The position numbers and the translations under genes were made by a program. This document shows, one piece after another, positions 1-64,000 of a stretch of DNA of 64,000 nt; positions within the stretch are counted from its first letter, which is position 1; each line of letters opens with the position of its first letter. Origin of the DNA: Alphaproteobacteria bacterium (GTDB taxonomy: Bacteria > Pseudomonadota > Alphaproteobacteria > UBA8366 > GCA-2717185); assembly GCA_040905865.1 (NCBI GenBank), contig JBBDQU010000060.1, positions 1-64,000 on the forward strand. Reading direction: 5' to 3'. The notes under the pieces were generated by a model. The model did no database searches and was not told where the DNA came from. It saw only the letters and a program-made list of their open reading frames with translations.

Positions 1-28
1 GCACACGCCGGAGGGCGCCGGCGTGTGC
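1..28. terminator. GC-rich hairpin at window edge
   Basis: A perfect 10-bp inverted repeat (gcacacgccg at 1-10, cggcgtgtgc at 19-28) with an 8-nt loop. On the plus strand a short T run follows at 36-40. It lies downstream of the minus-strand gene ending at 72 and could end that transcript or a plus-strand gene that finishes before the window. The left flank is cut off, so a T run for the minus strand cannot be seen. Confidence 0.4.
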
Positions 29-71
29 CCGCATGCTTTTTGGGAAAATCCGGTCGGGCGCCTGTCCCGGA

Positions 72-923
72 TTAATGCATCCGGGGCGACTTCAGTCGTG
101 CCGCGCGGTTGACCGATTTCACGGTGATGTCGATCAATTCGCCGTCCCGCTGCAGGGTAAGCGGAATTTCGACGCCGGCCTCGCCGGACGACCAGATATT
201 CCGGAACATGCCGGCAAGCTCCTCCACCGGCCGACCGTTGACGCCAAGCACGAAATCCCCAACGCGGACATCCGCTTCCTGCGCAGGGCCGTCTTCAACC
301 AGCCCCGCAACGACCAGCACGTCTTCCATTTCGGTCGTCATCATGCCAAGCCAGGGACGCGGCGGCTTCTGCACTTTTCCGTAGGTCAGCATGTCGTCCA
401 TGATCGGCTTCAGGATGTCGATGGGGACGACCATATTGCCGTCGACCTGCCCCTTATCAGGCACAACCTGCTGCACGAACAGCGACCCGATCCCGCACAG
501 GCTGCCGTCACCCCCGATCAGGCCGGCGCCGCCCCAGTTCGGATGCGGCGGCGCGGTGAAAATCGCTTCTTCCAGCAGATACTCCCAGTAGCCGGCGAAT
601 TCCCGCTTGGCCTGGATCTGGGTCTTGATCGCCTGCGACCGCCCGCCATGCCCGGCGAGAATGGCGATATCGCCTTCCTTCAGATCCTTCGCGCTGCCGA
701 GCGGCATCGCCGGCAGGTTCAGGGACCCCAACGCCTGAACAAGCGCGAATCCGGTTTCCTGGTCATAGGCCAGGGCGTGGCCTTCTATGGCCCTGCCATT
801 GATATCGACAATCCAGATCGTTTCCGCTTCCGTGACCAGATAGCCGATTGTCAAAATCAGGCCGTTGTCGCGGATGACAACGCCATGTCCCGCCCGCTCC
901 GTGCCCAGCATCCGGGCCGTCAT
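72..923 (-). CDS. HtrA/S1C-like pseudo-protease with PDZ domain
   Basis: A trypsin-like HtrA core followed by a PDZ-like domain, apparently without protease activity. GLILTIGYLVT sits where HtrA proteins have ILTNxHVV, so the catalytic His is Tyr. DQETGFALVQA replaces ETDLALL, so the Asp is lost. HPNWGGAGLIGG replaces GNSGGPL, so the nucleophilic Ser is lost. The C-terminal third (PWLGM..., GDFVLGVNG) looks like PDZ. All three replacements fall in otherwise well kept motifs, so this reads as a degenerate but maintained family rather than a decaying gene. There is no signal peptide from this start. The frame stays open for 44 codons upstream, to a TAG at 1056-1058, and encodes plausible sequence (SYDLDRALSSIV), but it holds no ATG, GTG or TTG. 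The true N-terminus is therefore uncertain. A binding or scaffold role is inferred only. Confidence 0.8.
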   Translation of the reverse strand: MTARMLGTERAGHGVVIRDNGLILTIGYLVTEAETIWIVDINGRAIEGHALAYDQETGFALVQALGSLNLPAMPLGSAKDLKEGDIAILAGHGGRSQAIKTQIQAKREFAGYWEYLLEEAIFTAPPHPNWGGAGLIGGDGSLCGIGSLFVQQVVPDKGQVDGNMVVPIDILKPIMDDMLTYGKVQKPPRPWLGMMTTEMEDVLVVAGLVEDGPAQEADVRVGDFVLGVNGRPVEELAGMFRNIWSSGEAGVEIPLTLQRDGELIDITVKSVNRAARLKSPRMH

Positions 924-1209
924 AGCGTCTGCGGGAATCTGCGTCCGAACGGATACGATGGAGGAAAGCGCCCGATCGAGATCGTAGGAGACGTCCTCAG
1001 GCTTTGGCTGCGCGCTTCCCGGGATTTGCGGTGAGTTTTCGATTGTTCCAGCCCTCTAACAATTCCGTAATTTCGATAATACACTATATGGCAATTTTCC
1101 CCGAAATTTCACCTGTTTTCAATGTACACATACGTGATCGGACGATTGCGTCACCGGCATATCTGCCGGATGTGCAGACATTGTGCGGGGCAGGCCTGTA
1201 TATTCAGGT

Positions 1210-2436
1210 ATGACTGTCACGAACACACAATCGATTGTCGTCCTCGGCGCAGGCCAGGCTGGCGGCCGGGCCGTTGAAGCCATGCGCGCGGCCGGATTCG
1301 AGGGGCGGATCGATCTGGTCGGCGCGGAACCGTATCTACCCTATGAGCGTCCGCCCCTGTCGAAGGAATTGCTGGCGGGCGACCATGTCCCGTTTCAGGT
1401 GATGTTCGCCGCAGACTGGTTCGCGGACCGGAACATCAACCTCCATCTCGGGCAGTTCGCCGTTGAAATTGACCGCGCGGCGGCGCGTGTTCGGCTGGAC
1501 GACGGAACAGAGCTTCCCTATGACCGCCTTCTGTTGACCACCGGCGGTTACGCCCGAACGCTCGACATCCCCGGCGCCGGACTGCCGGAAACGCGTACGC
1601 TCCGCACCATCGACGACAGCCGCGCCATCGCCGGGCTCCTTGCGCGCCAGGGCCACATTGTCGTTGTCGGCGGCGGGTTTATCGGGCTGGAGATCGCTGC
1701 AAGCGCGCGAACCCGCGGCTGCACCGTCACGGTCCTGGAATTTGCGGACCGGCTGATGGGTCGCGCCCTGCCGATGGCGGTAGGTACGGTCTTCGCGGAA
1801 CTGCATCGGAAAAACGGCGTCGATTTGCGGCTGGGGACCGGCATCGCGCGTATCGAGGGCGCCGGCCGGGTCGAACGGGTTATCACGTCATCCGGCGACA
1901 GTCTGAACGCCGATGCGGTCGTCGTCGGCATCGGAATCGTGCCGGATACCGCACTGGCAGAGGCTGCGGGTCTTGCGGTCGATAATGGTATCACCGTTGA
2001 CGAATACTGCCGGACCTCGGATCCCGCCATCTATGCGGCAGGTGATGTCACGCAACATTTCAACCCGCTGCTGGGCCGGCATATCCGGTTGGAATCCTGG
2101 CAGAACGCACAGAATCAGGCAATTGCCGCCGCGCGGAATATATGCGGTGCGGATACACCCTTTGCCGAGATCCCCTGGTTCTGGTCGGACCAGTTCGATG
2201 TGAACCTTCAGGTCTGCGGCGTGCCGCTGTATTGGAACCGGACGGTGATGCGCGGCGATATCGTCGCCCGGGACGGCATCCTGTTCCAGCGTGACGGCGA
2301 CACGATCACCGGCGCCATCGGACTGAACCGCGCCCGCGACATGCGTATGGTCAAGCGCCTGATGACGGCAAAACGGACGCCCTCTCCGGCGGAACTGGCC
2401 GACGAGTCGGTCGGGATTCGCGACCTGCTGCGATAG
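1210..2436 (+). CDS. FAD/NAD-dependent ferredoxin reductase-type oxidoreductase
   Basis: A 408-residue flavoprotein of the rhodocoxin/putidaredoxin reductase type, which passes electrons from NAD(P)H to a small iron-sulfur protein. The N-terminal FAD motif is GAGQAGG (residues ~12-18). The family signature YLPYERPPLSKELL follows at ~45. The NAD-binding motif VVVGGGFIGLEIA lies near residue 155, and the second FAD motif AAGDVT near 280. I chose ATG 1210 because it places the FAD motif at the usual distance. An in-frame start at 1183 would add nine residues with no similarity. No ferredoxin or Rieske oxygenase gene is adjacent, so its electron partner is unknown. It converges on the MAPEG gene with a 12-bp gap. 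Confidence 0.88.
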   Translation: MTVTNTQSIVVLGAGQAGGRAVEAMRAAGFEGRIDLVGAEPYLPYERPPLSKELLAGDHVPFQVMFAADWFADRNINLHLGQFAVEIDRAAARVRLDDGTELPYDRLLLTTGGYARTLDIPGAGLPETRTLRTIDDSRAIAGLLARQGHIVVVGGGFIGLEIAASARTRGCTVTVLEFADRLMGRALPMAVGTVFAELHRKNGVDLRLGTGIARIEGAGRVERVITSSGDSLNADAVVVGIGIVPDTALAEAAGLAVDNGITVDEYCRTSDPAIYAAGDVTQHFNPLLGRHIRLESWQNAQNQAIAAARNICGADTPFAEIPWFWSDQFDVNLQVCGVPLYWNRTVMRGDIVARDGILFQRDGDTITGAIGLNRARDMRMVKRLMTAKRTPSPAELADESVGIRDLLR

Positions 2437-2448
2437 AGCACACCTGAT

Positions 2449-2970
2449 CTAATTCGTGAAAACCAGCAACAGCGTCCACGCATAGGACGCCACCGTCGGC
2501 AGGAAGGTCGCCGCGAAGCCGAAGGCGCGCGACGCCCCGGACCGGCGATAACCGATCCAGAAGCACAGACGCGCGAAGACGAAGGACACTGCCATCGCCG
2601 GGATGACGCCGAGATGGAACGATGGTAGCGCCAGCGCCAGCACGATCCAGCCGATGGCGGCCAGCACGACCTGTTCGAGCGTGTTCTGCAGACAGCGGCG
2701 GTCAATTTCCGCGTGGCTGCCGGCTGGCGGTGGCGACCCGTCAAATGTGGCGGAATCGTTGAAACGTGACATGCCAACGCGAACAATGGCGGCCAGCAGG
2801 CACAACCCCGGCAGCAACAGCCAGCCCAGCACGAAAGGCAGCCGATTGGTCGTCACAGCCGGGTCGACGGCAAGCTGTGTCGCGCCGACCCACATCACGA
2901 CGGCCGAGTAGACCGTGGCCGCGGCGATCTGGACAACGACCCGGCGCTGATCCGCCGACAGCGCGGTCAT
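2449..2970 (-). CDS. MAPEG-family membrane protein
   Basis: A 173-residue integral membrane protein with about four hydrophobic segments. It has the MAPEG-type central motif in which a polar stretch (RRCLQNTLEQ, residues ~91-100) precedes the second helix. MAPEG proteins are membrane glutathione- or lipid-active enzymes, but bacterial members such as this are mostly uncharacterised. The start ATG (2970) overlaps the stop of the upstream FMN-reductase gene as ATGA, which indicates translational coupling. I am confident of the family and not of a reaction. Confidence 0.75.
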   Translation of the reverse strand: MTALSADQRRVVVQIAAATVYSAVVMWVGATQLAVDPAVTTNRLPFVLGWLLLPGLCLLAAIVRVGMSRFNDSATFDGSPPPAGSHAEIDRRCLQNTLEQVVLAAIGWIVLALALPSFHLGVIPAMAVSFVFARLCFWIGYRRSGASRAFGFAATFLPTVASYAWTLLLVFTN

Positions 2971-3548
2971 GCGACGAGCTTTGCCGTAACGGTCGCCAGC
3001 GCCGCGCCAGCCGCCCGAACTGCCTTCTGCTGCCCTTCATCGGCCAGACTGCCATCCTCCTTGAAAGCCGATCTGGCGCCTGGCACCGTCACCTGGTTCG
3101 GCAGGACCGTCACCTGGATATTACCGAGGATCTGACGGACATGGACCAGACCCCGCAGCCCGCCCAGCGCGCCCGGCGCGGTTGCGACCAGCGCCGCCGT
3201 CTTGCCCGCGATGTATTTCAGCGCCGCATCGTCACCGGACGGACGCGACACCCAGTCGATGACATTCTTCAGCAACGGGGTGATCGAACTGTTGTATTCC
3301 GGCGCCGCGATCAGCAAGCCGTCATGTTCCGCAAAAATGCCGCGCAACCTGAGAGCGTTTTCCGGAAGACCGTTGTTCTCCTCCAGGTCGCCGTCATAGA
3401 TCGGCATCTCGTAATCGCGCAGATCCAGAAGGATAACCGCCGCCCCCGCGTCGCGCGCGCCATCGGCCGCGATGCGGATCAGTTTCTTGTTGAAGGAGCC
3501 GTCACGGGCGCTGCCCGCGAAAGCCAGAATTCGAGCCGTTCCGCCCAT
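2967..3548 (-). CDS. NADPH-dependent FMN reductase family protein
   Basis: A 193-residue flavodoxin-fold protein of the ChrR/WrbA-like NADPH:FMN reductase family. The phosphate-binding loop FAGSARDGSFNKKL is at residues 9-22, and the family motif APEYNSSITPLLKNVIDW near residue 80. Members reduce FMN, quinones, azo compounds or chromate. ATG 3548 is used because the flavin loop then begins at the usual residue ~10; the frame remains open far upstream but with unrelated sequence. Its stop overlaps the start of the MAPEG gene, so the two are very probably made together. Together they may protect against oxidised quinones or electrophiles, which is inference. Confidence 0.87.
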   Translation of the reverse strand: MGGTARILAFAGSARDGSFNKKLIRIAADGARDAGAAVILLDLRDYEMPIYDGDLEENNGLPENALRLRGIFAEHDGLLIAAPEYNSSITPLLKNVIDWVSRPSGDDAALKYIAGKTAALVATAPGALGGLRGLVHVRQILGNIQVTVLPNQVTVPGARSAFKEDGSLADEGQQKAVRAAGAALATVTAKLVA

Positions 3549-3642
3549 GTCACCGATCCTTTGTGAAAATGAGGTTATGCAGAAATTACGTATCGATACG
3601 ACGTGATACCACCAGTCGCCGCGCGGCGCACCGAATGGTTGT

Positions 3643-4035
3643 TCACTGCGGCGTGACGATCTTCCAGTAACTGTCCTTGGTCGCGATAAACCCGTCACGC
3701 AGCGTGTAGATATCCACCCCGCGAACATCGAGCGCCTGACCGGTGGCGTATTGCCCTGTTGCCCGAAATGTCCCGATGACCCGGTCCTCGCCCGCCATGA
3801 AGACCTCCGCCTCGGAGAAACGCATATCGCGGTACATCGTATCCCGCTCGGCAAGCGCCTGCCGCACCGCTTCCCGCCCGGACACGACATTGCCGTCCGG
3901 CGCATTGGGTCCGGCGGCCTGGCGCCATTCAAAATCCTCGGTGACGCAGGCCAGTATGCCGTCGATATCGGCCCGGTTGAACGCCTTCCCGAACGCCCGC
4001 ATCAGGGCCATGACGCTTTCCGGCAATGCCGCCAT
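3643..4035 (-). CDS. SnoaL-like / NTF2-fold protein
   Basis: A 130-residue single-domain protein with the cone-shaped NTF2/SnoaL pattern. The first helix has FGKAFNRADIDGILACVTEDFEW, and central strands include VRGVDIYTLRDG and KDSYWKI near the end. Such domains act as small isomerases, cyclases or hydratases, or merely bind ligands. No diagnostic catalytic residues can be assigned. It is transcribed towards the FMN-reductase gene with a 94-bp gap. Confidence 0.78.
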   Translation of the reverse strand: MAALPESVMALMRAFGKAFNRADIDGILACVTEDFEWRQAAGPNAPDGNVVSGREAVRQALAERDTMYRDMRFSEAEVFMAGEDRVIGTFRATGQYATGQALDVRGVDIYTLRDGFIATKDSYWKIVTPQ

Positions 4036-4148
4036 ACCACGCTCCCGATATTTTGCCTTTCAGTCCCTCACGCGATTATACCCATGTGCCCCTTTCGTGC
4101 TATGGGTTCCGGCATGTTTCGAATAGTTAAGATAACTGGAAAGAAGCC

Positions 4149-4922
4149 ATGCCCGATACGACAACGACAGAGACCAGCCCGACAACGAGCGAAACCATCG
4201 AATGCCTGCTGCACCGCGTCAGCGTTCGCCGATACAGCGATCAGGAAGTCACAGAAGAAACCATTGAAGCTGTCCTGAAGGCGGCCTTTCGCTCCCCGAC
4301 TTCCTCGAATATCCAGTCCTACACCGCCATCGTGGTCCGCGATCCGGAAACGAAGCAGAAACTGTCGGTACCGACCGGCAATCAGAAACACGTCGCACTG
4401 GCGCCTGTTTTCATCGCCTTCTGCGCCGATTTGCGGCGGATCGAATACGCGCTGAACCTGCATCAGCATAATCTCAACGATAACAACCTCGAAGTCGGCC
4501 TGGTGTCCAGCATTGATGCCGCCCTCGTTGGCATGTCAGCCTATCTCGCCGCGGAATCCATCGGGCTGCGCGGGCTGATGATCGGCGCCGTCCGCAACGA
4601 TCCGGAAAAAATCGCTGAAATTCTGGGGCTGCCGCAGCGGGTCTATTGCGTGTTCGGCATGTGCCTTGGCTGGCCGGCGCAGGCGCCGGACCAGAAGCCG
4701 CGCATGGATACCGGCATGACCATCCATTACGAAAAATACGACGAAAAGGCGACGGTTGCGTCCATGGAGGCGTACGACTCCGCGCTCGCGGAGCACTACA
4801 CGTCGCATGGCGTCAAGACCACGCCGGATTCATGGACCCATGACATGGACAAGAAATTCCACCCGCCGCAGCGCGACAAGCTGCGCCAGCAGCTCAAGGG
4901 ACGCGGGTTCGACTTCCGTTAA
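4149..4922 (+). CDS. Nitroreductase-family flavoprotein
   Basis: A 257-residue protein of the NfsA/FRP branch of the FMN-dependent nitroreductases. The hallmark N-terminal SVRRYSDQEVTEETIEAVLKAA (residues ~25-46) carries the FMN phosphate-binding RR and is followed by RSPTSSNIQSY. Later FMN contacts lie in GLRGLMIGAVRND and in FGMCLGWPAQ near residues 145-180. The enzymes reduce quinones and nitro-aromatics with NADPH. An AAAGAAG-like ribosome binding site precedes ATG 4149. The gene is followed after 22 bp by an EthD-type gene in the same direction, suggesting a two-gene operon. Confidence 0.88.
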   Translation: MPDTTTTETSPTTSETIECLLHRVSVRRYSDQEVTEETIEAVLKAAFRSPTSSNIQSYTAIVVRDPETKQKLSVPTGNQKHVALAPVFIAFCADLRRIEYALNLHQHNLNDNNLEVGLVSSIDAALVGMSAYLAAESIGLRGLMIGAVRNDPEKIAEILGLPQRVYCVFGMCLGWPAQAPDQKPRMDTGMTIHYEKYDEKATVASMEAYDSALAEHYTSHGVKTTPDSWTHDMDKKFHPPQRDKLRQQLKGRGFDFR

Positions 4923-4944
4923 CAATGCGACAAGGGGCTAATCT

Positions 4945-5280
4945 ATGATAAAACGCATGGGATTACTGAAACGGAAGCCGGAGTTCACTTCGGAGCAGTT
5001 CCGCGAGCACTGGCTGGAAATTCACGGCCCGCTGGGTCAGAACGTGCCCGGTGTCCGGCGCTATGTTCAGCATCATGTGGTCGGCGACGCACGCCATCCC
5101 GACCTGCCGCCGGCAGACCAGTCCTATGACGGGATCGTTGAAATGTGGTTCGATGACGAGGAGGCGATGAAGACGGCGCTGGCGACGCCGGAAGCGAAGG
5201 CCATGTTCGCCGACGGCGCACTGTTCATCGAATCCGTTACGTCATATATCGTCGAGAGCGAAGTCCTGGTGCACGAATAG
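4945..5280 (+). CDS. EthD-type dimeric alpha/beta-barrel protein
   Basis: A 111-residue EthD domain. KPEFTSEQFREHWLEIHGPL (residues 11-30) is the family hallmark, with a paired His (HH) near residue 44 and a second half rich in acidic residues (DDEEAMKTALATPEAKAMF). EthD-like proteins accompany ether, alkane or polyketide oxidation, and some are small isomerases or decyclases. Its position behind a nitroreductase suggests a joint role on an aromatic or quinone-type substrate, which is inference. A terminator hairpin follows at 5303-5342. Confidence 0.85.
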   Translation: MIKRMGLLKRKPEFTSEQFREHWLEIHGPLGQNVPGVRRYVQHHVVGDARHPDLPPADQSYDGIVEMWFDDEEAMKTALATPEAKAMFADGALFIESVTSYIVESEVLVHE

Positions 5281-5302
5281 GTCTCCTCCCGACTTGTATA
5301 AG

Positions 5303-5342
5303 AAACCGGCCCGCGCCCTTTTGACAGCAAGCGGACCGGTTT
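5303..5342. terminator. Bidirectional terminator hairpin
   Basis: Two 12-nt arms (aaaccggcccgc at 5303-5314 and gcggaccggttt at 5331-5342) pair with one mismatch around a 16-nt loop, with A and T runs at the outer ends. It lies between the convergent EthD gene (plus) and the fumarylacetoacetate-hydrolase gene (minus) and can serve both. Confidence 0.68.
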
Positions 5343-5354
5343 GTTCACAGCCGG

Positions 5355-6203
5355 TTATTCGTTGACAATCGGATTCCGCAGCACGCCGATACCGGAAATT
5401 TCGACTTCAACCGTGTCGCCATCCTTCATCCACAAGGGCGGCGTACGATAGGCGCCGACGCCGCCGGTCGTGCCGGTCACGACCACGTCGCCGGGCACCA
5501 GTTCGGTAAACGTCGTGATATAGGCCATCAGTTCCGGTACGCCGAAAACCAGGTCGTCGATGGTCGCCCGCTGCATTTCCTCGCCATTCAATCGCGTCAC
5601 CAGCGACATCACCTCCGGGTCGGGAATTTCGTCGGTGGTGACCAGCCAGGGACCGAAACTGCCGGTGCCTATAAAGCTCTTCCCCGGCATGAACTGGATC
5701 GTGTGGCGCTGCCAGTCACGGATGCTGCCGTCATTGTAACAGGCGTAGCCGGCCACGTGACCGTAGGCATCCTCCTTTGCCACATGGCGGCCCGCCTTGC
5801 CGACCACAAAGGCCATTTCGCCTTCGAAGTCGAAACATTCCGACACTTTCGGCCGGATCATCGGCTGGCCGTGACCGACCTGGGAATTGGCATAGCGCGG
5901 AAACAGCATCGGGTATTGCGGCTTGTCACGCCCCGTTTCGGCAATATGCGTCGCGTAGTTCAGCCCGACCATGATGATCTTGTCCGGTTTGCCGATGGGC
6001 GGCAGCAACGTGACATCGTCCAGCGCCGCATCCGCCGGCCGGCCGGCGGCGAAATCACGCACCGCGTCCAGCGCGTCCGCTTCCAGGACAGATTTCAGAT
6101 CCGCATGACCAAGCCCGGAAGCCCGGCCGACCTCTATGATGCCGCCGCCATCGGCGACCCCGTAGGTGTCGCCGGAGGCATCGCGATAACTGACGAGTTT
6201 CAT
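5355..6203 (-). CDS. Fumarylacetoacetate hydrolase family protein
   Basis: A 282-residue FAH-fold hydrolase or decarboxylase. A small N-terminal domain precedes the catalytic barrel, which starts near KIIMVGLNYATHI (residue ~75). Metal ligands are recognisable as ECFDFEGEMAF (E-x-E, residues ~122-132) and the Asp in YACYNDGSIRDWQ. The C-terminal PGDVVVTGTTGGVG is also typical. These Mg-dependent enzymes cleave C-C bonds of 1,3-diketo acids or decarboxylate related compounds. As the last gene of an operon with a sugar-acid-type dehydratase and an SDR, it may cleave a 2,4-diketo-3-deoxy acid (inferred). The gap to the preceding SDR gene is 9 bp. Confidence 0.9.
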   Translation of the reverse strand: MKLVSYRDASGDTYGVADGGGIIEVGRASGLGHADLKSVLEADALDAVRDFAAGRPADAALDDVTLLPPIGKPDKIIMVGLNYATHIAETGRDKPQYPMLFPRYANSQVGHGQPMIRPKVSECFDFEGEMAFVVGKAGRHVAKEDAYGHVAGYACYNDGSIRDWQRHTIQFMPGKSFIGTGSFGPWLVTTDEIPDPEVMSLVTRLNGEEMQRATIDDLVFGVPELMAYITTFTELVPGDVVVTGTTGGVGAYRTPPLWMKDGDTVEVEISGIGVLRNPIVNE

Positions 6204-6212
6204 GCGGGTTCC

Positions 6213-7004
6213 TCAGATGATGTTCTTGATCCGGCCGCCATCGACACGCCAGATCGAACCGGTGCAGTAGCCGGCCTGCTGCGAGCACATGAACGCCGCG
6301 ACACCGCCGAATTCGTCCGGATCGCCGAACCGGCCCATCGGCACGGTCGATACGCGGCGCGCCAGCGCTTCCTCGAAGGTAATGCCGAGCCGCTTGGCGT
6401 CGTTTTCCGACGACGACCGCGTCCGATCGGTCAACACGCCGCCCGGGGCGATGACATTGACGGTCACGCCGTCCCTGCCGATTTCGTTCGCCAGCGTCTT
6501 CGAATAATTCACAATTGCACCGCGAAGCGTGTTCGACAGCACCATGTTGTTGAGCGGTTCGATATTGCCGGAGGAACCGATGAACAGGACCCGGCCCCAT
6601 TTGTTTTCGATCATGCCCGGCACCAGCAGGCTGGTGATCCGGATGATGCTGACCACCATGGAATCGAACTGCTGGCGCAGCACTTCCTCCTTCAGGTCCA
6701 TCGCGAAACCCAGCGCCGGACCGCCGTGATTGTTGACCAGGATATCGACCCCGCCCAGCGCCTTCACGGCGGCATCGGCGAGCACGTTCATGTTGTCCGG
6801 ATTTGACACATCGCCGACCAGACCGACGACTTTGGCGCCGGTTTCGGCGGCGAGTTTCCTTGCGGCTTCATCGGCGCGCTCCTGGCTGGAGCTGCTCAGC
6901 GCGATGTCCACGCCTTCCTGCGCCAGCGCCCGCGCCGTCGAATAGCCGAGCCCCTTGCTGGCGCCCAGTACGAGGGCGCTTTTCCCCTTGATTCCCAGAT
7001 CCAT
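6213..7004 (-). CDS. SDR-family oxidoreductase with atypical active site
   Basis: A 263-residue short-chain dehydrogenase. The coenzyme loop GASKGLG (residues 14-20) and the NNHGG motif (~91-95) are normal, and the C-terminal region ends with a GGRIKNII tail. Where classical SDRs have YxxxK, this protein reads VLSNTLRGAIVNYSKTLA, so the catalytic Tyr and Lys are not in their standard places. I know related FabG-like proteins with a similar SN.LR pattern, so this is probably a subfamily trait and not damage. It is the fourth gene of the dehydratase operon, where a 2-keto-3-deoxy-acid dehydrogenase would fit. An alternative is a non-redox role. Confidence 0.87.
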   Translation of the reverse strand: MDLGIKGKSALVLGASKGLGYSTARALAQEGVDIALSSSSQERADEAARKLAAETGAKVVGLVGDVSNPDNMNVLADAAVKALGGVDILVNNHGGPALGFAMDLKEEVLRQQFDSMVVSIIRITSLLVPGMIENKWGRVLFIGSSGNIEPLNNMVLSNTLRGAIVNYSKTLANEIGRDGVTVNVIAPGGVLTDRTRSSSENDAKRLGITFEEALARRVSTVPMGRFGDPDEFGGVAAFMCSQQAGYCTGSIWRVDGGRIKNII

Positions 7005-7032
7005 CGGTTTCTCCCGTAAATAGTGTTATTCG

Positions 7033-7995
7033 TCACGCTGTCCGTTTTTGCGGCACATCCAGCCCGACGCCGTATAAATGGCCGAACAGTTCTTCGAGCT
7101 TTGCCACGTCTTCCTTTGGCAGCGGCGGCGCCAGAATCGACGCCAGATTGGTTTTCAGATGCTCCACATTGCCGGTACCGAACAGGATGATATCGGCGCC
7201 CGGCTCATGCCGCGCATAGCGATATGCCGCGTCGATCACGCTATCCGCGCCGCCTTCATGGATGAGAAAGTCCAGGGGATTTTCCTTGTCCGCCAGCCAT
7301 TGCGGCACCTTGCCCGCGGCCGCCAGTTCCTTCATGTCCGACTGCAGGCGTCCTTCAATACTGAAGATGCTGCGGACAACAAACATCAGCAGCGTGCCGA
7401 TCCCCTTCTCCTGTGTATAGGGGAACGCGTTGTGCCGCGCATTCTGGTGCATCATGTGGAAGCCCAACATGATCGCCTCCCAGACATCGTCCTTCGCGGC
7501 GCGCTTCAGCACCTCCTGGTTCGGATCGTTCGGCGGCGATTCGGAGAAGCCCAGGAAGCGCAGCTTGCCCTTTTCCTTTTCCTTCAGCAGCGCCGGCGCA
7601 TAGATATTCAGCGCATCGTCATACGTTTCCGGCGTGATCGCATGAAACTGGAACACATCGACATAGTCCGTGCCGAGTTCCCGCAGCGAATTCTCCAGGC
7701 TCGCGATGACCTCCTCAACCGACAGCATCCTGCCGTCCCTGCGGATTATCGATTTGGTGCCGACGTAAATCTGATCGCGCGGCATCGCCTTTATCGCCTC
7801 TCCGACGATATCTTCCGTCGTATAGTTATGCGCGGTATCGAGGTAATTGACGCCCAGGTCCATCGCCGTCCGCACCAGCGCCACCGATTCCGCCTTGCTC
7901 ATGCCGCGGTTCTTGCCAAGCCGGCTGCCGCCGCCACACCCCAGACCGGCAACGCTCACGCGCATCCCGGTTTTTCCGAAATTTGTATATTCCAT
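7033..7995 (-). CDS. Aldo/keto reductase
   Basis: A 320-residue TIM-barrel aldo/keto reductase. All four catalytic residues are visible: Asp and Tyr in NYLDTAHNYT (~50-59), Lys in YVGTKS (~80) and His in VFQFHAI (~118). The C-terminal NADPH-binding segment contains DIILFGTGNVEHLKTNL. The enzyme reduces aldehydes or oxidises sugars. It lies third in a minus-strand operon, with 28 bp before the SDR gene and 97 bp after the luciferase-like gene. In sugar-acid pathways this family supplies aldose dehydrogenase or lactaldehyde reductase activity; which one applies here is not visible. Confidence 0.9.
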   Translation of the reverse strand: MEYTNFGKTGMRVSVAGLGCGGGSRLGKNRGMSKAESVALVRTAMDLGVNYLDTAHNYTTEDIVGEAIKAMPRDQIYVGTKSIIRRDGRMLSVEEVIASLENSLRELGTDYVDVFQFHAITPETYDDALNIYAPALLKEKEKGKLRFLGFSESPPNDPNQEVLKRAAKDDVWEAIMLGFHMMHQNARHNAFPYTQEKGIGTLLMFVVRSIFSIEGRLQSDMKELAAAGKVPQWLADKENPLDFLIHEGGADSVIDAAYRYARHEPGADIILFGTGNVEHLKTNLASILAPPLPKEDVAKLEELFGHLYGVGLDVPQKRTA

Positions 7996-8092
7996 CGAAG
8001 CTCCTGATTATCGGGGATTCGCTCTGGTCACCCTTATAAGGGGGGATTCCCGACCGCGCGAGCGCGCAATCGGTGAAATAACAATAAACAGG

Positions 8093-9079
8093 CTATACCG
8101 TCCCTGTCAGGTCCTGCAGAAGCGGAATGACATCTCCGGCGAAACGTTCGATCTGCGCCGTCCGCTGCTCATAGGGCCCCAGCAGGTCGAGCACTACATG
8201 ACGGGCGCCCGCCGCATGGAACGCCCGGATGGTTTCCGCAACCTGTTCCGGGGTTCCCAGCGCCGCATAACGGGCCGCCGCTTTCCTGAAATCCATATTG
8301 TAGCGAATGCTCAGCGTTTCGGTCGCCGCGTCATGCGCCGCCTCGTAACTGTCGTCCAGCCGGGCGAACAGCAGGTGCCCGGTGCCATAGCGTTCCATCC
8401 GGCGATTTGCCTGTTGCGAGGCTTCAGCGATCCGGGCCAGCGATTCGGCATACATCTGCGGTGTCACGACATAGGAAATCCAGCCATCCGCCTGCTGTCC
8501 CGCGCGGCGCAGCGCGGCCTCGGAACGCCCGCCGCACCAGATCGGCGGCCCACCCGGCTGCCGGCCCGGCGGCTTCATCGGTATATCGGTGAAATTGTAG
8601 AACCTGCCATTATGCGATACCGGTTCCCCGGTCCACAGCTTGCGCAACACGTCGATGCCTTCGCTCAGCCGCGCGCCGCGTTCGGCCCTGGGCACGCCGC
8701 AGAGTTCGTATTCCTTGGGAAACTCCCCGCCGACGCCGACGCCGAAAATCAGCCGCCCCTCGGTCAGGTGATCCAGGGTGGATACCTGTTTGGCCACCGG
8801 CGCCGGATGGCGCAAGGGCAACAGGTAGACGCCCGTACCGAAAGTCAGCCTGCGGCTGACCACCGCCGCCTGCGCGATCATCATCAGCGGGTCGAAAAAC
8901 GGGATCGGAAACGAGACATGATCGCCGAGCCAGATCGAATCGTAGCCGCAGCGGTCGACCATTTCGACGAACGACACCAGTTCGTCGATACGCGGCTCCC
9001 ATACCCCGGTCGCCGGTTCGGTCCGGCGATGGATCGTCTGGATGCCAAGCTTCAGCGTCGCGTCGAGAGGCAGGGTCAT
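8093..9079 (-). CDS. Luciferase-like (LLM class) flavin-dependent oxidoreductase
   Basis: A 328-residue TIM-barrel protein of the bacterial luciferase-like monooxygenase/F420 oxidoreductase superfamily. It shows the N-terminal GYDSIWLGDHVSFPIP (~45-60), LTFGTGVYLLPLRHP (~82-96) and RLIFGVGVGGEFPKEYE (~112-128). The last motif is typical of the TIGR03619-like group. ATG 9079 is chosen because it lies 7 bp after the stop of the upstream dehydratase gene and gives the normal N-terminus; an in-frame start at 9163 would overlap that gene. The cofactor (FMN or F420) and substrate are not evident. Its place inside a sugar-acid-like operon is unusual. Confidence 0.88.
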   Translation of the reverse strand: MTLPLDATLKLGIQTIHRRTEPATGVWEPRIDELVSFVEMVDRCGYDSIWLGDHVSFPIPFFDPLMMIAQAAVVSRRLTFGTGVYLLPLRHPAPVAKQVSTLDHLTEGRLIFGVGVGGEFPKEYELCGVPRAERGARLSEGIDVLRKLWTGEPVSHNGRFYNFTDIPMKPPGRQPGGPPIWCGGRSEAALRRAGQQADGWISYVVTPQMYAESLARIAEASQQANRRMERYGTGHLLFARLDDSYEAAHDAATETLSIRYNMDFRKAAARYAALGTPEQVAETIRAFHAAGARHVVLDLLGPYEQRTAQIERFAGDVIPLLQDLTGTV

Positions 9080-9086
9080 GGCGTCC

Positions 9087-10832
9087 TCACACAGGAGTCG
9101 TGCGGCCGTCGGGGGCCTTGGCAAGGAAGTCGAAATCCGCGCCTTCATCCGCCTGCCGCACATGGTCCATATACAGTTTCAGATAGCCGCGTTCGGACCC
9201 TTCATGCGGCGGCGGCGCGGTCCATTCGGCCCGGCGGCGCGCCAGTTCCGCATCGTCCACCAGCAGTTCCAGCGACCGGTTCGGCACGTCCAGTTTGATC
9301 ATGTCGCCGTCGCGCACCAGCCCCAGCGGCCCGCCGACATAGGATTCCGGAGTTATATGCAGGACGATGGACCCGAAGGCCGTGCCGCTCATCCGCGCAT
9401 CCGACATCCGCAACATGTCCTTCACACCCTTCGAGGCCAGCTTCTTCGGAATCGGCAGATAGCCGGATTCGGGCATGCCCGGCGCGCCTTTCGGCCCGGC
9501 ATTCTGCATGATCAGGACATCGTCCGCCGTGACATCCAGGTCCGGGGAGTCGATCCGCGCGGCAAGGTCTTCCTGATTTTTGAATACGACGGCGCGACCG
9601 GTATGCGTCATCAGCCGCTCGCTTGCCGCCGACTGTTTCACAATGGCGCCTTCCGGGGCGAGATTGCCGCGCAACACGGCGATACCGCCCTGCGGATAAA
9701 GCGGGTTACCGAACGGCCGCACCACGTCCTGTTTGAACGGCGGCGAGGCCGCCTCGATCTCTTCGCCAAGCGTCCGGCCGGTGACGGTCATGCAGTCGAG
9801 ATGCAGCAGCGGCTTCAGTTCCCGCAACACCGTCATCAGCCCGCCGGCTTTCTCCAGGTCCTCCATATAGTGCTGCCCCGAAGGCTTGAGGTCGACCAGC
9901 ACCGGCGTTTCCTGGCCCAGGCGATCGATCGCCTCCAGGTCGACCTTGATTCCAAGCCGCCCGGCGACCGCCGTCATATGCACCAGCCCGTTGGTCGATC
10001 CGCCGATTGCCAGCAGCACGCGAAAGGCGTTCGAGAACGCTTCCGGGGTCATGATTTCGGCCGGGGTTGGCCCGCCCGTTTTCGCCATTGCCACAGCGCG
10101 GGTGCCGGCGGCTTCCGCATGGCGCAGCCGGTCGGCCGCCACCGCCGGGATCGCGGCGCCGCCGGGCAGCATCATGCCCAGCGCTTCGGTCATGCAGGCC
10201 ATCGTGCTGGCCGTGCCCATCACCATGCAGGTGCCCGCGGTCGGCGCCAGCCTGCCGCTGACCTCCTCGGTCTCCGCCTCGTCGATTTCGCCCGCCCGGT
10301 ACATGCCCCAGTAACGCCGGCAATCGGTGCAGGCGCCCAGCCGCTCGCCCCGGTGGCTGCCGGTCATCATCGGCCCGGTCACCACGGAGATCGCCGGGAC
10401 TCCGGCGCTGGCGGCGCCCATCAACTGCGCCGGCACGGTCTTGTCGCAGCCGCCGATCATGACGGTCGCATCCATCGGCTGGGCGCGGATCATTTCCTCC
10501 GTGTCCATCGACATCAGGTTCCGCATGAACATCGAGGTCGGGTGGGAGAAGGACTCATGGACGGATATGGTCGGAAACTCGACCGGCAGCCCCCCCGCCA
10601 GCATCACGCCGCGCTTGATCGCCTCCACAAGGTCCGGCGCGTTTCTGTGGCATGCGTTGTAGCCGCTGAACGTATTGATGACGCCGACAATCGGCCGGTC
10701 GAGCGCATCGTCGCTGTAGCCCATCGCCTTGATGAAGGCCTTGCGCAGAAACAGGGAAAACCCGGCATCCCCGTAGCTGGTCAGCCCCTTGCGCATTCCC
10801 TTGCCGTCATTGCTGTCCGTCATATTCCCCAT
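9087..10832 (-). CDS. IlvD/Edd-family dehydratase, sugar-acid type
   Basis: A 581-residue iron-sulfur dehydratase. The Cys-containing motifs GGCDKT (~128), GACTDCRRYW (~165) and GTCMVMGTASTMA (~201) match the sugar-acid dehydratase branch (arabinonate/xylonate-like) better than the branched-chain amino-acid enzyme, as does the closing DARMSGTAFGSIVLHITPE with the catalytic Ser. Expected chemistry is dehydration of an aldonic acid to a 2-keto-3-deoxy acid. It is the first gene of the minus-strand operon dehydratase, LLM enzyme, AKR, SDR, FAH. ATG 10832 is used; ATG 10823, three codons later, has a better placed GGGGA and may be the real start. A second, more distant paralog is at 61620. Confidence 0.9.
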   Translation of the reverse strand: MGNMTDSNDGKGMRKGLTSYGDAGFSLFLRKAFIKAMGYSDDALDRPIVGVINTFSGYNACHRNAPDLVEAIKRGVMLAGGLPVEFPTISVHESFSHPTSMFMRNLMSMDTEEMIRAQPMDATVMIGGCDKTVPAQLMGAASAGVPAISVVTGPMMTGSHRGERLGACTDCRRYWGMYRAGEIDEAETEEVSGRLAPTAGTCMVMGTASTMACMTEALGMMLPGGAAIPAVAADRLRHAEAAGTRAVAMAKTGGPTPAEIMTPEAFSNAFRVLLAIGGSTNGLVHMTAVAGRLGIKVDLEAIDRLGQETPVLVDLKPSGQHYMEDLEKAGGLMTVLRELKPLLHLDCMTVTGRTLGEEIEAASPPFKQDVVRPFGNPLYPQGGIAVLRGNLAPEGAIVKQSAASERLMTHTGRAVVFKNQEDLAARIDSPDLDVTADDVLIMQNAGPKGAPGMPESGYLPIPKKLASKGVKDMLRMSDARMSGTAFGSIVLHITPESYVGGPLGLVRDGDMIKLDVPNRSLELLVDDAELARRRAEWTAPPPHEGSERGYLKLYMDHVRQADEGADFDFLAKAPDGRTTPV

Positions 10833-10880
10833 CCGTATTTTAATATCCCTCTGACGCCTATCCTATCAGGCGTTTCCCGA

Positions 10881-10966
10881 AATCAAATCGTGGTAAATCA
10901 GAATCGCCCGAGGTGATTCTGATTTACCACGTGAATTTGCTTTAATTCCATAAAGATAAAGCAGAT
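10881..10966 (-). repeat. Intergenic hairpin repeat, copy B
   Basis: A 17-bp perfect inverted repeat (10889-10905 with 10915-10931, loop 9 nt) plus a conserved flank to 10966. Read on the minus strand it aligns over its whole length with copy A at 23011-23091: both start GCT-TATCTT-AT, share ATTCACGTG, a GGCGAT at the hairpin turn, and end CACGAT-TGAT-T. The arm sequences between these blocks differ but remain self-complementary. It abuts the broken end of the aminotransferase remnant. Confidence 0.7.
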
Positions 10967-11104
10967 CGCCTCGTCCGGCACATCGTCCTTTTTCGAGAAG
11001 CAGAAGCGGACGAAATGTTCCGGACCATCGGTCGTATAAAAGGCGCTGACGGGAGCGGCGGTCACCTTTGCCTCAACCGCAATATCACGGCAGAAGGCGG
11101 CATT
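10964..11104 (-). pseudogene. Remnant C-terminus of a class I/II aminotransferase
   Basis: About 47 residues, from NAAFCRDIAVEAK to DDVPDEAI, match the C-terminal end of PLP-dependent class I/II aminotransferases (methionine or aspartate aminotransferase type). These end with FCR..., an IPVSAFY-like motif and VRFCFAKxD...LDEAI. The reading frame extends to 11176 upstream, but that part (CRQSRGRGRG) has no aminotransferase character, and the PLP-binding Lys region and everything else are gone. At the other side the frame runs directly into hairpin repeat B, which supplies the last ~21 codons. It is truncated at both ends and not expected to be functional. Confidence 0.72.
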
Positions 11105-11204
11105 GGCCGATTTCAATCCCCGTCCCCGTCCTCGCGATTGCCGACAGGCGCGTAGGTACAGCACCGTCCCTGACAAGGCAACAAAGACGTGTCGTGTTGT
11201 GCTG

Positions 11205-11399
11205 TCAGGCGTTTTCGCCCAGGGCGGCGCGGATCATGGCGCGGGCCTCGCCAACGGCAAGGAAGGGATGACGCTGCAGATAAACCGCCGTCGCGTAATT
11301 GAGCGCGGCCCGGCGAGCCTGCCCGCGCTGCAATTCGCCGGTAAAGGCGTCTGTCACAAGGCGCCGGTCTTCCGAATACAAAACGGGTGCATATATCAT
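11205..11399 (-). CDS. Small uncharacterised protein, paralog 2 of tandem pair
   Basis: A 64-residue protein of no family I recognise. From residue ~32 (ALNYATAVYLQRHPFLAVGEAR) it is clearly related to the product of the upstream gene: 14 of 22 aligned residues are identical, giving the shared pattern N-x-A-T-x-V-Y-x-Q-R-H-P-x3-V-x-E-A-R. ATG 11399 makes both proteins almost the same length and alignable from end to end. A TTG at 11435, overlapping the upstream stop as TTGA, is an alternative start that would couple the two genes. The protein is probably all helical, with no signal peptide or membrane segment. Confidence 0.6.
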   Translation of the reverse strand: MIYAPVLYSEDRRLVTDAFTGELQRGQARRAALNYATAVYLQRHPFLAVGEARAMIRAALGENA

Positions 11400-11431
11400 T
11401 TTGCCGCCACCATCCCAACTTCCGTCGGGGG

Positions 11432-11632
11432 TCAATTGACCATCCGCGTCGATTCGAGGATACCGTCGACAACGTTGCGCGCTTCCGCAACGGGGACGGC
11501 AGGGTGCCGTTGCTGATACACAATAGTCGCCAGATTCACCGCCGATTCAGGCCGGCTGCCGAACTCGATCTGTTCCCAATACGCATCCAGGATGGCGCGG
11601 TGTTCAGTAGCGCTGATAACGGCCTTGCCCAT
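11432..11632 (-). CDS. Small uncharacterised protein, paralog 1 of tandem pair
   Basis: A 66-residue helical protein, unrecognised. A good ribosome binding site (AGGAA) lies 6 nt before ATG 11632. Its second half, NLATIVYQQRHPAVPVAEAR, matches the product of the next gene downstream, so the pair arose by tandem duplication and then diverged in the N-terminal half. The 32-bp gap, or direct overlap if the neighbour uses TTG, suggests co-translation. Both are transcribed away from an amidohydrolase gene. The function is unknown; two similar small helical chains made together could form a heterodimer (speculation). Confidence 0.65.
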   Translation of the reverse strand: MGKAVISATEHRAILDAYWEQIEFGSRPESAVNLATIVYQQRHPAVPVAEARNVVDGILESTRMVN

Positions 11633-11859
11633 ATTCGGTTCCTCATTGATTGGTTTGACGATTTGCATTGGAGGGTAATGTCTCCCGGCCGAAATCGCCC
11701 AAATGAGGGAGAAAATGACAATATGCGGATGCAATGCTGGCTCTGGCCAATTTTCGGCCAGGCTTGTAGCGTACGGGTCTGTAACCGATTGGGGGAAAAC
11801 ATGGGCAGGATCAGTCACAGTTCTCACTGGGGCGCCTTTACCGCGACGGAGCCTGCCGC

Positions 11860-12774
11860 ATGAGCCGGATCGACGACATCGCCATAATCGACGCGCATCA
11901 TCACCTATGGGACCTCGACCATCTGGACTATCCGTCTCTGTCCGGGCCGCCGCGGACCGACTTCTTTCTGGGCGACAACACGGCGATCCGTCGCAACTAC
12001 CTGCCGGAGGATTACCGGAGGGATTCCGCGAAGCACAATGTGATCGGCACGGTGCATTGCGAAGCGGAATGCCACCGCGATTCCCAGGTCCAGGAAAGCG
12101 AATGGATCATGGCGCTGAATGCGCGCTACGGCTTCCCCAACGCCATTGTCGGCCACGCCTGGCTCGACCGGGACAACAGCGAGGAAGTTCTGGCGAAACA
12201 GGCGGCCATTCCCCTGATGCGCGGCATCCGCTCGAAACCGGTCACCGCATCCTCGAAAGATTCCATGACTCCGGGTGCGCCCGGCACCATGCAGCATTCG
12301 CGCTGGCTGGAAGGATTCTCCCTGCTGGAAAAATACGATCTGTCCTGGGATCTTCGGGTCCCGACGTGGCACCTGGAGGAAGCGGCCGCGGTGGCCCGCG
12401 CCTTTCCCGGCACGCGTATCAACCTCAACCATACCGGCTTTCCCTGGGACCGCAGCCCGGCGGGGCTCGACATGTGGCGGCGCGGTATGCACGCCCTGGC
12501 CGATTGCCCGAATGTGGTGACGAAAATCTCCTGCCTGTGCCTGCCGGACGGGCCCTGGCTGCTCGAAGACAACCGGCCCATCGTTCTGGAAACCATCGAA
12601 ATTTTCGGCATCGACCGTTGCATGTTCGCCAGCAACTATCCTGTCGACGGGCTGCGCGCCAGCTACGACATGATTTACGATTCCTTCAAGACGATCGTCG
12701 CTGATTTTCCCCGCGAGGATCAGGAGAAACTGTTTTCGAAGAACGCCTCGGCGTTCTATCGGATTGATCTGTGA
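11860..12774 (+). CDS. Amidohydrolase-family (TIM-barrel) hydrolase
   Basis: A 304-residue amidohydrolase-2 type protein. The N-terminal metal motif is DAHHHLWDLDHLDYP (~10-24), the central strand ends RINLNHTGFPWDR carry His, and the C-terminal Asp is in MFASNYPVDGL. This subgroup includes 2-pyrone-4,6-dicarboxylate lactonase and L-fucono/rhamnono-lactonase-like enzymes, so lactone or amide hydrolysis is likely. It is followed after 19 bp by an acetamidase/formamidase gene, which points to an operon for breakdown of an amide- or lactone-bearing compound. Confidence 0.88.
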   Translation: MSRIDDIAIIDAHHHLWDLDHLDYPSLSGPPRTDFFLGDNTAIRRNYLPEDYRRDSAKHNVIGTVHCEAECHRDSQVQESEWIMALNARYGFPNAIVGHAWLDRDNSEEVLAKQAAIPLMRGIRSKPVTASSKDSMTPGAPGTMQHSRWLEGFSLLEKYDLSWDLRVPTWHLEEAAAVARAFPGTRINLNHTGFPWDRSPAGLDMWRRGMHALADCPNVVTKISCLCLPDGPWLLEDNRPIVLETIEIFGIDRCMFASNYPVDGLRASYDMIYDSFKTIVADFPREDQEKLFSKNASAFYRIDL

Positions 12775-12793
12775 ATTTCGGAAAGGATGCGTG

Positions 12794-13735
12794 ATGCCTG
12801 CAAGCCATGTGGTCGACGCCAGCCCGGAAACCGTTCATTGGGGCATCTTCGATGCGGCCCTGCCGCCAGTACTGGAAATCCAGTCCGGCGATACCGTAAC
12901 CCTGCATACCGTTTCCGGCGGACCTGACATCATGCCGCCCGACGGGTTCGAAATCCTGCCCGAACATCCGGTTATTCACCGGAAAGTCGCGGCCGCCCAG
13001 GCCGGCCATATCATGACCGGTCCGGTAGCGGTGCAGGGCGCGAAACCGGGCGATATGCTGGAGGTGAAGATCCTCGACGTGTCGCTGCGACAGAACTGGG
13101 GCTGGAACCGTATCCGGCCGCTTTCGGGAACCCTGCCCGAGGATTTTCCCGCAATGACGCTGGTTCACATTCCGCTCGACAGGGAAACCATGACCGGGCG
13201 CATGCCCTGGGGCGTCGATCTGCCGCTCAGCCCCTTCTTTGGCGTCATGGGCGTCGCGCCGCCGCCCGAATGGGGCCGCATCACCTCGATCATACCCCGC
13301 GCCCATGGCGGCAACCTGGATATCAAGGCGCTCGGTAAAGGCACAACGCTCTTCCTGCCGGTCTTCAACGACGGCGCGCTGTTTTCCGCCGGTGACGGCC
13401 ATGCGGTGCAGGGCGACGGGGAGGTTGACGGCACCGCCATCGAAACCTGCCTGTCGGGAACGTTTCAGTTGACCGTGCACAAGGCCGGCGCGATTTCCAT
13501 GCCGCGAGCCGAAACCGAGACCCATTATCTCACGACCGGTATCGATCCCTCGCTCGACGCCGCCGCGAAGCAGGCGCTGCGCGAGATGATCGTCCTCATT
13601 CAGGAGAAAGCCAACCTGTCACGCGAAGAGGCCTATATGCTGTGCAGCCTCGCGGCGGACCTGCATGTGAGCCAGACCGTAAACGTCCACAAAGGCATCC
13701 ATGTCATGCTGGCCAAAGCGGCGCTGCACGGCTGA
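12794..13735 (+). CDS. Acetamidase/formamidase family protein
   Basis: A 313-residue member of the FmdA/AmdA family, which hydrolyses short-chain amides to carboxylate and ammonia. Typical segments are GPVAVQGAKPGDMLEVKIL (~75-93), the PLSPFFGVMGVAPP region (~145), and HGGNLDIKALGKGTTLFLPV followed by GALFSAGDGHAVQGDGEV (~170-215). ATG 12794 is preceded by GAAAGGA. A start at 12764 would overlap the amidohydrolase gene and add unrelated residues. Expression together with the amidohydrolase is likely. Confidence 0.9.
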   Translation: MPASHVVDASPETVHWGIFDAALPPVLEIQSGDTVTLHTVSGGPDIMPPDGFEILPEHPVIHRKVAAAQAGHIMTGPVAVQGAKPGDMLEVKILDVSLRQNWGWNRIRPLSGTLPEDFPAMTLVHIPLDRETMTGRMPWGVDLPLSPFFGVMGVAPPPEWGRITSIIPRAHGGNLDIKALGKGTTLFLPVFNDGALFSAGDGHAVQGDGEVDGTAIETCLSGTFQLTVHKAGAISMPRAETETHYLTTGIDPSLDAAAKQALREMIVLIQEKANLSREEAYMLCSLAADLHVSQTVNVHKGIHVMLAKAALHG

Positions 13736-13748
13736 GTCGTTCGGGCAT

Positions 13749-15308
13749 TCAGGCCGCTACGGACGGCAGCATGAAACTGACTTTCGTTCCCTTGCCCAGT
13801 TCGCTTTCGATCCTGAGCTTGCCGCCATGCATTTCGACCAGCGACTGGACAATCGTCAGACCAAGGCCGGCGCCTTCCTCGCTTCTATAGGGGTCGCGCT
13901 GACCACGTTCGAACGGGTCGGTAAGCCTGGGCAGATCTTCCGGCGGAATGCCGGCGCCGTTATCCGTAATCGCGACATCGAACCAGTCCCCGGTCAGACG
14001 CACCGATACCGTGACCAGCCCGCCATCCGGCGTAAACCGGGTCGCGTTGGACAGCAGGTTCAGCAATATACGCTGTATGGCCTTGCGGTCTGCACATAGC
14101 GGCGGCAGGTCCTCCGGGATGTCCCGCTTCAGGGAAACAACCCTGTTCGGCGCCTGTTGCCGGGTAAGTTCGAAGCATTCGTCGACGATTTCCGCGAACG
14201 AAAAGGTCTCGTTCGCATACGGATGCTCGCCCGCCTGGATTGTCGTGATATCCATGATGTCGGTGATCAGCTTCAAAAGTTGACCGGCGCTGTCATGAAT
14301 ATTCCTTGAATATTCCCGATAGCGCACCGGGTCATGTTCTCCCAGCAGCGACTGACTCATGATATCGGAAAAGCCGATGATCGCGTTGAGCGGCGTCCGC
14401 AATTCGTGGCTGACATTCGCGAGGAACTTCGATTTCGCGAGATTGGCTTCCTGCGCCTGGTCGCGATGCATGCGCAATTCCATCTCGCGCTGGCGCAATG
14501 CCAGTTCGGCCGTAACCTGATCAGTCACATTGGCGCCGGTGCCCCGGTAGCCCTTGAAGCTGCCGTCGTCATCCCAGACCGGTTTGCCGCTTATCGACAT
14601 GTAGCGAACCTGGCCATCGGGCAGTATTCGGGGATGGAGAAAATTCCGGAACGGTCGACGGGCATCCAGGTCGGCCAGATGCTTCTCCCAGTCCTCACGC
14701 GTCGTCATCGGGCCATAGACAGTGTCACCCTGTTCGATGAATTCCCGGCGGCTCTTGCCAATAAATCGGGAAGGCGGATGCCCGGTCGCATCCTCGAACC
14801 GGCCGGAAAAATAGGTCCAGCGCAGGCTTTCATCCATTTCCCACAACCAGTCGGTAGCCGACTCGGCATAGTCCCGGAACCGCCGCTCGCTTTCTCGTAA
14901 AAGCATTTCGGTTCTCTTCCGGTCGGAAATATCCGTCGCCGAACTGAAAATTGCGGGTACACCGCCCCAATCGACAAGACGTACGAAATTTTCCAGCCAG
15001 ACGAGCGTTCCGTCAGCGCGCAGTCCCTGGTATTCGTATGACGACGGCGCGGGCATGCCCTGCAGCCGGGCATCGCGGTAACCACGCAGCCGTTCGCGTT
15101 CATTCGGCGCGTAAAGCTCCATGATAGAGTCCTTAGCCATGATCGCTTCAGGATCTGAATACCCGAACAATTCGGCAAACGCCTTGTTGGCGAAGATCGG
15201 CTTGAAGTCCTGGTGAACAAGAAAACCCTGTACGGCGTTTTCCATCGCCTCACGAAATCGGAGTTCTTCGGTTTTTTGCTGATTATTCACCGGCACGTCC
15301 CTCGGCAT
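13749..15308 (-). CDS. PAS-domain sensor histidine kinase
   Basis: A hybrid-free sensor kinase of 519 residues from the chosen start. Two PAS domains (~15-125 and ~145-265, each closing with a PAC-like segment such as SSATDISDRKR and GTGANVTDQV) are followed by the dimerisation/phosphoacceptor domain with His in NVSHELRTPLNAIIGFSD. The ATPase domain follows, with N box NLLSNATRF, G1 DNGAGIP and G2 GAGLGL. No membrane helix is seen, so it is probably cytoplasmic. Starts at 15389 or 15515 are also possible. The chosen ATG 15308 (MPRDVPVNN) excludes an arginine-rich, unlikely leader but has no good ribosome binding site. No response regulator gene is adjacent. Confidence 0.88.
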   Translation of the reverse strand: MPRDVPVNNQQKTEELRFREAMENAVQGFLVHQDFKPIFANKAFAELFGYSDPEAIMAKDSIMELYAPNERERLRGYRDARLQGMPAPSSYEYQGLRADGTLVWLENFVRLVDWGGVPAIFSSATDISDRKRTEMLLRESERRFRDYAESATDWLWEMDESLRWTYFSGRFEDATGHPPSRFIGKSRREFIEQGDTVYGPMTTREDWEKHLADLDARRPFRNFLHPRILPDGQVRYMSISGKPVWDDDGSFKGYRGTGANVTDQVTAELALRQREMELRMHRDQAQEANLAKSKFLANVSHELRTPLNAIIGFSDIMSQSLLGEHDPVRYREYSRNIHDSAGQLLKLITDIMDITTIQAGEHPYANETFSFAEIVDECFELTRQQAPNRVVSLKRDIPEDLPPLCADRKAIQRILLNLLSNATRFTPDGGLVTVSVRLTGDWFDVAITDNGAGIPPEDLPRLTDPFERGQRDPYRSEEGAGLGLTIVQSLVEMHGGKLRIESELGKGTKVSFMLPSVAA

Positions 15309-15616
15309 CGCGCGATCGCGGAGGAAATGCCCGTGGCGGCCGGAACCCGCCCGCCAGAGCCATTGCAGTTCCCGGCACGGAGAACACATGACCGAATGCC
15401 CTTTTAACCAACCCGCTTGCCCGCCCCTTGCATGCCGTACCGGTACACTCGCAACCTGTACTATCATGGTATGGTAACAAGTCATACTTCCTGGTAGCGC
15501 CCTGAACAAGCCCATCGCGCGGAAATACTATTTTAACGAGCATTTCGATGTCTCGCAACAATGCGGCGTTTCCGTGCTAACGTTAAAAGTACCAAGGGAC
15601 TTGAGGGAGAGAACCT

Positions 15617-16402
15617 ATGACCGATTCCAGCGTCGATGGCGCGACACTGAAGACACTTGCGGGCAAGCTTCTGGAACTGCTGAAAATCCGGACTTTGCCT
15701 ATTGCCATGAAACAATTTACCCGCCGGGAAGATATGGAGAAAATTCCCGGATTGCGGTGGCCGACCGAGGGCAGGCGACACACGACATGCCAACTTGTCA
15801 CCCAGGCCCGAATGGCCGGATTCACGCTTGGAATCGGCGCAGATAATGTCCGGCCCGGCTCCAATTGCGGCGGCGTCATGGGTATCGACCAGCCGGTCGA
15901 GGCCTGCCTGTCCGGCGAACATATGGACGGTGTCTGGTTCGAGAACCGGGAGGCAGCCCACCAGCATCAGCTGCAAATGACCCGCGTACCAGCCGGAAAA
16001 TTCATGGGAACCGTCGTATCGCCGCTGCGGTCGGGGCGTATCGACGATCCGGACATCGTGCTGTTTTATGGTACGCCGGGCCAGATCATCCTGTTCGTCA
16101 ACGGGTTGCAGTGGAAGCGCTACAAGCGTTACGACATGACGATTACCGGCGAAAGCGCGTGTTCCGATTCCTGGGGCCGAGCACTGGCGACGAAGGAAAC
16201 CAGCATTTCCATCCCCTGCTTTGCCGAACGCCGATACGGCGGCGTCGCCGATGACGAATTGCTGATCGCCATGCCGCCCGATGAGTTCGTCCGCGGCATC
16301 GAGGGACTGGAAGGCCTGTCCAAAGTGGGCTTGCGTTACCCGATCGTCCCCTACGGCCCGCAGGCCGACCCGTCGGAGGGCATGAGCCGCAGCTATAGTT
16401 GA
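15617..16402 (+). CDS. DUF169 domain protein
   Basis: A 261-residue DUF169 protein. Recognisable features are LLKIRTLPIAMKQF (~21-34), TTCQLVTQAR (~56), a conserved Cys in GSNCGGVMGI (~82) and the segment DIVLFYGTPGQIILFVNGLQWKRY (~146-169). The family is widespread in bacteria and archaea without an assigned reaction. Conserved Cys residues suggest a metal or cofactor site (inferred). The gene stands alone and is followed by a terminator at 16416-16445. Confidence 0.82.
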   Translation: MTDSSVDGATLKTLAGKLLELLKIRTLPIAMKQFTRREDMEKIPGLRWPTEGRRHTTCQLVTQARMAGFTLGIGADNVRPGSNCGGVMGIDQPVEACLSGEHMDGVWFENREAAHQHQLQMTRVPAGKFMGTVVSPLRSGRIDDPDIVLFYGTPGQIILFVNGLQWKRYKRYDMTITGESACSDSWGRALATKETSISIPCFAERRYGGVADDELLIAMPPDEFVRGIEGLEGLSKVGLRYPIVPYGPQADPSEGMSRSYS

Positions 16403-16415
16403 TTTTATGTCTTCC

Positions 16416-16445
16416 CCTCAGACGCCGGACAACCGGCGCCTGAGG
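16416..16445. terminator. Bidirectional terminator hairpin
   Basis: Arms cctcagacgccgg (16416-16428) and ccggcgcctgagg (16433-16445) pair over 13 positions with one mismatch around the loop acaa. An A-rich stretch follows on the plus side. The hairpin separates the DUF169 gene from the convergent hydroxyacid dehydrogenase gene. Confidence 0.65.
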
Positions 16446-16452
16446 GCAAAAA

Positions 16453-17406
16453 CTAAACTCTTACCGGCGTCTTCAGCGGCTTGCCGGCGAAATGCAGGCG
16501 CAGGTTTTCCAGCACCAGGTCGGCCATCGCCCGGCGGGTTTCACCGGTGGAACTGGCGATATGCGGAGTCATGATGATGTTCTCGACATCGAACAGTTCT
16601 TCCGGCGCGTTTGGTTCGTCCTCGAATACATCCACTGCCGCACCGGCGATTCGCTTCTCCCTGACCGCGGCCACCAGCGCGTCCTGATCGACGATGGTGC
16701 CTCGCGCGACATTGACGAGGAACCCTCTGGGGCCCAGCGCATCGAGCACCTCGGCGCTGACCAGTTTCCGCGTGCTTTCCCCGCCCTGGCAGGAGACAAA
16801 CAGAATATCGCTGTCTTCCGCCATTTCCAGCAGGCTGCTGTAGACGCGGTAGGGCGTGTCGTTCTTCGGCACGATGTCATAGAAACCGATATCGAGGCCG
16901 AAACCCTGCGCCCGCTTCGCCAGCGCGCTGCCGACCCGGCCCAGCCCCAGAATGCCGAGCTTCTTACCCCGCAGATTGGTCCCCAGTTCCATCCGCCCCT
17001 GCTGCCATTTCCCGGCGCGCAGGAAGCGTTCGGCTTCCGCGATCCGGCGCGGCGCCATGATAATGAACGCCATGCCCAGATCGGCCACGTCATCCGTCAG
17101 CACATCCGGCGTATGGGTCACGGGCACGCCGCGCGCATTCGCCGCCGCCACGTCGGTCGCATCGTAACCGACGCTGTTGGACGCGATGATCTCCAGATTC
17201 GGCAGCCGGTTGATCAGCGCCGCGTCCGGCCCCTGCATGCCGCCGGCGAGGATGCCGCGAATGCGGTCCCCCACCTCGGCCAGCAGCGCTTCCCTGTCGT
17301 CGGCAAGGAACAGGTTATGCAGCGTGTATTCCGCCTCAAGGTCGGCCAGCAGGAACGGCGCCGTGTGGCAGACGACCAGAAGGTCGGGCTTGTCCCCGCC
17401 AGCCAT
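16453..17406 (-). CDS. D-isomer 2-hydroxyacid dehydrogenase
   Basis: A 317-residue NAD(P)-dependent dehydrogenase of the glyoxylate/hydroxypyruvate reductase type. The Rossmann motif GILGLGRVGSALAKRA is at ~150-165, and the catalytic Arg and Glu fall in NVARGTIVDQDALV and VFEDEP. The catalytic His is in MTPHIASST (~285). ATG 17406 overlaps the stop of the preceding SDR gene by one base (TGATG), so the two enzymes are translationally coupled. They probably act on the same hydroxy or keto acid. Confidence 0.9.
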   Translation of the reverse strand: MAGGDKPDLLVVCHTAPFLLADLEAEYTLHNLFLADDREALLAEVGDRIRGILAGGMQGPDAALINRLPNLEIIASNSVGYDATDVAAANARGVPVTHTPDVLTDDVADLGMAFIIMAPRRIAEAERFLRAGKWQQGRMELGTNLRGKKLGILGLGRVGSALAKRAQGFGLDIGFYDIVPKNDTPYRVYSSLLEMAEDSDILFVSCQGGESTRKLVSAEVLDALGPRGFLVNVARGTIVDQDALVAAVREKRIAGAAVDVFEDEPNAPEELFDVENIIMTPHIASSTGETRRAMADLVLENLRLHFAGKPLKTPVRV

Positions 17407-18167
17407 CAGCCTCGGCCTATGAAGGGCATCTTGGTCGCCATGATGGTCATGAACTGGATATTCGTATCCAGCGGCAGGTTGGCCATCATCACAACCGCGT
17501 CGGCGACATGCTGCACATCCATGCGCACTTCCGCCGCGGTCGAGCCATCCGCCTGCAGCACGCCGGCGACCATGCGGTCGGTCATCGGCGTTGCGGCATT
17601 GCCGATATCGATCTGGCTGCACGCGATATTGTATTTGCGCCCGTCCAGCGCGGTCGACCGGGTCATGCCGGTGATCGCGTGCTTGCAGGACGTGTAGGGC
17701 AGTGAGTTCGGCCGCGGCACATGCGCGGAAATCGAACCGTTGTTGATGATGCGGCCGCCCTGCGGCGTCTGGTCCTTCATGATGCGGATCGCATGCTGGG
17801 TGCACAGGAAAGTGCTGAACAAATTCACCGCGACGCAATTCTGATACTGCTCGAAGGTCAGCTCTTCCAGCCCGATCGCCGGGGTGCCGCCGCCCGCATT
17901 GTTGAAGATAACGTCCAGCCGCCGGCCGAATTTTTCGATCACTTTGGCGAACATGTTATCGACCTGATCCTGCTTGCCGACATCGGTCGGCACCGCAAGC
18001 GCGCGTTCCCCATCGGCGCCGGCCGCGTCGATGGTCCCCTGCAGCCCTTCCATGCCCCGGCTGGCAATTGCCACCGAATATCCCGCCTTGAGCAGCGCCA
18101 CGGCGGACGCCCGCCCGATCCCGCTGCCCGCCCCTGTCACAATCGCAATCCTGCCGTTACCAGCCAT
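17406..18167 (-). CDS. SDR-family oxidoreductase
   Basis: A classical short-chain dehydrogenase of 253 residues: TGAGSGIG (~11-18), NNAGGG (~91), Ser in NGSISAH (~148) and YTSCK (~160) as the catalytic Tyr/Lys pair. ATG 18167 is used; upstream sequence in frame is unrelated. It is the first gene of a two-gene minus-strand unit with the hydroxyacid dehydrogenase, sharing one base. The substrate is unknown; oxidation of a secondary alcohol is expected. Confidence 0.9.
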
Positions 18168-18356
18168 GTCCGATACCCCTTGTAAATTGCCACCCGTCCG
18201 GGCGCTTACTGAACATATGCCGCCGCCCGCAGACGCGGCCCTGTATGGGCAAAATCTATACGCGGGCACAACCCGGAACAAGCGACGTCGATGGCACGCC
18301 GATTCTATAACGATGAGGATAGCAACACGTTGGTGCGGCATCGTATGCTGACGAAG

Positions 18357-19370
18357 ATGGATACAACCGACCCCTCCCCCCTGCCCCATGGCGGCGATAT
18401 TGCCGATGCCGAAGCCCGTTTCGGCGTTCCCGCGGCGGGATGGCTGGACCTTTCCACGGGGATAAATCCCGATTCCTATCCCGGCCTGGATGTCATGGCG
18501 GAAACCTGGCAGCGCCTGCCGCAATCCGGCGCGATGAACGGGTTGCTGGCGGCGGCCCGGCGCTACTACCGCGTGCCGGACGGCGTTGCGCTGGTCGCGG
18601 CGGCCGGGTCGCAGGCCGTGCTGCAATCCCTGCCCGGCATCGCCGCGGCGGGGCGGATTGCGATTGTCGGACCGACCTATGCCGAACACGAACGTGTCTG
18701 GCGGGAACGGGGATATGAAATCCGGAATGTAGCCAGCATTGCCGCGTCGGGCGCGGCGGATATCGTCGTGGTCGTAAACCCGAACAACCCGGACGGCCGG
18801 ACCGCCCGGCCCACGGAGTTGCTGGCGCTCGCCGCGGCGATCACCGCATGGCGCGGCCTGCTGATCGTCGACGAGGCCTTTGCGGATGTTGCGCCCGAAT
18901 CAAGCGTCCTGCCCCATCTTAGCGAGGCGCACCGCGTCGTGGTGCTGCGCAGTTTCGGCAAGTTCTTCGGACTGGCGGGACTGCGGCTCGGCTTTGCCGC
19001 CGGACCGCCGGAACTGATCGAACCGCTGGCGCGGCGGCTCGGTCCCTGGGCCGTCTCCGGCCCGGCGCAGGAAATCGGCGCACGGGCGCTGACCGATGAC
19101 GGCTGGATAGCTGGCGCGCGCAAGCGGCTTGCCGAACGGCGCGCCGCGCTGGACGCCGTTCTGGCCGCCGCGAACCTGCACGTCACCGGCGGCACCGATC
19201 TTTTCCGGCTGGTCGACGATGCGCGCGCCCCGGAAATTTGCCGGCGGCTGGGCGCGTCCGGCATTTTGATCCGCAATTTCGACCACAACCCGAACTGGCT
19301 GCGCTTTGGCGTTCCGGGCCGCGCCGGAGACCTGAAACGGCTGGAAGCGGCGCTTGCCGGGCTACGCTGA
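18357..19370 (+). CDS. CobD-like threonine-phosphate decarboxylase / PLP aminotransferase
   Basis: A 337-residue fold-type I PLP enzyme. The start, [29 protein letters not shown], is the signature of CobD/CobC (L-threonine-O-3-phosphate decarboxylase), which makes the aminopropanol linker of cobalamin. The PLP Lys is in [17 protein letters not shown] (~205-221), and [10 protein letters not shown] and IVDEAF are also present. No other cobalamin gene is near and I see no cobalamin riboswitch upstream. The assignment is therefore by family; a histidinol-phosphate-type aminotransferase is the alternative. ATG 18357 or 18345 may be the start. Confidence 0.82.
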
Positions 19371-19442
19371 ATTACTTTAGCCTTCCCCCTTGCGACAATG
19401 CCGGGAAAACCGGCGCCGGGGGCATGCGGGAGGATTGCGGCT

Positions 19443-21032
19443 ATGGATTACGATTATATCATCGTCGGCGCGGGTTCGGCCGGATGCGTGCTGGCGAACC
19501 GGCTGAGCGCCGAACCGAAGAACAGGGTGCTGCTGCTGGAAGCCGGTCCGGAAGACCGGAATTTCTGGATCCATATACCGCTCGGTTACGGCAAGAACGT
19601 CATCAACCCGGATGTGAACTGGTGCCTGGAATCAGAACCCGAAGAATATAACCACGGCAAGAAATACTTCCTGCCGCGCGGCAAGGTGCTGGGCGGTTCC
19701 AGTTCCATCAACGGCATGGTCTATGTGCGCGGGCAGGTCGAGGATTTCGACACCTGGGCGCAGATGGGCTGCCGGGGCTGGTCCTATGACGAGGTCCTGC
19801 CCTATTTCCGCAAGGCCGAAGACAACGAACGCGGCGAAAGCGATATCCACGGCGTGGGCGGGCCGCTCAGCGTCTCCAACGTCAATGAAAAAGCCGATAT
19901 CTGCGAGGCGATGATCGCGGCCGGGATCGAGGCCGGCATTCCCTATAACGAGGATATCAACGGCCGCGTGCAGGAAGGCATCGGCTATCATCAGGCGACA
20001 ATCCGCAACGGCAGGCGCTGCAGCACGGCGGTGGCCTATCTGAACCCGGCGAAATCCCGGCCCAACCTGGATATCCAGCCGGAAGCGACCGTAAAACGGG
20101 TCATTTTCGAGGGCAAGAAGGCCGTCGGCGTAGAATACGACCAGCGCGGCCAGGACCGGGAGGCGCGGGCCGGCGGCGCGGTGATCCTGTCAGGCGGCGC
20201 CTTTGCCTCCCCGCAGATTCTGGAACTGTCCGGCGTCGGCAATCCCGAACGGCTGCAAGGGCTGGGGATTCCGGTTGTCCATGACCTGCCGGGCGTCGGC
20301 GAAAACCTGCAGGACCATTACTGTGTGCGGATGCGCTGGCGCACCAAGGGGGCGCTGACCTTCAACGACCGGGTCCGGGGGCTGCGCGGCCTCCGCGAAG
20401 GGATCGACTATTTCCTGCGCAAACGCGGCGTGCTGTCGATGCCGACCCTGCCGATCGGGGCCTTCGTGCGCACCCGGCAGGAACTGGCCTCGCCCGACGT
20501 GCAGTTCCAGATCCTGCCCGGCACCTACAAGTCCATTCAGGATCGCAGGCTCGACCCGGAACCCGGCGTGACCATCGGTGTGACCATGCTGCGGCTGGAA
20601 AGCCGGGGCTATGTACATGCGAAATCGCCGGATTTCCGGGCGCAACCGTCAATCTGGCACAATATGCTGAGCACCGAGAACGACCGGCGGACTGCCGTCG
20701 AAGGCATGAAGATCGCGCGCCGGATGATGGAAACCAAGGTGTTCAGCCCGCACTACGATTACGAACTGACGCCGGGCAAGGATACCGCCGATGACGCGGC
20801 GCTGCTCGAATACGCCCGCGCGGACGGCGCCTCCAACTGGCACCCCGCCGGCACCTGCAAGATGGGCGTCGATTCCATGGCCGTGGTAGACCCGAGGCTG
20901 AAGGTGCACGGCATGGAAGGGCTTTATGTCGTCGACGCCTCGGTGATGCCGAATGTGATCTGCGGCAACACCAACGCCCCCACCATCATGATCGCGGAAA
21001 AAGCCGCCGACATGATCCTGGCTGAACCGTGA
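19443..21032 (+). CDS. GMC-family choline dehydrogenase-like oxidoreductase
   Basis: A 529-residue FAD enzyme. YIIVGAGSAGCVLANRLS at residues 5-22 binds ADP of FAD. PRGKVLGGSSSINGMVYVRG (~78-97) and GGAFASPQILELSGVGNP (~255-272) are the two GMC signatures. The catalytic His lies in SNWHPAGTCKMG, and the second catalytic position (Asn) in NVICGNTNAPTIMIAEKAADMI. These enzymes oxidise primary alcohols. ATG 19443 places the FAD motif correctly; the earlier in-frame ATG at 19398 does not. It converges on the NHL-repeat gene. Confidence 0.92.
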   Translation: MDYDYIIVGAGSAGCVLANRLSAEPKNRVLLLEAGPEDRNFWIHIPLGYGKNVINPDVNWCLESEPEEYNHGKKYFLPRGKVLGGSSSINGMVYVRGQVEDFDTWAQMGCRGWSYDEVLPYFRKAEDNERGESDIHGVGGPLSVSNVNEKADICEAMIAAGIEAGIPYNEDINGRVQEGIGYHQATIRNGRRCSTAVAYLNPAKSRPNLDIQPEATVKRVIFEGKKAVGVEYDQRGQDREARAGGAVILSGGAFASPQILELSGVGNPERLQGLGIPVVHDLPGVGENLQDHYCVRMRWRTKGALTFNDRVRGLRGLREGIDYFLRKRGVLSMPTLPIGAFVRTRQELASPDVQFQILPGTYKSIQDRRLDPEPGVTIGVTMLRLESRGYVHAKSPDFRAQPSIWHNMLSTENDRRTAVEGMKIARRMMETKVFSPHYDYELTPGKDTADDAALLEYARADGASNWHPAGTCKMGVDSMAVVDPRLKVHGMEGLYVVDASVMPNVICGNTNAPTIMIAEKAADMILAEP

Positions 21033-21053
21033 CACCCGCGACGGCCCGCCAGT

Positions 21054-22010
21054 TCACCCGCCGGTGCGAACGAGTTTCCGCAGGCTGACAAGGCCCTTCG
21101 GCGCCTCCCGATTGGTATTGCGGTGATTGGTGAAGGACACTTCGCCGACATAAATATCGCCATGCCGGTCCACCGCGAGCCCGTGCGGCGCGATGAACTG
21201 TCCGGCCCCGTAGCCGCCGGGCTGCACGCCCAGCCGCGCCAGGGTTTCCCCCTTGCTGGTGACAATGGAAACGCGCGGCCCGATATTCGGCATGTTCATG
21301 TTCACGTTCATGCCCGGGCCCAGTTCACCGATATAGAAATTCGGATCGCCGGCCATGCCCATGCACAGTCCGCAGGGCCGGTGCATGTTGTACCACTGGG
21401 TTTCGTATTTGCCGTCACCGTTGAACACCTGCACCCGGTGATTTTCCCGGTCGGCGACATAGACCCAGCCGTCGGCGTCGCAGCAGATGTTATGCGCGAT
21501 GTTGAACTGGCCGGGGTCGGTGCCGGGCTCGCCCCAGGAAAACAGCAGCCTGCCGTCCGGCGCATATTTGTGCACCCGCGCATTGCCGTAGCCGTCGGAC
21601 ACATAGATATCGCCCTGCGGCGACTGCGCGGTATGGGTGCAGCGGTGGAAGGGTTCGCCGCTCATATACGGCGCCGGCTGGCCCGGCACGCCGATGGTCA
21701 TCAGCACCTTGCCGTCCGCCGTGCATTGCCGCATCGTGTGGTCGCCGTCATCGGTGCAGTACAGCGTGCCGTCCGCCGCCACGGAAATCCCGTGCGGCCG
21801 GTTGAATACACCCTCGCCCCAGGATCGCAGGAAATTGCCGTCCCGGTCGAACACGATCATCGGGTGTTCGCCGCGGTTGAAGACGTAAACCTGATCCTTG
21901 TCATCGACCGCGACGGCCGCCACGTCGTCAAAATACCAGCCGTCCGGCAGCTTCGCCCAGTCCCGTTCCTCTCGATAGGTGAATTCGCCACTCCCCAGCA
22001 TGACCGCCAT
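21054..22010 (-). CDS. NHL-repeat beta-propeller protein
   Basis: A 318-residue protein made of NHL repeats, recognisable by recurrent blocks such as FNRPHGISVAADGTLYCTDD, FNIAHNICCDADGWVYVAD and FIAPHGLAVDRHGDIYVGE. The overall form is like peptidyl-alpha-hydroxyglycine alpha-amidating lyase-type proteins. No signal peptide is visible from ATG 22010, which has a GGGGAGG site. It follows an amidohydrolase gene with a 32-bp gap, so both probably serve one catabolic step. Some lactonases adopt a related propeller fold, making lactone hydrolysis a possible role (inference). Confidence 0.85.
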   Translation of the reverse strand: MAVMLGSGEFTYREERDWAKLPDGWYFDDVAAVAVDDKDQVYVFNRGEHPMIVFDRDGNFLRSWGEGVFNRPHGISVAADGTLYCTDDGDHTMRQCTADGKVLMTIGVPGQPAPYMSGEPFHRCTHTAQSPQGDIYVSDGYGNARVHKYAPDGRLLFSWGEPGTDPGQFNIAHNICCDADGWVYVADRENHRVQVFNGDGKYETQWYNMHRPCGLCMGMAGDPNFYIGELGPGMNVNMNMPNIGPRVSIVTSKGETLARLGVQPGGYGAGQFIAPHGLAVDRHGDIYVGEVSFTNHRNTNREAPKGLVSLRKLVRTGG

Positions 22011-22042
22011 TTCAGCCTCCCCTTTCGAAATATGCCCCCGGG

Positions 22043-22870
22043 TCAGTACGCCCAGCCCAGCCAGTCGCAGATTCCCGTTCCCATCACTCGTTCCAGATCC
22101 TTCCCCTTCAGGAAGGGCAGTTCCTCGGTAAAATGGGTAACGCCCTGCCGGTAGCTGCATGGCAGGCGTGTCAGATCCGTACCCCAGAACATGCGGTCGG
22201 GACCGAACCGGTCGAATACCGCTTCTATATGATGGCGGATTCCCGCGAACGGGTACGGTTCGTCCGTATAGCCCGGCAGGCATGTCGTCTTCACCGCCAC
22301 GTTGCCGTGCCGCGCCAGGGTCAGGACGTCTTTCACCGCTTCAAACGGATCAGCGACGTCGCGGGACATGGCCAGATGGTCGATGACCAGCCGCAGTCCC
22401 GGATGCCGCGCCGCCACTTTGTCGATCTGCGGAACCTGGCCCGGCGGCAACACCATGATGGGGATGCCTAGCGCCTCCGCCTTCGTCCAGAACCAGTCGA
22501 CCGATCCGTCCTTCAACCACTGCTGCTGTTCCGCGCGCAGGAATGTCAGGCGAATACCGAGCATGCCCGGTTGCCGTTTCCAGTCCGCCAAGCGCGCCTC
22601 GTTCGCGCGGTCGCCGATTTCAAAGCGGCCCATGACCGCAAAACGGTCCGGATAGTCCTGCGCCGCCGCGATGGCGAGATCGTTGTATTCCCCTTCCCAG
22701 GAGGGCGGCACCAGCACCGCGCGGTCGACGCCGGCTTCGTCCATATCCGCCGTCAACTGCGCGGCGGACAGGGGAACGGGCCGGTGCTCCTTGCCAAAAC
22801 CGTATTCCGGCCAGGGCCGTTCGGGCGTATGGGCGGCCCAGACATGCACCTGCGCGTCCGTGATCAGCAT
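22043..22870 (-). CDS. Amidohydrolase-family TIM-barrel hydrolase
   Basis: A 275-residue amidohydrolase-2 protein. The N-terminal motif DAQVHVWAAHTPERPWP has QVH in place of the usual HxH, so the first metal site is atypical. LRLVIDHLAMSRD (~160) supplies a His, and RMFWGTDLTRLPCSYRQ (~228-244) the catalytic Asp. Related proteins hydrolyse lactones or decarboxylate aromatic acids. It starts the two-gene minus-strand unit with the NHL protein. Confidence 0.86.
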   Translation of the reverse strand: MLITDAQVHVWAAHTPERPWPEYGFGKEHRPVPLSAAQLTADMDEAGVDRAVLVPPSWEGEYNDLAIAAAQDYPDRFAVMGRFEIGDRANEARLADWKRQPGMLGIRLTFLRAEQQQWLKDGSVDWFWTKAEALGIPIMVLPPGQVPQIDKVAARHPGLRLVIDHLAMSRDVADPFEAVKDVLTLARHGNVAVKTTCLPGYTDEPYPFAGIRHHIEAVFDRFGPDRMFWGTDLTRLPCSYRQGVTHFTEELPFLKGKDLERVMGTGICDWLGWAY

Positions 22871-22954
22871 GAAACATCCCCTCCCAGGGTCCTGTCTGGC
22901 TCGTTAGCCGCTGACTCTGAACGATCACGTAAAACTTGCAAGCCGGAAAGCGCT

Positions 22955-23091
22955 ATAGCACATCAGGTTTGAATGGAACCGCAACAGGTTCCATTCAAAC
23001 CTGTGAAGGTGCTATATCTTCATAAGATAGATCAGATTCACGTGTCTGGTTGGGTCGCCAGAGGCGATCCCAATCAAACACGATCTGATCT
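22955..23091 (+). repeat. Intergenic hairpin repeat, copy A (double hairpin)
   Basis: Two adjacent hairpins. The first has perfect 17-bp arms (22964-22980 with 22987-23003) inside outer 7-bp arms atagcac/gtgctat. The second spans 23011-23091, with ends agatcagat and atctgatct (23029-23037, 23083-23091) and inner arms that pair almost fully around cgccAGAGgcg. The second hairpin belongs to the same family as copies B (10881-10966, inverted) and C (34467-34524). It fills the gap between the divergent amidohydrolase and SnoaL-like genes. Confidence 0.75.
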
Positions 23092-23096
23092 AGGCT

Positions 23097-23115
23097 GTTT
23101 CAGGTAACCTGAAAC
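23097..23115. promoter_or_regulatory. Short palindrome just before ribosome binding site
   Basis: A perfect 8-bp inverted repeat (gtttcagg, loop taa, cctgaaac) lies directly before the GGGAGG site of the gene starting at 23129. It could be an operator or an mRNA hairpin acting on translation. No family assignment is possible. Confidence 0.4.
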
Positions 23116-23128
23116 GGGAGGAAGCAAG

Positions 23129-23581
23129 ATGAACGACGCGAAAATCAGCCTGGAAGAGCGCGAGGCCGTGTTTGCCACGCTGAGACGGTACCTTTGGTGC
23201 ATGGACACCGGAAACATCGACGGCGTGCCGGCGAATTTTACCGACGACGCCACGATCCGCGACGTTACCGGCAAGCTGTGGAACAGGGAAGCGGGCGGGG
23301 TTTTCGGTTTCGCGACCCATTTCCTCAGCCCCTCCGACAGGCCGACAGGCCAGCACTGGATCCAGCATATGGCGGTGAAGGATCCGGGCGACGGCACGCT
23401 TCTGGTCATTTCCTACTGGGCGGGCATGAGTTGGGACAACGAAACGGACGAAAAATCCGTACGGCTGATCGGCTGCTATCGCGACACAATGGTCAAGGTC
23501 GATGACAAATGGCTGATCCGGCACAAGATCATCGACCCCTGGAACGCCGCAACGATTCAGGAAGTCGGCCCATTGGCCTGA
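23129..23581 (+). CDS. SnoaL-like / NTF2-fold protein
   Basis: A 150-residue SnoaL_4-like domain. Helical start EEREAVFATLRRYLWCMDTGNIDGV, then FTDDATIRDVTGK, TGQHWIQHMAV (His), VISYWAGMSWD, and the last strand KVDDKWLIRHKIIDPWN. The pattern resembles small ketosteroid-isomerase-like or dioxygenase small-subunit proteins. No partner gene is next to it. A GGGAGG site precedes ATG 23129. The function is not predictable beyond the fold. Confidence 0.82.
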   Translation: MNDAKISLEEREAVFATLRRYLWCMDTGNIDGVPANFTDDATIRDVTGKLWNREAGGVFGFATHFLSPSDRPTGQHWIQHMAVKDPGDGTLLVISYWAGMSWDNETDEKSVRLIGCYRDTMVKVDDKWLIRHKIIDPWNAATIQEVGPLA

Positions 23582-23711
23582 ATAATTCGGCCGTATCCGC
23601 TTCATCTCCGTTCCGTCAGCGGCCGGGCAATCAGGCGGTTAAATAATGCCGTCGATCCCCGGACATGGCATATTCGGTCCGGGTAGCGAAGAACGGACCG
23701 GGGACCATGGA

Positions 23712-25013
23712 ATGCAACAACTGACCGAATGGGCCCAGGCCGCCCAGAAGGATGCGCTCGCCCATCTGGTGAGTTCCGCCTTCTATCTCCAGATTGGCAT
23801 TGTACTGACGGCCCTGATCGTATCGTGGATCCTGTCAAAAAGCGTCGTTTCCCGAATACGGATTTTCCGCGAAGAACCGCAATCGGGCAATTACCTCGAC
23901 CTCCGCATGACGATACACAATGCCGGCGCACTGGTGCCCGTGCTGATGGCCGCCATAATGCTCGGCATCGCCACGCCGGTCAGCGCCGAAGCGATAGGCA
24001 GCTTCTGGCTTGTCCGAGCGGCGCAGGGCGTGGCCTTTATCTACCTCGTCTACAGTCTCGCCAATCACTTCATAAGCAACAAGACGATCACCTTCATCCT
24101 GAAATGGATCGGCGTTCCCATTGCCCTGCTGTATATCGCCGGCTGGTTGAGCATATTTACGGAACATCTCGACAGCATCTCGTTTGAAATAGGCAACATC
24201 CGGATATCGCTTTACGCGGTCCTGCGCACCTTCATTTTCGGCATCGTCCTGTTCTGGCTCGGCCGTGTGTCGAACGCCACCGGCCAGCGGCTGATCCGCA
24301 ATCGCGACGCAATGGACGCCGGCACGCGCGAGGTCATCGCCAAGCTGTTCGAGATCGGCATTTTTGTGCTGATCTTCCTGTTGCTGATGAATGTGATGGG
24401 CATCGACCTGACGGCGCTGGCGGTGTTCGGCGGCGCGCTTGGCGTCGGCCTCGGTTTTGGATTGCAGCAGATCGCCTCGAATTTCATTTCGGGTATCATC
24501 ATCCTGCTCGACCGCACCATCAGTATCGGCGACTACATCGAACTGGAAGACGGCCGTACCGGTGTCCTGCGCGAACTGACCATGCGTTCAGCAACGCTGG
24601 AAACCTTCGACGGCAAGGACATCATGGTCCCGAATGAACGCTTCATCACCACCGCCTTCACCAACTGGACCCACAACAACCGCAAGCAACGATATTCGCT
24701 GTATTTCCAGGTTGCCTATGACACGGACCTGGAAAAGCTCTTCGACATCGTTCGCGACGTCGTCGCGAGCCATCCCAAGGTGCTCAGCGGCAACGACCTG
24801 CCCATTGAAGAACGGCCCGATGCCGAAATCGAAAAATTCGGCGATTCCGGGATCGAAATCCTTGTCGAATTCTGGATGATCGGTATCGATGACGGTGAAA
24901 ACCGGGTCGGCGGCGACCTGAACCTGATGATCTGGACGGCGCTGAAGGCCAATGGCATCAATATTCCGTTCCCGCAGCGGGAAGTCAGGGTACTGGGCGA
25001 GAAGGTTCACTGA
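23712..25013 (+). CDS. MscS-family mechanosensitive channel
   Basis: A 433-residue inner-membrane protein with about five hydrophobic helices. The pore-lining helix and beta-domain signature GGALGVGLGFGLQQIASNFISGIIILLDRTISIGDYIE (near residues 240-280) are unmistakable MscS features. The cytoplasmic beta domain contains MRSATLETFDGKDIMVPNE. It releases solutes when turgor rises. ATG 23712 is chosen because it gives a short N-terminus before the first helix. A GC-rich hairpin follows at 25028-25054. Confidence 0.92.
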   Translation: MQQLTEWAQAAQKDALAHLVSSAFYLQIGIVLTALIVSWILSKSVVSRIRIFREEPQSGNYLDLRMTIHNAGALVPVLMAAIMLGIATPVSAEAIGSFWLVRAAQGVAFIYLVYSLANHFISNKTITFILKWIGVPIALLYIAGWLSIFTEHLDSISFEIGNIRISLYAVLRTFIFGIVLFWLGRVSNATGQRLIRNRDAMDAGTREVIAKLFEIGIFVLIFLLLMNVMGIDLTALAVFGGALGVGLGFGLQQIASNFISGIIILLDRTISIGDYIELEDGRTGVLRELTMRSATLETFDGKDIMVPNERFITTAFTNWTHNNRKQRYSLYFQVAYDTDLEKLFDIVRDVVASHPKVLSGNDLPIEERPDAEIEKFGDSGIEILVEFWMIGIDDGENRVGGDLNLMIWTALKANGINIPFPQREVRVLGEKVH

Positions 25014-25027
25014 TCATTGGCCGGGAA

Positions 25028-25054
25028 GCGGCGCCGCTGCTTGACAGGCGCCGC
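25028..25054. terminator. Weak terminator-like hairpin
   Basis: Perfect 8-bp arms gcggcgcc (25028-25035) and ggcgccgc (25047-25054) stand behind the MscS gene, but no T run follows. It could be a factor-dependent terminator or only an mRNA 3-prime stabiliser. Confidence 0.35.
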
Positions 25055-25107
25055 CCCATCAGATCAGCATAACTTCTGAATCACGCATAACGCGCAGGGA
25101 GAGACAC

Positions 25108-25503
25108 ATGGGAAAACTTCGACATATCGGCGTCACGGTTCCCGATCTGGAAGCGGCGGCGCAGTTCTACGAGAAGACCTTCGACATGCACCGGGTCCGG
25201 GAATCGGACATTGCGATCATTCTGTCAGACGGTACGGTCAGTCTCGCGATCCTGAAATTCAGGACGGACGAGCAGGCCGGCGACGAGCGCGGCAAGGACT
25301 TCCACGGTTTGCACCACATGGGATTCGTCGTCGACGATATCGGAGAATCCAGCAAGACGGTTGAGGCCAATGGCGGCAAGTATCACATGAAGCTGCCGTC
25401 GCGCCCGGAAAGCATGTCGGAGCTCAAATTCCGCGACCCCAACGGCGTCGTATTCGACATCGTGACACCGGAATACGGCAAGAAGTCCTGGCACGCTTCA
25501 TGA
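25108..25503 (+). CDS. VOC-family glyoxalase-like protein
   Basis: A 131-residue vicinal-oxygen-chelate protein. LRHIGVTVPDLEAAAQFYEKTF at the N-terminus provides the first metal His, HHMGFVVDDI (~71-80) the second, and FRDPNGVVFDIVTPEYG the C-terminal ligand region. This matches methylmalonyl-CoA epimerase/glyoxalase-like members. It is monocistronic, with a GGGAGAG site before ATG 25108, and ends 6 bp before the convergent znuA stop. Confidence 0.87.
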   Translation: MGKLRHIGVTVPDLEAAAQFYEKTFDMHRVRESDIAIILSDGTVSLAILKFRTDEQAGDERGKDFHGLHHMGFVVDDIGESSKTVEANGGKYHMKLPSRPESMSELKFRDPNGVVFDIVTPEYGKKSWHAS

Positions 25504-25509
25504 GCAAGC

Positions 25510-26583
25510 TCAGCCGGGGCCGCCAAGGCATGTGCGCAGTCCGGCTGCGAGATTTTCCAGCAGTGTGAAATAGGCGTCCGGGCCCGGCGGAATTTCCGCG
25601 CCGACCGGGTCCAGGGTGCCAGCCTTCGCCTGTGTACCTTCCAGCACCGTCGCAACCAGCGCCGGCGCGAATTGCGGTTCGGCGAATACGCAGCGTGCGC
25701 CGGTCGCGTGGATTTTTTCCCGGATTTCATACAGCCGCTTCACACCAGGGCTGCGCTCCGGGCTGATGGTCAGGGACCCGACAGCATTCATACCGTAACG
25801 GCGCTCGAAGTACTGGTACGCATCGTGAAACACGATGTAGGGGATTGTGCGGACTGGCGCCAGGGTATCGCGCAAACCTTTATCCAGCGTATCGAGCCGC
25901 CGCAATAGCGCTTCACCATTGGCGGCATAGGCCGGGGCATTCGCCGGATCGGTTTTCTGCAGCGTCGCGACGATGACTCGAACCATCGCCTGCGCAGTCA
26001 CCGGGTCAAGCCAGACATGCAGGTCCCTGGCGTGATCGTGATCGTGATCGTGATCGTGATCGTGATCGTGATGCCCTTCATGCCCGTGATGCCCGCTTTC
26101 ACTTCCGGAATGGCGGGTAGCCCCGTGGTCGGCTTCCCGGTGTCCTGAATCCTTGTGGTCCGTATGATTATGGTCGGCTTCTTTGTGTTCCGATTCCTGA
26201 TGGCCGGCCTCGTCATGCGCCTCCCAACTACCGCCTTCACGGCCTTCCAGCAGAGGCACATGTGTGCCGAGCGCCACGACGGCCGCGTCCTGCGACAGGG
26301 CCGCCAGCGGCTTTACCAGGAAGGTTTCCAGGCCGGCGCCGACCCAGAATACCGCACTGGCGGATTGCAGCGCCCGCGCTGCGCTGGGAGTCAGGGCGAA
26401 GTCGTGCGGCGACGCGGCGCCGGTAACGAGCAATTGCGGCGCGCCAACACCCTGCATCACCCCGGCCACCAGCGAATGCACCGGCAGGACGGACGCCACC
26501 ACCCCGGATGACGCTGTGGCGGTAACGGGGAGCAGGAAAACCATCGCGAGTGCAGGGACGGCGCGGCAGAGGAAGCAAAGCAT
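25510..26583 (-). CDS. znuA: Zinc ABC transporter substrate-binding protein ZnuA
   Basis: A 357-residue periplasmic zinc-binding lipoprotein-like SBP of cluster A-I. A signal peptide covers residues 1-25. Zinc-ligand His residues are in SVLPVHSLVAG (~35), SPHDFAL (~59) and DLHVWLDP (~188), with the last ligand in the C-terminal lobe. Residues ~115-185 form a very long loop rich in His, Asp and Glu, including a run of (HD)6 encoded by six copies of gtgatc at 26032-26067. Such loops bind extra zinc. The ZnuB and ZnuC genes are not in the window. A perfect Zur-type palindrome lies 18 bp before the ATG, so strong zinc repression is expected. Confidence 0.93.
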   Translation of the reverse strand: MLCFLCRAVPALAMVFLLPVTATASSGVVASVLPVHSLVAGVMQGVGAPQLLVTGAASPHDFALTPSAARALQSASAVFWVGAGLETFLVKPLAALSQDAAVVALGTHVPLLEGREGGSWEAHDEAGHQESEHKEADHNHTDHKDSGHREADHGATRHSGSESGHHGHEGHHDHDHDHDHDHDHARDLHVWLDPVTAQAMVRVIVATLQKTDPANAPAYAANGEALLRRLDTLDKGLRDTLAPVRTIPYIVFHDAYQYFERRYGMNAVGSLTISPERSPGVKRLYEIREKIHATGARCVFAEPQFAPALVATVLEGTQAKAGTLDPVGAEIPPGPDAYFTLLENLAAGLRTCLGGPG

Positions 26584-26600
26584 CGGTTGATCCTTTAAAC

Positions 26601-26619
26601 AATGTTATATTATAACATT
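26601..26619. promoter_or_regulatory. Zur operator upstream of znuA
   Basis: A perfect 19-bp palindrome, aatgttata-t-tataacatt, agrees at every position with the core of the gammaproteobacterial Zur consensus AATGTTATANTATAACATT. It lies 18 bp before the znuA start, in an AT-rich island, where Zur-Zn bound at the promoter would block transcription. Basis: sequence seen directly, consensus from established knowledge. Confidence 0.88.
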
Positions 26620-26734
26620 ATGGGATAGAGGATAACACGTCAACTGATATCGAATAGATGCGCCTGCTACAGCGCGGCGATTTCAGACTCAGGGAGATCG
26701 CCAACCCGAATTTGCATTGCGGCTTTCCGGCACT

Positions 26735-27763
26735 TCACGGCAGGAGGGGATGGGCCGGTCCAAGCGATCCCCAAAACAGCAGGATGCCCATCAGGGCAAT
26801 CATGGATCCGCCGACCGTGGCGAAAAGATGCGTCGCCAGCGCCAGGTTGTCATACCGGGTTCGCGCCAGCGACGTGGCCAGATTGCGGGCGCCGACCGCA
26901 AGTACGGCAAGCCCCGCCACGGCCGCCGCCGTGCCCAGCGACATCGCCAGAACGGCCAGCATGCCCGGCACTCGCAGCCCCATCAGCCCAGCGACGATCA
27001 GCACCATAACCGCGCCGCTGCAGGGCCGGATACCGATGGACAGCACCATGCCCGTAATCGTCCGCCAGCCCTGTTGCGCCAGTTGATCCGGTGTCGGAAC
27101 ATGAACATGGCCCCCATGACAGGTTGCATGGTCATGGTCATGGTCATGGTCATGGTCATGGTCATGCGCTTCCAGCGGATGACCGTGATGATCATGGATC
27201 ACAGCCGCCCGGCCAGCCCCGCGGGACCGGCGGAACGCCTGCATCCCACGCCAGGCCAGCATCGCACCCAGCGCCGCGACCAGCGCGAAGCTAAGGCTTT
27301 CCAGCGTTCCGGACGCGGCATAGGCATCACGAGTGGACCAGCCAATCAGTTCCCGTGCCCCTTCGACCAGTATCACCGCCGTCACCCCTTGCAGCAATGC
27401 CGCGGCCAGCGCGATCCAGACACCCAGGCGGATCCGACTTTCATGGGTCAGCAGATAGGCGGAAAGGATCGCCTTGCCATGTCCGGGACCGGCAGCGTGA
27501 AACACCCCATAGACGAAACTGCCGAGGATCAGCGTCCATATTGTGGCAACCGACGCATCCGCCTTCACCGCCCGGACCGATGACGTCAGTTCCCTGTGGT
27601 ACTGGCGCTGGGATTCGAAGACCCAGGCGGAAAACCGTGTCCACTGATCGCCTGCCCAGTCGAACGCTCCAATGGCATGCGCCGCATCCGGCACGAGTAC
27701 CGCGCCAGCGGCGCCGACAGCCAGCACGACCGCCAGACACCGGCCAATAGCAACTTTGCTCAT
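26735..27763 (-). CDS. NicO/RcnA-family metal transporter
   Basis: A 342-residue membrane protein of the nickel/cobalt transporter NicO family. It has six or so helices, the family motif VFHAAGPGHGKAILSAYLL (~88-106) and GIRPCSGAVMVLIVAG (~248). A cytoplasmic or periplasmic loop holds a run of (HD)6 followed by HATCHGGHVH, encoded by six copies of catggt at 27127-27162. ATG 27763 overlaps the stop of the DUF1007 gene as ATGA; the TTG two codons earlier is less likely. Coupling to DUF1007 and nearness to znuA suggest zinc rather than nickel transport (inference). Confidence 0.88.
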   Translation of the reverse strand: MSKVAIGRCLAVVLAVGAAGAVLVPDAAHAIGAFDWAGDQWTRFSAWVFESQRQYHRELTSSVRAVKADASVATIWTLILGSFVYGVFHAAGPGHGKAILSAYLLTHESRIRLGVWIALAAALLQGVTAVILVEGARELIGWSTRDAYAASGTLESLSFALVAALGAMLAWRGMQAFRRSRGAGRAAVIHDHHGHPLEAHDHDHDHDHDHDHATCHGGHVHVPTPDQLAQQGWRTITGMVLSIGIRPCSGAVMVLIVAGLMGLRVPGMLAVLAMSLGTAAAVAGLAVLAVGARNLATSLARTRYDNLALATHLFATVGGSMIALMGILLFWGSLGPAHPLLP

Positions 27764-28416
27764 GGACAATGGAGCGTCACTGTTTCCGCAAAATATTCGC
27801 CCAGGCCATCCCCGGCGCTTTCGGACTGGTCGAGCGACTGGGCCAGTGACAGAATATTCATATCCGGCTTCGGTTCCGCGATGGCGTAGGTACAGCTTTC
27901 GGGCGCATCGCCTTCAAACAAAACCGGGCGGTCTTTGATATGCGCCACCTCAATGTAGTAGGTGGGGTCGTAGATCCGGTACACCAGCGTTTCCCGGCGG
28001 AGGTCGATCGGCTGCGCCAGCGGCAGGATAAAGGCGAGACCCAGTCGCCCCTGAAAGAAGGTCGATTCGACATCGCGCGCGGGGCCGGTCGCCACCGTCT
28101 TTCCCGCCACTTTCATGAAGGTAAAGTAGGAATAGTCCTTCAGGCCCTTCGCCGATTCCTGCGCCAGCGCCTGCAGCGCGGGGTCGTCCGGGATACCGTC
28201 GCCGTCCTTGTCCATTCCTTCGGTGGCGAACGCCGTATAAAATTCGTCAAATGTCCACAGAACGCGCAGCGCCGCAATCCGCCCTTCCGCATCGACCATC
28301 GCCGCGGTGCGCAGGTCGATCCAGGTATGGGGATGCGCCGATACGTGCGCCGGCCAAAGCGATATCGCCATGCCGACGGCGATCATGCGGCACCACCACG
28401 CTGAATGTTTGCGCAT
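27760..28416 (-). CDS. DUF1007 family periplasmic protein
   Basis: A 218-residue exported protein. A signal peptide (residues ~1-27, ending VSAHPH) exposes an N-terminal HPHTW motif, the hallmark of DUF1007 and a likely metal-binding site at the mature N-terminus. LWTFDEFYTAF follows, then an EF-hand-like acidic stretch KDGDGIPDDPALQ, and the C-terminal half is beta-rich. Known members sit with NicO-type transporters, exactly as here, where stop and start overlap as ATGA. It probably delivers metal to or from the NicO partner. No clear Zur box is seen before its start; only a weak half-site near 28440-28455. Confidence 0.88.
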   Translation of the reverse strand: MRKHSAWWCRMIAVGMAISLWPAHVSAHPHTWIDLRTAAMVDAEGRIAALRVLWTFDEFYTAFATEGMDKDGDGIPDDPALQALAQESAKGLKDYSYFTFMKVAGKTVATGPARDVESTFFQGRLGLAFILPLAQPIDLRRETLVYRIYDPTYYIEVAHIKDRPVLFEGDAPESCTYAIAEPKPDMNILSLAQSLDQSESAGDGLGEYFAETVTLHCP

Positions 28417-28533
28417 CCGCTTTTCACCGGTCCTGTTCGTTTCAATGTTTATACACCTAATCGATCAGCATATTCTTGCAAGGTTAAAATTGAGCGACGC
28501 AAAATTGCCATATTGCCAAAGGATAGTCCCTGA

Positions 28534-29046
28534 ATGCGCGTGATACTGATATTGCTTCTGTGTTGGGCCGCACCGTCTTTCGCGAAACAGTCCCCCCGGG
28601 ATTCCGACGCGAACGCGGTTCAGTCCTTCATTCACGATGTCTCGCGGACCTGCGTCTCGCAGCGTGCACAGCAGTGTATCGATGCCGGCTGGAGATTCGC
28701 CGCCCGCTCCCCGGAACAGGGGCTGACCCTTGTGGAACTGCAGGAACTGCGGCAGAAACTGGGCGGCTGGTTTAACACGTTTCAGAACTCCATGACGCCA
28801 CAGGAACGCGGATCGGTCATGATGGGCCTGCTACTGGCCGATGGCATCGGCATACAACGGCTGCACTCGGCGTTCGACACCGACGGCAACGGCAGGGTGA
28901 CCCAGCGCGAACTGCTCGCCGACGTGAAGCTCGACAACCGGCCGCTCGGCGCCGTTCTACTGGACGAAGACGCCGTCAACCGTAAGGCCCTTGCCGGCCG
29001 GCTGGGCATGCCACCCGACATGATCGAAGGGCTGTTTACACCATAG
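28534..29046 (+). CDS. Exported EF-hand protein
   Basis: A 170-residue protein with a signal peptide (MRVILILLLCWAAPSFAKQ, cleavage about residue 17) and one complete EF-hand loop, FDTDGNGRVTQREL (~113-126), with D, D, N and E in calcium-ligand positions. Two Cys near residues 40-48 could form a disulfide. No wider family is recognised. It stands divergent from the DUF1007 gene and convergent to the intradiol dioxygenase gene. A periplasmic calcium-binding or sensing role is plausible. Confidence 0.75.
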   Translation: MRVILILLLCWAAPSFAKQSPRDSDANAVQSFIHDVSRTCVSQRAQQCIDAGWRFAARSPEQGLTLVELQELRQKLGGWFNTFQNSMTPQERGSVMMGLLLADGIGIQRLHSAFDTDGNGRVTQRELLADVKLDNRPLGAVLLDEDAVNRKALAGRLGMPPDMIEGLFTP

Positions 29047-29060
29047 GTTCGCGGCCCCTG

Positions 29061-29651
29061 TCAGACCCGCACCACAAAGTCGAACCGTCCGGTCCGCCGC
29101 CCGTTTCCACCGTCGAGCGTCAGTTCCAGTTCCGGTCTGTAGCCAAAATCGCTGAGCCTACGGGGATCGTCCGGAAAATATAGCTGTGTCGTCAGCAAGA
29201 GGCCCTTCGGCGCGCGGACCTTCACATGGAAGTGGCGGGCGCGGCCGGGATAGTCACCCGGCGTGCAGGTAGTGAAACGGTAACGGCCGGAATCATCGGC
29301 ATACTGGTGGCCGCGAAGGTCATAGCCGCTGTTGTCGTAGCGCCCGCGCCGGTCCGCATGCCAAAGATCGACCATTGCGCCGGCCACCGGCCGGCAGGCG
29401 CTATCGAGCACGAAGCCCTGTAGCACAAGCACTTCGCCCGGTGCTGTATCGCCGGTGAAATCCCCTTTCAACGGTGAATCGGGCGTGTAAAACGGTCCTT
29501 CGCTCTGGGACGCCGTGACATCGACGGGATCGTTGCAGGATGGCGTCAGCGCCGATTCCGCACGAAGCGGCAGGGTAGCCAGCGTCAGCCCCGCGCCGGC
29601 GCCCGCCAGAAGCCAGCGCCGTCGAACGCCCCGAATCTGATCGTCCGTCAT
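29061..29651 (-). CDS. Tat-exported intradiol ring-cleavage dioxygenase-like protein
   Basis: A 196-residue member of the protocatechuate 3,4-dioxygenase-like family. The N-terminus has a twin-arginine signal (RRRWLLAGAGAGL, residues 10-22) followed by an Ala-rich cleavage region, which is unusual for a cytosolic catabolic family. SEGPFYTPDSP (~50-60) is the family start. Fe(III) ligands can be placed at the Tyr of GRYDNSGYD (~104-112), the Tyr of PGDYPG and the pair HFH in RARHFHVKV (~140-148). AAAGGAGG precedes ATG 29651. It may act on extracellular aromatic or lignin-derived substrates; the true substrate is unknown. Confidence 0.88.
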   Translation of the reverse strand: MTDDQIRGVRRRWLLAGAGAGLTLATLPLRAESALTPSCNDPVDVTASQSEGPFYTPDSPLKGDFTGDTAPGEVLVLQGFVLDSACRPVAGAMVDLWHADRRGRYDNSGYDLRGHQYADDSGRYRFTTCTPGDYPGRARHFHVKVRAPKGLLLTTQLYFPDDPRRLSDFGYRPELELTLDGGNGRRTGRFDFVVRV

Positions 29652-29765
29652 CTTGCCTCCTTTCGGCGATGCCCGCGGCTTTCCGGCGCGGTGACGCCGT
29701 TTCGATGCCGGTGGCCCGCCCCAACAACAATCGTCAAGATGAAACCGCGCACACGGCGCGGCAGC

Positions 29766-30398
29766 CTACCAGGCATATTTGACGCTACAGCCATATGCCC
29801 TGGTGACCGGATTGGAGACTGGCTTGCCTGCCGCCAACTCGTTCAGCGCCACGGTGACGTAATTTGTCGCCTTCGGGATATCGGATTGACGCGCGGAAGG
29901 AATACTGTCGATCCCGCCCATGTATTTCAGGACTCCGTCAGGATCCACGATATACATATGGGGCGTGGTGCGTGCGCCGTACATCCGGCCGATCTCGCCC
30001 TTCGGATCGAGGATGATCTCGGTCGGGTTCGCGTCATGCTGTTTCACGATATCCATCGCTTCGGCCGCTTCGACGTAGCCTTCCTCCCCCGGTGCGGAGG
30101 AGATTACCGTCAGCCAGACGGCGCCCTTGGCCAGCGCGTCCCGCTGGGTCTGCTGCATATTGCCGGCGCCGTAATGTTTGCGGACATAGGGGCATTCATG
30201 GCTGGTCCATTCCAGAACAACCGTTTTGCCCCGATATGCGTCCAGCGAGATCGTCCGGCCGCTGGCCGCGACGCCTTCAAAACCCGGCGCCGGCGCATCG
30301 ACCTTCGCCGTACCCGCCGCCTGTCCGGTCCCGCTTGTGAAGACGGCAGCGACCGCAACCGCCAAGCCGAGCATTATTCGCCGGTTCAGTAATTTCAT
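29766..30398 (-). CDS. Exported thioredoxin-fold redoxin (single-Cys)
   Basis: A 210-residue AhpC/TSA-type redoxin with a signal peptide (residues 1-28). The active-site region reads VLEWTSHECPYVRKHYG (~58-74), so only the first Cys of a CxxC pair is present, as in the family group with WTNxxCPFV. A Cys near the C-terminus (YGCSVKY) could act as resolving Cys. ATG 30398 follows AAGGAG and starts the signal peptide. It lies 31 bp after a ScsB/DsbD-like gene, which probably supplies it with electrons in the periplasm. Confidence 0.87.
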   Translation of the reverse strand: MKLLNRRIMLGLAVAVAAVFTSGTGQAAGTAKVDAPAPGFEGVAASGRTISLDAYRGKTVVLEWTSHECPYVRKHYGAGNMQQTQRDALAKGAVWLTVISSAPGEEGYVEAAEAMDIVKQHDANPTEIILDPKGEIGRMYGARTTPHMYIVDPDGVLKYMGGIDSIPSARQSDIPKATNYVTVALNELAAGKPVSNPVTRAYGCSVKYAW

Positions 30399-30429
30399 GG
30401 GCGTCTCCTTTCCGTGGGAAATGGATCGT

Positions 30430-32526
30430 TCAGATTTGGTGCAGTGCATCGACCACCATCGATACGGTTAGAATCTGCGGCAGCACCATTGGCGGCCGTT
30501 CGTCGGGATAAAACAGCACGTACAGGGGCACGCCCGCCCGGTCGTGACGGCGCAGCAGCGCGGTGATTTCCGGATCCTCGCGGGTCCAGTCGCCAACCAG
30601 ATAGGCGGCGCCCGATTTGGCAAGGGCGGCATGAAACGCTTCGCTGGACAGGGCCACGCGCTCGTTCACCTTGCAGGTGATGCACCAGGCCGCCGTCATG
30701 TTGACCAGCACGGGCCGGCCTTCCGCCCGCAGCGCCTCGAGCCGCGCCTCCGAATAGCGCTCGGCCCCATCGGGTTGGATAACGGCGACGGCGGTATCGG
30801 CAGGCTGGATTGCGCCAGCCAGAAACAGCGCGGCGGCAACCGATACCATCGCCACGCCGCGCCGGACGGCGCCGCCGCCCTGCCCGAACAGCCACAGGGC
30901 GAAACCCAGCGCGGTCATTCCCAGCAGGACCGCGAACACCGCATCCGGGTCCGTCTGCTGCGCCAGCACCCAGATCAGCCAGGCCGCCGAAGCAAACAGG
31001 GGAAAGGCCAAAACCTGCTTCAGGGTATTCATCCATGCCCCTGGTTTCGGCAGCAACCGCGCCGCGCCGGGAACCGCTGTCAGCAGCAGGTACGGCATGC
31101 CGAGCCCGAGGCCAAGCATGAGTATCGCCGCCATCGCGACCGGCCCGGACTGGGTGAACGCAACGCCAAGAGCGGCCGCCATGAACGGCGCGGTACAGGG
31201 CGCCGCCACGACAGCAGCCAGAATACCGGTAAAGAAGCTGCCGGTCGCACCGGATCGCCCCGCCAGCGACTGTCCCATTCCGGTCCAGGAACCGGCGATG
31301 TGAAACACGCCCGCCAGATTCAGCCCGACCGCGAACAGGATATAGGCCAGCACCGCCACAACGACGGGGTTCTGCAACTGGAAGCCCCATCCGACACTGG
31401 CGCCGCCGGCCCGCAGCGCGAGAAACACGATGCCCAGCAGGGCGAAGGCCAACAATACGCCCGCCATGTAGGCAAGGCCCCCGCGCAGCCGCCCGGCGCG
31501 GGAATCCGCCGCATGACCGACCAGCCCGAGCGCCTTTACCGCCAGCACCGGGAAGACGCATGGCATCAGGTTCAGCAGGAGCCCGCCCAGAAACGCGAAT
31601 GCCAGGATCAGCGGCAGGGACAGCGTTTCGGCGGAAATCATAGAAGGTGCTGACGCAGCCGGATCGAGTGCCACCTCGTCGATGGCGAAGGCCAGGCGAA
31701 CCTGTTCGCCCCCGATATCCTCCCGTAGCGTCAGCACGCCGGAAAGCCGATCCGGCGCAGGGATTTCGCCACGCTGCATCGTCAGGCGCAATACTGGCGC
31801 GTCATAGCTTAAATGCTGCGCCGCAGCGTGTTCTATCACACCCCACGCTTCGGCGAAGAAGTGCGCCTGTGACAGTCGCGCCATCGACAGGCCCGGAGCA
31901 TCGAACGCCAGGGTTACCGCGTTGCCGGATACGGTCGCTGAATACGGCCAGGGCGATGCGGCCGGGACGGTGCCGCGCACCGCCGCGAACAATGCCGCAT
32001 CGGCGCTGTTCGCCACGGTTTCGCCGCCCGTGGGCAGGTCAATCGCGAAGACACCGGATTCAGGAATGCAGATCTTCTCGCAGACCAGCCAGGTCGCTTC
32101 CGCCTTTACCGGAAACGCCGTTCCGGCCGGCCAGTCCGCCGGAACCGTGATATCGCTGATCAGTCCGACACGGCCGCTGTAACCATGATTGACCAGCCCG
32201 GCGAACTCGATTCGTTCCGGCGCCGCCCAGCGGATCGGCGTCGCGACGGCACCTTCCGGCAATGACCATTCAAGGGCGATTTCCTGACCGCTGTCGCCCG
32301 GATTTTTCCAGTAGGTATGCCAGCCGTCGCGGATGTCCTGATGCAGCATGACCGACACGGTATCGCCGGGCTTCACGCGTTCCGCAGACGCGACCAGCCG
32401 CGCCGTCACATTGTCGGTGCGTACCGTATCGACCGATGCGCGAACAGCCGGCGACGCCTGCATTCCGGCAAGCGCCAGCAGGAGAAAGACCATTTTCCGC
32501 CTGAAAACCGATCGCCGCACCTGCAT
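30430..32526 (-). CDS. ScsB/DsbD-like transmembrane thiol-disulfide interchange protein
   Basis: A 698-residue electron conduit. A signal peptide (~1-30) is followed by a DsbC-like N-terminal domain with paired Cys in WLVCEKICIPE (~148-158). About eight membrane helices carry the redox Cys in LNLMPCVFPVLAVK and VAAPCTAPFM. A C-terminal periplasmic thioredoxin domain has AAWCITCKV as CxxC (~615). The layout matches ScsB/DipZ-type proteins, which move electrons from cytosolic thioredoxin to periplasmic partners. The redoxin encoded just downstream is the obvious client. ScsB proteins are linked to copper and peroxide resistance. Confidence 0.92.
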   Translation of the reverse strand: MQVRRSVFRRKMVFLLLALAGMQASPAVRASVDTVRTDNVTARLVASAERVKPGDTVSVMLHQDIRDGWHTYWKNPGDSGQEIALEWSLPEGAVATPIRWAAPERIEFAGLVNHGYSGRVGLISDITVPADWPAGTAFPVKAEATWLVCEKICIPESGVFAIDLPTGGETVANSADAALFAAVRGTVPAASPWPYSATVSGNAVTLAFDAPGLSMARLSQAHFFAEAWGVIEHAAAQHLSYDAPVLRLTMQRGEIPAPDRLSGVLTLREDIGGEQVRLAFAIDEVALDPAASAPSMISAETLSLPLILAFAFLGGLLLNLMPCVFPVLAVKALGLVGHAADSRAGRLRGGLAYMAGVLLAFALLGIVFLALRAGGASVGWGFQLQNPVVVAVLAYILFAVGLNLAGVFHIAGSWTGMGQSLAGRSGATGSFFTGILAAVVAAPCTAPFMAAALGVAFTQSGPVAMAAILMLGLGLGMPYLLLTAVPGAARLLPKPGAWMNTLKQVLAFPLFASAAWLIWVLAQQTDPDAVFAVLLGMTALGFALWLFGQGGGAVRRGVAMVSVAAALFLAGAIQPADTAVAVIQPDGAERYSEARLEALRAEGRPVLVNMTAAWCITCKVNERVALSSEAFHAALAKSGAAYLVGDWTREDPEITALLRRHDRAGVPLYVLFYPDERPPMVLPQILTVSMVVDALHQI

Positions 32527-32634
32527 CGCCCTGTAGATTCAGTTCCGTTTCCGGCCCGGAATTTAGGCCGCTATCTGGTCAATACAAAATCAAGTTTTCT
32601 TTACCGATACAGGGCTATTGCGCATGCCGCCGGG

Positions 32635-33867
32635 TCAGGTTTCGCGGGTGAGACCCGAATCGACCCACAATTTCACGGCCAGCGACATGCTGCTGAACAG
32701 GGCAAACCCGCCGATCAGCGGCAGGACCGTGCCGTCATAGGATTGTCCGATAACGGTACCCAGGACGACGCCGGAAATGGTCGTGAACGACGTCACGACC
32801 CCGGCGCCGACTCCCGCGATATGGCCCAGCGGCTCCATTGCCATGGCATTGAAATTGCCCATCAGCATGCCAAAGCAGAAGAAATTGACCATTCCCCAGG
32901 TCATCAGCGACCACAGGGGCGGATGGCCCGCCTGCCAGAAGGACACGCAGAAAAAGGTGATCGACGCGGATCCCATCACCGTCAGGGCAATCGTCGTCAG
33001 CCGCCGCATGCCGAACCGCATGACGAGCCTGGAATTGGTGAAGGCCGCCGCACCGATCCCCAGCGCCAGGGCCCCGAAATAGAACGGAAACCGGATACCG
33101 AGGCCATATTGCACCTGCATCACCTGCGCCGCCGAGGACAGATAGCCGATGAAGGCGCCGAACACGAGTCCCGCCGAAACCATATAACCCAGGGATTGAC
33201 GGTTGCGCAGAATTTCCAGAACGCTGCGCAGGATGACGGCGAGGGAAAACGGCTTGCGGTTCTCCGGCGCGAGGGTTTCGGGCTGGCGCAGTGCGAACCA
33301 GACAAAACCGATTGCCGAAAGCGTCAGCAACATGCCGAATATGGCGCGCCAGGACGCGACCAGCAGAATCGCCTGCCCCAGCAGCGGCGCCAGCGCCGGC
33401 ACGATGATGAAAACCGACATCACCAGGGACATGATACGGGCCATTGCGCGCCCGGAATACTGGTCGCGCACCAGTGCGATCGTCACGATCCGGGATGCCG
33501 CCGCGCCCAGCCCCTGCAGGACACGGCCGGCCAGCATCACCTCGAAATTCCACGCCATCGTCGACAGCACGCAGCCGGACATATACAGCGCCAGGCCCGC
33601 ATAGATGGCGCGTTTGCGCCCGATACTGTCGGACAGGGGGCCATAGATAAGTTGCCCGATCATCAACCCGACGAACAGGAAGGTCACGACAAGCTGGCTG
33701 TCATTGGCCTGCGCAACGCCGAGGTCCCTGCCGATTTCCGACAGGGCCGGCAGCATGGCATCGATCGAAAGCGCGACCAGCGAAATCAGCAATGCCAGCA
33801 TGACGACAAATTCGCCCTGCGACAGGGCGCCGCCCGACCGCACACCTGCGCTATTGCCGTTACTCAA
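32635..33867 (-). CDS. MFS exporter, Bcr/CflA family
   Basis: A 410-residue twelve-helix major facilitator of the drug-resistance Bcr/CflA type. SIDAMLPALSEIGRDL is at ~25-40 and QLIYGPLSDSIGRKRAIYAGL at ~70-90, the classical motif A. I prefer the TTG at 33867, which has GGAG nine bases upstream and gives a short cytosolic N-terminus. The in-frame ATG at 33954 would add 29 residues of Arg/His-rich sequence unlike the family. The exported compound is unknown. Confidence 0.87.
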   Translation of the reverse strand: MSNGNSAGVRSGGALSQGEFVVMLALLISLVALSIDAMLPALSEIGRDLGVAQANDSQLVVTFLFVGLMIGQLIYGPLSDSIGRKRAIYAGLALYMSGCVLSTMAWNFEVMLAGRVLQGLGAAASRIVTIALVRDQYSGRAMARIMSLVMSVFIIVPALAPLLGQAILLVASWRAIFGMLLTLSAIGFVWFALRQPETLAPENRKPFSLAVILRSVLEILRNRQSLGYMVSAGLVFGAFIGYLSSAAQVMQVQYGLGIRFPFYFGALALGIGAAAFTNSRLVMRFGMRRLTTIALTVMGSASITFFCVSFWQAGHPPLWSLMTWGMVNFFCFGMLMGNFNAMAMEPLGHIAGVGAGVVTSFTTISGVVLGTVIGQSYDGTVLPLIGGFALFSSMSLAVKLWVDSGLTRET

Positions 33868-34068
33868 ACCTTTTCTCCGCGTTTGGGCCGACACATGATG
33901 GCGGGCCCGTAAAAAGCAGGGATGACTGACCGTGCCGGGCGACACGGCGACCATGCCGGAGAGATTTCAAGCGGCTCCCAAGCCAGGACTAGACACGATT
34001 CTGTCTCTAAGCCGAAAGACTCCGCAGGGCAAGGCTCTCCCGCCGCGGGCGTACGGCAACGCCGAAAT

Positions 34069-34470
34069 TCAGGTAGCGCCGGCATATCCCATCCGGGACG
34101 CCCAGAAACTCCAGCGTCCCAACTCACTGATTACCAGCCGTCCGCCCGTGCAACGGACAAGGGCTATTTCGACGAAGCCCTCGGTCGGATCGTCCATGAA
34201 ACAGAATATCGTCTTGGCGAACAGAAGCCTGTCTTCAAGGCTTTCCGTGATACTGCCCGGTTCGGACGCCCGCCATTTCACGTAGACGTCGGGCCCCAGA
34301 TTGTCTGTAATCCCGGAATCACACACGCTTTGGCGGCTTCTTCGGTCATCGGCAATCGGCGCGCAGCATTCGGCAGACCATGAAAATGAACGTCCTGCGC
34401 ATAACGCCTCTTCAGAAACCACGCCGTCTTGATCCAGGCCAATCAGTTTGCCCGTGACCTCTATAAGCAC
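34069..34470 (-). CDS. Doubtful hypothetical protein
   Basis: An open frame of 133 codons with a GTG start that lies inside hairpin repeat C, so the annotated start is suspect. The central part (GPDVYVKWRASEPGS... LLFAKTIFCFMDDPTEGFVEIALVRC) looks protein-like, but I recognise no family and the opposite strand is open too. Either a short real gene or non-coding debris. If it is not real, the stretch 33868-34534 holds only the repeat. Confidence 0.33.
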   Translation of the reverse strand: MLIEVTGKLIGLDQDGVVSEEALCAGRSFSWSAECCAPIADDRRSRQSVCDSGITDNLGPDVYVKWRASEPGSITESLEDRLLFAKTIFCFMDDPTEGFVEIALVRCTGGRLVISELGRWSFWASRMGYAGAT

Positions 34471-34524
34471 ATCAGTTCTGGTGAGATCGCCAGAGTCGAT
34501 TCCCCGTCAGGCACGATCTGATCT
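34467..34524 (+). repeat. Intergenic hairpin repeat, copy C
   Basis: A 58-bp segment matching the 3-prime half of copy A. They share TCGCCAGAG at the hairpin turn and end identically in CACGATCTGATCT (34512-34524). Arm pairing is weaker here than in A and B, suggesting an older, decaying copy. Confidence 0.65.
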
Positions 34525-34534
34525 GACTTCCCTT

Positions 34535-34840
34535 TCAGGATTCCTTTGCCGGACTGTCGCCAATCCCGCCATGTTTGGTCGGGCCTGTCTTGGTTTCGCC
34601 GTCGCTGGCCAACAGGGTGTCCAGGGCCTGCTGCACACGCTGAATCATGGGGGGATCGCCGCCGATCATCCCCTCTTCCTGAGCCACGGATTCCTCGACC
34701 GCATCGTACTCCCAGCCGCGCAGTATTTCGATTTTCTGCCCATTGCTCAGCGACGCATCGTTCAGCACCGCCTCGGGCGTTCCGAATTCGGTCCTCGGGT
34801 CACGCTTTACCTGCTCGCGATCGTCTCCGGCACTGTTCAC
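34535..34840 (-). CDS. Small conserved alphaproteobacterial protein
   Basis: A 101-residue cytosolic protein. The core DPRTEFGTPEAVLNDASLSNGQKIEILRGWEYDAVEESVAQEEGM resembles a small family common in alphaproteobacteria in which a segment like EQKIEILRRWEYDA is followed by an acidic EEGM. A second helical region holds RVQQALDTLL. The function of the family is unknown to me. No operon partner is evident. ATG 34840 has a GGAGG-rich upstream stretch. Confidence 0.75.
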   Translation of the reverse strand: MNSAGDDREQVKRDPRTEFGTPEAVLNDASLSNGQKIEILRGWEYDAVEESVAQEEGMIGGDPPMIQRVQQALDTLLASDGETKTGPTKHGGIGDSPAKES

Positions 34841-34990
34841 CTTTCACCTCCTCGGGTTGGATTTGGGATTATTCCGTGAACGACCCGCCGGTCATTTTGT
34901 TCCTGGAACGGTCGGCGCCATTGCAGCTGTTACGGTGCCGCAACGCCGGGACGACCGGCAGATCGTGATCCTTCCGCAACGGCGCTGAGT

Positions 34991-36196
34991 TCATCGCGCG
35001 CCGAAAATCCGCTCGTAGGCGGCCTGGGTCACGGCACCGCCCTGGTTGATCGGCATATCCTTCGCCTTGTCGCGCAGTCGCAGGCGATAGGCGTATTCAT
35101 GCGGCATCTGGCCATAGGGATCGGGCGCGCCCAGTTCCTTGGCGCAATGCGCCGCCCAGTCCGCATTCCAGATAAATTCCCGCGCGACGCCGACCAGATC
35201 CGCCTGACCCTGCCGCAATATCGTCTCGGCTTCCTGTGCGGTGGTAATACCGCCAACAGCGATCGTCATGATACCGGCTTCGCGACGGATGCGTTCGGCG
35301 AAGCCCGCCTGAAACTGGACGATGCGCGGCACCATCGGCATATCGGTATCGCCGGTGATGCCCCCGGAGGAACAATCGACCAGGTCGATGTCCCGTTCCT
35401 TCAGGGCCCGGGCCAATTGAACGGTGTCCTCCAGCCCCCAGATTCCGCCCTTCCCGTCGACGCAGGACACACGGAAGAACACCGGCTTGTCGGACGGCCA
35501 GGCGTCGCGGGTGACTTCCGCCACTTCCAGTGCGAACCGCATGCGGCCTTCCAGGTCGCCGCCATAGGCATCCGTGCGATGATTGCTGATGGGCGACAGG
35601 AACTGATGGATCAGGTAGCCATGCGCGCCATGCACCTCGACAATATCGTAGCCCGCATCCATCGAGCGGCGCGTCGCCTCGCGCCAGGCATCCAGCACCG
35701 TGCGGATATCGTCACGGTCCATTTCCTTTGGTGTAAACCGGCGCGGCAACTGGTCCAGCGCGCTGGGCGCCAGCCCTTGCCACGGCACAAACCCGTCCTT
35801 TGCATCTTCATCCGTCAGCGGGCGCCAGTCCTCGGTGGCGCCGTGACAGGACGCCTTGCGTCCCGCATGGCCAAGCTGGATTGCCGGCACCGCGCCCTGT
35901 TGGCGGATGAAATCGTTGATACGGCTGTATTGCGGAACATGACGGTCATGCCAGATTCCCGCGCAATCATAGGTCTTGCGGCCGCGCGCCTCGACGGCTG
36001 TTTCCTCGCCGAAAATGATTCCCGCGCCGCCGAAAGCCAACCGCCCGAGATGCGCCATCTGCCAGTCGCCCGGCCCGCCGTCTACGGAATTGTACTGGCA
36101 CATCGGCGACACCACGATCCGGTTCTTCGCGGTCACGCCACGCAGGCTGACGGGCGTGAACAGGAGTGGCGGGACGGTATTGCTGTCGGCTGTCAT
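34991..36196 (-). CDS. NADH:flavin oxidoreductase, Old Yellow Enzyme (YqjM type)
   Basis: A 401-residue FMN TIM-barrel ene-reductase. FTPVSLRGVTAKNRIVVSPM is followed by CQYNSVDG, where the Cys after SPM marks the YqjM-like, thermophilic-type OYEs. The substrate His pair is in VEVHGAHGYLIHQFLSP (~185-201), and AVGGITTAQEAE plus VGVAREFI bind FMN phosphate. ATG 36196 has GGAGG ten bases upstream. It reduces activated alkenes such as enones, probably in detoxification. Confidence 0.92.
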   Translation of the reverse strand: MTADSNTVPPLLFTPVSLRGVTAKNRIVVSPMCQYNSVDGGPGDWQMAHLGRLAFGGAGIIFGEETAVEARGRKTYDCAGIWHDRHVPQYSRINDFIRQQGAVPAIQLGHAGRKASCHGATEDWRPLTDEDAKDGFVPWQGLAPSALDQLPRRFTPKEMDRDDIRTVLDAWREATRRSMDAGYDIVEVHGAHGYLIHQFLSPISNHRTDAYGGDLEGRMRFALEVAEVTRDAWPSDKPVFFRVSCVDGKGGIWGLEDTVQLARALKERDIDLVDCSSGGITGDTDMPMVPRIVQFQAGFAERIRREAGIMTIAVGGITTAQEAETILRQGQADLVGVAREFIWNADWAAHCAKELGAPDPYGQMPHEYAYRLRLRDKAKDMPINQGGAVTQAAYERIFGAR

Positions 36197-36255
36197 CTGG
36201 GGTCCTCCGGTCCGGCGCGTCGTGCCGGACAAAGCTCGCACTTGTCGTATTTGGG

Positions 36256-36477
36256 TCAACGCGGATCGTCATGCCGCCTGTGCTGGACGCGCGCCATCAG
36301 CAGGCCGACCAGTATACCAGCCCCGAACAGCACGAAAAGAAGTAGCGCGCCTGGCAATGACAACGTCCAGAGCAGAAAATTCACCTCGACCGTCGCAGTA
36401 TTCTGCAACGTGAACAGAATCACGATACCGGCCACAACGATGACCAGCCAGTACCGGAAATTTTTCACTGCCCGCAC
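36256..36477 (-). CDS. LapA-domain small membrane protein
   Basis: A 73-residue protein with two hydrophobic helices (VIVVAGIVILFTLQN at ~12-26 and ALLLFVLFGAGILVGLLM at ~44-61) around the LapA-typical TATVEVNFLLWTLSLP turn, ending in a basic tail. LapA/YciS proteins take part in lipopolysaccharide assembly control. The start is GTG 36477, which lies inside the end of the truncated dioxygenase frame. A GTG three codons later is possible too. Confidence 0.82.
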   Translation of the reverse strand: MRAVKNFRYWLVIVVAGIVILFTLQNTATVEVNFLLWTLSLPGALLLFVLFGAGILVGLLMARVQHRRHDDPR

Positions 36478-36734
36478 CGCGCCGGCAAGGTTAGCGCGAT
36501 ATCCGGGCCGATCGGTTGTTCGGCCATATCCAGGATGTTCGGGTCGCGGGCGTAGTTCAGGAAGGCCAGGTCATAGGACAGCAGCGCCGAACAATTGTCC
36601 CGGAACGCTGGATATCGCGCCAGCAGGCGGTCGTGGTCCTTTTTGATGGACTCCAGCGTTTCTTCGCAAAGCCGGTAATCGGGCACGACATAGCCCTTTT
36701 CCCGATATTGTGCGATCTGCGCGTCTGTCAGCAT
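36465..36734 (-). pseudogene. Truncated phytanoyl-CoA dioxygenase (N-terminus only)
   Basis: Eighty-one residues (MLTDAQIAQYREKGYVVPDY to QPIGPDIAL) match the N-terminus of PhyH-family Fe(II)/2-oxoglutarate dioxygenases, which are normally about 270-300 residues long. The frame then changes to TLPARCGQ and stops. All iron and oxoglutarate ligands (HxD...H, R) are missing, so no activity is possible. A good GGAGGAG site still precedes the ATG, suggesting a recent deletion that joined this gene to the LapA gene region near 36490. Confidence 0.78.
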
Positions 36735-36814
36735 TCACCCGCTCCTCCGCCCGCTTTGGGACGCATTGTAGCGGCTGCCCGGAAAAAAGAAACCGGAGCA
36801 TCGGCGCCAAATCA

Positions 36815-36854
36815 AAAAAGGGCGCCGGCTTGAAGGCAGTCCGGCGCCCTTTTT
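36815..36854. terminator. Strong bidirectional rho-independent terminator
   Basis: Perfect 14-bp arms (aaaaagggcgccgg at 36815-36828, ccggcgcccttttt at 36841-36854) around a 12-nt loop, with A and T runs at both ends. It ends the small gene finishing at 36932 on the minus strand and insulates the region. Confidence 0.85.
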
Positions 36855-36931
36855 CTGACCTGAATATCCGATAGCATCAGCTTCGCGAATATTGCATTGC
36901 AGCAATTCCCGAAATGCATGGCTTCGATCAA

Positions 36932-37114
36932 TCAGACGATATCGTTCGCCTTCCGTCCGGCTGCGATGCCTTCGCCGAGCGCCTTGAAGAAGTTGCTGAG
37001 TCCACTCCAAAGGGATACCATAACTCTATGGAACTCCTCGCTCCTTAACTGGTGCGCATTGCGGATCGCCTGATCGAGGGTCTTCGGGTCAACGGGGCCA
37101 AATTGTGTCATCAT
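36932..37114 (-). CDS. Small helical protein, divergent from LysR gene
   Basis: A 60-residue protein starting MMTQFGPVDPKTLDQAIRNA, then helical HQLRSEEFHRVMVSLWSGLSNFFKALGEGIAAGRK. The amphipathic second half resembles small alphaproteobacterial proteins of the AxxLRAEAF...LF pattern, but I cannot name the family. AAAGGA precedes ATG 37114. It is transcribed divergently from a LysR-type regulator across a region with two palindromes, and a strong terminator follows, so it is probably a highly expressed monocistronic gene under that regulator. Confidence 0.7.
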   Translation of the reverse strand: MMTQFGPVDPKTLDQAIRNAHQLRSEEFHRVMVSLWSGLSNFFKALGEGIAAGRKANDIV

Positions 37115-37161
37115 TTTTTCCTTTCCAACTCCACTCTGGTAGAACGCACCATGACGTCCTC

Positions 37162-37176
37162 TGTTGCAATGCAACA
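37162..37176. promoter_or_regulatory. Palindrome in LysR divergent promoter, site 1
   Basis: A perfect 15-bp inverted repeat, tgttgcaatgcaaca, lies between the divergent 60-residue protein gene and the LysR gene. LysR-type regulators bind short dyads in exactly this arrangement. Confidence 0.5.
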
Positions 37177-37186
37177 TAATATTTTC

Positions 37187-37200
37187 TTGTTGATTAACAA
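37187..37200. promoter_or_regulatory. Palindrome in LysR divergent promoter, site 2
   Basis: The dyad ttgtt-gatt-aacaa, 10 bp beyond site 1, lies in an AT-rich stretch 50 bp before the LysR start. With site 1 it may form the recognition and activation sites of the regulator. Confidence 0.45.
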
Positions 37201-37250
37201 TCTCGAATTATTCAAATATATTGTGAAATACGGGAACCAATGGAGGCCAC

Positions 37251-37251
37251 A
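37251..37251 (+). other. LysR gene start note
   Basis: The start ATG at 37251 follows an AAUGGAGG-like site (aatggaggccac) in the AT-rich intergenic region, fixing the N-terminus of the regulator described in the next entry. Confidence 0.6.
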
Positions 37252-38174
37252 TGGATCAAAGCAGTGAAATGGCGGCCTTTGTGACCGTCGTCCGGGAAGC
37301 CGGGTTTTCATCGGCGGCGCGCACGCTCCACCTGACGCCATCGGCCGTCAGCAAGCAGATTTCCCGGCTGGAGGACCGGCTCGGCGTCCGGTTGCTGAAT
37401 CGCACCACGCGCCGGTTCAGCATGACGGACGAGGGCGAGGCTTATTACCAGCGGGCTGTCTCGATCCTCGCCGAAATCGCCGAAACCGAGGCCATGATCT
37501 CGAACCGTGGCGGCGCGCCCCGCGGCATCCTGCGGGTCAGTTGCTCAACGACTTTCGGGCGGCAACAGGTCGTACCGCTACTGCCGGAATTTCTCGGCAG
37601 GTTCCCGGAAATAAGCATGCAGCTTTCGCTGTCCGATACGATGGTCGATCTGGTGCAGGAAGGCGTCGATGTCGCGATCCGTATCGCCGAACTCAGCGAT
37701 TCGACATTGGTGGCGCGGCGGCTTGGCATGGACCGCCGGATCGTCTGCGCCGCGCCCTCCTATGTCGAGAAACACGGCCTGCCGAAAGTTCCCGAAGACC
37801 TGCGCGATCACAACTGCCTGATCCTGAATACGGCCCAGGCGATCAACGACTGGGAATTTTCATCGAACGGTGAGAGCCGCCGGATCCATATAGAAGGCAC
37901 GTTTGAGGCAAACAGCGGCATTGCAGTGCATGCCGCCACCCTCGCCGGGCTGGGCATAGCGCAGCTGGCATCCTACGTCGCCGTCCCGGACCTGAAGGCC
38001 GGGCGGCTGATATCGTGCCTGGATGAATTCGTCGTCTCCCAGCGGCCGATCTACGCAATCTATCCGCATCGCCGGCACCTGTCGCCCAAGGTGCGGGAAT
38101 TCGTGAATTTCCTGATCGACAAGTTCACCCCGACACCGCCTTGGGGCCACTGGCCGGTGGAGCACGAAGAGTGA
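37251..38174 (+). CDS. LysR-family transcriptional regulator
   Basis: A 307-residue LTTR. The winged-helix DNA-binding domain covers ~1-62, with REAGFSSAARTLHLTPSAVSKQISRLEDRLGVRLLNRTTRRFSMTDEG as a canonical helix-turn-helix and wing. The two-lobed effector domain follows (~92-300) with LRVSCSTTFGRQQVVPLLPEF and VDVAIRIAELSDSTLVARRL. It belongs to the CrgA/DmlR-like subgroup. It is divergent from the small gene at 36932 and upstream, in the same direction, of a carboxyltransferase gene; either could be its target. Confidence 0.92.
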   Translation: MDQSSEMAAFVTVVREAGFSSAARTLHLTPSAVSKQISRLEDRLGVRLLNRTTRRFSMTDEGEAYYQRAVSILAEIAETEAMISNRGGAPRGILRVSCSTTFGRQQVVPLLPEFLGRFPEISMQLSLSDTMVDLVQEGVDVAIRIAELSDSTLVARRLGMDRRIVCAAPSYVEKHGLPKVPEDLRDHNCLILNTAQAINDWEFSSNGESRRIHIEGTFEANSGIAVHAATLAGLGIAQLASYVAVPDLKAGRLISCLDEFVVSQRPIYAIYPHRRHLSPKVREFVNFLIDKFTPTPPWGHWPVEHEE

Positions 38175-38288
38175 TCCGGACCGCTTTCCATGAAAGGCCG
38201 GAATAGCATAATCCAAAGTTCCTGACGTATGCTTCAAACCTGTTGCAAACGCAGCATCGAAAAAAAGCATGAAACGGGGGAAACACGG

Positions 38289-39836
38289 ATGTCCTGGCAG
38301 CCGGAACTGGAAGAACTGAAGCGCCGCGAAGCCTTTGCCGAGGAACTCGGCGGACCCGACCGGGTCAAACGCCAGCATGACGGCGGCAGGCTGACCATCC
38401 GCGAACGGATCGACATGCTCGCCGACAAGGGCAGCTTCCGGGAGTTGGGCAAGATCGCCGGCATGGCGGAATATGACGGCAACAACGACCTGGAAAAGCT
38501 GACGCCGTCCAATTTCGTGTTCGGCCGCGCCATGGTGGATGGCCGCCGCGTGGTTATCGGCGGCGATGACTTCACCGTGCGCGGCGGTTCGGCCGATGCG
38601 ACGATCAAGGACAAGCACCTGCTGTGCGAGCGCATGGCCAACGAATTGCGCCTGCCGTTGCTGCGGCTGGTCGAAGGGTCCGGCGGCGGCGGTTCGGTCA
38701 AGACGATCGAAACCACGGGCCGCGCGAATGTGCCCGGCACGGCGGGCTGGGAAATGGTCGTGTCCAACATGGGCACGGTGCCGCGGGTCGGGCTGGGGCT
38801 GGGGTCGGTTGCCGGGCTGGGCGCAGCGCATCTCGCCGCCACGCACTACTCCGTCATGCTGAAGGACAAGGCGGCGGTGTTCGTCGCCGGACCGCCGGTG
38901 GTCGAACGGCTGGGTCAGAAAGTCACAAAGAACGAGCTGGGCGGCTACAGGATCCAGTTGCGCGCCGGGGCGGTCGATCATGCCGTCGATACCGAAGCGG
39001 AAGCCTTCGCATGCGCGCGGCGTTTCCTGTCCTACCTGCCGTCATCGGTCTTTGAACTGCCGCCGCGCGCCGAATGCCATGACGACCCGAACCGCCGCAC
39101 CGAATGGCTGATCGACGCGATTCCCCGCGATATCCGCAAGGTCTACAAGATGCGGCCCATTGTCGAGGCGCTGGTCGATGAGGGCTCGTTCTTCGAAATG
39201 GGCCGGCAATACGGCAAGTCTGTCATTACCGGCTTCGCGCGGTTTGACGGCTGGCCGGTCGCGCTGATGGCCAGCGATCCGTATTCCTACGGCGGCGGCT
39301 GGACAGCGGATGCCTGCCGCAAGGTCGCCAAATTCGTCGATCTGGCGGAAACATTCCACCTGCCGGTCGTCTACCTTGCCGACTGCCCGGGATTCCACAT
39401 CGGCAAGGAGGCCGAGGAAGCCGGCACGATCAAGGAAGGCGTGCGCGCCATGCACGCCATGTGGCAGACGACCGTGCCCTGGTGCGCTGTCGTCATCCGC
39501 AACCTGTTCGGCGTTGCCGGCGCCGCGCATCGCAGCGGCGGGCGGTTCTGCACCCGATACGCCTGGCCGTCCGGACGCTGGGGTTCGCTGCCGCTGGAAG
39601 GCGGAATCGAGGCCGCCTACCGGGGCGACCTGGACGCGGCAGACGACCGCGACGCCAAGATGGCGGAAATCGAGGAAAGGCTGGGCAAGCTGCGCTCGCC
39701 CTTCCGCTCTGCGGAGGCCTTCCTGATCGAGGAAATCGTCGACCCGCGCGACACGCGTTCGCTGCTCTGCGATTTCGCGGACATGGCGGCGCCGCTGCGC
39801 GAAACCGGCAGAAGCTCCCACACGATGCGGCCCTGA
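38289..39836 (+). CDS. Acyl-CoA carboxylase carboxyltransferase subunit
   Basis: A 515-residue carboxyltransferase of the PccB/MmdA crotonase-like type with two homologous halves. The N-half binds acyl-CoA (EGSGGGGSVKTIETTG, then GLGAAHLAATHYSVM). The C-half binds biotin (LADCPGFHIGKEAEEAGTIKEG, then IRNLFGVAGAAHRSG and RYAWPSGRWGSLPLEGGIEAAY). No biotin carboxylase or BCCP gene is near, so it needs partners encoded elsewhere. ATG 38289 follows a GGGGGAAA stretch. The substrate acyl-CoA is unknown. Confidence 0.88.
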   Translation: MSWQPELEELKRREAFAEELGGPDRVKRQHDGGRLTIRERIDMLADKGSFRELGKIAGMAEYDGNNDLEKLTPSNFVFGRAMVDGRRVVIGGDDFTVRGGSADATIKDKHLLCERMANELRLPLLRLVEGSGGGGSVKTIETTGRANVPGTAGWEMVVSNMGTVPRVGLGLGSVAGLGAAHLAATHYSVMLKDKAAVFVAGPPVVERLGQKVTKNELGGYRIQLRAGAVDHAVDTEAEAFACARRFLSYLPSSVFELPPRAECHDDPNRRTEWLIDAIPRDIRKVYKMRPIVEALVDEGSFFEMGRQYGKSVITGFARFDGWPVALMASDPYSYGGGWTADACRKVAKFVDLAETFHLPVVYLADCPGFHIGKEAEEAGTIKEGVRAMHAMWQTTVPWCAVVIRNLFGVAGAAHRSGGRFCTRYAWPSGRWGSLPLEGGIEAAYRGDLDAADDRDAKMAEIEERLGKLRSPFRSAEAFLIEEIVDPRDTRSLLCDFADMAAPLRETGRSSHTMRP

Positions 39837-39900
39837 CCGGCGCCGTTCGCGATTGCCCCGCCGCGCCAAACGCGGGCGGCGAGGCGAACCATGACCCGAT

Positions 39901-40506
39901 CTACCCGAAATTCGGCATCGAATTGGCGAGCGACGGACGCTTGACGATGTCCGCGTACCAGGCGGCCAGTTTCGGCCGACCGTCGCGCCACTTGTCGCCG
40001 GGGTGGCGACCGTCGGCATAACCGAGCGACGCCGCAGCGCTGAGGATCCCCATGTTCATCGGGCCGCTCAATTCGCCGGCAAAGCCTTCCAGCGCATCGT
40101 AACACCGTGCGGCCCGGCCCGTTTCCTTTTCAATGAGGGCGGGCGATTTTTCGGAAGGATCGCGCCGGTTTTCATGGGACCGCAGGAACAGCGAATCCAT
40201 CAGCAGGGATGCGATACCTTCGATCTGGAAAGCGGTGCCCCGTGCCGCCGGATCGGACGGATACATCTTGCTGCCGGACGCTTCGTCCAGAATTCGCAGG
40301 ATCAGCAGCGTCTCGCAAACGAAGGCGCCCGTATCGGTTTCCAGCGCCGGCACCTTGGCCCCCGGGCCGTAGCTGTACAGGACATTGTTCGGGTCGGTCA
40401 GTGGGTTGACGTCAACCAGTTCAACCTTGTCGCCTAGTCCGAATTCGGCGACGGCCAGCCGCGGGCGGCGGGCATAGGGTGAGTTTCCCGTGTAGAAAAG
40501 CTTCAT
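39901..40506 (-). CDS. Glutathione S-transferase
   Basis: A 201-residue GST. The thioredoxin-like N-domain begins MKLFYTGNSPYARRPRLAVAEFGLGDKVELVDVNP, with Ser of NSPYARR as the probable thiol-activating residue. PGAKVPALETDTGAFVCETLLILRILDEA is the glutathione-binding stretch, with the cis-Pro and ET (SNAIL-like) motif. An all-helical C-domain follows. ATG 40506 has AAGGGAG upstream; an ATG six codons earlier is less likely. It probably conjugates electrophiles. Confidence 0.9.
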   Translation of the reverse strand: MKLFYTGNSPYARRPRLAVAEFGLGDKVELVDVNPLTDPNNVLYSYGPGAKVPALETDTGAFVCETLLILRILDEASGSKMYPSDPAARGTAFQIEGIASLLMDSLFLRSHENRRDPSEKSPALIEKETGRAARCYDALEGFAGELSGPMNMGILSAAASLGYADGRHPGDKWRDGRPKLAAWYADIVKRPSLANSMPNFG

Positions 40507-40673
40507 GAAATGGCTCCCTTGCATGTTGGCTGCAGGCGACCCGTATTTCGCCCATCAGTGGAATTTCAGCGTGGACACGTCAGCATCCTTGTATAAGGTG
40601 ACGACTATCTTATTTGACCGGTCGCGCGCAACTGCCATGCCGACCCGGACAACCGGGAACCGAGGCGAAACCC

Positions 40674-41232
40674 ATGAAAATCACCGGGATTGTCGTCCAC
40701 CCGCTCTTCATTCCCGCCGCACGCCCGGGTGGACTGCGCGGCTGGGACGGACTGCCCGCGCCCCTGCCCCGCGGCCCAGCTGCCCCAGGCCATGGCGGCC
40801 CGGCGCTATGTCGATGGCCGATGAAATCACACGGATCCGGCTGACCCGCGACGCCATCGGCCCCGACGTGATGCTGATGCTGGACATGAACGCGCCCTAC
40901 GATGTCGCGAACTGCATCCGCTTCGCCCATGCGGTTGCGCCCTATGACATCTGCTGGCTGGAGGAACCGCTGTTCTGGCACCTGCAGCCGACGGATTTCA
41001 TGCGGCTGGCGAATGCCTCGCCGATTCCGCTGGCGCATGGCGAACGGGAATGGACGCGCTTCACAGTTCGCGACTTCATCGATTCCGGTGCGCTGAAATT
41101 CGTCCAGTTCGATTCGACACGCCATGCGGGTTTCACCGAATCCCTGCGTATCGCCCATTACGCCAAAATGAACGGCGTACTGATCGCGCCGCATTCGGCG
41201 ACACATTTTCACGCCCATCTGGTCTCGACCTT
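40674..41232 (+). pseudogene. Decayed mandelate racemase/enolase-superfamily gene
   Basis: The N-terminus MKITGIVVHPLFIPAARPGG (40674 on) is that of a muconate-cycloisomerase/mandelate-racemase enzyme. After ~28 residues the frame degenerates, and about 130-140 residues later in the family the match resumes in another frame from 40808 (ADEITRIRLTRDAIGPDVML). It keeps metal ligands Asp, Glu and Glu (LMLDMN, WLEEPL, AHGERE) and the His of IAPHSATHFHAHL. The catalytic KxK region and the C-terminal end are lost. It has an internal deletion plus a frameshift plus a truncation, so it is inactive. Confidence 0.8.
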
Positions 41233-41373
41233 GAAATCGACTGGGAATTTGCGAAATCGGTCCGCAACGACGCGTAAAGTAATAATCTCGCCGGTCGTTC
41301 AGGCCGGCTTGGCGTCAATGCCATTGCGTCGATATAGTAATGGCCAAATACAACAACGAATTGGGACAGGATC

Positions 41374-42432
41374 ATGAAATTCGGCGTAAGCTGCGGTTAT
41401 ATCAATCATATCGGCTATGTTTCCCATGCGGAAAACCTTGGATTCGACTATGCGTGGTTTTCCGATACGCATCTGATCCGTTCCAACATCTGGGCGACGA
41501 TGGCTGTCGCCGCGCAACAGACGCGCACCATCAGGCTCGGCTCCGGACTGGCCATTCCGGGGTTGCGGCTGGCGCCGGTGGCCGCCTGCGGCATCGCGAC
41601 GATCAACCGGATCGCGCCGGGCCGCGTCTTTTTCGGTACCGGCACCGGCAACACCGCGATGCGCACCATGGGACAGGCCCCCATGCGCATCAGGGAATAC
41701 GGCGAATATATCCGCGTCGTGAAGGCGCTGCTGGCGGGTGAGGAAACGGACTACACGCTGAACGGCACCACGCACCCGATCCGGTTTCAGAATGTCGAGC
41801 TGGGCTATATCGACATCGAGCATCATATTCCGATCATGGTCGGCGGCTTCGGACCCCGGGCACAGGGGCTGGCGGGCGAGTTGGGCGACGGGCTGATCAC
41901 CGGCATCCCGCGCGGCGGTTCCATTCCCGAAGCGTTGGCCAATGTAAGGAAGGGCGCGGACAGGGCCGGGCGCAAACTGGAAAACTTCCAGACCTATGCG
42001 CTGGTCAACCTGCTGATGCTGGAAAAGGGAGAGACGCTGGAATCGGAACGGGTCGTCGCCGAATGCGGCTCCGCGATCATGGCCAACGTGCATTACCTGG
42101 TCGACTTCGTGAAGGAAACCGGCCGCGAGCCGCCGGATTACGTCATGCCGATCTGGGAAGAATACATGGATTTCCACATGTCGCGCGACGAAGCCACCCG
42201 CCACCAGAAACTGCATGAAAGCCATTACAGCTATCTCGACCCGGAGGAGGCCCGCTTCATCACACCGGAAATGATCCGGAATTTCTGCATCGCCGGACAT
42301 CCGGAGGAAATCGTCGATCAGCTGCGCGGGCTGGAAAAGCAAGGACTTAACGCCGTCACCTTCAGCCTGCCGGTCGAGAAGATGTACCGCCAGATCGAGG
42401 ATTTTTCCCGCAACGTCATGTCAAAAATGTAG
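41374..42432 (+). CDS. Luciferase-like (LLM class) flavin-dependent oxidoreductase
   Basis: A 352-residue LLM-class enzyme. It starts MKFGVSCGYINHIGYVSHAENLGFDYAWFSDTHL, followed by IRLGSGLAIPGLRLAPVAACGIATINRIAPGRVFFGTGTGN, a stretch typical of methylene-tetrahydromethanopterin-reductase-like proteins. The C-terminal FCIAGHPEEIVDQLRGLEKQGLNAVTFSL is the conserved barrel end. It directly follows the enolase pseudogene and may be the surviving member of an old catabolic operon. Cofactor FMN or F420 is not decidable here. Confidence 0.88.
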   Translation: MKFGVSCGYINHIGYVSHAENLGFDYAWFSDTHLIRSNIWATMAVAAQQTRTIRLGSGLAIPGLRLAPVAACGIATINRIAPGRVFFGTGTGNTAMRTMGQAPMRIREYGEYIRVVKALLAGEETDYTLNGTTHPIRFQNVELGYIDIEHHIPIMVGGFGPRAQGLAGELGDGLITGIPRGGSIPEALANVRKGADRAGRKLENFQTYALVNLLMLEKGETLESERVVAECGSAIMANVHYLVDFVKETGREPPDYVMPIWEEYMDFHMSRDEATRHQKLHESHYSYLDPEEARFITPEMIRNFCIAGHPEEIVDQLRGLEKQGLNAVTFSLPVEKMYRQIEDFSRNVMSKM

Positions 42433-42547
42433 ACGAAATGCCGTTACCCGGCGAAACCCTGCAATCGGATCGCGTCATTGCGGAATCCCGCCATCAGGCC
42501 CTGCACGCCAGATGTAACGAAAATTATAACGCACCGAAAAAAGTGTT

Positions 42548-42585
42548 AAAGGCGGATTTCAGAATTGGAAAGCCGGCCTTTTTTT
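42548..42585 (+). terminator. Terminator-like hairpin with T run
   Basis: The arms aaaggcgg (42548-42555) and ccggccttt pair with one bulge, and a run of seven T follows. It probably ends the LLM-enzyme transcript, although the loop is long. Confidence 0.45.
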
Positions 42586-42692
42586 ATGCACACGCTCATA
42601 TAATAGCCAGCCCGCGCCGTTTCCTGAATTAGCGCTATATTAGAACATTATTATATTTCAATGACTTGAAAATCCTTACTTCCTCCAACTCT

Positions 42693-42709
42693 TTGGCATT
42701 GAAGTTGCA
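42693..42709 (+). promoter_or_regulatory. Sigma-54 (RpoN) -24/-12 promoter
   Basis: TTGGCATTGAAGTTGCA contains TGGCA and TTGCA with exactly ten bases between GG and GC, the RpoN -24/-12 layout. The predicted transcription start near 42720 leaves a 50-nt leader with GGAGGAGAG before the porin ATG at 42770. An enhancer-binding regulator such as NtrC would be needed; I cannot place its site with confidence. Confidence 0.75.
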
Positions 42710-42769
42710 CAAAGTGCGATGACGTCAAAATGCGTAATCCGCAAGGAAAAAACACTGGAGGAGAGAGTA

Positions 42770-43522
42770 ATGAAGTTCAAGTCCTGGCTTTCGGCGAGCG
42801 CCATGGCGCTAGCGGCAGGGTTCTCGGGAAGCGCGATTGCAGCAGATGGTGAAGCCGATATCGGTACCTTCTCGGCGAATATCGGGCTGTTTTCCGACTA
42901 CACATATCGCGGCATATCGCAGACCACGAACGAGCCGGCCATTCAGGGCGGGATCGACTGGTCGCACGATGTCGGCCTGTATGCCGGCATGTGGGGCTCG
43001 AGCGTCGATTTCGGCGACGGCGATCAGGCGTCGCTCGAAGTGGATGTCTATGGCGGGTACGGCGGCAGCATCGGTGGTTTCACCTATGATCTGGGCTTCA
43101 TCTATTACGCCTATCCCGCTGCGTCGTCGGCCCGCGAATACAATTTCTGGGAATTCTCCCCGAAAATCGGCTATGATGCCGGCTTTGCTTCCTTCGGTCT
43201 TTCCTATGCCTATTCGCCCGATTTCTTCAACGAAAGCGGCGATGCGCATTATTACGAAGCCAATGTGGAAGTGCCCCTGCCCGTCGGCTTTACCGCCAGC
43301 GCATTGATCGGCCGCCAGAACATCGACGACAACGCCGTCTTTGCCCTGCCGGATTACACGACCTGGACAATCGGCCTCAGCTTCGACCTTGGCACGCTGC
43401 ATTCGAAGATGTCCAACCTGTCGCTCAGCGCCAATTATGTCGACACGGATATCGACGAGACCACCTGCGGCAGCAATATCTGCGATTCCCGCGGCATTAT
43501 CGGGATTTCAGCCTCCTTCTGA
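42770..43522 (+). CDS. TorF-family putative porin
   Basis: A 250-residue outer-membrane protein. A signal peptide (MKFKSWLSASAMALAAGFSG..., cleavage after AIAA) precedes the family signature SANIGLFSDYTYRGISQTTNEPAIQGGIDW, then alternating amphipathic strands and a C-terminal aromatic residue (ISASF) typical of beta-barrels. In other alphaproteobacteria I associate this family with glnK-amtB ammonium-uptake loci. Here it stands alone but behind a sigma-54 promoter, which fits nitrogen-limited expression. A hairpin follows at 43613-43649. Confidence 0.9.
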   Translation: MKFKSWLSASAMALAAGFSGSAIAADGEADIGTFSANIGLFSDYTYRGISQTTNEPAIQGGIDWSHDVGLYAGMWGSSVDFGDGDQASLEVDVYGGYGGSIGGFTYDLGFIYYAYPAASSAREYNFWEFSPKIGYDAGFASFGLSYAYSPDFFNESGDAHYYEANVEVPLPVGFTASALIGRQNIDDNAVFALPDYTTWTIGLSFDLGTLHSKMSNLSLSANYVDTDIDETTCGSNICDSRGIIGISASF

Positions 43523-43612
43523 CCAACCGGAGACGGGACCCGCTTCCCTCCCGCTACTGTTGCGCGTTTCTCCCTCCCAAACTGACGCGTGTCTAAAAGG
43601 GAAACGTCTCCG

Positions 43613-43649
43613 GCTCCACCGTCACGTCATGGCAGCGTGACGGTGGAGC
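43613..43649. terminator. Hairpin between convergent porin and queG genes
   Basis: Perfect 14-bp arms gctccaccgtcacg (43613-43626) and cgtgacggtggagc (43636-43649), loop nine bases. A weak T-rich stretch follows on the minus side, so it probably terminates the queuosine operon and the porin gene. Confidence 0.6.
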
Positions 43650-43663
43650 GTCAGAAAGTCAGT

Positions 43664-44806
43664 TCAGGCGGCTGGCGCATCCCATTCCGCAATCACATCG
43701 GGGTCCGTTTCGGCATCCCGCCATGCCTGCCGGATACCGGCAAATTCGGGCGGCGGCAGCAGCCGGCGCAACGCCCAGACAGCCATGGCGCGGACCAGCG
43801 GCGATTCATCCCCCAGCCTCTCGCGAACGACGACGGCATTGTCCGGGTTGCCCGAATTGCCGATGGCGATCAGCACATTGCGCACAAACCGGTCGCGTCC
43901 CGTTCGTTTTACCGGCGAGGCGGCGAAACAGGCTCGAAACGCCGCGTCGTCCAGCCGGGCCAGTTCCGCCAGGCGCGGCGCGGAAAGCGTGTCGCGCGGC
44001 ATCAGCGCAGGCTCCCCAGTGGCTCGGGCGAACTTGTTCCAGGGACACACCGCCAGGCAGTCGTCGCAACCATAAATCCGGTTGCCCATGGCTTCGCGGA
44101 ATTCCGCCGCAATGTGGCCTTTATGCTCAATCGTCAGGTAGGAGATGCAGCGCCTTGGGTCGAGCCGGTAGGGTGCGATAAACGCCTGCGTCGGACAGAT
44201 ATCCAGGCAGCGGGAACAGGCGCCGCAATGATCCGTTTCCGGAGGATCGGGAGGCAGTTCCAGCGCCGTGAAAATTTCACCCAGGAACAGCCAGGACCCG
44301 AATTCCCGGGATACCAGGTTGGAATGCTTGCCCTGCCAGCCGATCCCGCCCTGCATTGCCAGCGGCTTTTCCATCACCGGCGCCGTATCGACAAAAACCT
44401 TCACCTCTGCGGAGAAATATTCGTGCATCCAGCGCGCCACGCGTTTCAGGCGTTTCTTGACAACGTCGTGATAGTCGCGCCCCTGCGCATAAACGGAAAT
44501 GCCGCCCCGGTCGCGCCGGTCCAGGATCGCCAGCGGATCGCACTCCGGACCGTAGTTCATACCCAGCACCACAACGGATCGGGCGTCCGGCCACAGCGCA
44601 TCCGGACAGCCCCGCCGGTCCGCCGTCGCTTCCAGCCAGTCCATGTCGCCCTGCATCCCGGATGCGAGGAATTCCTTCAGGCGGCCGGCGGATTGCGGCG
44701 CGCCCGTCGCGGGCGCGAAGCCGACCGTATCGAATCCCGCGGCGAGCGCGAAGGTGCTAATCTCTTCGCGCGCGGCAGCCCCCGTATTCCGTCTATCCCC
44801 GCCCAC
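43664..44806 (-). CDS. queG: Epoxyqueuosine reductase QueG
   Basis: A 380-residue iron-sulfur, cobalamin-dependent enzyme making the last step of queuosine synthesis on tRNA. Two 4Fe-4S motifs are seen: [16 protein letters not shown] (~190) and [14 protein letters not shown] (~240). [11 protein letters not shown] opens the cobalamin-binding part, and the signature [11 protein letters not shown] (~218) is diagnostic. A C-terminal HEAT-like segment ends the protein. It starts with GTG 44806, overlapping the end of queF by 14 bp, and is the last gene of the operon. Confidence 0.93.
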
Positions 44807-45251
44807 GATAGGGTGCCACGCCCTGGTCGGGAATCCAGAGGTCCTCCGGCGCCGGACCGGTCTGGTAGAACACGTCGATCGGCATGCCGCCGCGCGGATA
44901 CCAGTAGCCGCCGATGCGCAGCCATTGCGGTTCGATGGCCGCGACCAGCCGCAGCGCCACGGCGACAGTGCAATCCTCGTGGAAGGCGCCGTGGTTGCGG
45001 AATGACGCCAGGTAAAGCTTCAGCGACTTGCTTTCGATCAGCCAGTCGCCCGGCAGGTAATCGATGACCAGATGAGCGAAATCCGGCTGACCGGTCACCG
45101 GGCAGAGCGAAGTGAATTCCGGGCAGGTGAAGCGCGCCATGTAGCGCACACCCGGCTGCGGATTCGGCACCCGTTCCAGGACCGCCGCGTCGGGCGATTC
45201 CGGCACGGCCGACAGGGCGCCGAGTTGGGTAAGGGAATGCGTTTCCGTCAT
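44793..45251 (-). CDS. queF: NADPH-dependent 7-cyano-7-deazaguanine reductase QueF
   Basis: A 152-residue, unimodular QueF that reduces the nitrile preQ0 to the amine preQ1. The catalytic Cys is in [15 protein letters not shown] (~46-60) and the substrate-binding [22 protein letters not shown] (~73-94) is the family hallmark. ATG 45251 is clear. A 30-bp gap separates it from tgt, and it overlaps queG. Its presence next to a precursor transporter implies that imported or home-made preQ0 is processed. Confidence 0.94.
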
Positions 45252-45281
45252 GGGGTCACCGGTTTGCCTTCTTCCTGCGGT

Positions 45282-46406
45282 TCACAGCGGGTCAATATCG
45301 CCCTGGCCCTGCCCGGCGCGGAAACCGGCGACGAATCCATCCAGCCTGTCCGCCTCCAGCGCCTGGCGCAGCCCCGCCATCAATCGCTGATAATAGGTCA
45401 GGTTATGCCACGTCAGAAGCATCCCGCCCAGCATTTCCCCGCTCCGGTGCAGGTGATGCAGATAGGCGCGGCTGTGTCCGGTGCAGGCGGGGCACGGGCA
45501 GTCCTCTTCCAGCGGGCGGGGATCGTCCGCGTGGCGCGCATTGCGGATATTCAGCATGCCGCGCGCGGTAAAGGCGCGGCCTGTCCGCCCGGACCGGGTC
45601 GGCAGTACGCAATCGAACATGTCGATTCCGCGCAGCACCGCGCCGACGATATCATCCGGCGTGCCGACCCCCATCAGGTACCGAGGCCGGTCTTCGGGCA
45701 GGTGCGGCACGGTGGCGTCCAGCACCTCGAACATCGCCGCCTGCCCCTCCCCAACCGCCAGTCCGCCGACCGCGTAGCCGGCGAACCCGGTTTCGATCAG
45801 CGCCGCCGCCGATTCCGCCCGCAGGTCCGGATAGACGCTGCCCTGCACGATTCCGAACAGCGCATGGCCGGGGCGCTCCACAAACGCCTGCCGGCAGCGC
45901 GCCGCCCAGCGCATCGACCGCGCCATGGACTCCGCCGCTTCCGCATGGGTCGCCGGGTGCAGCGTGCATTCGTCCAGCACCATGGCGATGTCGCAGCCCA
46001 GCAGGTGCTGGATCTGCACCGCACTTTCCGGCGTCAGGCTATGGGGCGACCCGTCCACATGCGACTGGAAGGCGACTCCGTCCTCCGTAATCTTGCGCAG
46101 TTTCGACAGGGACATGACCTGAAACCCGCCGGAATCGGTCAGGATCGGGCCCTGCCAGCCCATGAACTTGTGCAGCCCGCCGAGCCGCGCAATACGCTCC
46201 GCCCCCGGGCGCAGCATCAGGTGGTAGGTGTTGGCCAGCACGACCTCCGCCCCGGTGGATCGCACCGCGTCCGCCGTCATCGCCTTGACCGTCGCCGCGG
46301 TGCCGACCGGCATGAAGGCGGGCGTTTCCGCCGTACCGTGCGCCGTGTGCAGCCGTCCCCGCCGCGCCCTGCCCCGTGTTACCAGCTTTTCGTATGCGAA
46401 GCTCAT
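45282..46406 (-). CDS. tgt: tRNA-guanine transglycosylase Tgt
   Basis: A 374-residue TIM-barrel enzyme that exchanges guanine-34 of GUN-anticodon tRNAs for preQ1. The catalytic Asp residues are in [11 protein letters not shown] and [13 protein letters not shown] with [19 protein letters not shown] contacts the base, and the zinc site is [17 protein letters not shown] (~305-321). ATG 46406 overlaps the queA stop as ATGA, so translation is coupled. Confidence 0.96.
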
Positions 46407-47440
46407 ACACCGGTTCCTTCCGGCGACAGCAGGCAGGCATCGCCATAGGAATAGAACCGGTAACCGCTTTCGACCGCATGGGCGTACGCGGCGCGCATAC
46501 GGTCCCGGCCGGCGAAGGCGCAGACCAGCACGAACAGGGTCGATTTCGGCAGGTGGAAATTCGTCATCATCCGGTCGACGGCGCGAAACCGGAAGCCCGG
46601 CGTGATGAACAGGGCGGTTTCGCCTTCGAAGGGATGCACCACGCCCTCATCGTCCACCGCGCTTTCCAGCAGGCGGACGCTGGTGGTGCCAACCGCGACA
46701 ATCCGCCCGCCGGCCTTGCGCGTCGCGTTGATCGCCGCCGCCGTAGCCTCATCGACTATTCCGTATTCGGCATGCATGACGTGGTCCTTCAGGTCGTCCG
46801 CCTTCACCGGCAGGAACGTCCCGGCGCCGACATGCAGGGTCAGCCGGGCGCAGCCGATCCCGCGCGCCGCCAGCCGCCGCAGCAATTCCGGCGTGAAATG
46901 CAGCCCGGCGGTCGGCGCCGCGATCGCCCCGTCCTTTTCAGCGTATACTGTCTGGTAGTCGGTCAGGTCGCCGCCGTCGAATTCGGCCCTGCGGATATAA
47001 GGCGGCAGGGGCATCGCCCCGTACTGCTGCAGCGCCGCAACGAATGCGTCCTGCGGCAGGTCGAACCGCAACAGGATATCGCCGGAAGGCTCCTTCGCGT
47101 CCACGGTAGCGAAGAAATCATCGGCGAAATGGACCCGGTCGCCGACCCGCAGCCGCCGGCCGGGCTTCGCAAAGGCGCGCCAGCAGCCATTGCCCGTATC
47201 CGTATGCAGCGTCACCGACACCGCGACGTCGCCGCGCTTTCCCGCCAGCCGGACCGGCAGGACCCGTGTATCGTTGACGACCAGCAGATCGCCCGGTTGC
47301 AGCAGGTCCGGTAAATCGCGCACATGCCGGTCGGCTGGACCGTCGCCGACGACCAGCAGCCTGGCGCTGTCGCGCGGGATCACCGGATGCTGGGCAATGG
47401 CCTCGCGCGGCAGCTCGAAATCGAAGTCGTCCAGCCGCAC
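46403..47440 (-). CDS. queA: S-adenosylmethionine:tRNA ribosyltransferase-isomerase QueA
   Basis: A 345-residue enzyme that adds the cyclopentane ring, taken from the ribose of AdoMet, to preQ1 in tRNA. It starts [31 protein letters not shown], then [17 protein letters not shown]. The signature [20 protein letters not shown] is near residue 170, and ends with [19 protein letters not shown]. It lies 4 bp after yhhQ and overlaps tgt by four bases. Confidence 0.96.
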
Positions 47441-47444
47441 GCGA

Positions 47445-47966
47445 TCAGTCGCCGGTTGCGACCGCGGGCCGGATACGGGCGCGCAGTACGCCGTACGGGA
47501 TCAGCATGATCGCGGCCATCGCGAACTTGGCAAAGACATCGCCGATGGCGAGCGTCACCCAGGGCACCGGCGTCAGGGCAAAGGCGAGCGAGAAGAAAAG
47601 CGTCGTATCCAAAATCGCGGCAATCGCGGAGGAACCCAGCGGCGCCTGCCACCAGGACCGGTTGCGCAACCTGTCGAAGACGTAGACATCGGAAAGCTGC
47701 GCGACGAGGAAGGCCGTGCCCGAGGCCAGGGCGATCCGCGGCGTCGCCAGCCAGATCGACAGAACGACCGCGCAGGCGAACCCGGCATATACGACATGGC
47801 GCGTCCTTGCCGCGCCGAAACGCCGATTGGTCAGGTCCGTGATCAGGAAGGAAACCGGATAGGTCAGCGTGCCCCAGGTCCACCAGTCGGACAGCGGAAA
47901 CTGCACCGCGACATTGGAAACGGCGACAATGACCGTCATGGCGACAATGGCGAATACGATACCCAT
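47445..47966 (-). CDS. yhhQ: Queuosine-precursor transporter YhhQ (COG1738)
   Basis: A 173-residue membrane protein with about six helices. The family region [24 protein letters not shown] (~37-60) and [18 protein letters not shown] (~84-101) are diagnostic of the YhhQ group, which imports preQ0/preQ1. GAGGGAG precedes ATG 47966, and the in-frame sequence upstream is Arg-rich and not membrane-like. It is the first gene of the queuosine operon. No preQ1 riboswitch could be seen in the 280-bp leader region. Confidence 0.92.
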
Positions 47967-48246
47967 GAATGCTCCCTCGCGCCGACGCCGGCGCTTTAAC
48001 CTGAATTTCGAAGGTGCCCGAATTTGTGCCGTCGCTAATACTATTTTCCGGCAATTGCCAGAGTTTTCCGCCAAACGATGCGACGCCATCCCATTTCCGT
48101 GAAAAAACCGCGATTTGCAAGATTATTTCAATTACCTGGCGGCCTCGTGGAAAAAGCTGACGGATAATGGTAAATATTGCGTGTAATACCGCCGAACGTT
48201 AACGCCGCAACTTGCAATTTTAACGATTTCGGACTAAATAATCTCC

Positions 48247-48786
48247 ATGGTTCAGTCAGTCGGATTCGATCCGCTTCAGGTGAGTTTCAGTTCCGCGGAC
48301 CAGCGTCGTCCCTCGGAACGGGAGCCCGATTCAACCCGCATAACGCCCGCAACGGAAAATGAAGCTGCTACGGCCGACAGACGCCAGCGGGACACGGCGG
48401 ACACGTCAAGGCCGTTGCCGGAACTGACCCGCATTGCCTTCACCGCGAAATTCGGCCCGGATGCCAATGGCCAGCCGTTACAACTCATTCGCGGCGAGCA
48501 GGTGGCCGCGGCCGAGGAAATCGATTTACAGGCTATCGCGGCCAACCGCGTTCCACAGGAAGAACGCCAACCGGTGCTGCTGCAGGCGCAGGAATCCCGG
48601 GTGTCGGCGACCGACGCGACACGCCGCCAGCAGGAAGCCGATGCTGACCGGCAACGTGAAACGGAAACGGCGGTTGGCGCGGAGCGGCAGGAAACGGCGC
48701 GGGTGGAACAGCAGCAGGACAACGCTACCGCGCAGTCTGGTGAACGGCGGCCGTCAGCCGGCTCGTTCCTGGATCTGCGGGTCTGA
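48247..48786 (+). CDS. Disordered Gln/Glu-rich hypothetical protein
   Basis: A 179-residue protein of low complexity: charged, Gln-, Glu-, Arg- and Ala-rich, with a predicted disordered N-terminal 55 residues, a short ordered patch (ELTRIAFTAKFGPDANGQPLQLIRGEQ) and a long polar helix. No family is recognised, and there is no signal or membrane segment. It lies divergently upstream of the queuosine operon and 75 bp before a hydroxyacid dehydrogenase gene. Confidence 0.6.
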   Translation: MVQSVGFDPLQVSFSSADQRRPSEREPDSTRITPATENEAATADRRQRDTADTSRPLPELTRIAFTAKFGPDANGQPLQLIRGEQVAAAEEIDLQAIAANRVPQEERQPVLLQAQESRVSATDATRRQQEADADRQRETETAVGAERQETARVEQQQDNATAQSGERRPSAGSFLDLRV

Positions 48787-48861
48787 AATTTGGGCCGAAG
48801 GCCCGGTCTTCATATATTCTCGCATATCACCGGAATATTCGATCACGAGGGGGAAAGCGCC

Positions 48862-49809
48862 ATGCGCGTAGCGATACTTGACGACTACCAGAATGTTGCA
48901 CTGACGATTGCGGACTGGAGCCCGCTGAAGGGTAAGGCGGACCTCACCGTCTTCAACGACACCATTACGGGCGAGGACGCAGTCGTCAAACGGCTGACCG
49001 GATTCGACGTGATCGTCTGCATGCGCGAACGCACACCAATCACCGCCGGCATCGTCAACCGGCTGGACGACCTGAAGATGATCATCACAACGGGCATGCG
49101 CAATGCCTCCATCGACGGCAAGGCGGCGCGGGCGCGCGGCATCGACCTCTGCGCCGCGGCCGGTGCGGGCGCACCCGCGGCGGAACTGGCCTGGGCGCTT
49201 GTCATGGGGCTGATGAAGAATATCGCGCGGGACGACAGGTCGATGCGCGATGGCCAGTGGCAGCCCAATCTGGGCCTGACCATGGCCGGCAAGACGCTGT
49301 CCTGTCTGGGGCTTGGCAACCTGGGCGCAAGAGTTGCCAAATACGGTCAGGCCTTCGGCATGGACGTTATCGCCTGGAGCCAGAACCTGACCCAGGAACG
49401 CTGCGCCGAACTGGGGGTCCGCAAGGTAACCAAGGAGGAAGCGCTGTCGCAGGGCGACGTCGTCTGCATCAAGCTGGTGCTCAGCGACCGGTCGCGCGAC
49501 CTGATCGGCGCGCCGGAACTGGCCATGATGAAGCCGACGGCCTTTCTGGTAAACACATCGCGCGGCCCCATCGTTAACGAGGCCGCGCTGATCGACGCGC
49601 TGCGCAACCGCACGATCGCCGGCGCGGGACTGGACGTCTACGACGTGGAGCCGCTGCCGGCCGACCACCCGCTTCGCAGCCTGGACAACACGCTGCTGTC
49701 GCCGCATACAGGCTATGTCACGCAGGAGAGCCTGTCGGCAATGTACACCAGCGTGGTCAAGGATATCGTCGCCTTTACCGACGGAAACGCGATCAACGTC
49801 ATAAACTGA
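48862..49809 (+). CDS. D-2-hydroxyacid dehydrogenase family protein
   Basis: A 315-residue NAD-dependent dehydrogenase resembling phosphoglycerate/hydroxypyruvate reductases. SCLGLGNLGARVAKYGQAFGMDV (~150-172) is the Rossmann loop. VNTSRGPIVNEAAL holds the catalytic Arg, VYDVEPLPADHPLR the Glu region, and SPHTGYVTQES the catalytic His. The characteristic GMRNASIDGKAARARGI start of the substrate domain matches a common proteobacterial subgroup. GAGGGGGAAA precedes ATG 48862. An isomerase gene follows 62 bp later. Confidence 0.91.
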   Translation: MRVAILDDYQNVALTIADWSPLKGKADLTVFNDTITGEDAVVKRLTGFDVIVCMRERTPITAGIVNRLDDLKMIITTGMRNASIDGKAARARGIDLCAAAGAGAPAAELAWALVMGLMKNIARDDRSMRDGQWQPNLGLTMAGKTLSCLGLGNLGARVAKYGQAFGMDVIAWSQNLTQERCAELGVRKVTKEEALSQGDVVCIKLVLSDRSRDLIGAPELAMMKPTAFLVNTSRGPIVNEAALIDALRNRTIAGAGLDVYDVEPLPADHPLRSLDNTLLSPHTGYVTQESLSAMYTSVVKDIVAFTDGNAINVIN

Positions 49810-49871
49810 TCCGAGCCCGCCATGCCGCGCAGCAACCGGTTGCGCGGCTCGGTGGCCCGGGGGGACCGCAC

Positions 49872-50468
49872 ATGAAAAAGAATATCGATTATTTTATATC
49901 GCATGGCTCGCCATGGACCTATCTCGGCAGTGTACGCTTCCATGAAATTGCGAAACAGGCGGGGGCGTCGATAAACTACCGTCCGGCGTCCTTTCACAGG
50001 ATATTTTCGGTTTCCGGCGGCCTTCCCCTTGGCAAGCGCGCGCCGCAACGCCAGCGCTACCGGATGGCGGAACTGGCGCGGTGGCGCGATTATCTGGGCG
50101 CGCCGCTGACCCTGGAGCCAAAATTCTTTCCGGCCGCCGATCAGGCGGGAAGCCAGATGGTTATCGCCGCGGACCTTCAGGGCCTGGACACAGGCGCCCT
50201 GTCCAACGCTATCCTTCGCGCCATCTGGGCGGAGGAACGCAACATCGCCGATGACGATACCCTCGTCGCCATCGCCAATGAACAGGGCATGGACGGCGCG
50301 GCGCTGCTGGCCGCCAGCAAGACGCCGGAAATTTCGGAAACCTACGACGCCTATACGCAGGAAGCCATCGACCGCCATGTGTTTGGCGCGCCAACCTATA
50401 TTTACAATGGCGAACTGTATTGGGGACAAGACCGGCTAGGATTCCTCGAACGGGCGCTGGCCGGGTAG
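49872..50468 (+). CDS. 2-hydroxychromene-2-carboxylate isomerase (DsbA-fold)
   Basis: A 198-residue GST-kappa/DsbA-like isomerase. MKKNIDYFISHGSPWTYLGSVRFHEIA opens with the active-site Ser in GSPWTYLG, and FGAPTYIYNGELYWGQDRLGFLERAL closes the thioredoxin fold with the cis-Pro region. The archetype acts in naphthalene breakdown with glutathione. Here no ring-dioxygenase genes are near, so another glutathione-dependent isomerisation is possible. It lies directly downstream of a hydroxyacid dehydrogenase gene. Confidence 0.9.
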   Translation: MKKNIDYFISHGSPWTYLGSVRFHEIAKQAGASINYRPASFHRIFSVSGGLPLGKRAPQRQRYRMAELARWRDYLGAPLTLEPKFFPAADQAGSQMVIAADLQGLDTGALSNAILRAIWAEERNIADDDTLVAIANEQGMDGAALLAASKTPEISETYDAYTQEAIDRHVFGAPTYIYNGELYWGQDRLGFLERALAG

Positions 50469-50716
50469 CTCCTGTTCGGCGACCCAGGTAATGACGCAAA
50501 TAAGTGATTTAAGGGATGCGGGTGGCTTGCGGATGGCGAGTCAGATACGCCTGCGCCGCGCTTCCCGGTAAAAAAATATAAAGGCCGCTTGCTGTCACGA
50601 TGGCCGTACCCGCAAACGTCTGCACGCTTTCCTAATCCGATGCGCCGCTTTAACCTTGCCGGTGACAAATATGGCGGCTGCACGGGGCGTCCGGCGCAGC
50701 CTAACGGTAGGCGGCA

Positions 50717-52009
50717 TTGACCCCGAACATTCGAATAGCGCATTTCCTCGCCGGCCGCCTGCCATTCTATTACGGCTGGGTGATCGTCGGCTGCGCCATG
50801 TGCGGCGCCTATGTGAAGCAGGGCGGCGCGGTTGGCACATTGTCGGTATTCGTGTCTCCGATGACCGAGGAACTTGGCTGGTCCCGGACGGAAATTTCCG
50901 GCGCCGTCTCGCTTGGCGGAATCCTCGCGGCGCTCTCGGCGCCGATGGTCGGCACCCTGGCCGACCGGCGCGGCTCGGGATTCATCCTCGTTGCGTCTGC
51001 CCTGCTGCTGGGTGCGGCAACGCTGTTCCTGTCCCTGACGGAAACGCTGATCTGGTTTTACGCGGCCTTCTGCATCGCCCGGATGACGTTCGCCGGGCCG
51101 TTCGATATCGGCACGACAAGTGTCGTCGCGAAATGGTTCGTGCACTCCCGGGCGCGGGCCATGTCCTACGTCAATGTCGTTTCCAGCGCCAGCCTGGCCA
51201 CCATGCCGATCATCGCGCACGCGGCAATGCAGGGCAGCGACTGGCGCGCCGGCTGGATCGCCATCGCGGCCGTGGTTCTGACCGTCGGCGTGCTGCCCAA
51301 CCTTGTCCTGATGGTCCGCCAGCCCGAAGATATCGGCATGCTGCCGGATCGTTCGACGGCGCTGCCGGCGGTGAGTGCCGGCGAAGCCGCCGCCGCACCA
51401 CCGCCCGCCGCGCCGGAATTCACGCGCAAACAGGCGCTGCGCACACCGGCCCTATGGCTGATCATGGGATATACGGCCATGATATTTCCGGTTCAGGCCG
51501 GCATCAGCCTGCATCAGGTGCCGCATCTGATCCAGCGCGGATTGTCGCCGCTTGTGGCGGTCAGCGCCGTCAGCCTGTTTGCGATCATTTCCGCCGTCGC
51601 CAGCCTGGGGTTCGGCTATTTCGACCGGCGGGTCAGCAGCCGCATCGGCCTGTGTGTCGCCGCCGCCTTCATGAGCGCCAGCGCCGTGATCCTGATCGGG
51701 GTTACCCAGGCATGGCACGCCTATGCCTCGATGCTGCTGTTCGGCGCGGGGATCGGCGGCATCTTGACGCTGACGCCGGTCATCCTCGCGGACTATTTCG
51801 GTCGCAACAATTACGGCGCCATCCGCGGCATCGCCCTGCCGGTCCAGGTGATTTTCCAGGCGGCGGGCCCGCTGATCGCCGGGGCGCTGTATGACTGGAA
51901 GGGCGTCTATACCTATTCGCTGATACTGTTCGCCGGCTGCGCGCTGCTCGCCGCCCTGCTGATCCTGTTTACGCGGCCGCCCAACATGCCGGAGCCCCAC
52001 ATCCGGTAA
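50717..52009 (+). CDS. MFS transporter
   Basis: A 430-residue twelve-helix permease of the oxalate/formate-antiporter-like MFS group (RLPFYYGWVIVGCAMCGAYVKQGGAVGTLSVFVSPMTEELGW is typical). LADRRGSG is motif A. Helix seven begins after a long central loop rich in Ala/Pro. The start is TTG at 50717 with a GGCGG upstream; it leads to a sensible short N-terminus. It probably takes up an organic acid. Confidence 0.87.
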   Translation: MTPNIRIAHFLAGRLPFYYGWVIVGCAMCGAYVKQGGAVGTLSVFVSPMTEELGWSRTEISGAVSLGGILAALSAPMVGTLADRRGSGFILVASALLLGAATLFLSLTETLIWFYAAFCIARMTFAGPFDIGTTSVVAKWFVHSRARAMSYVNVVSSASLATMPIIAHAAMQGSDWRAGWIAIAAVVLTVGVLPNLVLMVRQPEDIGMLPDRSTALPAVSAGEAAAAPPPAAPEFTRKQALRTPALWLIMGYTAMIFPVQAGISLHQVPHLIQRGLSPLVAVSAVSLFAIISAVASLGFGYFDRRVSSRIGLCVAAAFMSASAVILIGVTQAWHAYASMLLFGAGIGGILTLTPVILADYFGRNNYGAIRGIALPVQVIFQAAGPLIAGALYDWKGVYTYSLILFAGCALLAALLILFTRPPNMPEPHIR

Positions 52010-52100
52010 CAAGCTCGCGGTAGAATCCGGCAAAAAGCGTTGCTATAGTCGATTACTCATCAAGTACGATTGTGCGGGGGAAATTCCCATTCGCGAACCG

Positions 52101-52610
52101 TTGACATCCGACGAGCAGGAACGATTCCACAACCTGCTCAAACTGGCCAGGGAAAGCCCGTTCGAAGGCGAGCGCCGCAATGCGCTTGCCGCGGCGGAAC
52201 GGCTGGCCAGTCGCCGGGGGATGACGCTCGAGGAAGCGGCGATGCGCCAGGCGCAGCCACGGCCCGGCGCGTCGAATTGGGAACGCGAAGTCCAGGAGCG
52301 GGCGCGGGAATTTGCCGCCTTCGTCCATATGACCGATTACCAGATCTACCTGGACAAGCAACGGCGCGAGGTGGCCCGGCAGGAAGCCGAGGCGCGCGGC
52401 CTGGACGGCGCGGAAAAACGCGCCGCGGCACGGGCGCAGGCGCGATCGCCCCGCCAGACACGGCGCAGCACCGTGTGCATGGCGCCGGAGAAACACGCCT
52501 GGGCGCTGGTCCGCGAAACGCAGCTGTCCTATCGGGAAATCGCCCGAATCACCGGCCTGGGCCAGCATGAAATCCTGCACATGAAGATACAATTGCTGCG
52601 GGCCGCCTGA
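52101..52610 (+). CDS. DUF2786-like N-terminus with C-terminal HTH-like segment
   Basis: A 169-residue basic protein. The N-terminal helix pair (RFHNLLKLARESPFEGERRNALAAAERLASRRGMTLEEA) resembles DUF2786. The C-terminal segment AWALVRETQLSYREIARITGLGQHEILHMKIQLLR looks like a helix-turn-helix. It starts with TTG 52101, which has a poor site; the in-frame ATT at 52089 follows a purine-rich GGGGGAAA and could be a non-standard start. It may be a nucleic-acid-binding protein. It converges on the iron permease gene. Confidence 0.65.
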   Translation: MTSDEQERFHNLLKLARESPFEGERRNALAAAERLASRRGMTLEEAAMRQAQPRPGASNWEREVQERAREFAAFVHMTDYQIYLDKQRREVARQEAEARGLDGAEKRAAARAQARSPRQTRRSTVCMAPEKHAWALVRETQLSYREIARITGLGQHEILHMKIQLLRAA

Positions 52611-52635
52611 TTGCAGCCGCGGATGCGGCGCGCCG

Positions 52636-54306
52636 TTATCTTTTCTGCCCCACCCGGCGCAGGGCCGCATTCATCAGGATCACGGGACCGACACCGGACA
52701 GCACGACGAACAGCGCCGGCAGGGCGGCCTGTTCCAGCAGTTCATCCTTGGCGAACTGATACACATAGGTCGCCAGGGTCTCGAAATTGAAGGGCCGCAA
52801 CAGCAGGGTCATCGGCAGTTCCTTCATCACGTCGACAAAGACCAGCAATCCACCGGCCAGGAAGGAACTGCGCACCAGCGGCAGCACGACCTCCCGCAGG
52901 CTTTGCGGAAAATTCCGGCCCAGGACACGGCTGGCGTTCAGCATGTTGGGGGGCAGCCTGCCGACACCCGAGGTTACCGCGCCATAGCCGACCGCCAGGA
53001 AGCGGACGGTACAGGCCAGCAGGACGAGACCGATTGTCCCGGTCAGGAAGCCGCCGGTCGCATCCCCTAACACCCAGTCGCGCAGCGTGTCGAGCCCGCT
53101 GTCCAGCGCGCCGGAAAACGCCACGACGCCGATGGCCAGAATGGTGCCCGGAAAGGCGTAACCGGTCGAACTGACCGCCGTCATGACTTTCAGAAACGGG
53201 CTGGCGCGAAAGGTCGAAACGAAAACCATGAAACCGGCCAGCGCCATGACGATAACCGCCACCATCAACGAGATTCCGATGGAATTGAAGGCAACGGTGG
53301 TGACCGCCGCCAGATCCGTGTCCGTATAACCCCGCAATACGAAATGAATGAGCACCGATACTGGCACCAGGAAGCCGATCACCACCGGTGTCAGACAGAT
53401 GAACAAACACGCGGCGGCGCGCGGCGGCGGCGCCCGTTCAGGCGCGAACCCGACCGCGCGGCGGCTGGTATCCGTGTAGCGGCGGCGCGAACGTGCGAAA
53501 TACTCCAGCGCCAGCAGGGCGATCACGAACACGAATGACATGGCGGCGATCTGCGCCGCCGCCGGCAGGTTGTTCATGCCCAGCCAGACGTTGAAGATGC
53601 CCAGCGTCAGCGTCTGCACCGCGAAATAATCGACCGTGCCGAAATCGGAGATGGTTTCCATCAGCACCAGGGCCAGCCCGGCGACAATAGCCGGCCGCGC
53701 CATCGGCAGCCCGACCTGGCGGAACAGACCCTGATCGTGGATCTGGGCGATCTCGAACAGCGAATAGGGCGTCAGCTTGAACGCCGTACGCGCCATCATG
53801 TAGACATAGGGATACAGCACCGACCCCATGACCAGGATCGCCCCGCCCATCGACCGTATCTCGGGAAACCAGTAATCCCGCGCGGAGTGCCAGCCGAACA
53901 GCGCGCGCAGCATGCCCTGCACCGGCCCGGCATATTCCAGGAAGTCCGTATAGGTATAGGCGATGATATAGGCGGGGACGGCCGCGGGCAGCAGCAGCAG
54001 CCATTCCAGCGACTGCCGCCCGAAAAATTCGTAGCGCGTGACGACCCAGGCGGAGCTGACCCCGAACAGGAGACTGAGCGCCCCGACGCCAGCCATCAGG
54101 ACCAGCGTATTCGCGATATAGCCTGGAAGGACGGTTTCGGACAGATGCCGCCACAATCCTTCGCTGTCGCCCGTGGCGGCATAGAAGACCGCCAGGATCG
54201 GGCCCAGCAGGAACGCCGCGCAAAGCAGCGTCAGAACCGACCAGCGGTTGGGCATGCCAAAGGACCGCCCCCTCGCCCGCTGCGTCGGGGCGTCGGTGGT
54301 TACCAT
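52636..54306 (-). CDS. Iron(III) ABC transporter permease, FbpB type
   Basis: A 556-residue permease with two fused binding-protein-dependent transport domains (about twelve helices), as in FbpB/SfuB. EAA-like loops are at QVGLPMARPAIVAGLALVLMETISDFGTVDYF (first half) and LREVVLPLVRSSFLAGGLLVFVDVMKELPMTLLL (second half). Its ATG overlaps the FbpA-type stop by seven bases, so both are co-translated. No ATPase gene follows: the next gene downstream is convergent. The nucleotide-binding subunit must be encoded elsewhere. Confidence 0.92.
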   Translation of the reverse strand: MVTTDAPTQRARGRSFGMPNRWSVLTLLCAAFLLGPILAVFYAATGDSEGLWRHLSETVLPGYIANTLVLMAGVGALSLLFGVSSAWVVTRYEFFGRQSLEWLLLLPAAVPAYIIAYTYTDFLEYAGPVQGMLRALFGWHSARDYWFPEIRSMGGAILVMGSVLYPYVYMMARTAFKLTPYSLFEIAQIHDQGLFRQVGLPMARPAIVAGLALVLMETISDFGTVDYFAVQTLTLGIFNVWLGMNNLPAAAQIAAMSFVFVIALLALEYFARSRRRYTDTSRRAVGFAPERAPPPRAAACLFICLTPVVIGFLVPVSVLIHFVLRGYTDTDLAAVTTVAFNSIGISLMVAVIVMALAGFMVFVSTFRASPFLKVMTAVSSTGYAFPGTILAIGVVAFSGALDSGLDTLRDWVLGDATGGFLTGTIGLVLLACTVRFLAVGYGAVTSGVGRLPPNMLNASRVLGRNFPQSLREVVLPLVRSSFLAGGLLVFVDVMKELPMTLLLRPFNFETLATYVYQFAKDELLEQAALPALFVVLSGVGPVILMNAALRRVGQKR

Positions 54307-55367
54307 CCAACCCTGTCGATAATTTTCTGCGCCGCCGGCGCCAGTTGCGCGATCCTGCCAATCGGCAACTGGTCTTCACTGAAATCCCCCAAAGCCTTCA
54401 GTTCCGGCGCGGCAGGCACTTCCGGATTGACCGGGTATTCGAAATTGATCTCGCCATACAGCCGCTGGGCTTCCATGCCGCTGAGGAACTCAAGGAAACC
54501 GACAGCAAGCTGTTTTCGCTGTGAATATTTGGCGACGCCGCCGCCCGATATATTGATGTGGTTGCCACGGTCATCCTGATTGGTGAAAACGATGTTCACC
54601 GCGTCCGCCCATGCGCGTTTTTCCGGGTCCTCGTCAACCATCAGTTTGCCGAAATAGTAGTTGTTAATGATGGCGATATCGCACACGCCCTCGAATACCG
54701 CCTTGACCTGGGCCCGGTCATCACCCTGCGGCCGGCGGGCCAGATTGGCGACGAAACCGCGCGCCCATTCCTCAGCCTTTGCCTCGCCATGCGCTGCGAT
54801 CAGCGACGCCATCAGCGCGCGATTATAGACATGGCTGCCCGGACGCGAACAGATGCGGTCCTTCCATTTCGGATCGGCGAGATCCTCGATCCGCGCGATT
54901 TCGGACGGATCAACCCGGCCCTTCGCCACGGCCACGACACGCGCCCGTTTCGACAATGCAAACCAGCGCCCCTTCGGATCGCGCAGATGCTCCGGAATAT
55001 TCTTTTCCAGCAGCGCCGATTCCACCGGCGCCAGCAGGTCCTTGTCCGCATAGACCATCAGCCGCCCGATATCGACGGTCAGCACCACATCGGCCGGACT
55101 GTTTTCCCGTTCGGCCTGCAGACGCTGCGCGAGCCCACGCGAGGCATAGACGATATTCACCTTTACCCCGGTTTTTGCGGTGTAGGCATCGATAAACGGG
55201 TTGATCAGGAAAGGCTGCCGGTGCGAATAGATGTTCAGTTCTTCCGCCGCGCGTGTTCCGGCGGGATAGAATACAGCAGACAAGGCAAGGAGGAGCGCGA
55301 AGAGACGCGCCCTGGAACGAATTGCCGGGCCGACACGGCCCGTTGCCAAAACTAAGGCGTTCATCAT
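54300..55367 (-). CDS. FbpA-type iron(III) substrate-binding protein (internal start)
   Basis: The second half of the fused frame can start at ATG 55367 or 55364, with a weak ACGGGAA site upstream. This gives a normal 355-residue FbpA protein: signal peptide (cleavage near GTRAAEEL), ELNIYSHRQPFLINPFIDAYTAKTGVKVNIVYA, DVVLTVDIGRL, and the iron-binding tyrosine pair in IINNYYFGKLM (~240). It shuttles Fe(III) through the periplasm to the FbpB-type permease encoded just downstream. Listed separately because either product form is possible. Confidence 0.7.
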   Translation of the reverse strand: MMNALVLATGRVGPAIRSRARLFALLLALSAVFYPAGTRAAEELNIYSHRQPFLINPFIDAYTAKTGVKVNIVYASRGLAQRLQAERENSPADVVLTVDIGRLMVYADKDLLAPVESALLEKNIPEHLRDPKGRWFALSKRARVVAVAKGRVDPSEIARIEDLADPKWKDRICSRPGSHVYNRALMASLIAAHGEAKAEEWARGFVANLARRPQGDDRAQVKAVFEGVCDIAIINNYYFGKLMVDEDPEKRAWADAVNIVFTNQDDRGNHINISGGGVAKYSQRKQLAVGFLEFLSGMEAQRLYGEINFEYPVNPEVPAAPELKALGDFSEDQLPIGRIAQLAPAAQKIIDRVGW

Positions 55368-56348
55368 TTTTCTTGTTCCCGTGTGACAGGTGTCGTGGAT
55401 GACCCGCGCAGCCTCCTGCAGGGGTTGCCCGTACAGGCTTTTAATGCCATGCGCGGTTTCACTCAATTCCGTCCCCAGGCCGAAGCGCAGGACGGTGTTT
55501 TTTTCCGATAGATGCAGGCTGCCGCCGACCCAGTCCCAGACCGCCAGCGCCATGCCGAAATTGCGGTCATGGTGGCGCGGATCGGATGAATGGTGCAGCT
55601 GGTGCTGCGCCGGTGAAATCAGCAGGCGCTCCAGCACCCGGCCATAGCCGATCGATATATGCGAATGGCGGAGGTTCGCCCCCGTCACGTTGAATACGAA
55701 CACGAACAGGTTCGCGCCCAGCACCGTGACCAGATCGACCCGGTCCCCGAAGTAGTATACGAACACCGCGATGACGACCGCCTGCACAAAAATCCCGCGC
55801 AACGTAAACAGCAGCCCCTCCACCGGGTGGGTCCGGTATACCGTCAGCGGCGTCATCGTTTCGGCCGAATGATGCACCTTGTGAAAGGCCCATAACACGG
55901 GCCAGCGGTGCAGCGCGCGGTGCACCAGGTATTTCGTGGCGTCGTCGAGGATAAAATGCGCGACCGTGAATAGCAGCGCCACGCCCCATCCCGGCAACGC
56001 CGCCCATAGCATCGGGCGGCCGCCTGCCATGCCATGCAGGGTTTCGAACAGCACCGCCGCCAGGGCGACCTGCGTGACGAGGAACGGCACCAGGGCCATC
56101 ATCACCGCCTGGTTCGCCAGGAACAGCCGATAGTCGCCCCTGGCTGACGCCGACCACCAGATTTTCCGGTCGAAGACCCGGCGCCAGCCTTCGCCCAGCC
56201 CCGCGCGCAGGCCGGTCCCGGCCGAAAACGCGATGACCGCACAGGCGATTGCCAGTGCGGCCAGCAGATATCCGATAAATACCCGTTTCTGCGGATTGAC
56301 GAACGCATCGCCGAGTTCCGCCAGATAATCAAGGACCGCCGTTTCCAT
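54300..56348 (-). CDS. Sterol desaturase-family protein fused in frame to FbpA
   Basis: One uninterrupted frame of 682 codons. Residues ~1-325 are a fatty-acid-hydroxylase/sterol-desaturase membrane protein, with about five helices and the His clusters HRALH, HKVHH, HSHIS and HQLHHSSDPRHHD that bind the di-iron centre. Residues ~328-682 form a complete iron-binding periplasmic protein with its own signal-like segment (RARLFALLLALSAVFYP). No stop codon lies between them. GGGGAGAAC precedes ATG 56348. It may be made as a fusion with the signal as an extra membrane anchor, or the FbpA part may be made separately from the internal start at 55367. The association of a lipid hydroxylase with iron uptake is unusual. 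Confidence 0.85.
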   Translation of the reverse strand: METAVLDYLAELGDAFVNPQKRVFIGYLLAALAIACAVIAFSAGTGLRAGLGEGWRRVFDRKIWWSASARGDYRLFLANQAVMMALVPFLVTQVALAAVLFETLHGMAGGRPMLWAALPGWGVALLFTVAHFILDDATKYLVHRALHRWPVLWAFHKVHHSAETMTPLTVYRTHPVEGLLFTLRGIFVQAVVIAVFVYYFGDRVDLVTVLGANLFVFVFNVTGANLRHSHISIGYGRVLERLLISPAQHQLHHSSDPRHHDRNFGMALAVWDWVGGSLHLSEKNTVLRFGLGTELSETAHGIKSLYGQPLQEAARVIHDTCHTGTRKMMNALVLATGRVGPAIRSRARLFALLLALSAVFYPAGTRAAEELNIYSHRQPFLINPFIDAYTAKTGVKVNIVYASRGLAQRLQAERENSPADVVLTVDIGRLMVYADKDLLAPVESALLEKNIPEHLRDPKGRWFALSKRARVVAVAKGRVDPSEIARIEDLADPKWKDRICSRPGSHVYNRALMASLIAAHGEAKAEEWARGFVANLARRPQGDDRAQVKAVFEGVCDIAIINNYYFGKLMVDEDPEKRAWADAVNIVFTNQDDRGNHINISGGGVAKYSQRKQLAVGFLEFLSGMEAQRLYGEINFEYPVNPEVPAAPELKALGDFSEDQLPIGRIAQLAPAAQKIIDRVGW

Positions 56349-56366
56349 GTTCTCCCCTGCTCGATG

Positions 56367-56394
56367 CGGCCGGCTCCCGGCGGGGAACCGGCCG
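56367..56394. promoter_or_regulatory. Intercistronic hairpin in the iron operon
   Basis: Arms cggccgg (56367-56373) and ccggccg (56388-56394) lie in the 59-bp gap between the DUF4856 and desaturase/FbpA genes. It could reduce readthrough or protect the mRNA, giving more DUF4856 product than transporter. Confidence 0.4.
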
Positions 56395-56407
56395 TACCGG
56401 AAAACAG

Positions 56408-57856
56408 TCAGTCGTTTTCGGCGCTTTTGCCCGATCCCAGCTTCTTCGCCAGGCCGGCCATGCCCGCCATTACATCGTTGTTGCGCGCACGCACGCCGAA
56501 TTCATCCACCATCAGCTTCTGAACCTTGAGCATGTGCAGTTTGTATTCGTCCAGCGATACCGCCTCGCCCTTGACGTAATTACCGTTGCTGTCGACGTCG
56601 ATGACCTGGCTCAGATTCGGCATGACCGGACCGAACCCGATCAGCCGATTCAACACGACCGACGTCTCGCCGAGATTCTTGCGGCCGGCCTGAAGACTGA
56701 GCGAGAATCCCTTCAGTTCGCCCCAGTGATTGACGTAGTCCCTCAGCACCGTGGCGGTGTCGCCTTTTGCTTCGAGGATCGTCTGCAGCTTGTCGACGTC
56801 CTTGTAGACCGAACCCGCATACTTGAACGCGGCTTCCGCCAGAACCTTTTCCCAGTTGCTTTCGATCGTCGCTGCGTATTCGCGCAACTTGCTGCGCTGC
56901 GCATCCGTCAGCTTCTCGCCATTTGCCGCGACCAGCAGCTTGCGGCCGTCCAGGAAGGCCCGCGTAATCGTGTGCAGATACGTGGTGCCGTTACCCGTGT
57001 CATAGACCGAGGCATCGAACCCGGCGGCGTAATACGCCGGCCCGAACGCCATTTCCCGGTACAGGTCTACCTTGCCGTCCTTGTTGTAATCGGCCTTGGC
57101 GAGGGTCGCTTCCGGGTTTTTGCCGCCCAGCTTGTTGATATCGTAGATATCGCCGGCAGTCAGCTTGAGCGTATGCGCCGGCGTGCCGAAATAGCCGAAA
57201 GCCTCGTCCCAGGAATGCTCCTTGCCGGTATAGGCCGCGCCCTTGCCATAGGGTTCGTTGTTCGGCTTCTTGTCCGCCGACAGGTTTTCATCCAGATAGC
57301 CGTCAACCACCTGATTGTAGAACACCGCACCCATAACGAACTTGGAAATCAGCTGGGCGTAGCTGTAACCGTTGGCCATGTCGAAGCCCTTGTCGGCCGC
57401 CGCGGCCTTGTCGATCCAGAAGGCGACGACTTCCGGACCGGTCATGTTGTTCGGCCACCCGGCGATCGCGCCCTTATAGGTCTTGCTCGCCAGTTCGCGG
57501 CCCTTGCTGATGTCATCGACCATGGCCTGCTCGATGACGAATGGTCCGTTCGAGACCGGCGCCAGGATGGCGCGACCCGGTTCCGTACCCTCGAAATAGG
57601 CCAGCATCTTCGCCTTGAGCGCCGGGTCGGCGCTGCCATTGCCGCTGCCGGCCAGCTTCTTGAGCGAGTCGTGCAGAACATGGCGGGCGATCTGTCCCTT
57701 GTAGGAAACGGAATCTTTTGCCGAACCGGAATATCCCTTTAACGTTACGGGGAACCCGGCATACACGTCTTCATCGGCATGCGCCGGCGCTGAAAAGGCA
57801 AGCAGCCACGCAAAACCACAAAGACCTGTCGATATGTAACTCAATTTATTGATCAT
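56408..57856 (-). CDS. DUF4856 (imelysin-like) exported protein
   Basis: A 482-residue exported protein. A signal peptide (MINKLSYISTGLCGFAWLLAFSAPAHA) precedes the DUF4856 domain, recognised by KEHSWDEAFGYFGTP (~215), NMTGPEVVAFWIDKA and a calcium-loop-like ADYNKDGKVDLYRE (~255). The helical C-half (LREYAATIESNWEKVLAEAAFKYAG) is imelysin-like. The family is best known from Bacteroidetes, where it accompanies iron-uptake genes. Here it heads an iron operon behind a long palindrome. It may bind iron or a surface complex in the periplasm. ATG 57856 begins the signal peptide. Confidence 0.85.
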   Translation of the reverse strand: MINKLSYISTGLCGFAWLLAFSAPAHADEDVYAGFPVTLKGYSGSAKDSVSYKGQIARHVLHDSLKKLAGSGNGSADPALKAKMLAYFEGTEPGRAILAPVSNGPFVIEQAMVDDISKGRELASKTYKGAIAGWPNNMTGPEVVAFWIDKAAAADKGFDMANGYSYAQLISKFVMGAVFYNQVVDGYLDENLSADKKPNNEPYGKGAAYTGKEHSWDEAFGYFGTPAHTLKLTAGDIYDINKLGGKNPEATLAKADYNKDGKVDLYREMAFGPAYYAAGFDASVYDTGNGTTYLHTITRAFLDGRKLLVAANGEKLTDAQRSKLREYAATIESNWEKVLAEAAFKYAGSVYKDVDKLQTILEAKGDTATVLRDYVNHWGELKGFSLSLQAGRKNLGETSVVLNRLIGFGPVMPNLSQVIDVDSNGNYVKGEAVSLDEYKLHMLKVQKLMVDEFGVRARNNDVMAGMAGLAKKLGSGKSAEND

Positions 57857-57888
57857 TCTTCCCACTCGGTTGCATGTGGATCGGACAA

Positions 57889-57931
57889 AATGCGAATAGT
57901 TATGCAAATCATTCGCATAGCTACTCGCATT
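57889..57931. promoter_or_regulatory. 43-bp palindrome, probable iron-responsive (Fur-type) operator
   Basis: A dyad centred on 57910 in which 18 of 21 base pairs match. The core is atgcaaat-c-attcgcat (57902-57918) with outer arms tgcgaatag and ctactcgca. The GCGAATGATTTGC core resembles Gram-negative Fur boxes, and the size fits two overlapping dimers. It lies 33 bp before the DUF4856 start and so over the likely promoter of the iron operon. Confidence 0.72.
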
Positions 57932-58057
57932 CTGATATCACCGATTAACCGCAGTTGCAACGCAGTTGCAGATAGAATCTTTTTTTTCGGCGGCTCAACG
58001 CCGCAATACGCCGCCGGAATCTGTTTTGCAGAATGGGCGCAACGACGCCGAGACGGA

Positions 58058-58615
58058 TCAGGCCGGCGCAGCGTGACCGTGGCGCATGGCTGCAAACGGA
58101 ATCGGCTCCACGGGATCGGCGCCCGGCGCCTGTAGTTTGAGCCCCCACCAGCCCACATCCCGCCAGGCCCCCGACTTGTAGCCAACGCCCTTGAACACGC
58201 CGACGCGCGTGAACCCGCAACTTTCATGAAGCCCGACACTGCCCGCATTTGGCAGGGTTATGCCCGCATAGGCGGTCTGCAGCCCCTGTGCGGCCAGGAT
58301 GGTAAACAGCCGGCCATACAGCCGCCGCCCCAGCCCCCGCCGCCGCGCGGAAGCATCGACATAGACCGTCACGTCGCAGGACCAGCGATAGGCCGCCCGG
58401 ACACGGTGCTGGCTGCCATAGGCATAGCCCAGAACCCGGCCCGCATCCTCGGCCACCAGCCAGGGATGGGTCGCCAGCGTTGCCTCGATCCGCGCCGCCA
58501 TTTCTGCGGCGCCCGGCGGTTCGGTCTCGAAAGAAATCGCCGTATCGCGCACAATCGGCGCGTAAATAGCCGCGATTGCTTCGGCGTCTCGCGGTTCTGC
58601 TACCCGTATCTTCAT
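58058..58615 (-). CDS. GNAT-family N-acetyltransferase, phosphinothricin-type
   Basis: A 185-residue acetyltransferase of the PAT/MddA branch. MKIRVAEPRDAEAIAAIYAPIVRDTAISFETEPP is diagnostic, and the acetyl-CoA loop is in YVDASARRRGLGRRLYGRLF (~90-109). NAGSVGLHESCGFTRVGVFKGVGYKSGAWRDVGWWGLKL matches the C-terminal conserved region. Such enzymes acetylate phosphinothricin, methionine sulfone or related amines. It is monocistronic, upstream of the iron operator on the same strand. Confidence 0.9.
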   Translation of the reverse strand: MKIRVAEPRDAEAIAAIYAPIVRDTAISFETEPPGAAEMAARIEATLATHPWLVAEDAGRVLGYAYGSQHRVRAAYRWSCDVTVYVDASARRRGLGRRLYGRLFTILAAQGLQTAYAGITLPNAGSVGLHESCGFTRVGVFKGVGYKSGAWRDVGWWGLKLQAPGADPVEPIPFAAMRHGHAAPA

Positions 58616-58763
58616 GAAGGACCCGTCGCGGCTTGCTGCAGCACAGCAATTCTAATTCTGCAACCGGCGTACCGGCGCGTCAATTACAGTGTCGAGTCAC
58701 CGCATTTTCGCCGGCGCCTGTAGCCCCGTTCCGTTGCGGGCAATCGCATCGTACCCTGCCCGC

Positions 58764-59633
58764 ATGGATCCCCTGCTCCTCACGCTTTCCTTCGGCGCCG
58801 CCTTCTGCTTTGCGCTCGCGCTGGTCCTGACCCAGTACGGGTTGCGCACGGTCGCGCCGATGGACGGCGCCCGGATCAGCGTGCCGGTGACCGCCGCGAT
58901 ATTTCTCGCATTGTCACCGCTGACCGTCAGTTTCAGCCAGTGGCACGCGGGCAGCCTCACCCTGTTCGCCGCCGCCGGCCTGTTCTTCCCCGTCGCGGTG
59001 ACACTGCTGACCTTCGCCGCCAACCGGTTGATCGGGCCGAACCTGACCGGGACGCTGGGCAATATGACGCCGCTCTTCGCCGTCGGCCTCGCCGCCCTGC
59101 TGCTGGGCGAGGTTCCGGAATCCGGGCAGCTTGCGGGCATCGCCGTCATCTGCCTCGGCGTCGTTCTGCTGTTCGCCCGACGGCAGCGCCGGCCGGCCGG
59201 TATTCCGGCCTGGGCCGTGCTGCTGCCGCTGGCGGCGGCGCTGATACGCGGGCTGGTGCAGCCGGTCGTCAAGCTGGGGCTGGAAGACTGGCCCGACCCG
59301 TTCGCCGCCGTCACGGTGGGCTACCTGGTATCGGCGGTCGTCATGATGACGCTGGGGCTTGCCAGCAACAGTACCGGCGGCGCGTTCGTCCCCGCCGCGA
59401 CGGGGCGTTTATGGTTCGTCGCCGTCGGCATCGTCAACGGGCTGGCGGTTCTGACGCTGTACGCCGCCCTCGCCCGCGGCCCGGTCACCCTCGTCGCCCC
59501 GCTGGTCGCCTGCTATCCGATCTTCACCCTGCTGCTGAACCGGATCCTGCTGGGCGACCGGAACCTCTCGCTACGCCTTGCCGCCGGTGTGGCGGTAACC
59601 GTGGCCGGCGTGGCGCTGTTGCTGGCGTCATAG
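58764..59633 (+). CDS. EamA-family (DMT superfamily) transporter
   Basis: A 289-residue ten-helix permease with two EamA repeats (~5-140 and ~153-288), each ending in the conserved motif as in PLFAVGLAALLLGEVPESGQLAGIAVICLGVVLL and YPIFTLLLNRILLGDRNLSLRLAAGVAVTVAGVALLL. ATG 58764 starts directly at the first helix; the in-frame ATG at 58689 adds a non-hydrophobic leader. Metabolite export is likely. No clear partner gene. Confidence 0.89.
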   Translation: MDPLLLTLSFGAAFCFALALVLTQYGLRTVAPMDGARISVPVTAAIFLALSPLTVSFSQWHAGSLTLFAAAGLFFPVAVTLLTFAANRLIGPNLTGTLGNMTPLFAVGLAALLLGEVPESGQLAGIAVICLGVVLLFARRQRRPAGIPAWAVLLPLAAALIRGLVQPVVKLGLEDWPDPFAAVTVGYLVSAVVMMTLGLASNSTGGAFVPAATGRLWFVAVGIVNGLAVLTLYAALARGPVTLVAPLVACYPIFTLLLNRILLGDRNLSLRLAAGVAVTVAGVALLLAS

Positions 59634-59722
59634 GGCAATTGCGGCCGCTTGCGGGCCCGGCCGCACATGTCGCAATATGCAGCGTTGCCGCAAACGCCGG
59701 TTACGCTGTCAGGGAGGCTACC

Positions 59723-60601
59723 ATGAAAACGAAATTCAACCGCGCCGACGAGGATCTGGCCAATATTGTCGGCCTGGAGCATGTCAATCTGACGGTGCCG
59801 GACCAGCGGCTGGCGACGCTTTTCTACATCACCGGGATGGGCTTCACGCGCGATCCCTATCTTGTCACCGGGGTGGTGAACATGTGGGTCAATATCGGCC
59901 GCAACCAGTACCACCTGCCGATCGGCAAGCCGCAGGTGCTGCGCGGGCGGGTCGGGCTGGTCGTGCCCGACCTGAAAGACCTCGCCGCCAGCCTGAAGGC
60001 GGTGCGCCCGGAGCTAAAGGGCACGAAATTCGCCTTCAAGCCGGCCAAGAGCCATATCGACGTCACCTGCCCCTGGGGCAACAGCATCCGCTGCCATCAG
60101 CCGGAAAAGAAATTCGGCCCGATCCGGCTGGGCATGCCCTATGTCCAGTTCGATGTTCCGGCCGGCGCCGCAAAGGGCATCGCGCAGTTCTACCGGGACA
60201 TCCTCGGCGCCACCGCCAATGTCGGGAAGTCCGAGAAGGCGCCGGCCGCGCAAGTCGAAGTCGGTTACCACCAATACCTTGTTTTCCGCGAAACCAAGGG
60301 GAAGCTGCCGCAATATGACGGGCATCACCTGCAGCTCTACGTCAATAACTTCTCGGCGCCGCACGCGAGCCTGTCCGAACGCGGGCTGATTACCCAGGAA
60401 AGCAACCAGCACCAGTACCGCTTCACCGATATCGTCGACCCGAAAAGCGGCAAGCTGCTGTATCAACTCGAGCACGAAATCCGGTCGATGACCCATCCGC
60501 TCTATGGCCGGCCGATGATCAACCGCAATCCGGCCCAGACCAACAACGCCTTCGCGCCCGGCTATGACGACCGCGCCTGGGCAATGCCGTATTCGGCGTA
60601 A
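59723..60601 (+). CDS. VOC-family (bleomycin/glyoxalase-fold) protein
   Basis: A 292-residue two-module VOC protein. IVGLEHVNLTVPDQRLATLFYITGMGFTRDPY (residues 14-45) opens the first module. RLGMPYVQFDVPAGAAKGIAQFYRDILGA (~132-160) opens the second, and DGHHLQLYV carries probable metal His. The C-terminal tail (YGRPMINRNPAQTNNAFAPGYD) is typical of a group annotated as dioxygenase-like. AGGGAGG precedes ATG 59723. It leads a plus-strand series with ThuA (23-bp gap), a dehydratase and an HIT protein. Confidence 0.85.
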   Translation: MKTKFNRADEDLANIVGLEHVNLTVPDQRLATLFYITGMGFTRDPYLVTGVVNMWVNIGRNQYHLPIGKPQVLRGRVGLVVPDLKDLAASLKAVRPELKGTKFAFKPAKSHIDVTCPWGNSIRCHQPEKKFGPIRLGMPYVQFDVPAGAAKGIAQFYRDILGATANVGKSEKAPAAQVEVGYHQYLVFRETKGKLPQYDGHHLQLYVNNFSAPHASLSERGLITQESNQHQYRFTDIVDPKSGKLLYQLEHEIRSMTHPLYGRPMINRNPAQTNNAFAPGYDDRAWAMPYSA

Positions 60602-60624
60602 TCCCGCGAACCGAAGGAACAGAC

Positions 60625-61449
60625 GTGACAACGAAACAGCGCGCCCATCTTATCACCGGGGGATTTCCGCCCGGCTCACCCGGCGGACACGACATGGATT
60701 ACGCCCGCCTTCAGCTTCTGCAGCAGTTGAAGAACGGCGGCAACCTGACGGTCACCACCGCGAACGACTTCCAGGATATCGAACGCTGGCTGCCGGGAAC
60801 CGACCTGCTGGTCACCTATGTCGCGGGCCCCTACCCCGTCGGTAGCGGAATCGACGCGTTGCAGAACTGGCTGGAGCAGGGCGGGAAATGGCTCGCCCTG
60901 CATGGCACCTCCGGGGGCAAGGCGGTCAAGACCGAGCGTGACGGCCGCATTGTCAAACAGATGGTCAAGGACAAACATCACGAAACCCTTGGCTGCTTTT
61001 TCCTCAATCATCCGCCGATCTGCGCCTTCGATGTCGCCGTCACCGGCGACCATCCCGTGACCCGGGGCCTGCCGGCACGCTTCACCGTGCAGGATGAGCT
61101 CTATCTGATCGAACTGACCGATCCGACGGCCAGCCGCATCCTGCTGACAACGGAACTGGCAAAGGACCCCTCGCCGCCCGGCTTCGGCTTCATCTTCGAC
61201 GAGGATACGGCGCTACAGCCCGACGGCAAGACGCGCGTGCTGGGGTATGCCCGCGATGTCGGGCGCGGCGAAGTAGTCTATGTCGGGCTGGGCCATTGCC
61301 ACAGGGACCGTAACGGCAGCACGTCGAAGGTGGATGCAAGCATCAATCCGGACGGCGCCATGCCTGCCGTGTTCCATGCTGTCTGGGAAAATGACGCTTT
61401 CAACAAATTGCTGCGAAACGCCGTCGCCTGGGGAACCGGGGGGCGCTGA
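60625..61449 (+). CDS. ThuA-domain protein
   Basis: A 274-residue ThuA-like (class I glutamine-amidotransferase fold) protein. LPGTDLLVTYVAGPYPVGSGIDALQNWLEQGGKWLALHGTSGG (~56-98) is the family core and DHPVTRGLPARFTVQDELYLIEL follows. RGEVVYVGLGHCHRD near the end carries His as in other members. ThuA proteins act in trehalose/sugar-glycoside metabolism, partly as keto-disaccharide interconversion enzymes. The start is GTG 60625 with GAAGGAAC upstream. Confidence 0.87.
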   Translation: MTTKQRAHLITGGFPPGSPGGHDMDYARLQLLQQLKNGGNLTVTTANDFQDIERWLPGTDLLVTYVAGPYPVGSGIDALQNWLEQGGKWLALHGTSGGKAVKTERDGRIVKQMVKDKHHETLGCFFLNHPPICAFDVAVTGDHPVTRGLPARFTVQDELYLIELTDPTASRILLTTELAKDPSPPGFGFIFDEDTALQPDGKTRVLGYARDVGRGEVVYVGLGHCHRDRNGSTSKVDASINPDGAMPAVFHAVWENDAFNKLLRNAVAWGTGGR

Positions 61450-61619
61450 CAGCAACGGGCCAGCGGCAACAAACCGCACAAGCTGCGTTCGGGACTCCAT
61501 TATTCATTCCCCGGACAACCTGCTATACGATCATCCCTGCTGAAACGAGGGTCCGGCCGGCATGACGCCGCCGGAGACGGCAACAATGGCTAAGGCACAA
61601 TATTCGTGGAGATTCAGTC

Positions 61620-63488
61620 GTGCGTAATTCAAGAACGGTTCTTTTCGACAACAACCCCGGCCGCAATGCGCAGACGGTCGGCATCGCAAGGGAACTTGGC
61701 ACCGACATCGAACTCATTCACGAACCCTCCGTCGGCGTGGTCGGCACCAAGGGCGATTCCCAGTGCTATCTGGGCGTCCAGCGCAAGGTCGAGACCATTC
61801 ATGACTGCCTGCGGGACAGGATCGGCAGCGGCAGCGGCCAGATGCGCCTGCGGCTGGTGCAGCCGGAATACACGGTCGCCACATCGGACGGCATGCGCAA
61901 CGGCACCAGGGAGATGCGCTATTCGCTGATCGGGCGCGAGGTCACCAACGACACGCTGTGCGAACATCTGAGCGCCAGCGGCCTGGAAGGCACCATCGCC
62001 GTGGTCGCCTGCGACAAGCCCCCCGTTGGCACCCTGGCGGCGCTGCTGGAACATGACCGGCCGGCGATCATCATGTCGGACGGCCCCATCCACCCTGGCC
62101 GGGATTCGGTAACCAACGAACCGCTGGATATCGTGTCCGGCTTCCAGGTCGCGGGCAGCCATGACGAGGAATTGAAAAAGCGCATCGCCTGCGAAGCCTG
62201 CCCCGGCTATGGCAGTTGCAGCGGCATGTTCACCTACAACACGATGCAGACCTTCATCGGCGTCGTCGGGCTGCAACCGCTTGAAATGGTGTCGCCCCCG
62301 TCGGACGATCCGCGCCGGCTGGAAGTGTTTCCGGGCGAGCTGGTGACCTATCTGAACGCGATGATCGAAGCGGACCTGTCGCCGAGAAAGATCGTCAACC
62401 GCGATTCCATCCGCAACGCCATGATCGTCGCGCTGGCGATCGGCGGTTCGACCAATGTCGTGCTGCACGCGCCGGAAATCGCGCGCGCCGCCGGGTTCGG
62501 CGATTTCTACAAGGACATCATGTCTGCGGAGGAGTTCAACCATCTGTCGCAGAACGTGGTGCCGGTGCTGGTCGACGCGCGGCCCTTCGGCAATTACTCG
62601 ATGGTCGATATCGACGAAAAGGGCGGCGTGCAGGTGATCGTCAGGGAATTGCTGGATGCCGGGCTGCTCAACGGCAACTGCATGACCTGCACCGGGGAAA
62701 GCCTGGCCGAACAGGTGGCGCGGCTGAACCCGCCGGCGCCCGATGGCACGGTCATCTACTCCGTTGAAAAACCGTACAAGCCGACGGGCGGACTGCGGCT
62801 GCTGGGCGGCAACCTGTCGCCGGATTTCAGCGCGGTGCTGAAGCTGGCCGGCGTCGAGGGCGGGCTGGAAGGCAATGTCTTCGTCGGCAGGGCCCGTTGC
62901 TTCGACAGCGAACTGGACCTGCTGGATACGCTGGAGAACACCCCCGAGGTATTCGAGAACCACGACATGGTCATCATGCGTTATGAGGGGCCGAGCGGCG
63001 CCCCCGGCATGCCGGAAATGCTCGACTCCACCTCGCGCATCACGACTCTCTGCCGGGAAAAGGGCATCATCGTCGGGTTGATGACCGATTCCCGCTTCTC
63101 CGGCGGCTCGGTCGGGCTGGTGATCGGCCATGTGGGGCCAGAAGCCGCCCTGGGCGGACCCATCGCCTTTGTCGAGGACGGGGACGAGATCACCGCCGAT
63201 CTGAATACCAACGAGCTGAACTGCACGGCCCTGTCCGACCCGGCGGTGCTGAAGGCGCGCAAGGCGGCCTGGGAGAAGATCGTCGCCGACAACGGCGGCA
63301 CCCACCCGAAGGTCGGCGTCGCGGATACGCGCCTGCTGAACCGCATGCGGCGATCCGCCGTTTCCGCCGTATACGGCGCCGGCATGCATCCGGATCGGGT
63401 GCTCTGGGTGCCCGAACCGCGCAAACCGGAAATAACGGGCTTCGTGCCGTCGAACCGGTTCCGCGAAGGCTCCGGGAAAGCGTTCTAG
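61620..63488 (+). CDS. IlvD/Edd-family dehydratase, second paralog
   Basis: A 622-residue dehydratase, close to bona fide IlvD in several motifs: TSDGMRNGTREMRYSLIGRE (~90-109), VVACDKPPVGT (~131) and CPGYGSCSGMFTYNTMQ (~198-214) with two Cys ligands. MRYEGPSGAPGMPEM and TDSRFSGGSVGLVIGHVGPEAALGGP carry the catalytic Ser. A first Cys ligand is not as clear as in IlvD. It probably dehydrates an aldonic or dihydroxy acid. The start is GTG 61620 with GGAG eight bases upstream. It differs from the paralog at 9087 by its longer N-terminus. Confidence 0.9.
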   Translation: MRNSRTVLFDNNPGRNAQTVGIARELGTDIELIHEPSVGVVGTKGDSQCYLGVQRKVETIHDCLRDRIGSGSGQMRLRLVQPEYTVATSDGMRNGTREMRYSLIGREVTNDTLCEHLSASGLEGTIAVVACDKPPVGTLAALLEHDRPAIIMSDGPIHPGRDSVTNEPLDIVSGFQVAGSHDEELKKRIACEACPGYGSCSGMFTYNTMQTFIGVVGLQPLEMVSPPSDDPRRLEVFPGELVTYLNAMIEADLSPRKIVNRDSIRNAMIVALAIGGSTNVVLHAPEIARAAGFGDFYKDIMSAEEFNHLSQNVVPVLVDARPFGNYSMVDIDEKGGVQVIVRELLDAGLLNGNCMTCTGESLAEQVARLNPPAPDGTVIYSVEKPYKPTGGLRLLGGNLSPDFSAVLKLAGVEGGLEGNVFVGRARCFDSELDLLDTLENTPEVFENHDMVIMRYEGPSGAPGMPEMLDSTSRITTLCREKGIIVGLMTDSRFSGGSVGLVIGHVGPEAALGGPIAFVEDGDEITADLNTNELNCTALSDPAVLKARKAAWEKIVADNGGTHPKVGVADTRLLNRMRRSAVSAVYGAGMHPDRVLWVPEPRKPEITGFVPSNRFREGSGKAF

Positions 63489-63532
63489 GCAGGACGAATA
63501 CAGCTTCGCGTAGCGCAGCAGGGTAACCCGGG

Positions 63533-63958
63533 ATGACTGACTTCGCGCTGCATGAAACGCTGGCCGCCGACACGGTCGAAGCCGCGCGCTGGCCGCTGTG
63601 CCGGGTGCGGCTGATGAATGACAGCCGCTATCCTTGGCTGATCCTCGTGCCGGCGCGGGCGGGCATGACCGAAATACATGGCCTCGACGCCAACGATCAA
63701 TTGCTGCTGATGACGGAGATCGACCGCGCGTCGCGCGCCCTGGTCGCGCTTTATGCGCCGGACAAGATCAACGTCGCCGCCCTCGGCAACATGGTGCCGC
63801 AACTGCATGTCCACATCGTCGCCCGCTTCCGCACCGACGACGCCTGGCCCGGCCCCGTCTGGGGCGCCCGTCCGCCGATTCCCTATGGGGAAGCGGAACT
63901 GAACGCCGCGCTGCAGTCATTGCGGCCCGTGCTCGATCACGTCGAAAAGGCGGATTAG
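63533..63958 (+). CDS. HIT-family (histidine triad) protein
   Basis: A 141-residue HIT hydrolase. The HxHxH-type motif is QLHVHIVAR (~90-98) with NMVPQ before it. The N-terminal part (FALHETLAADTVEAARWPLCRVRLMNDSRYPWLILVPARAG) matches the bacterial subgroup annotated as histidine triad or diadenosine tetraphosphate hydrolase. It cleaves nucleotide phosphoramidates or Ap4A-like compounds. It lies 44 bp after the dehydratase gene and ends 42 bp from the window edge. Confidence 0.9.
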   Translation: MTDFALHETLAADTVEAARWPLCRVRLMNDSRYPWLILVPARAGMTEIHGLDANDQLLLMTEIDRASRALVALYAPDKINVAALGNMVPQLHVHIVARFRTDDAWPGPVWGARPPIPYGEAELNAALQSLRPVLDHVEKAD

Positions 63959-64000
63959 AGCACCATTCACCGCGCCCTCTGTCGTATACTGGCATGGCGA

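Follow-up and report, generated by a model that had tools for sequence, protein, structure and literature searches.

In the analyzed window (a 64,000-nt stretch of the alphaproteobacterial contig JBBDQU010000060.1), a membrane di-iron hydroxylase part (D) and a FutA-like Fe(III)-binding protein (F) share a single open frame, which runs unbroken for 682 codons along the minus strand (54300-56348, stop at 54300-54302). The most probable reading (about 0.6) is that two neighbouring genes of an operon have truly fused in frame, recurrently and reversibly, and that the fused gene is translated into two products. The frame is present in many genomes, where it interchanges with overlapping separate genes. 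The first-pass annotation had described a hydroxylase running without a stop into a complete FbpA-type protein that has its own signal peptide, and the frame, the Pfam domains and the hydrophobic segment all bear this out. The whole frame was recovered intact (100% identity) in a search of the window's own assembly, which contains a single D/F match at E<=0.001.

The D part (55395-56348, minus strand, residues 1-318) matches the fatty acid hydroxylase family PF04116 at residues 129-276, with 81.7 bits against a cut-off of 31 bits. Its three histidine boxes are HRALH (143), HKVHH (156) and HQLHH (249), and one HxxxH and two HxxHH boxes occur in 83 of the 83 junction loci compared below, including all 33 fused ones. 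D thus resembles the fatty acid hydroxylase/sterol desaturase superfamily in both score and histidine boxes, and differs in that its C-terminus continues into F; it is presumed to be an active hydroxylase. The nearest NCBIfam model is OlsE, yet this identity was rejected, as D scores 42 bits where the equivalog model requires 475. A phmmer search of D against the PDB returned chance-level matches alone (best E 0.14), and a fold comparison of the whole D-F model, which barely probes the fold of D, retrieved only relatives of F.

Mature F (54303-55250, minus strand, residues 367-682) belongs to the bacterial solute-binding proteins, whose Pfam families match from residue 381 onward (e.g. SBP_bac_6 at 417-644). 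Its sequence aligns with FutA1 (2pt1; E 1.3e-86, covering residues 3-316 of mature F) and with Trichodesmium Tery_3377 (6g7n; E 6.4e-86), and its model superimposes on the 2pt1 fold with a Z of 44.7 and an rmsd of 1.4 over 315 residues. The label FbpA-type is broadly correct, and among solved structures FutA1 is the nearest. To our knowledge, the known FutA/IdiA/FbpA receptors are separate proteins, each with its own gene, unlike F, whose gene is continuous with that of a membrane hydroxylase. The C-lobe tyrosines of these receptors (FutA1, Tery_3377 and Mannheimia FbpA, 1q35) are shared by F, in which they are Tyr 508, 564 and 565 (motifs YN and NxYY), whereas the N-lobe HY of FutA1 is aligned with QP. 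Across the 83 loci, NxYY is found in 81 and YN in 82, the exceptions being L002 and L202, both with a truncated F. The three C-lobe tyrosines are described as ligands in Tery_3377 (PMC6254336). F is accordingly classified with the FutA/FbpA-type Fe(III)-binding proteins and is predicted to bind Fe(III).

A survey of other genomes, in which a D-F pair was defined as tblastn matches on the same strand and less than about 1000 nt apart, revealed 83 distinct junctions, of which 33 (the window included) are free of stops and 50 are not. Pairs split over contigs, e.g. in G023 (L013, L020), were left out of this count, which loci L221-L222 postdate. The open junctions, which are far beyond chance, include those of three single-contig chromosomes (G011, G013 and G438) and that of a close relative of the same genus as the window (L002/G024, D 88% identical). 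Apart from the window and this relative, the open junctions number 31 and are spread over several orders and assemblies. An assembly or sequencing error that erased a stop at 55360-55400 is thus vanishingly improbable: the window genome is a draft of 85 contigs, but nothing else speaks for such an error, and the relatives with the same open junction rule it out. The bacteria carrying fused D-F are mostly marine. A phylum-wide draw of 398 genomes, searched at E<=1e-105, yielded only the window and G148, and no additional fused lineage.

According to the first-pass annotation, homologues in which a stop parts D from F would refute a fusion. Such loci make up 50 of the 83, and the fusion nevertheless stands, because open junctions are many, cluster on the tree and have linkers that vary by whole codons. 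In an 18-row group of the F tree that is entirely fused (support 90/76), the linkers measure 120, 123, 126, 129 or 132 nt and contain no stop, and linker lengths in both this group and a wholly fused 5-row group are always multiples of three. Whole-codon changes of length in independent genomes argue for a true single frame that is maintained.

Within the frame, a short linker (55368-55394, minus strand, residues 319-327) separates the conserved end of D from an internal ATG (55365-55367, residue 328), which is followed by a second ATG and is the proposed start of a free pre-F. An internal start at 55367 had already been suggested, and the codon lies exactly there, 39 codons before the first residue of mature F. 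It is preceded by a weak Shine-Dalgarno-like GGGAA (55376-55380). Over the preceding 20 nt, the strongest duplex has an energy of -4.3 kcal/mol; this is matched or beaten in 26% of the window's synonymous shuffles and is not exceptional. The family as a whole gives a clearer signal. A methionine lies 29-39 codons ahead of mature F in 28 of the 33 fused loci (methionine background 0.0096 per residue), and the mean Shine-Dalgarno energy is -5.74 at the internal ATG (30 fused loci with a candidate) as against -2.45 at 184 other in-frame methionine codons; L007 and L196 are among the loci with a strong site. Synonymous shuffles gave a mean of -3.54 and in 0 of 1000 cases an energy as low as that observed, a count that is not a probability, as the loci are related. 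Start codon and Shine-Dalgarno sequence thus appear to be conserved beyond coding needs across the family. Fusion and internal initiation had been posed as alternatives; both signals are retained together in most of the 33 open loci, so that each half of the proposal holds while the exclusive choice does not.

A few lineages depart from this pattern. No ATG was found within the searched range ahead of F in L008, L009 and L010, and the internal ATG of L006 and L112 has almost no Shine-Dalgarno sequence. L008, L010 and L112 nevertheless remain fused, and in these three F would be made from the fusion alone, unless a weak start is used; the source genome of L112 (G298, 98% complete) has one match only at E<=1e-60. 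Judging by these sequences, the internal start seems to be missing from a few lineages, which may be fusion-only. Relatives thus comprise separate genes that overlap, fusions that keep an internal start and fusions that apparently have none, at times side by side in one genus or genome.

The internal ATG opens the retained F signal peptide or transmembrane segment (55251-55367, minus strand, residues 328-366; modelled helix 341-359). A hydrophobic segment with a positive n-region precedes mature F in all 33 fused loci, and small residues at P3 and P1, as in signal peptidase sites, are kept in 32 of them. L197 is the exception under the rule used, and L004 has serine/glycine pairs only. It had been proposed that D anchors the receptor to the membrane. 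In its strict form, this would mean that the signal peptide stays uncleaved in the full-length product, so that D holds some F beside the permease; free F would come from internal initiation, and the receptor would exist in two pools. The topology would fit, with a positive n-region and then one hydrophobic segment past the end of D, and L197 and L004 are in keeping with it. Receptors joined to a membrane part occur in other transporters, GlnP and OpuA among them; D-F is like these in the linkage of a receptor to a membrane protein and unlike them in that the partner is an enzyme rather than a permease and that a cleavage-like site lies between the parts. The same likeness and differences apply to TAXI-GltS, as far as PMC12344293 describes it, as a substrate-binding protein physically joined to its membrane partner. 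The nearly universal P3/P1 residues leave permanent anchoring unsupported, and the position of D relative to F is uncertain in the AlphaFold model (pTM 0.57, low linker pLDDT); we regard a lasting tether as improbable.

A somewhat stronger rival, although still an unlikely one, is near-neutral read-through, in which D and F are functionally separate, the fusion comes and goes by drift and the fused protein as such serves no purpose. In most unfused alphaproteobacterial pairs, the two genes overlap by a few bases and lie in different frames (among the 46 unfused loci that have an ATG candidate, 23 overlap by 11 nt and 11 by 20 nt). A small frame-restoring indel or loss of the D stop would be harmless on this account, because F already starts within the tail of D and has its own signal peptide. 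The label fused/unfused changes six times on both the F tree and the D tree (shuffled mean about 21) and a single fused clade is rejected (p-AU 1.4e-07), results that also support the favoured reading of a recurrent fusion; the genus g198 holds both states (L200 fused, L203 unfused). Both trees comprise 62 of the 83 rows, with L002 (truncated F) and 20 near-duplicate unfused loci left out and L009 retained despite its Ns. The pooled pN/pS values of the linker (0.54) and signal peptide (0.53) are far above those of D (0.22) and F (0.16), which points to little selection on the joint itself, and the retained start, Shine-Dalgarno sequence and cleavage-like residues likewise count in favour of this account. 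Against it stand the two entirely fused groups, with their exclusively whole-codon length changes, and the three loci that are fused despite the apparent loss of the internal start, together with the single match in G298.

The cassette DUF4856-D-F-permease is conserved among fused and unfused loci alike. In the window, D-F is followed by a long ABC permease gene of the binding-protein-dependent type (52636-54306, minus strand), which overlaps its stop by 7 bases, and preceded by the first gene of the operon, which encodes a DUF4856 protein with a signal peptide (56408-57853, minus strand; likely ATG at 57853, the listed ORF opening at TTG 57907). About 50 bp before this ATG lies the Fur-type palindrome ATGCAAATCATTCGCAT (57902-57918), with one mismatch. 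An iron-type operator had been noted ahead of the operon, and the palindrome is indeed present; as 0.27 such sites are expected per window and one occurred in 23 of 100 shuffles, it is weak on its own. Fur-like palindromes recur upstream of the DUF4856 gene in many, not all, relatives, and the operon may be regulated by iron. DUF4856 is known to be paired with imelysin; the window's genome has no match to imelysin (PF09375), and the pairing therefore does not apply to it. An Rfam search of positions 52000-59000 gave nothing at the gathering score. No description of the D-F fusion or of a link between DUF4856 and iron was found in the open-licence literature at the level of titles and abstract beginnings, and DUF4856, hydroxylase, FutA-like receptor and permease apparently constitute a conserved, undescribed iron cassette.

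Under the favoured reading, a fusion with two outputs, ribosomes starting at D would find no stop before F and produce a 682-residue polyprotein. D would be inserted in the inner membrane, the former F signal peptide would cross outward and F would fold in the periplasm, where signal peptidase I probably clips the polyprotein at the internal signal peptide, freeing F. Initiation at the internal ATG would add further pre-F in the majority of lineages; in the window its contribution would be weak. Two products from one frame via an internal start are also proposed for the nested endolysin gene embedded in frame in lysA of phage Ms6, as far as PMC3111421 describes it; in D-F, by contrast, the shorter protein is a secreted receptor that has surviving separate-gene relatives, and the longer one is membrane-spanning.

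A more far-reaching version, offered tentatively and at somewhat less than even odds, is that of a repeatedly evolved, reversible polyprotein, in which a periplasmic iron receptor is directed to the membrane by a multi-pass iron enzyme at its front end, the internal signal peptide provides for processing and the proportion of free and co-made receptor is set by the internal ribosome start. In L008 and L010/L112 this start would have been lost, with the fusion alone feeding the iron transporter, and the passage from gene overlap to true fusion could be followed among living relatives. Gene callers would report D-F as one gene and overlook its second product. It is rare to find a membrane enzyme fused to a secreted protein while all intermediates survive, and the D-F series constitutes a testable system for the origin and reversal of gene fusions.

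The first-pass annotation had placed one continuous frame at 54300-56348 and an internal ATG at 55367, and both agree with the sequence; the frame reads on the minus strand (56348..54300) and spans 682 codons. The frame is intact in the window's own genome, where it is the sole match (E ≤ 0.001) to the di-iron membrane hydroxylase part (D) or the FutA/FbpA-type Fe(III)-binding part (F). PF04116 matches residues 129-276 (81.7 bits versus a cut-off of 31), and bacterial solute-binding families are matched from residue 381 onward. By sequence, the closest solved structure to mature F is Synechocystis FutA1 (E 1.3e-86), and fold comparison of the two gave a Z of 44.7 and an rmsd of 1.4 over 315 residues. 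In the AlphaFold model of D-F (34 rows, mean pLDDT 86.1), D is helical, the linker is loosely predicted with one helix at 341-359, and F is well defined, the placement of D relative to F not being fixed (pTM 0.57). A ribosome starting at D would reach F without meeting a stop and, judged from this reading frame, the fusion must be made whenever D is made.

A protein search of genome_contigs kept 80 loci, and 1,087 genome searches at own-genome, class, order and phylum level added further ones. In the 220 loci used for the junction count, 103 D-F pairs represent 83 distinct junctions. The frame is open through 33 of these, the window included; among them L002 is broken inside F, L199 and L202 stop at contig ends and L009 contains Ns. 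The other 50, a set heavily weighted by family f144, are not open: 46 are out of frame and four, all gammaproteobacterial, are in frame with stops. Gammaproteobacterial D and F are mostly separated by a gap. In most unfused alphaproteobacterial pairs the two genes share 11 or 20 nt, an arrangement common among translationally coupled genes. A serious rival to a functional fusion is that it is near-neutral, adding nothing beyond what overlapping genes do.

Several loci deserve individual mention. In G654 (L017/L210), the D frame, which differs from that of F, extends 94 nt across the F start and signal peptide before stopping, the longest overlap among the loci examined. In four Rhodobacteraceae loci (L036, L037, L039 and L042) D lies near F on the opposite strand, so the association outlasts gene order. 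The nearest relative, G024 (L002/L082/L217), has two in-frame TGA codons inside F beyond the open junction, reflecting either a broken gene or an assembly frameshift. The records of L003 (CP051228.1) and L009 are titled Mesoflavibacter and Flavobacteriales; these titles look wrong; the versions in the records are alphaproteobacterial, the L003 junction being identical to that of G011, from the window's order, and the L009 F very close to that of L006.

A Met codon lies 29-39 codons 5' of mature F in 28/33 fused genes (background ~0.0096 Met per residue). Across the 30 fused loci that have a candidate internal ATG, Shine-Dalgarno energy before it averages -5.74 kcal/mol; the mean is -2.45 for other in-frame Met codons of the same genes (n = 184) and -3.54 after synonymous codon reshuffling, with 0/1000 shuffles as low; the nucleotides therefore look tuned for initiation beyond amino-acid needs. 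The window's own site (-4.3) is unremarkable. Five fused loci count against an internal start: L008, L009 and L010 lack an ATG in the searched range, while the ATG of L006 and of L112 is preceded by hardly any Shine-Dalgarno signal. Other start codons may serve instead, for example a TTG spotted by eye in L010. In the F signal peptide, all 33 fused genes retain the hydrophobic core and a positive n-region, and 32 retain small P3/P1 residues. The linker is weakly constrained (pN/pS 0.54; D 0.22, F 0.16). Given the kept internal start, its Shine-Dalgarno and the cleavage-like residues, F is likely to be produced as a separate protein too, and the polyprotein is likely to be clipped.

On the F and D trees (62 loci apiece), the fused/unfused label needs six changes each (bootstrap ranges 6-6 and 5-6), and well-supported branches alone force six and four, respectively. 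A single fused clade was rejected (p-AU 1.4e-07), a value to be read with caution as long branches, e.g. L140 and L212, are involved. With rooting on the gammaproteobacteria, an unfused root requires seven gains when no losses are allowed; under a very high cost for gains it requires one gain plus seven losses. Starting from a fused root, nine losses are required. Fused L200 and unfused L203 are sister loci of one genus. Copies also coexist within genomes, with one fused and one unfused in G042, two fused and one unfused in G654, and two fused in G038.

D-F is preceded by a gene (56408-57853) whose product is a DUF4856 protein carrying a signal peptide, and followed by an ABC permease gene (52636-54306), whose start overlaps the D-F stop. 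This order recurs in almost all D-F pairs with enough flank, fused and unfused alike, DUF4856 being the near-constant first gene in alpha- and gammaproteobacteria; no paper linking DUF4856 to iron was found among the open-licence papers searched. The cassette supplies receptor and permease, and no ATPase gene was seen beside it in the window or among seven flanking proteins scanned in L219, so the ATPase would need to come from elsewhere. The Fur-type palindrome 5' of DUF4856 in the window is weak taken alone; similar ones, e.g. ATGAGAATGATTCTCAT, precede DUF4856 in many relatives, not all. In two gammaproteobacterial pairs, from Neptuniibacter (L015 and L046), a clear Fur-like palindrome, ATGATAACGGTTATC, lies in the D-F gap itself and suggests a separate iron promoter for F. 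The operon of D-F is apparently an iron operon that makes an iron-using enzyme, and our guess is that under iron shortage D may alter a membrane lipid or a chelator.
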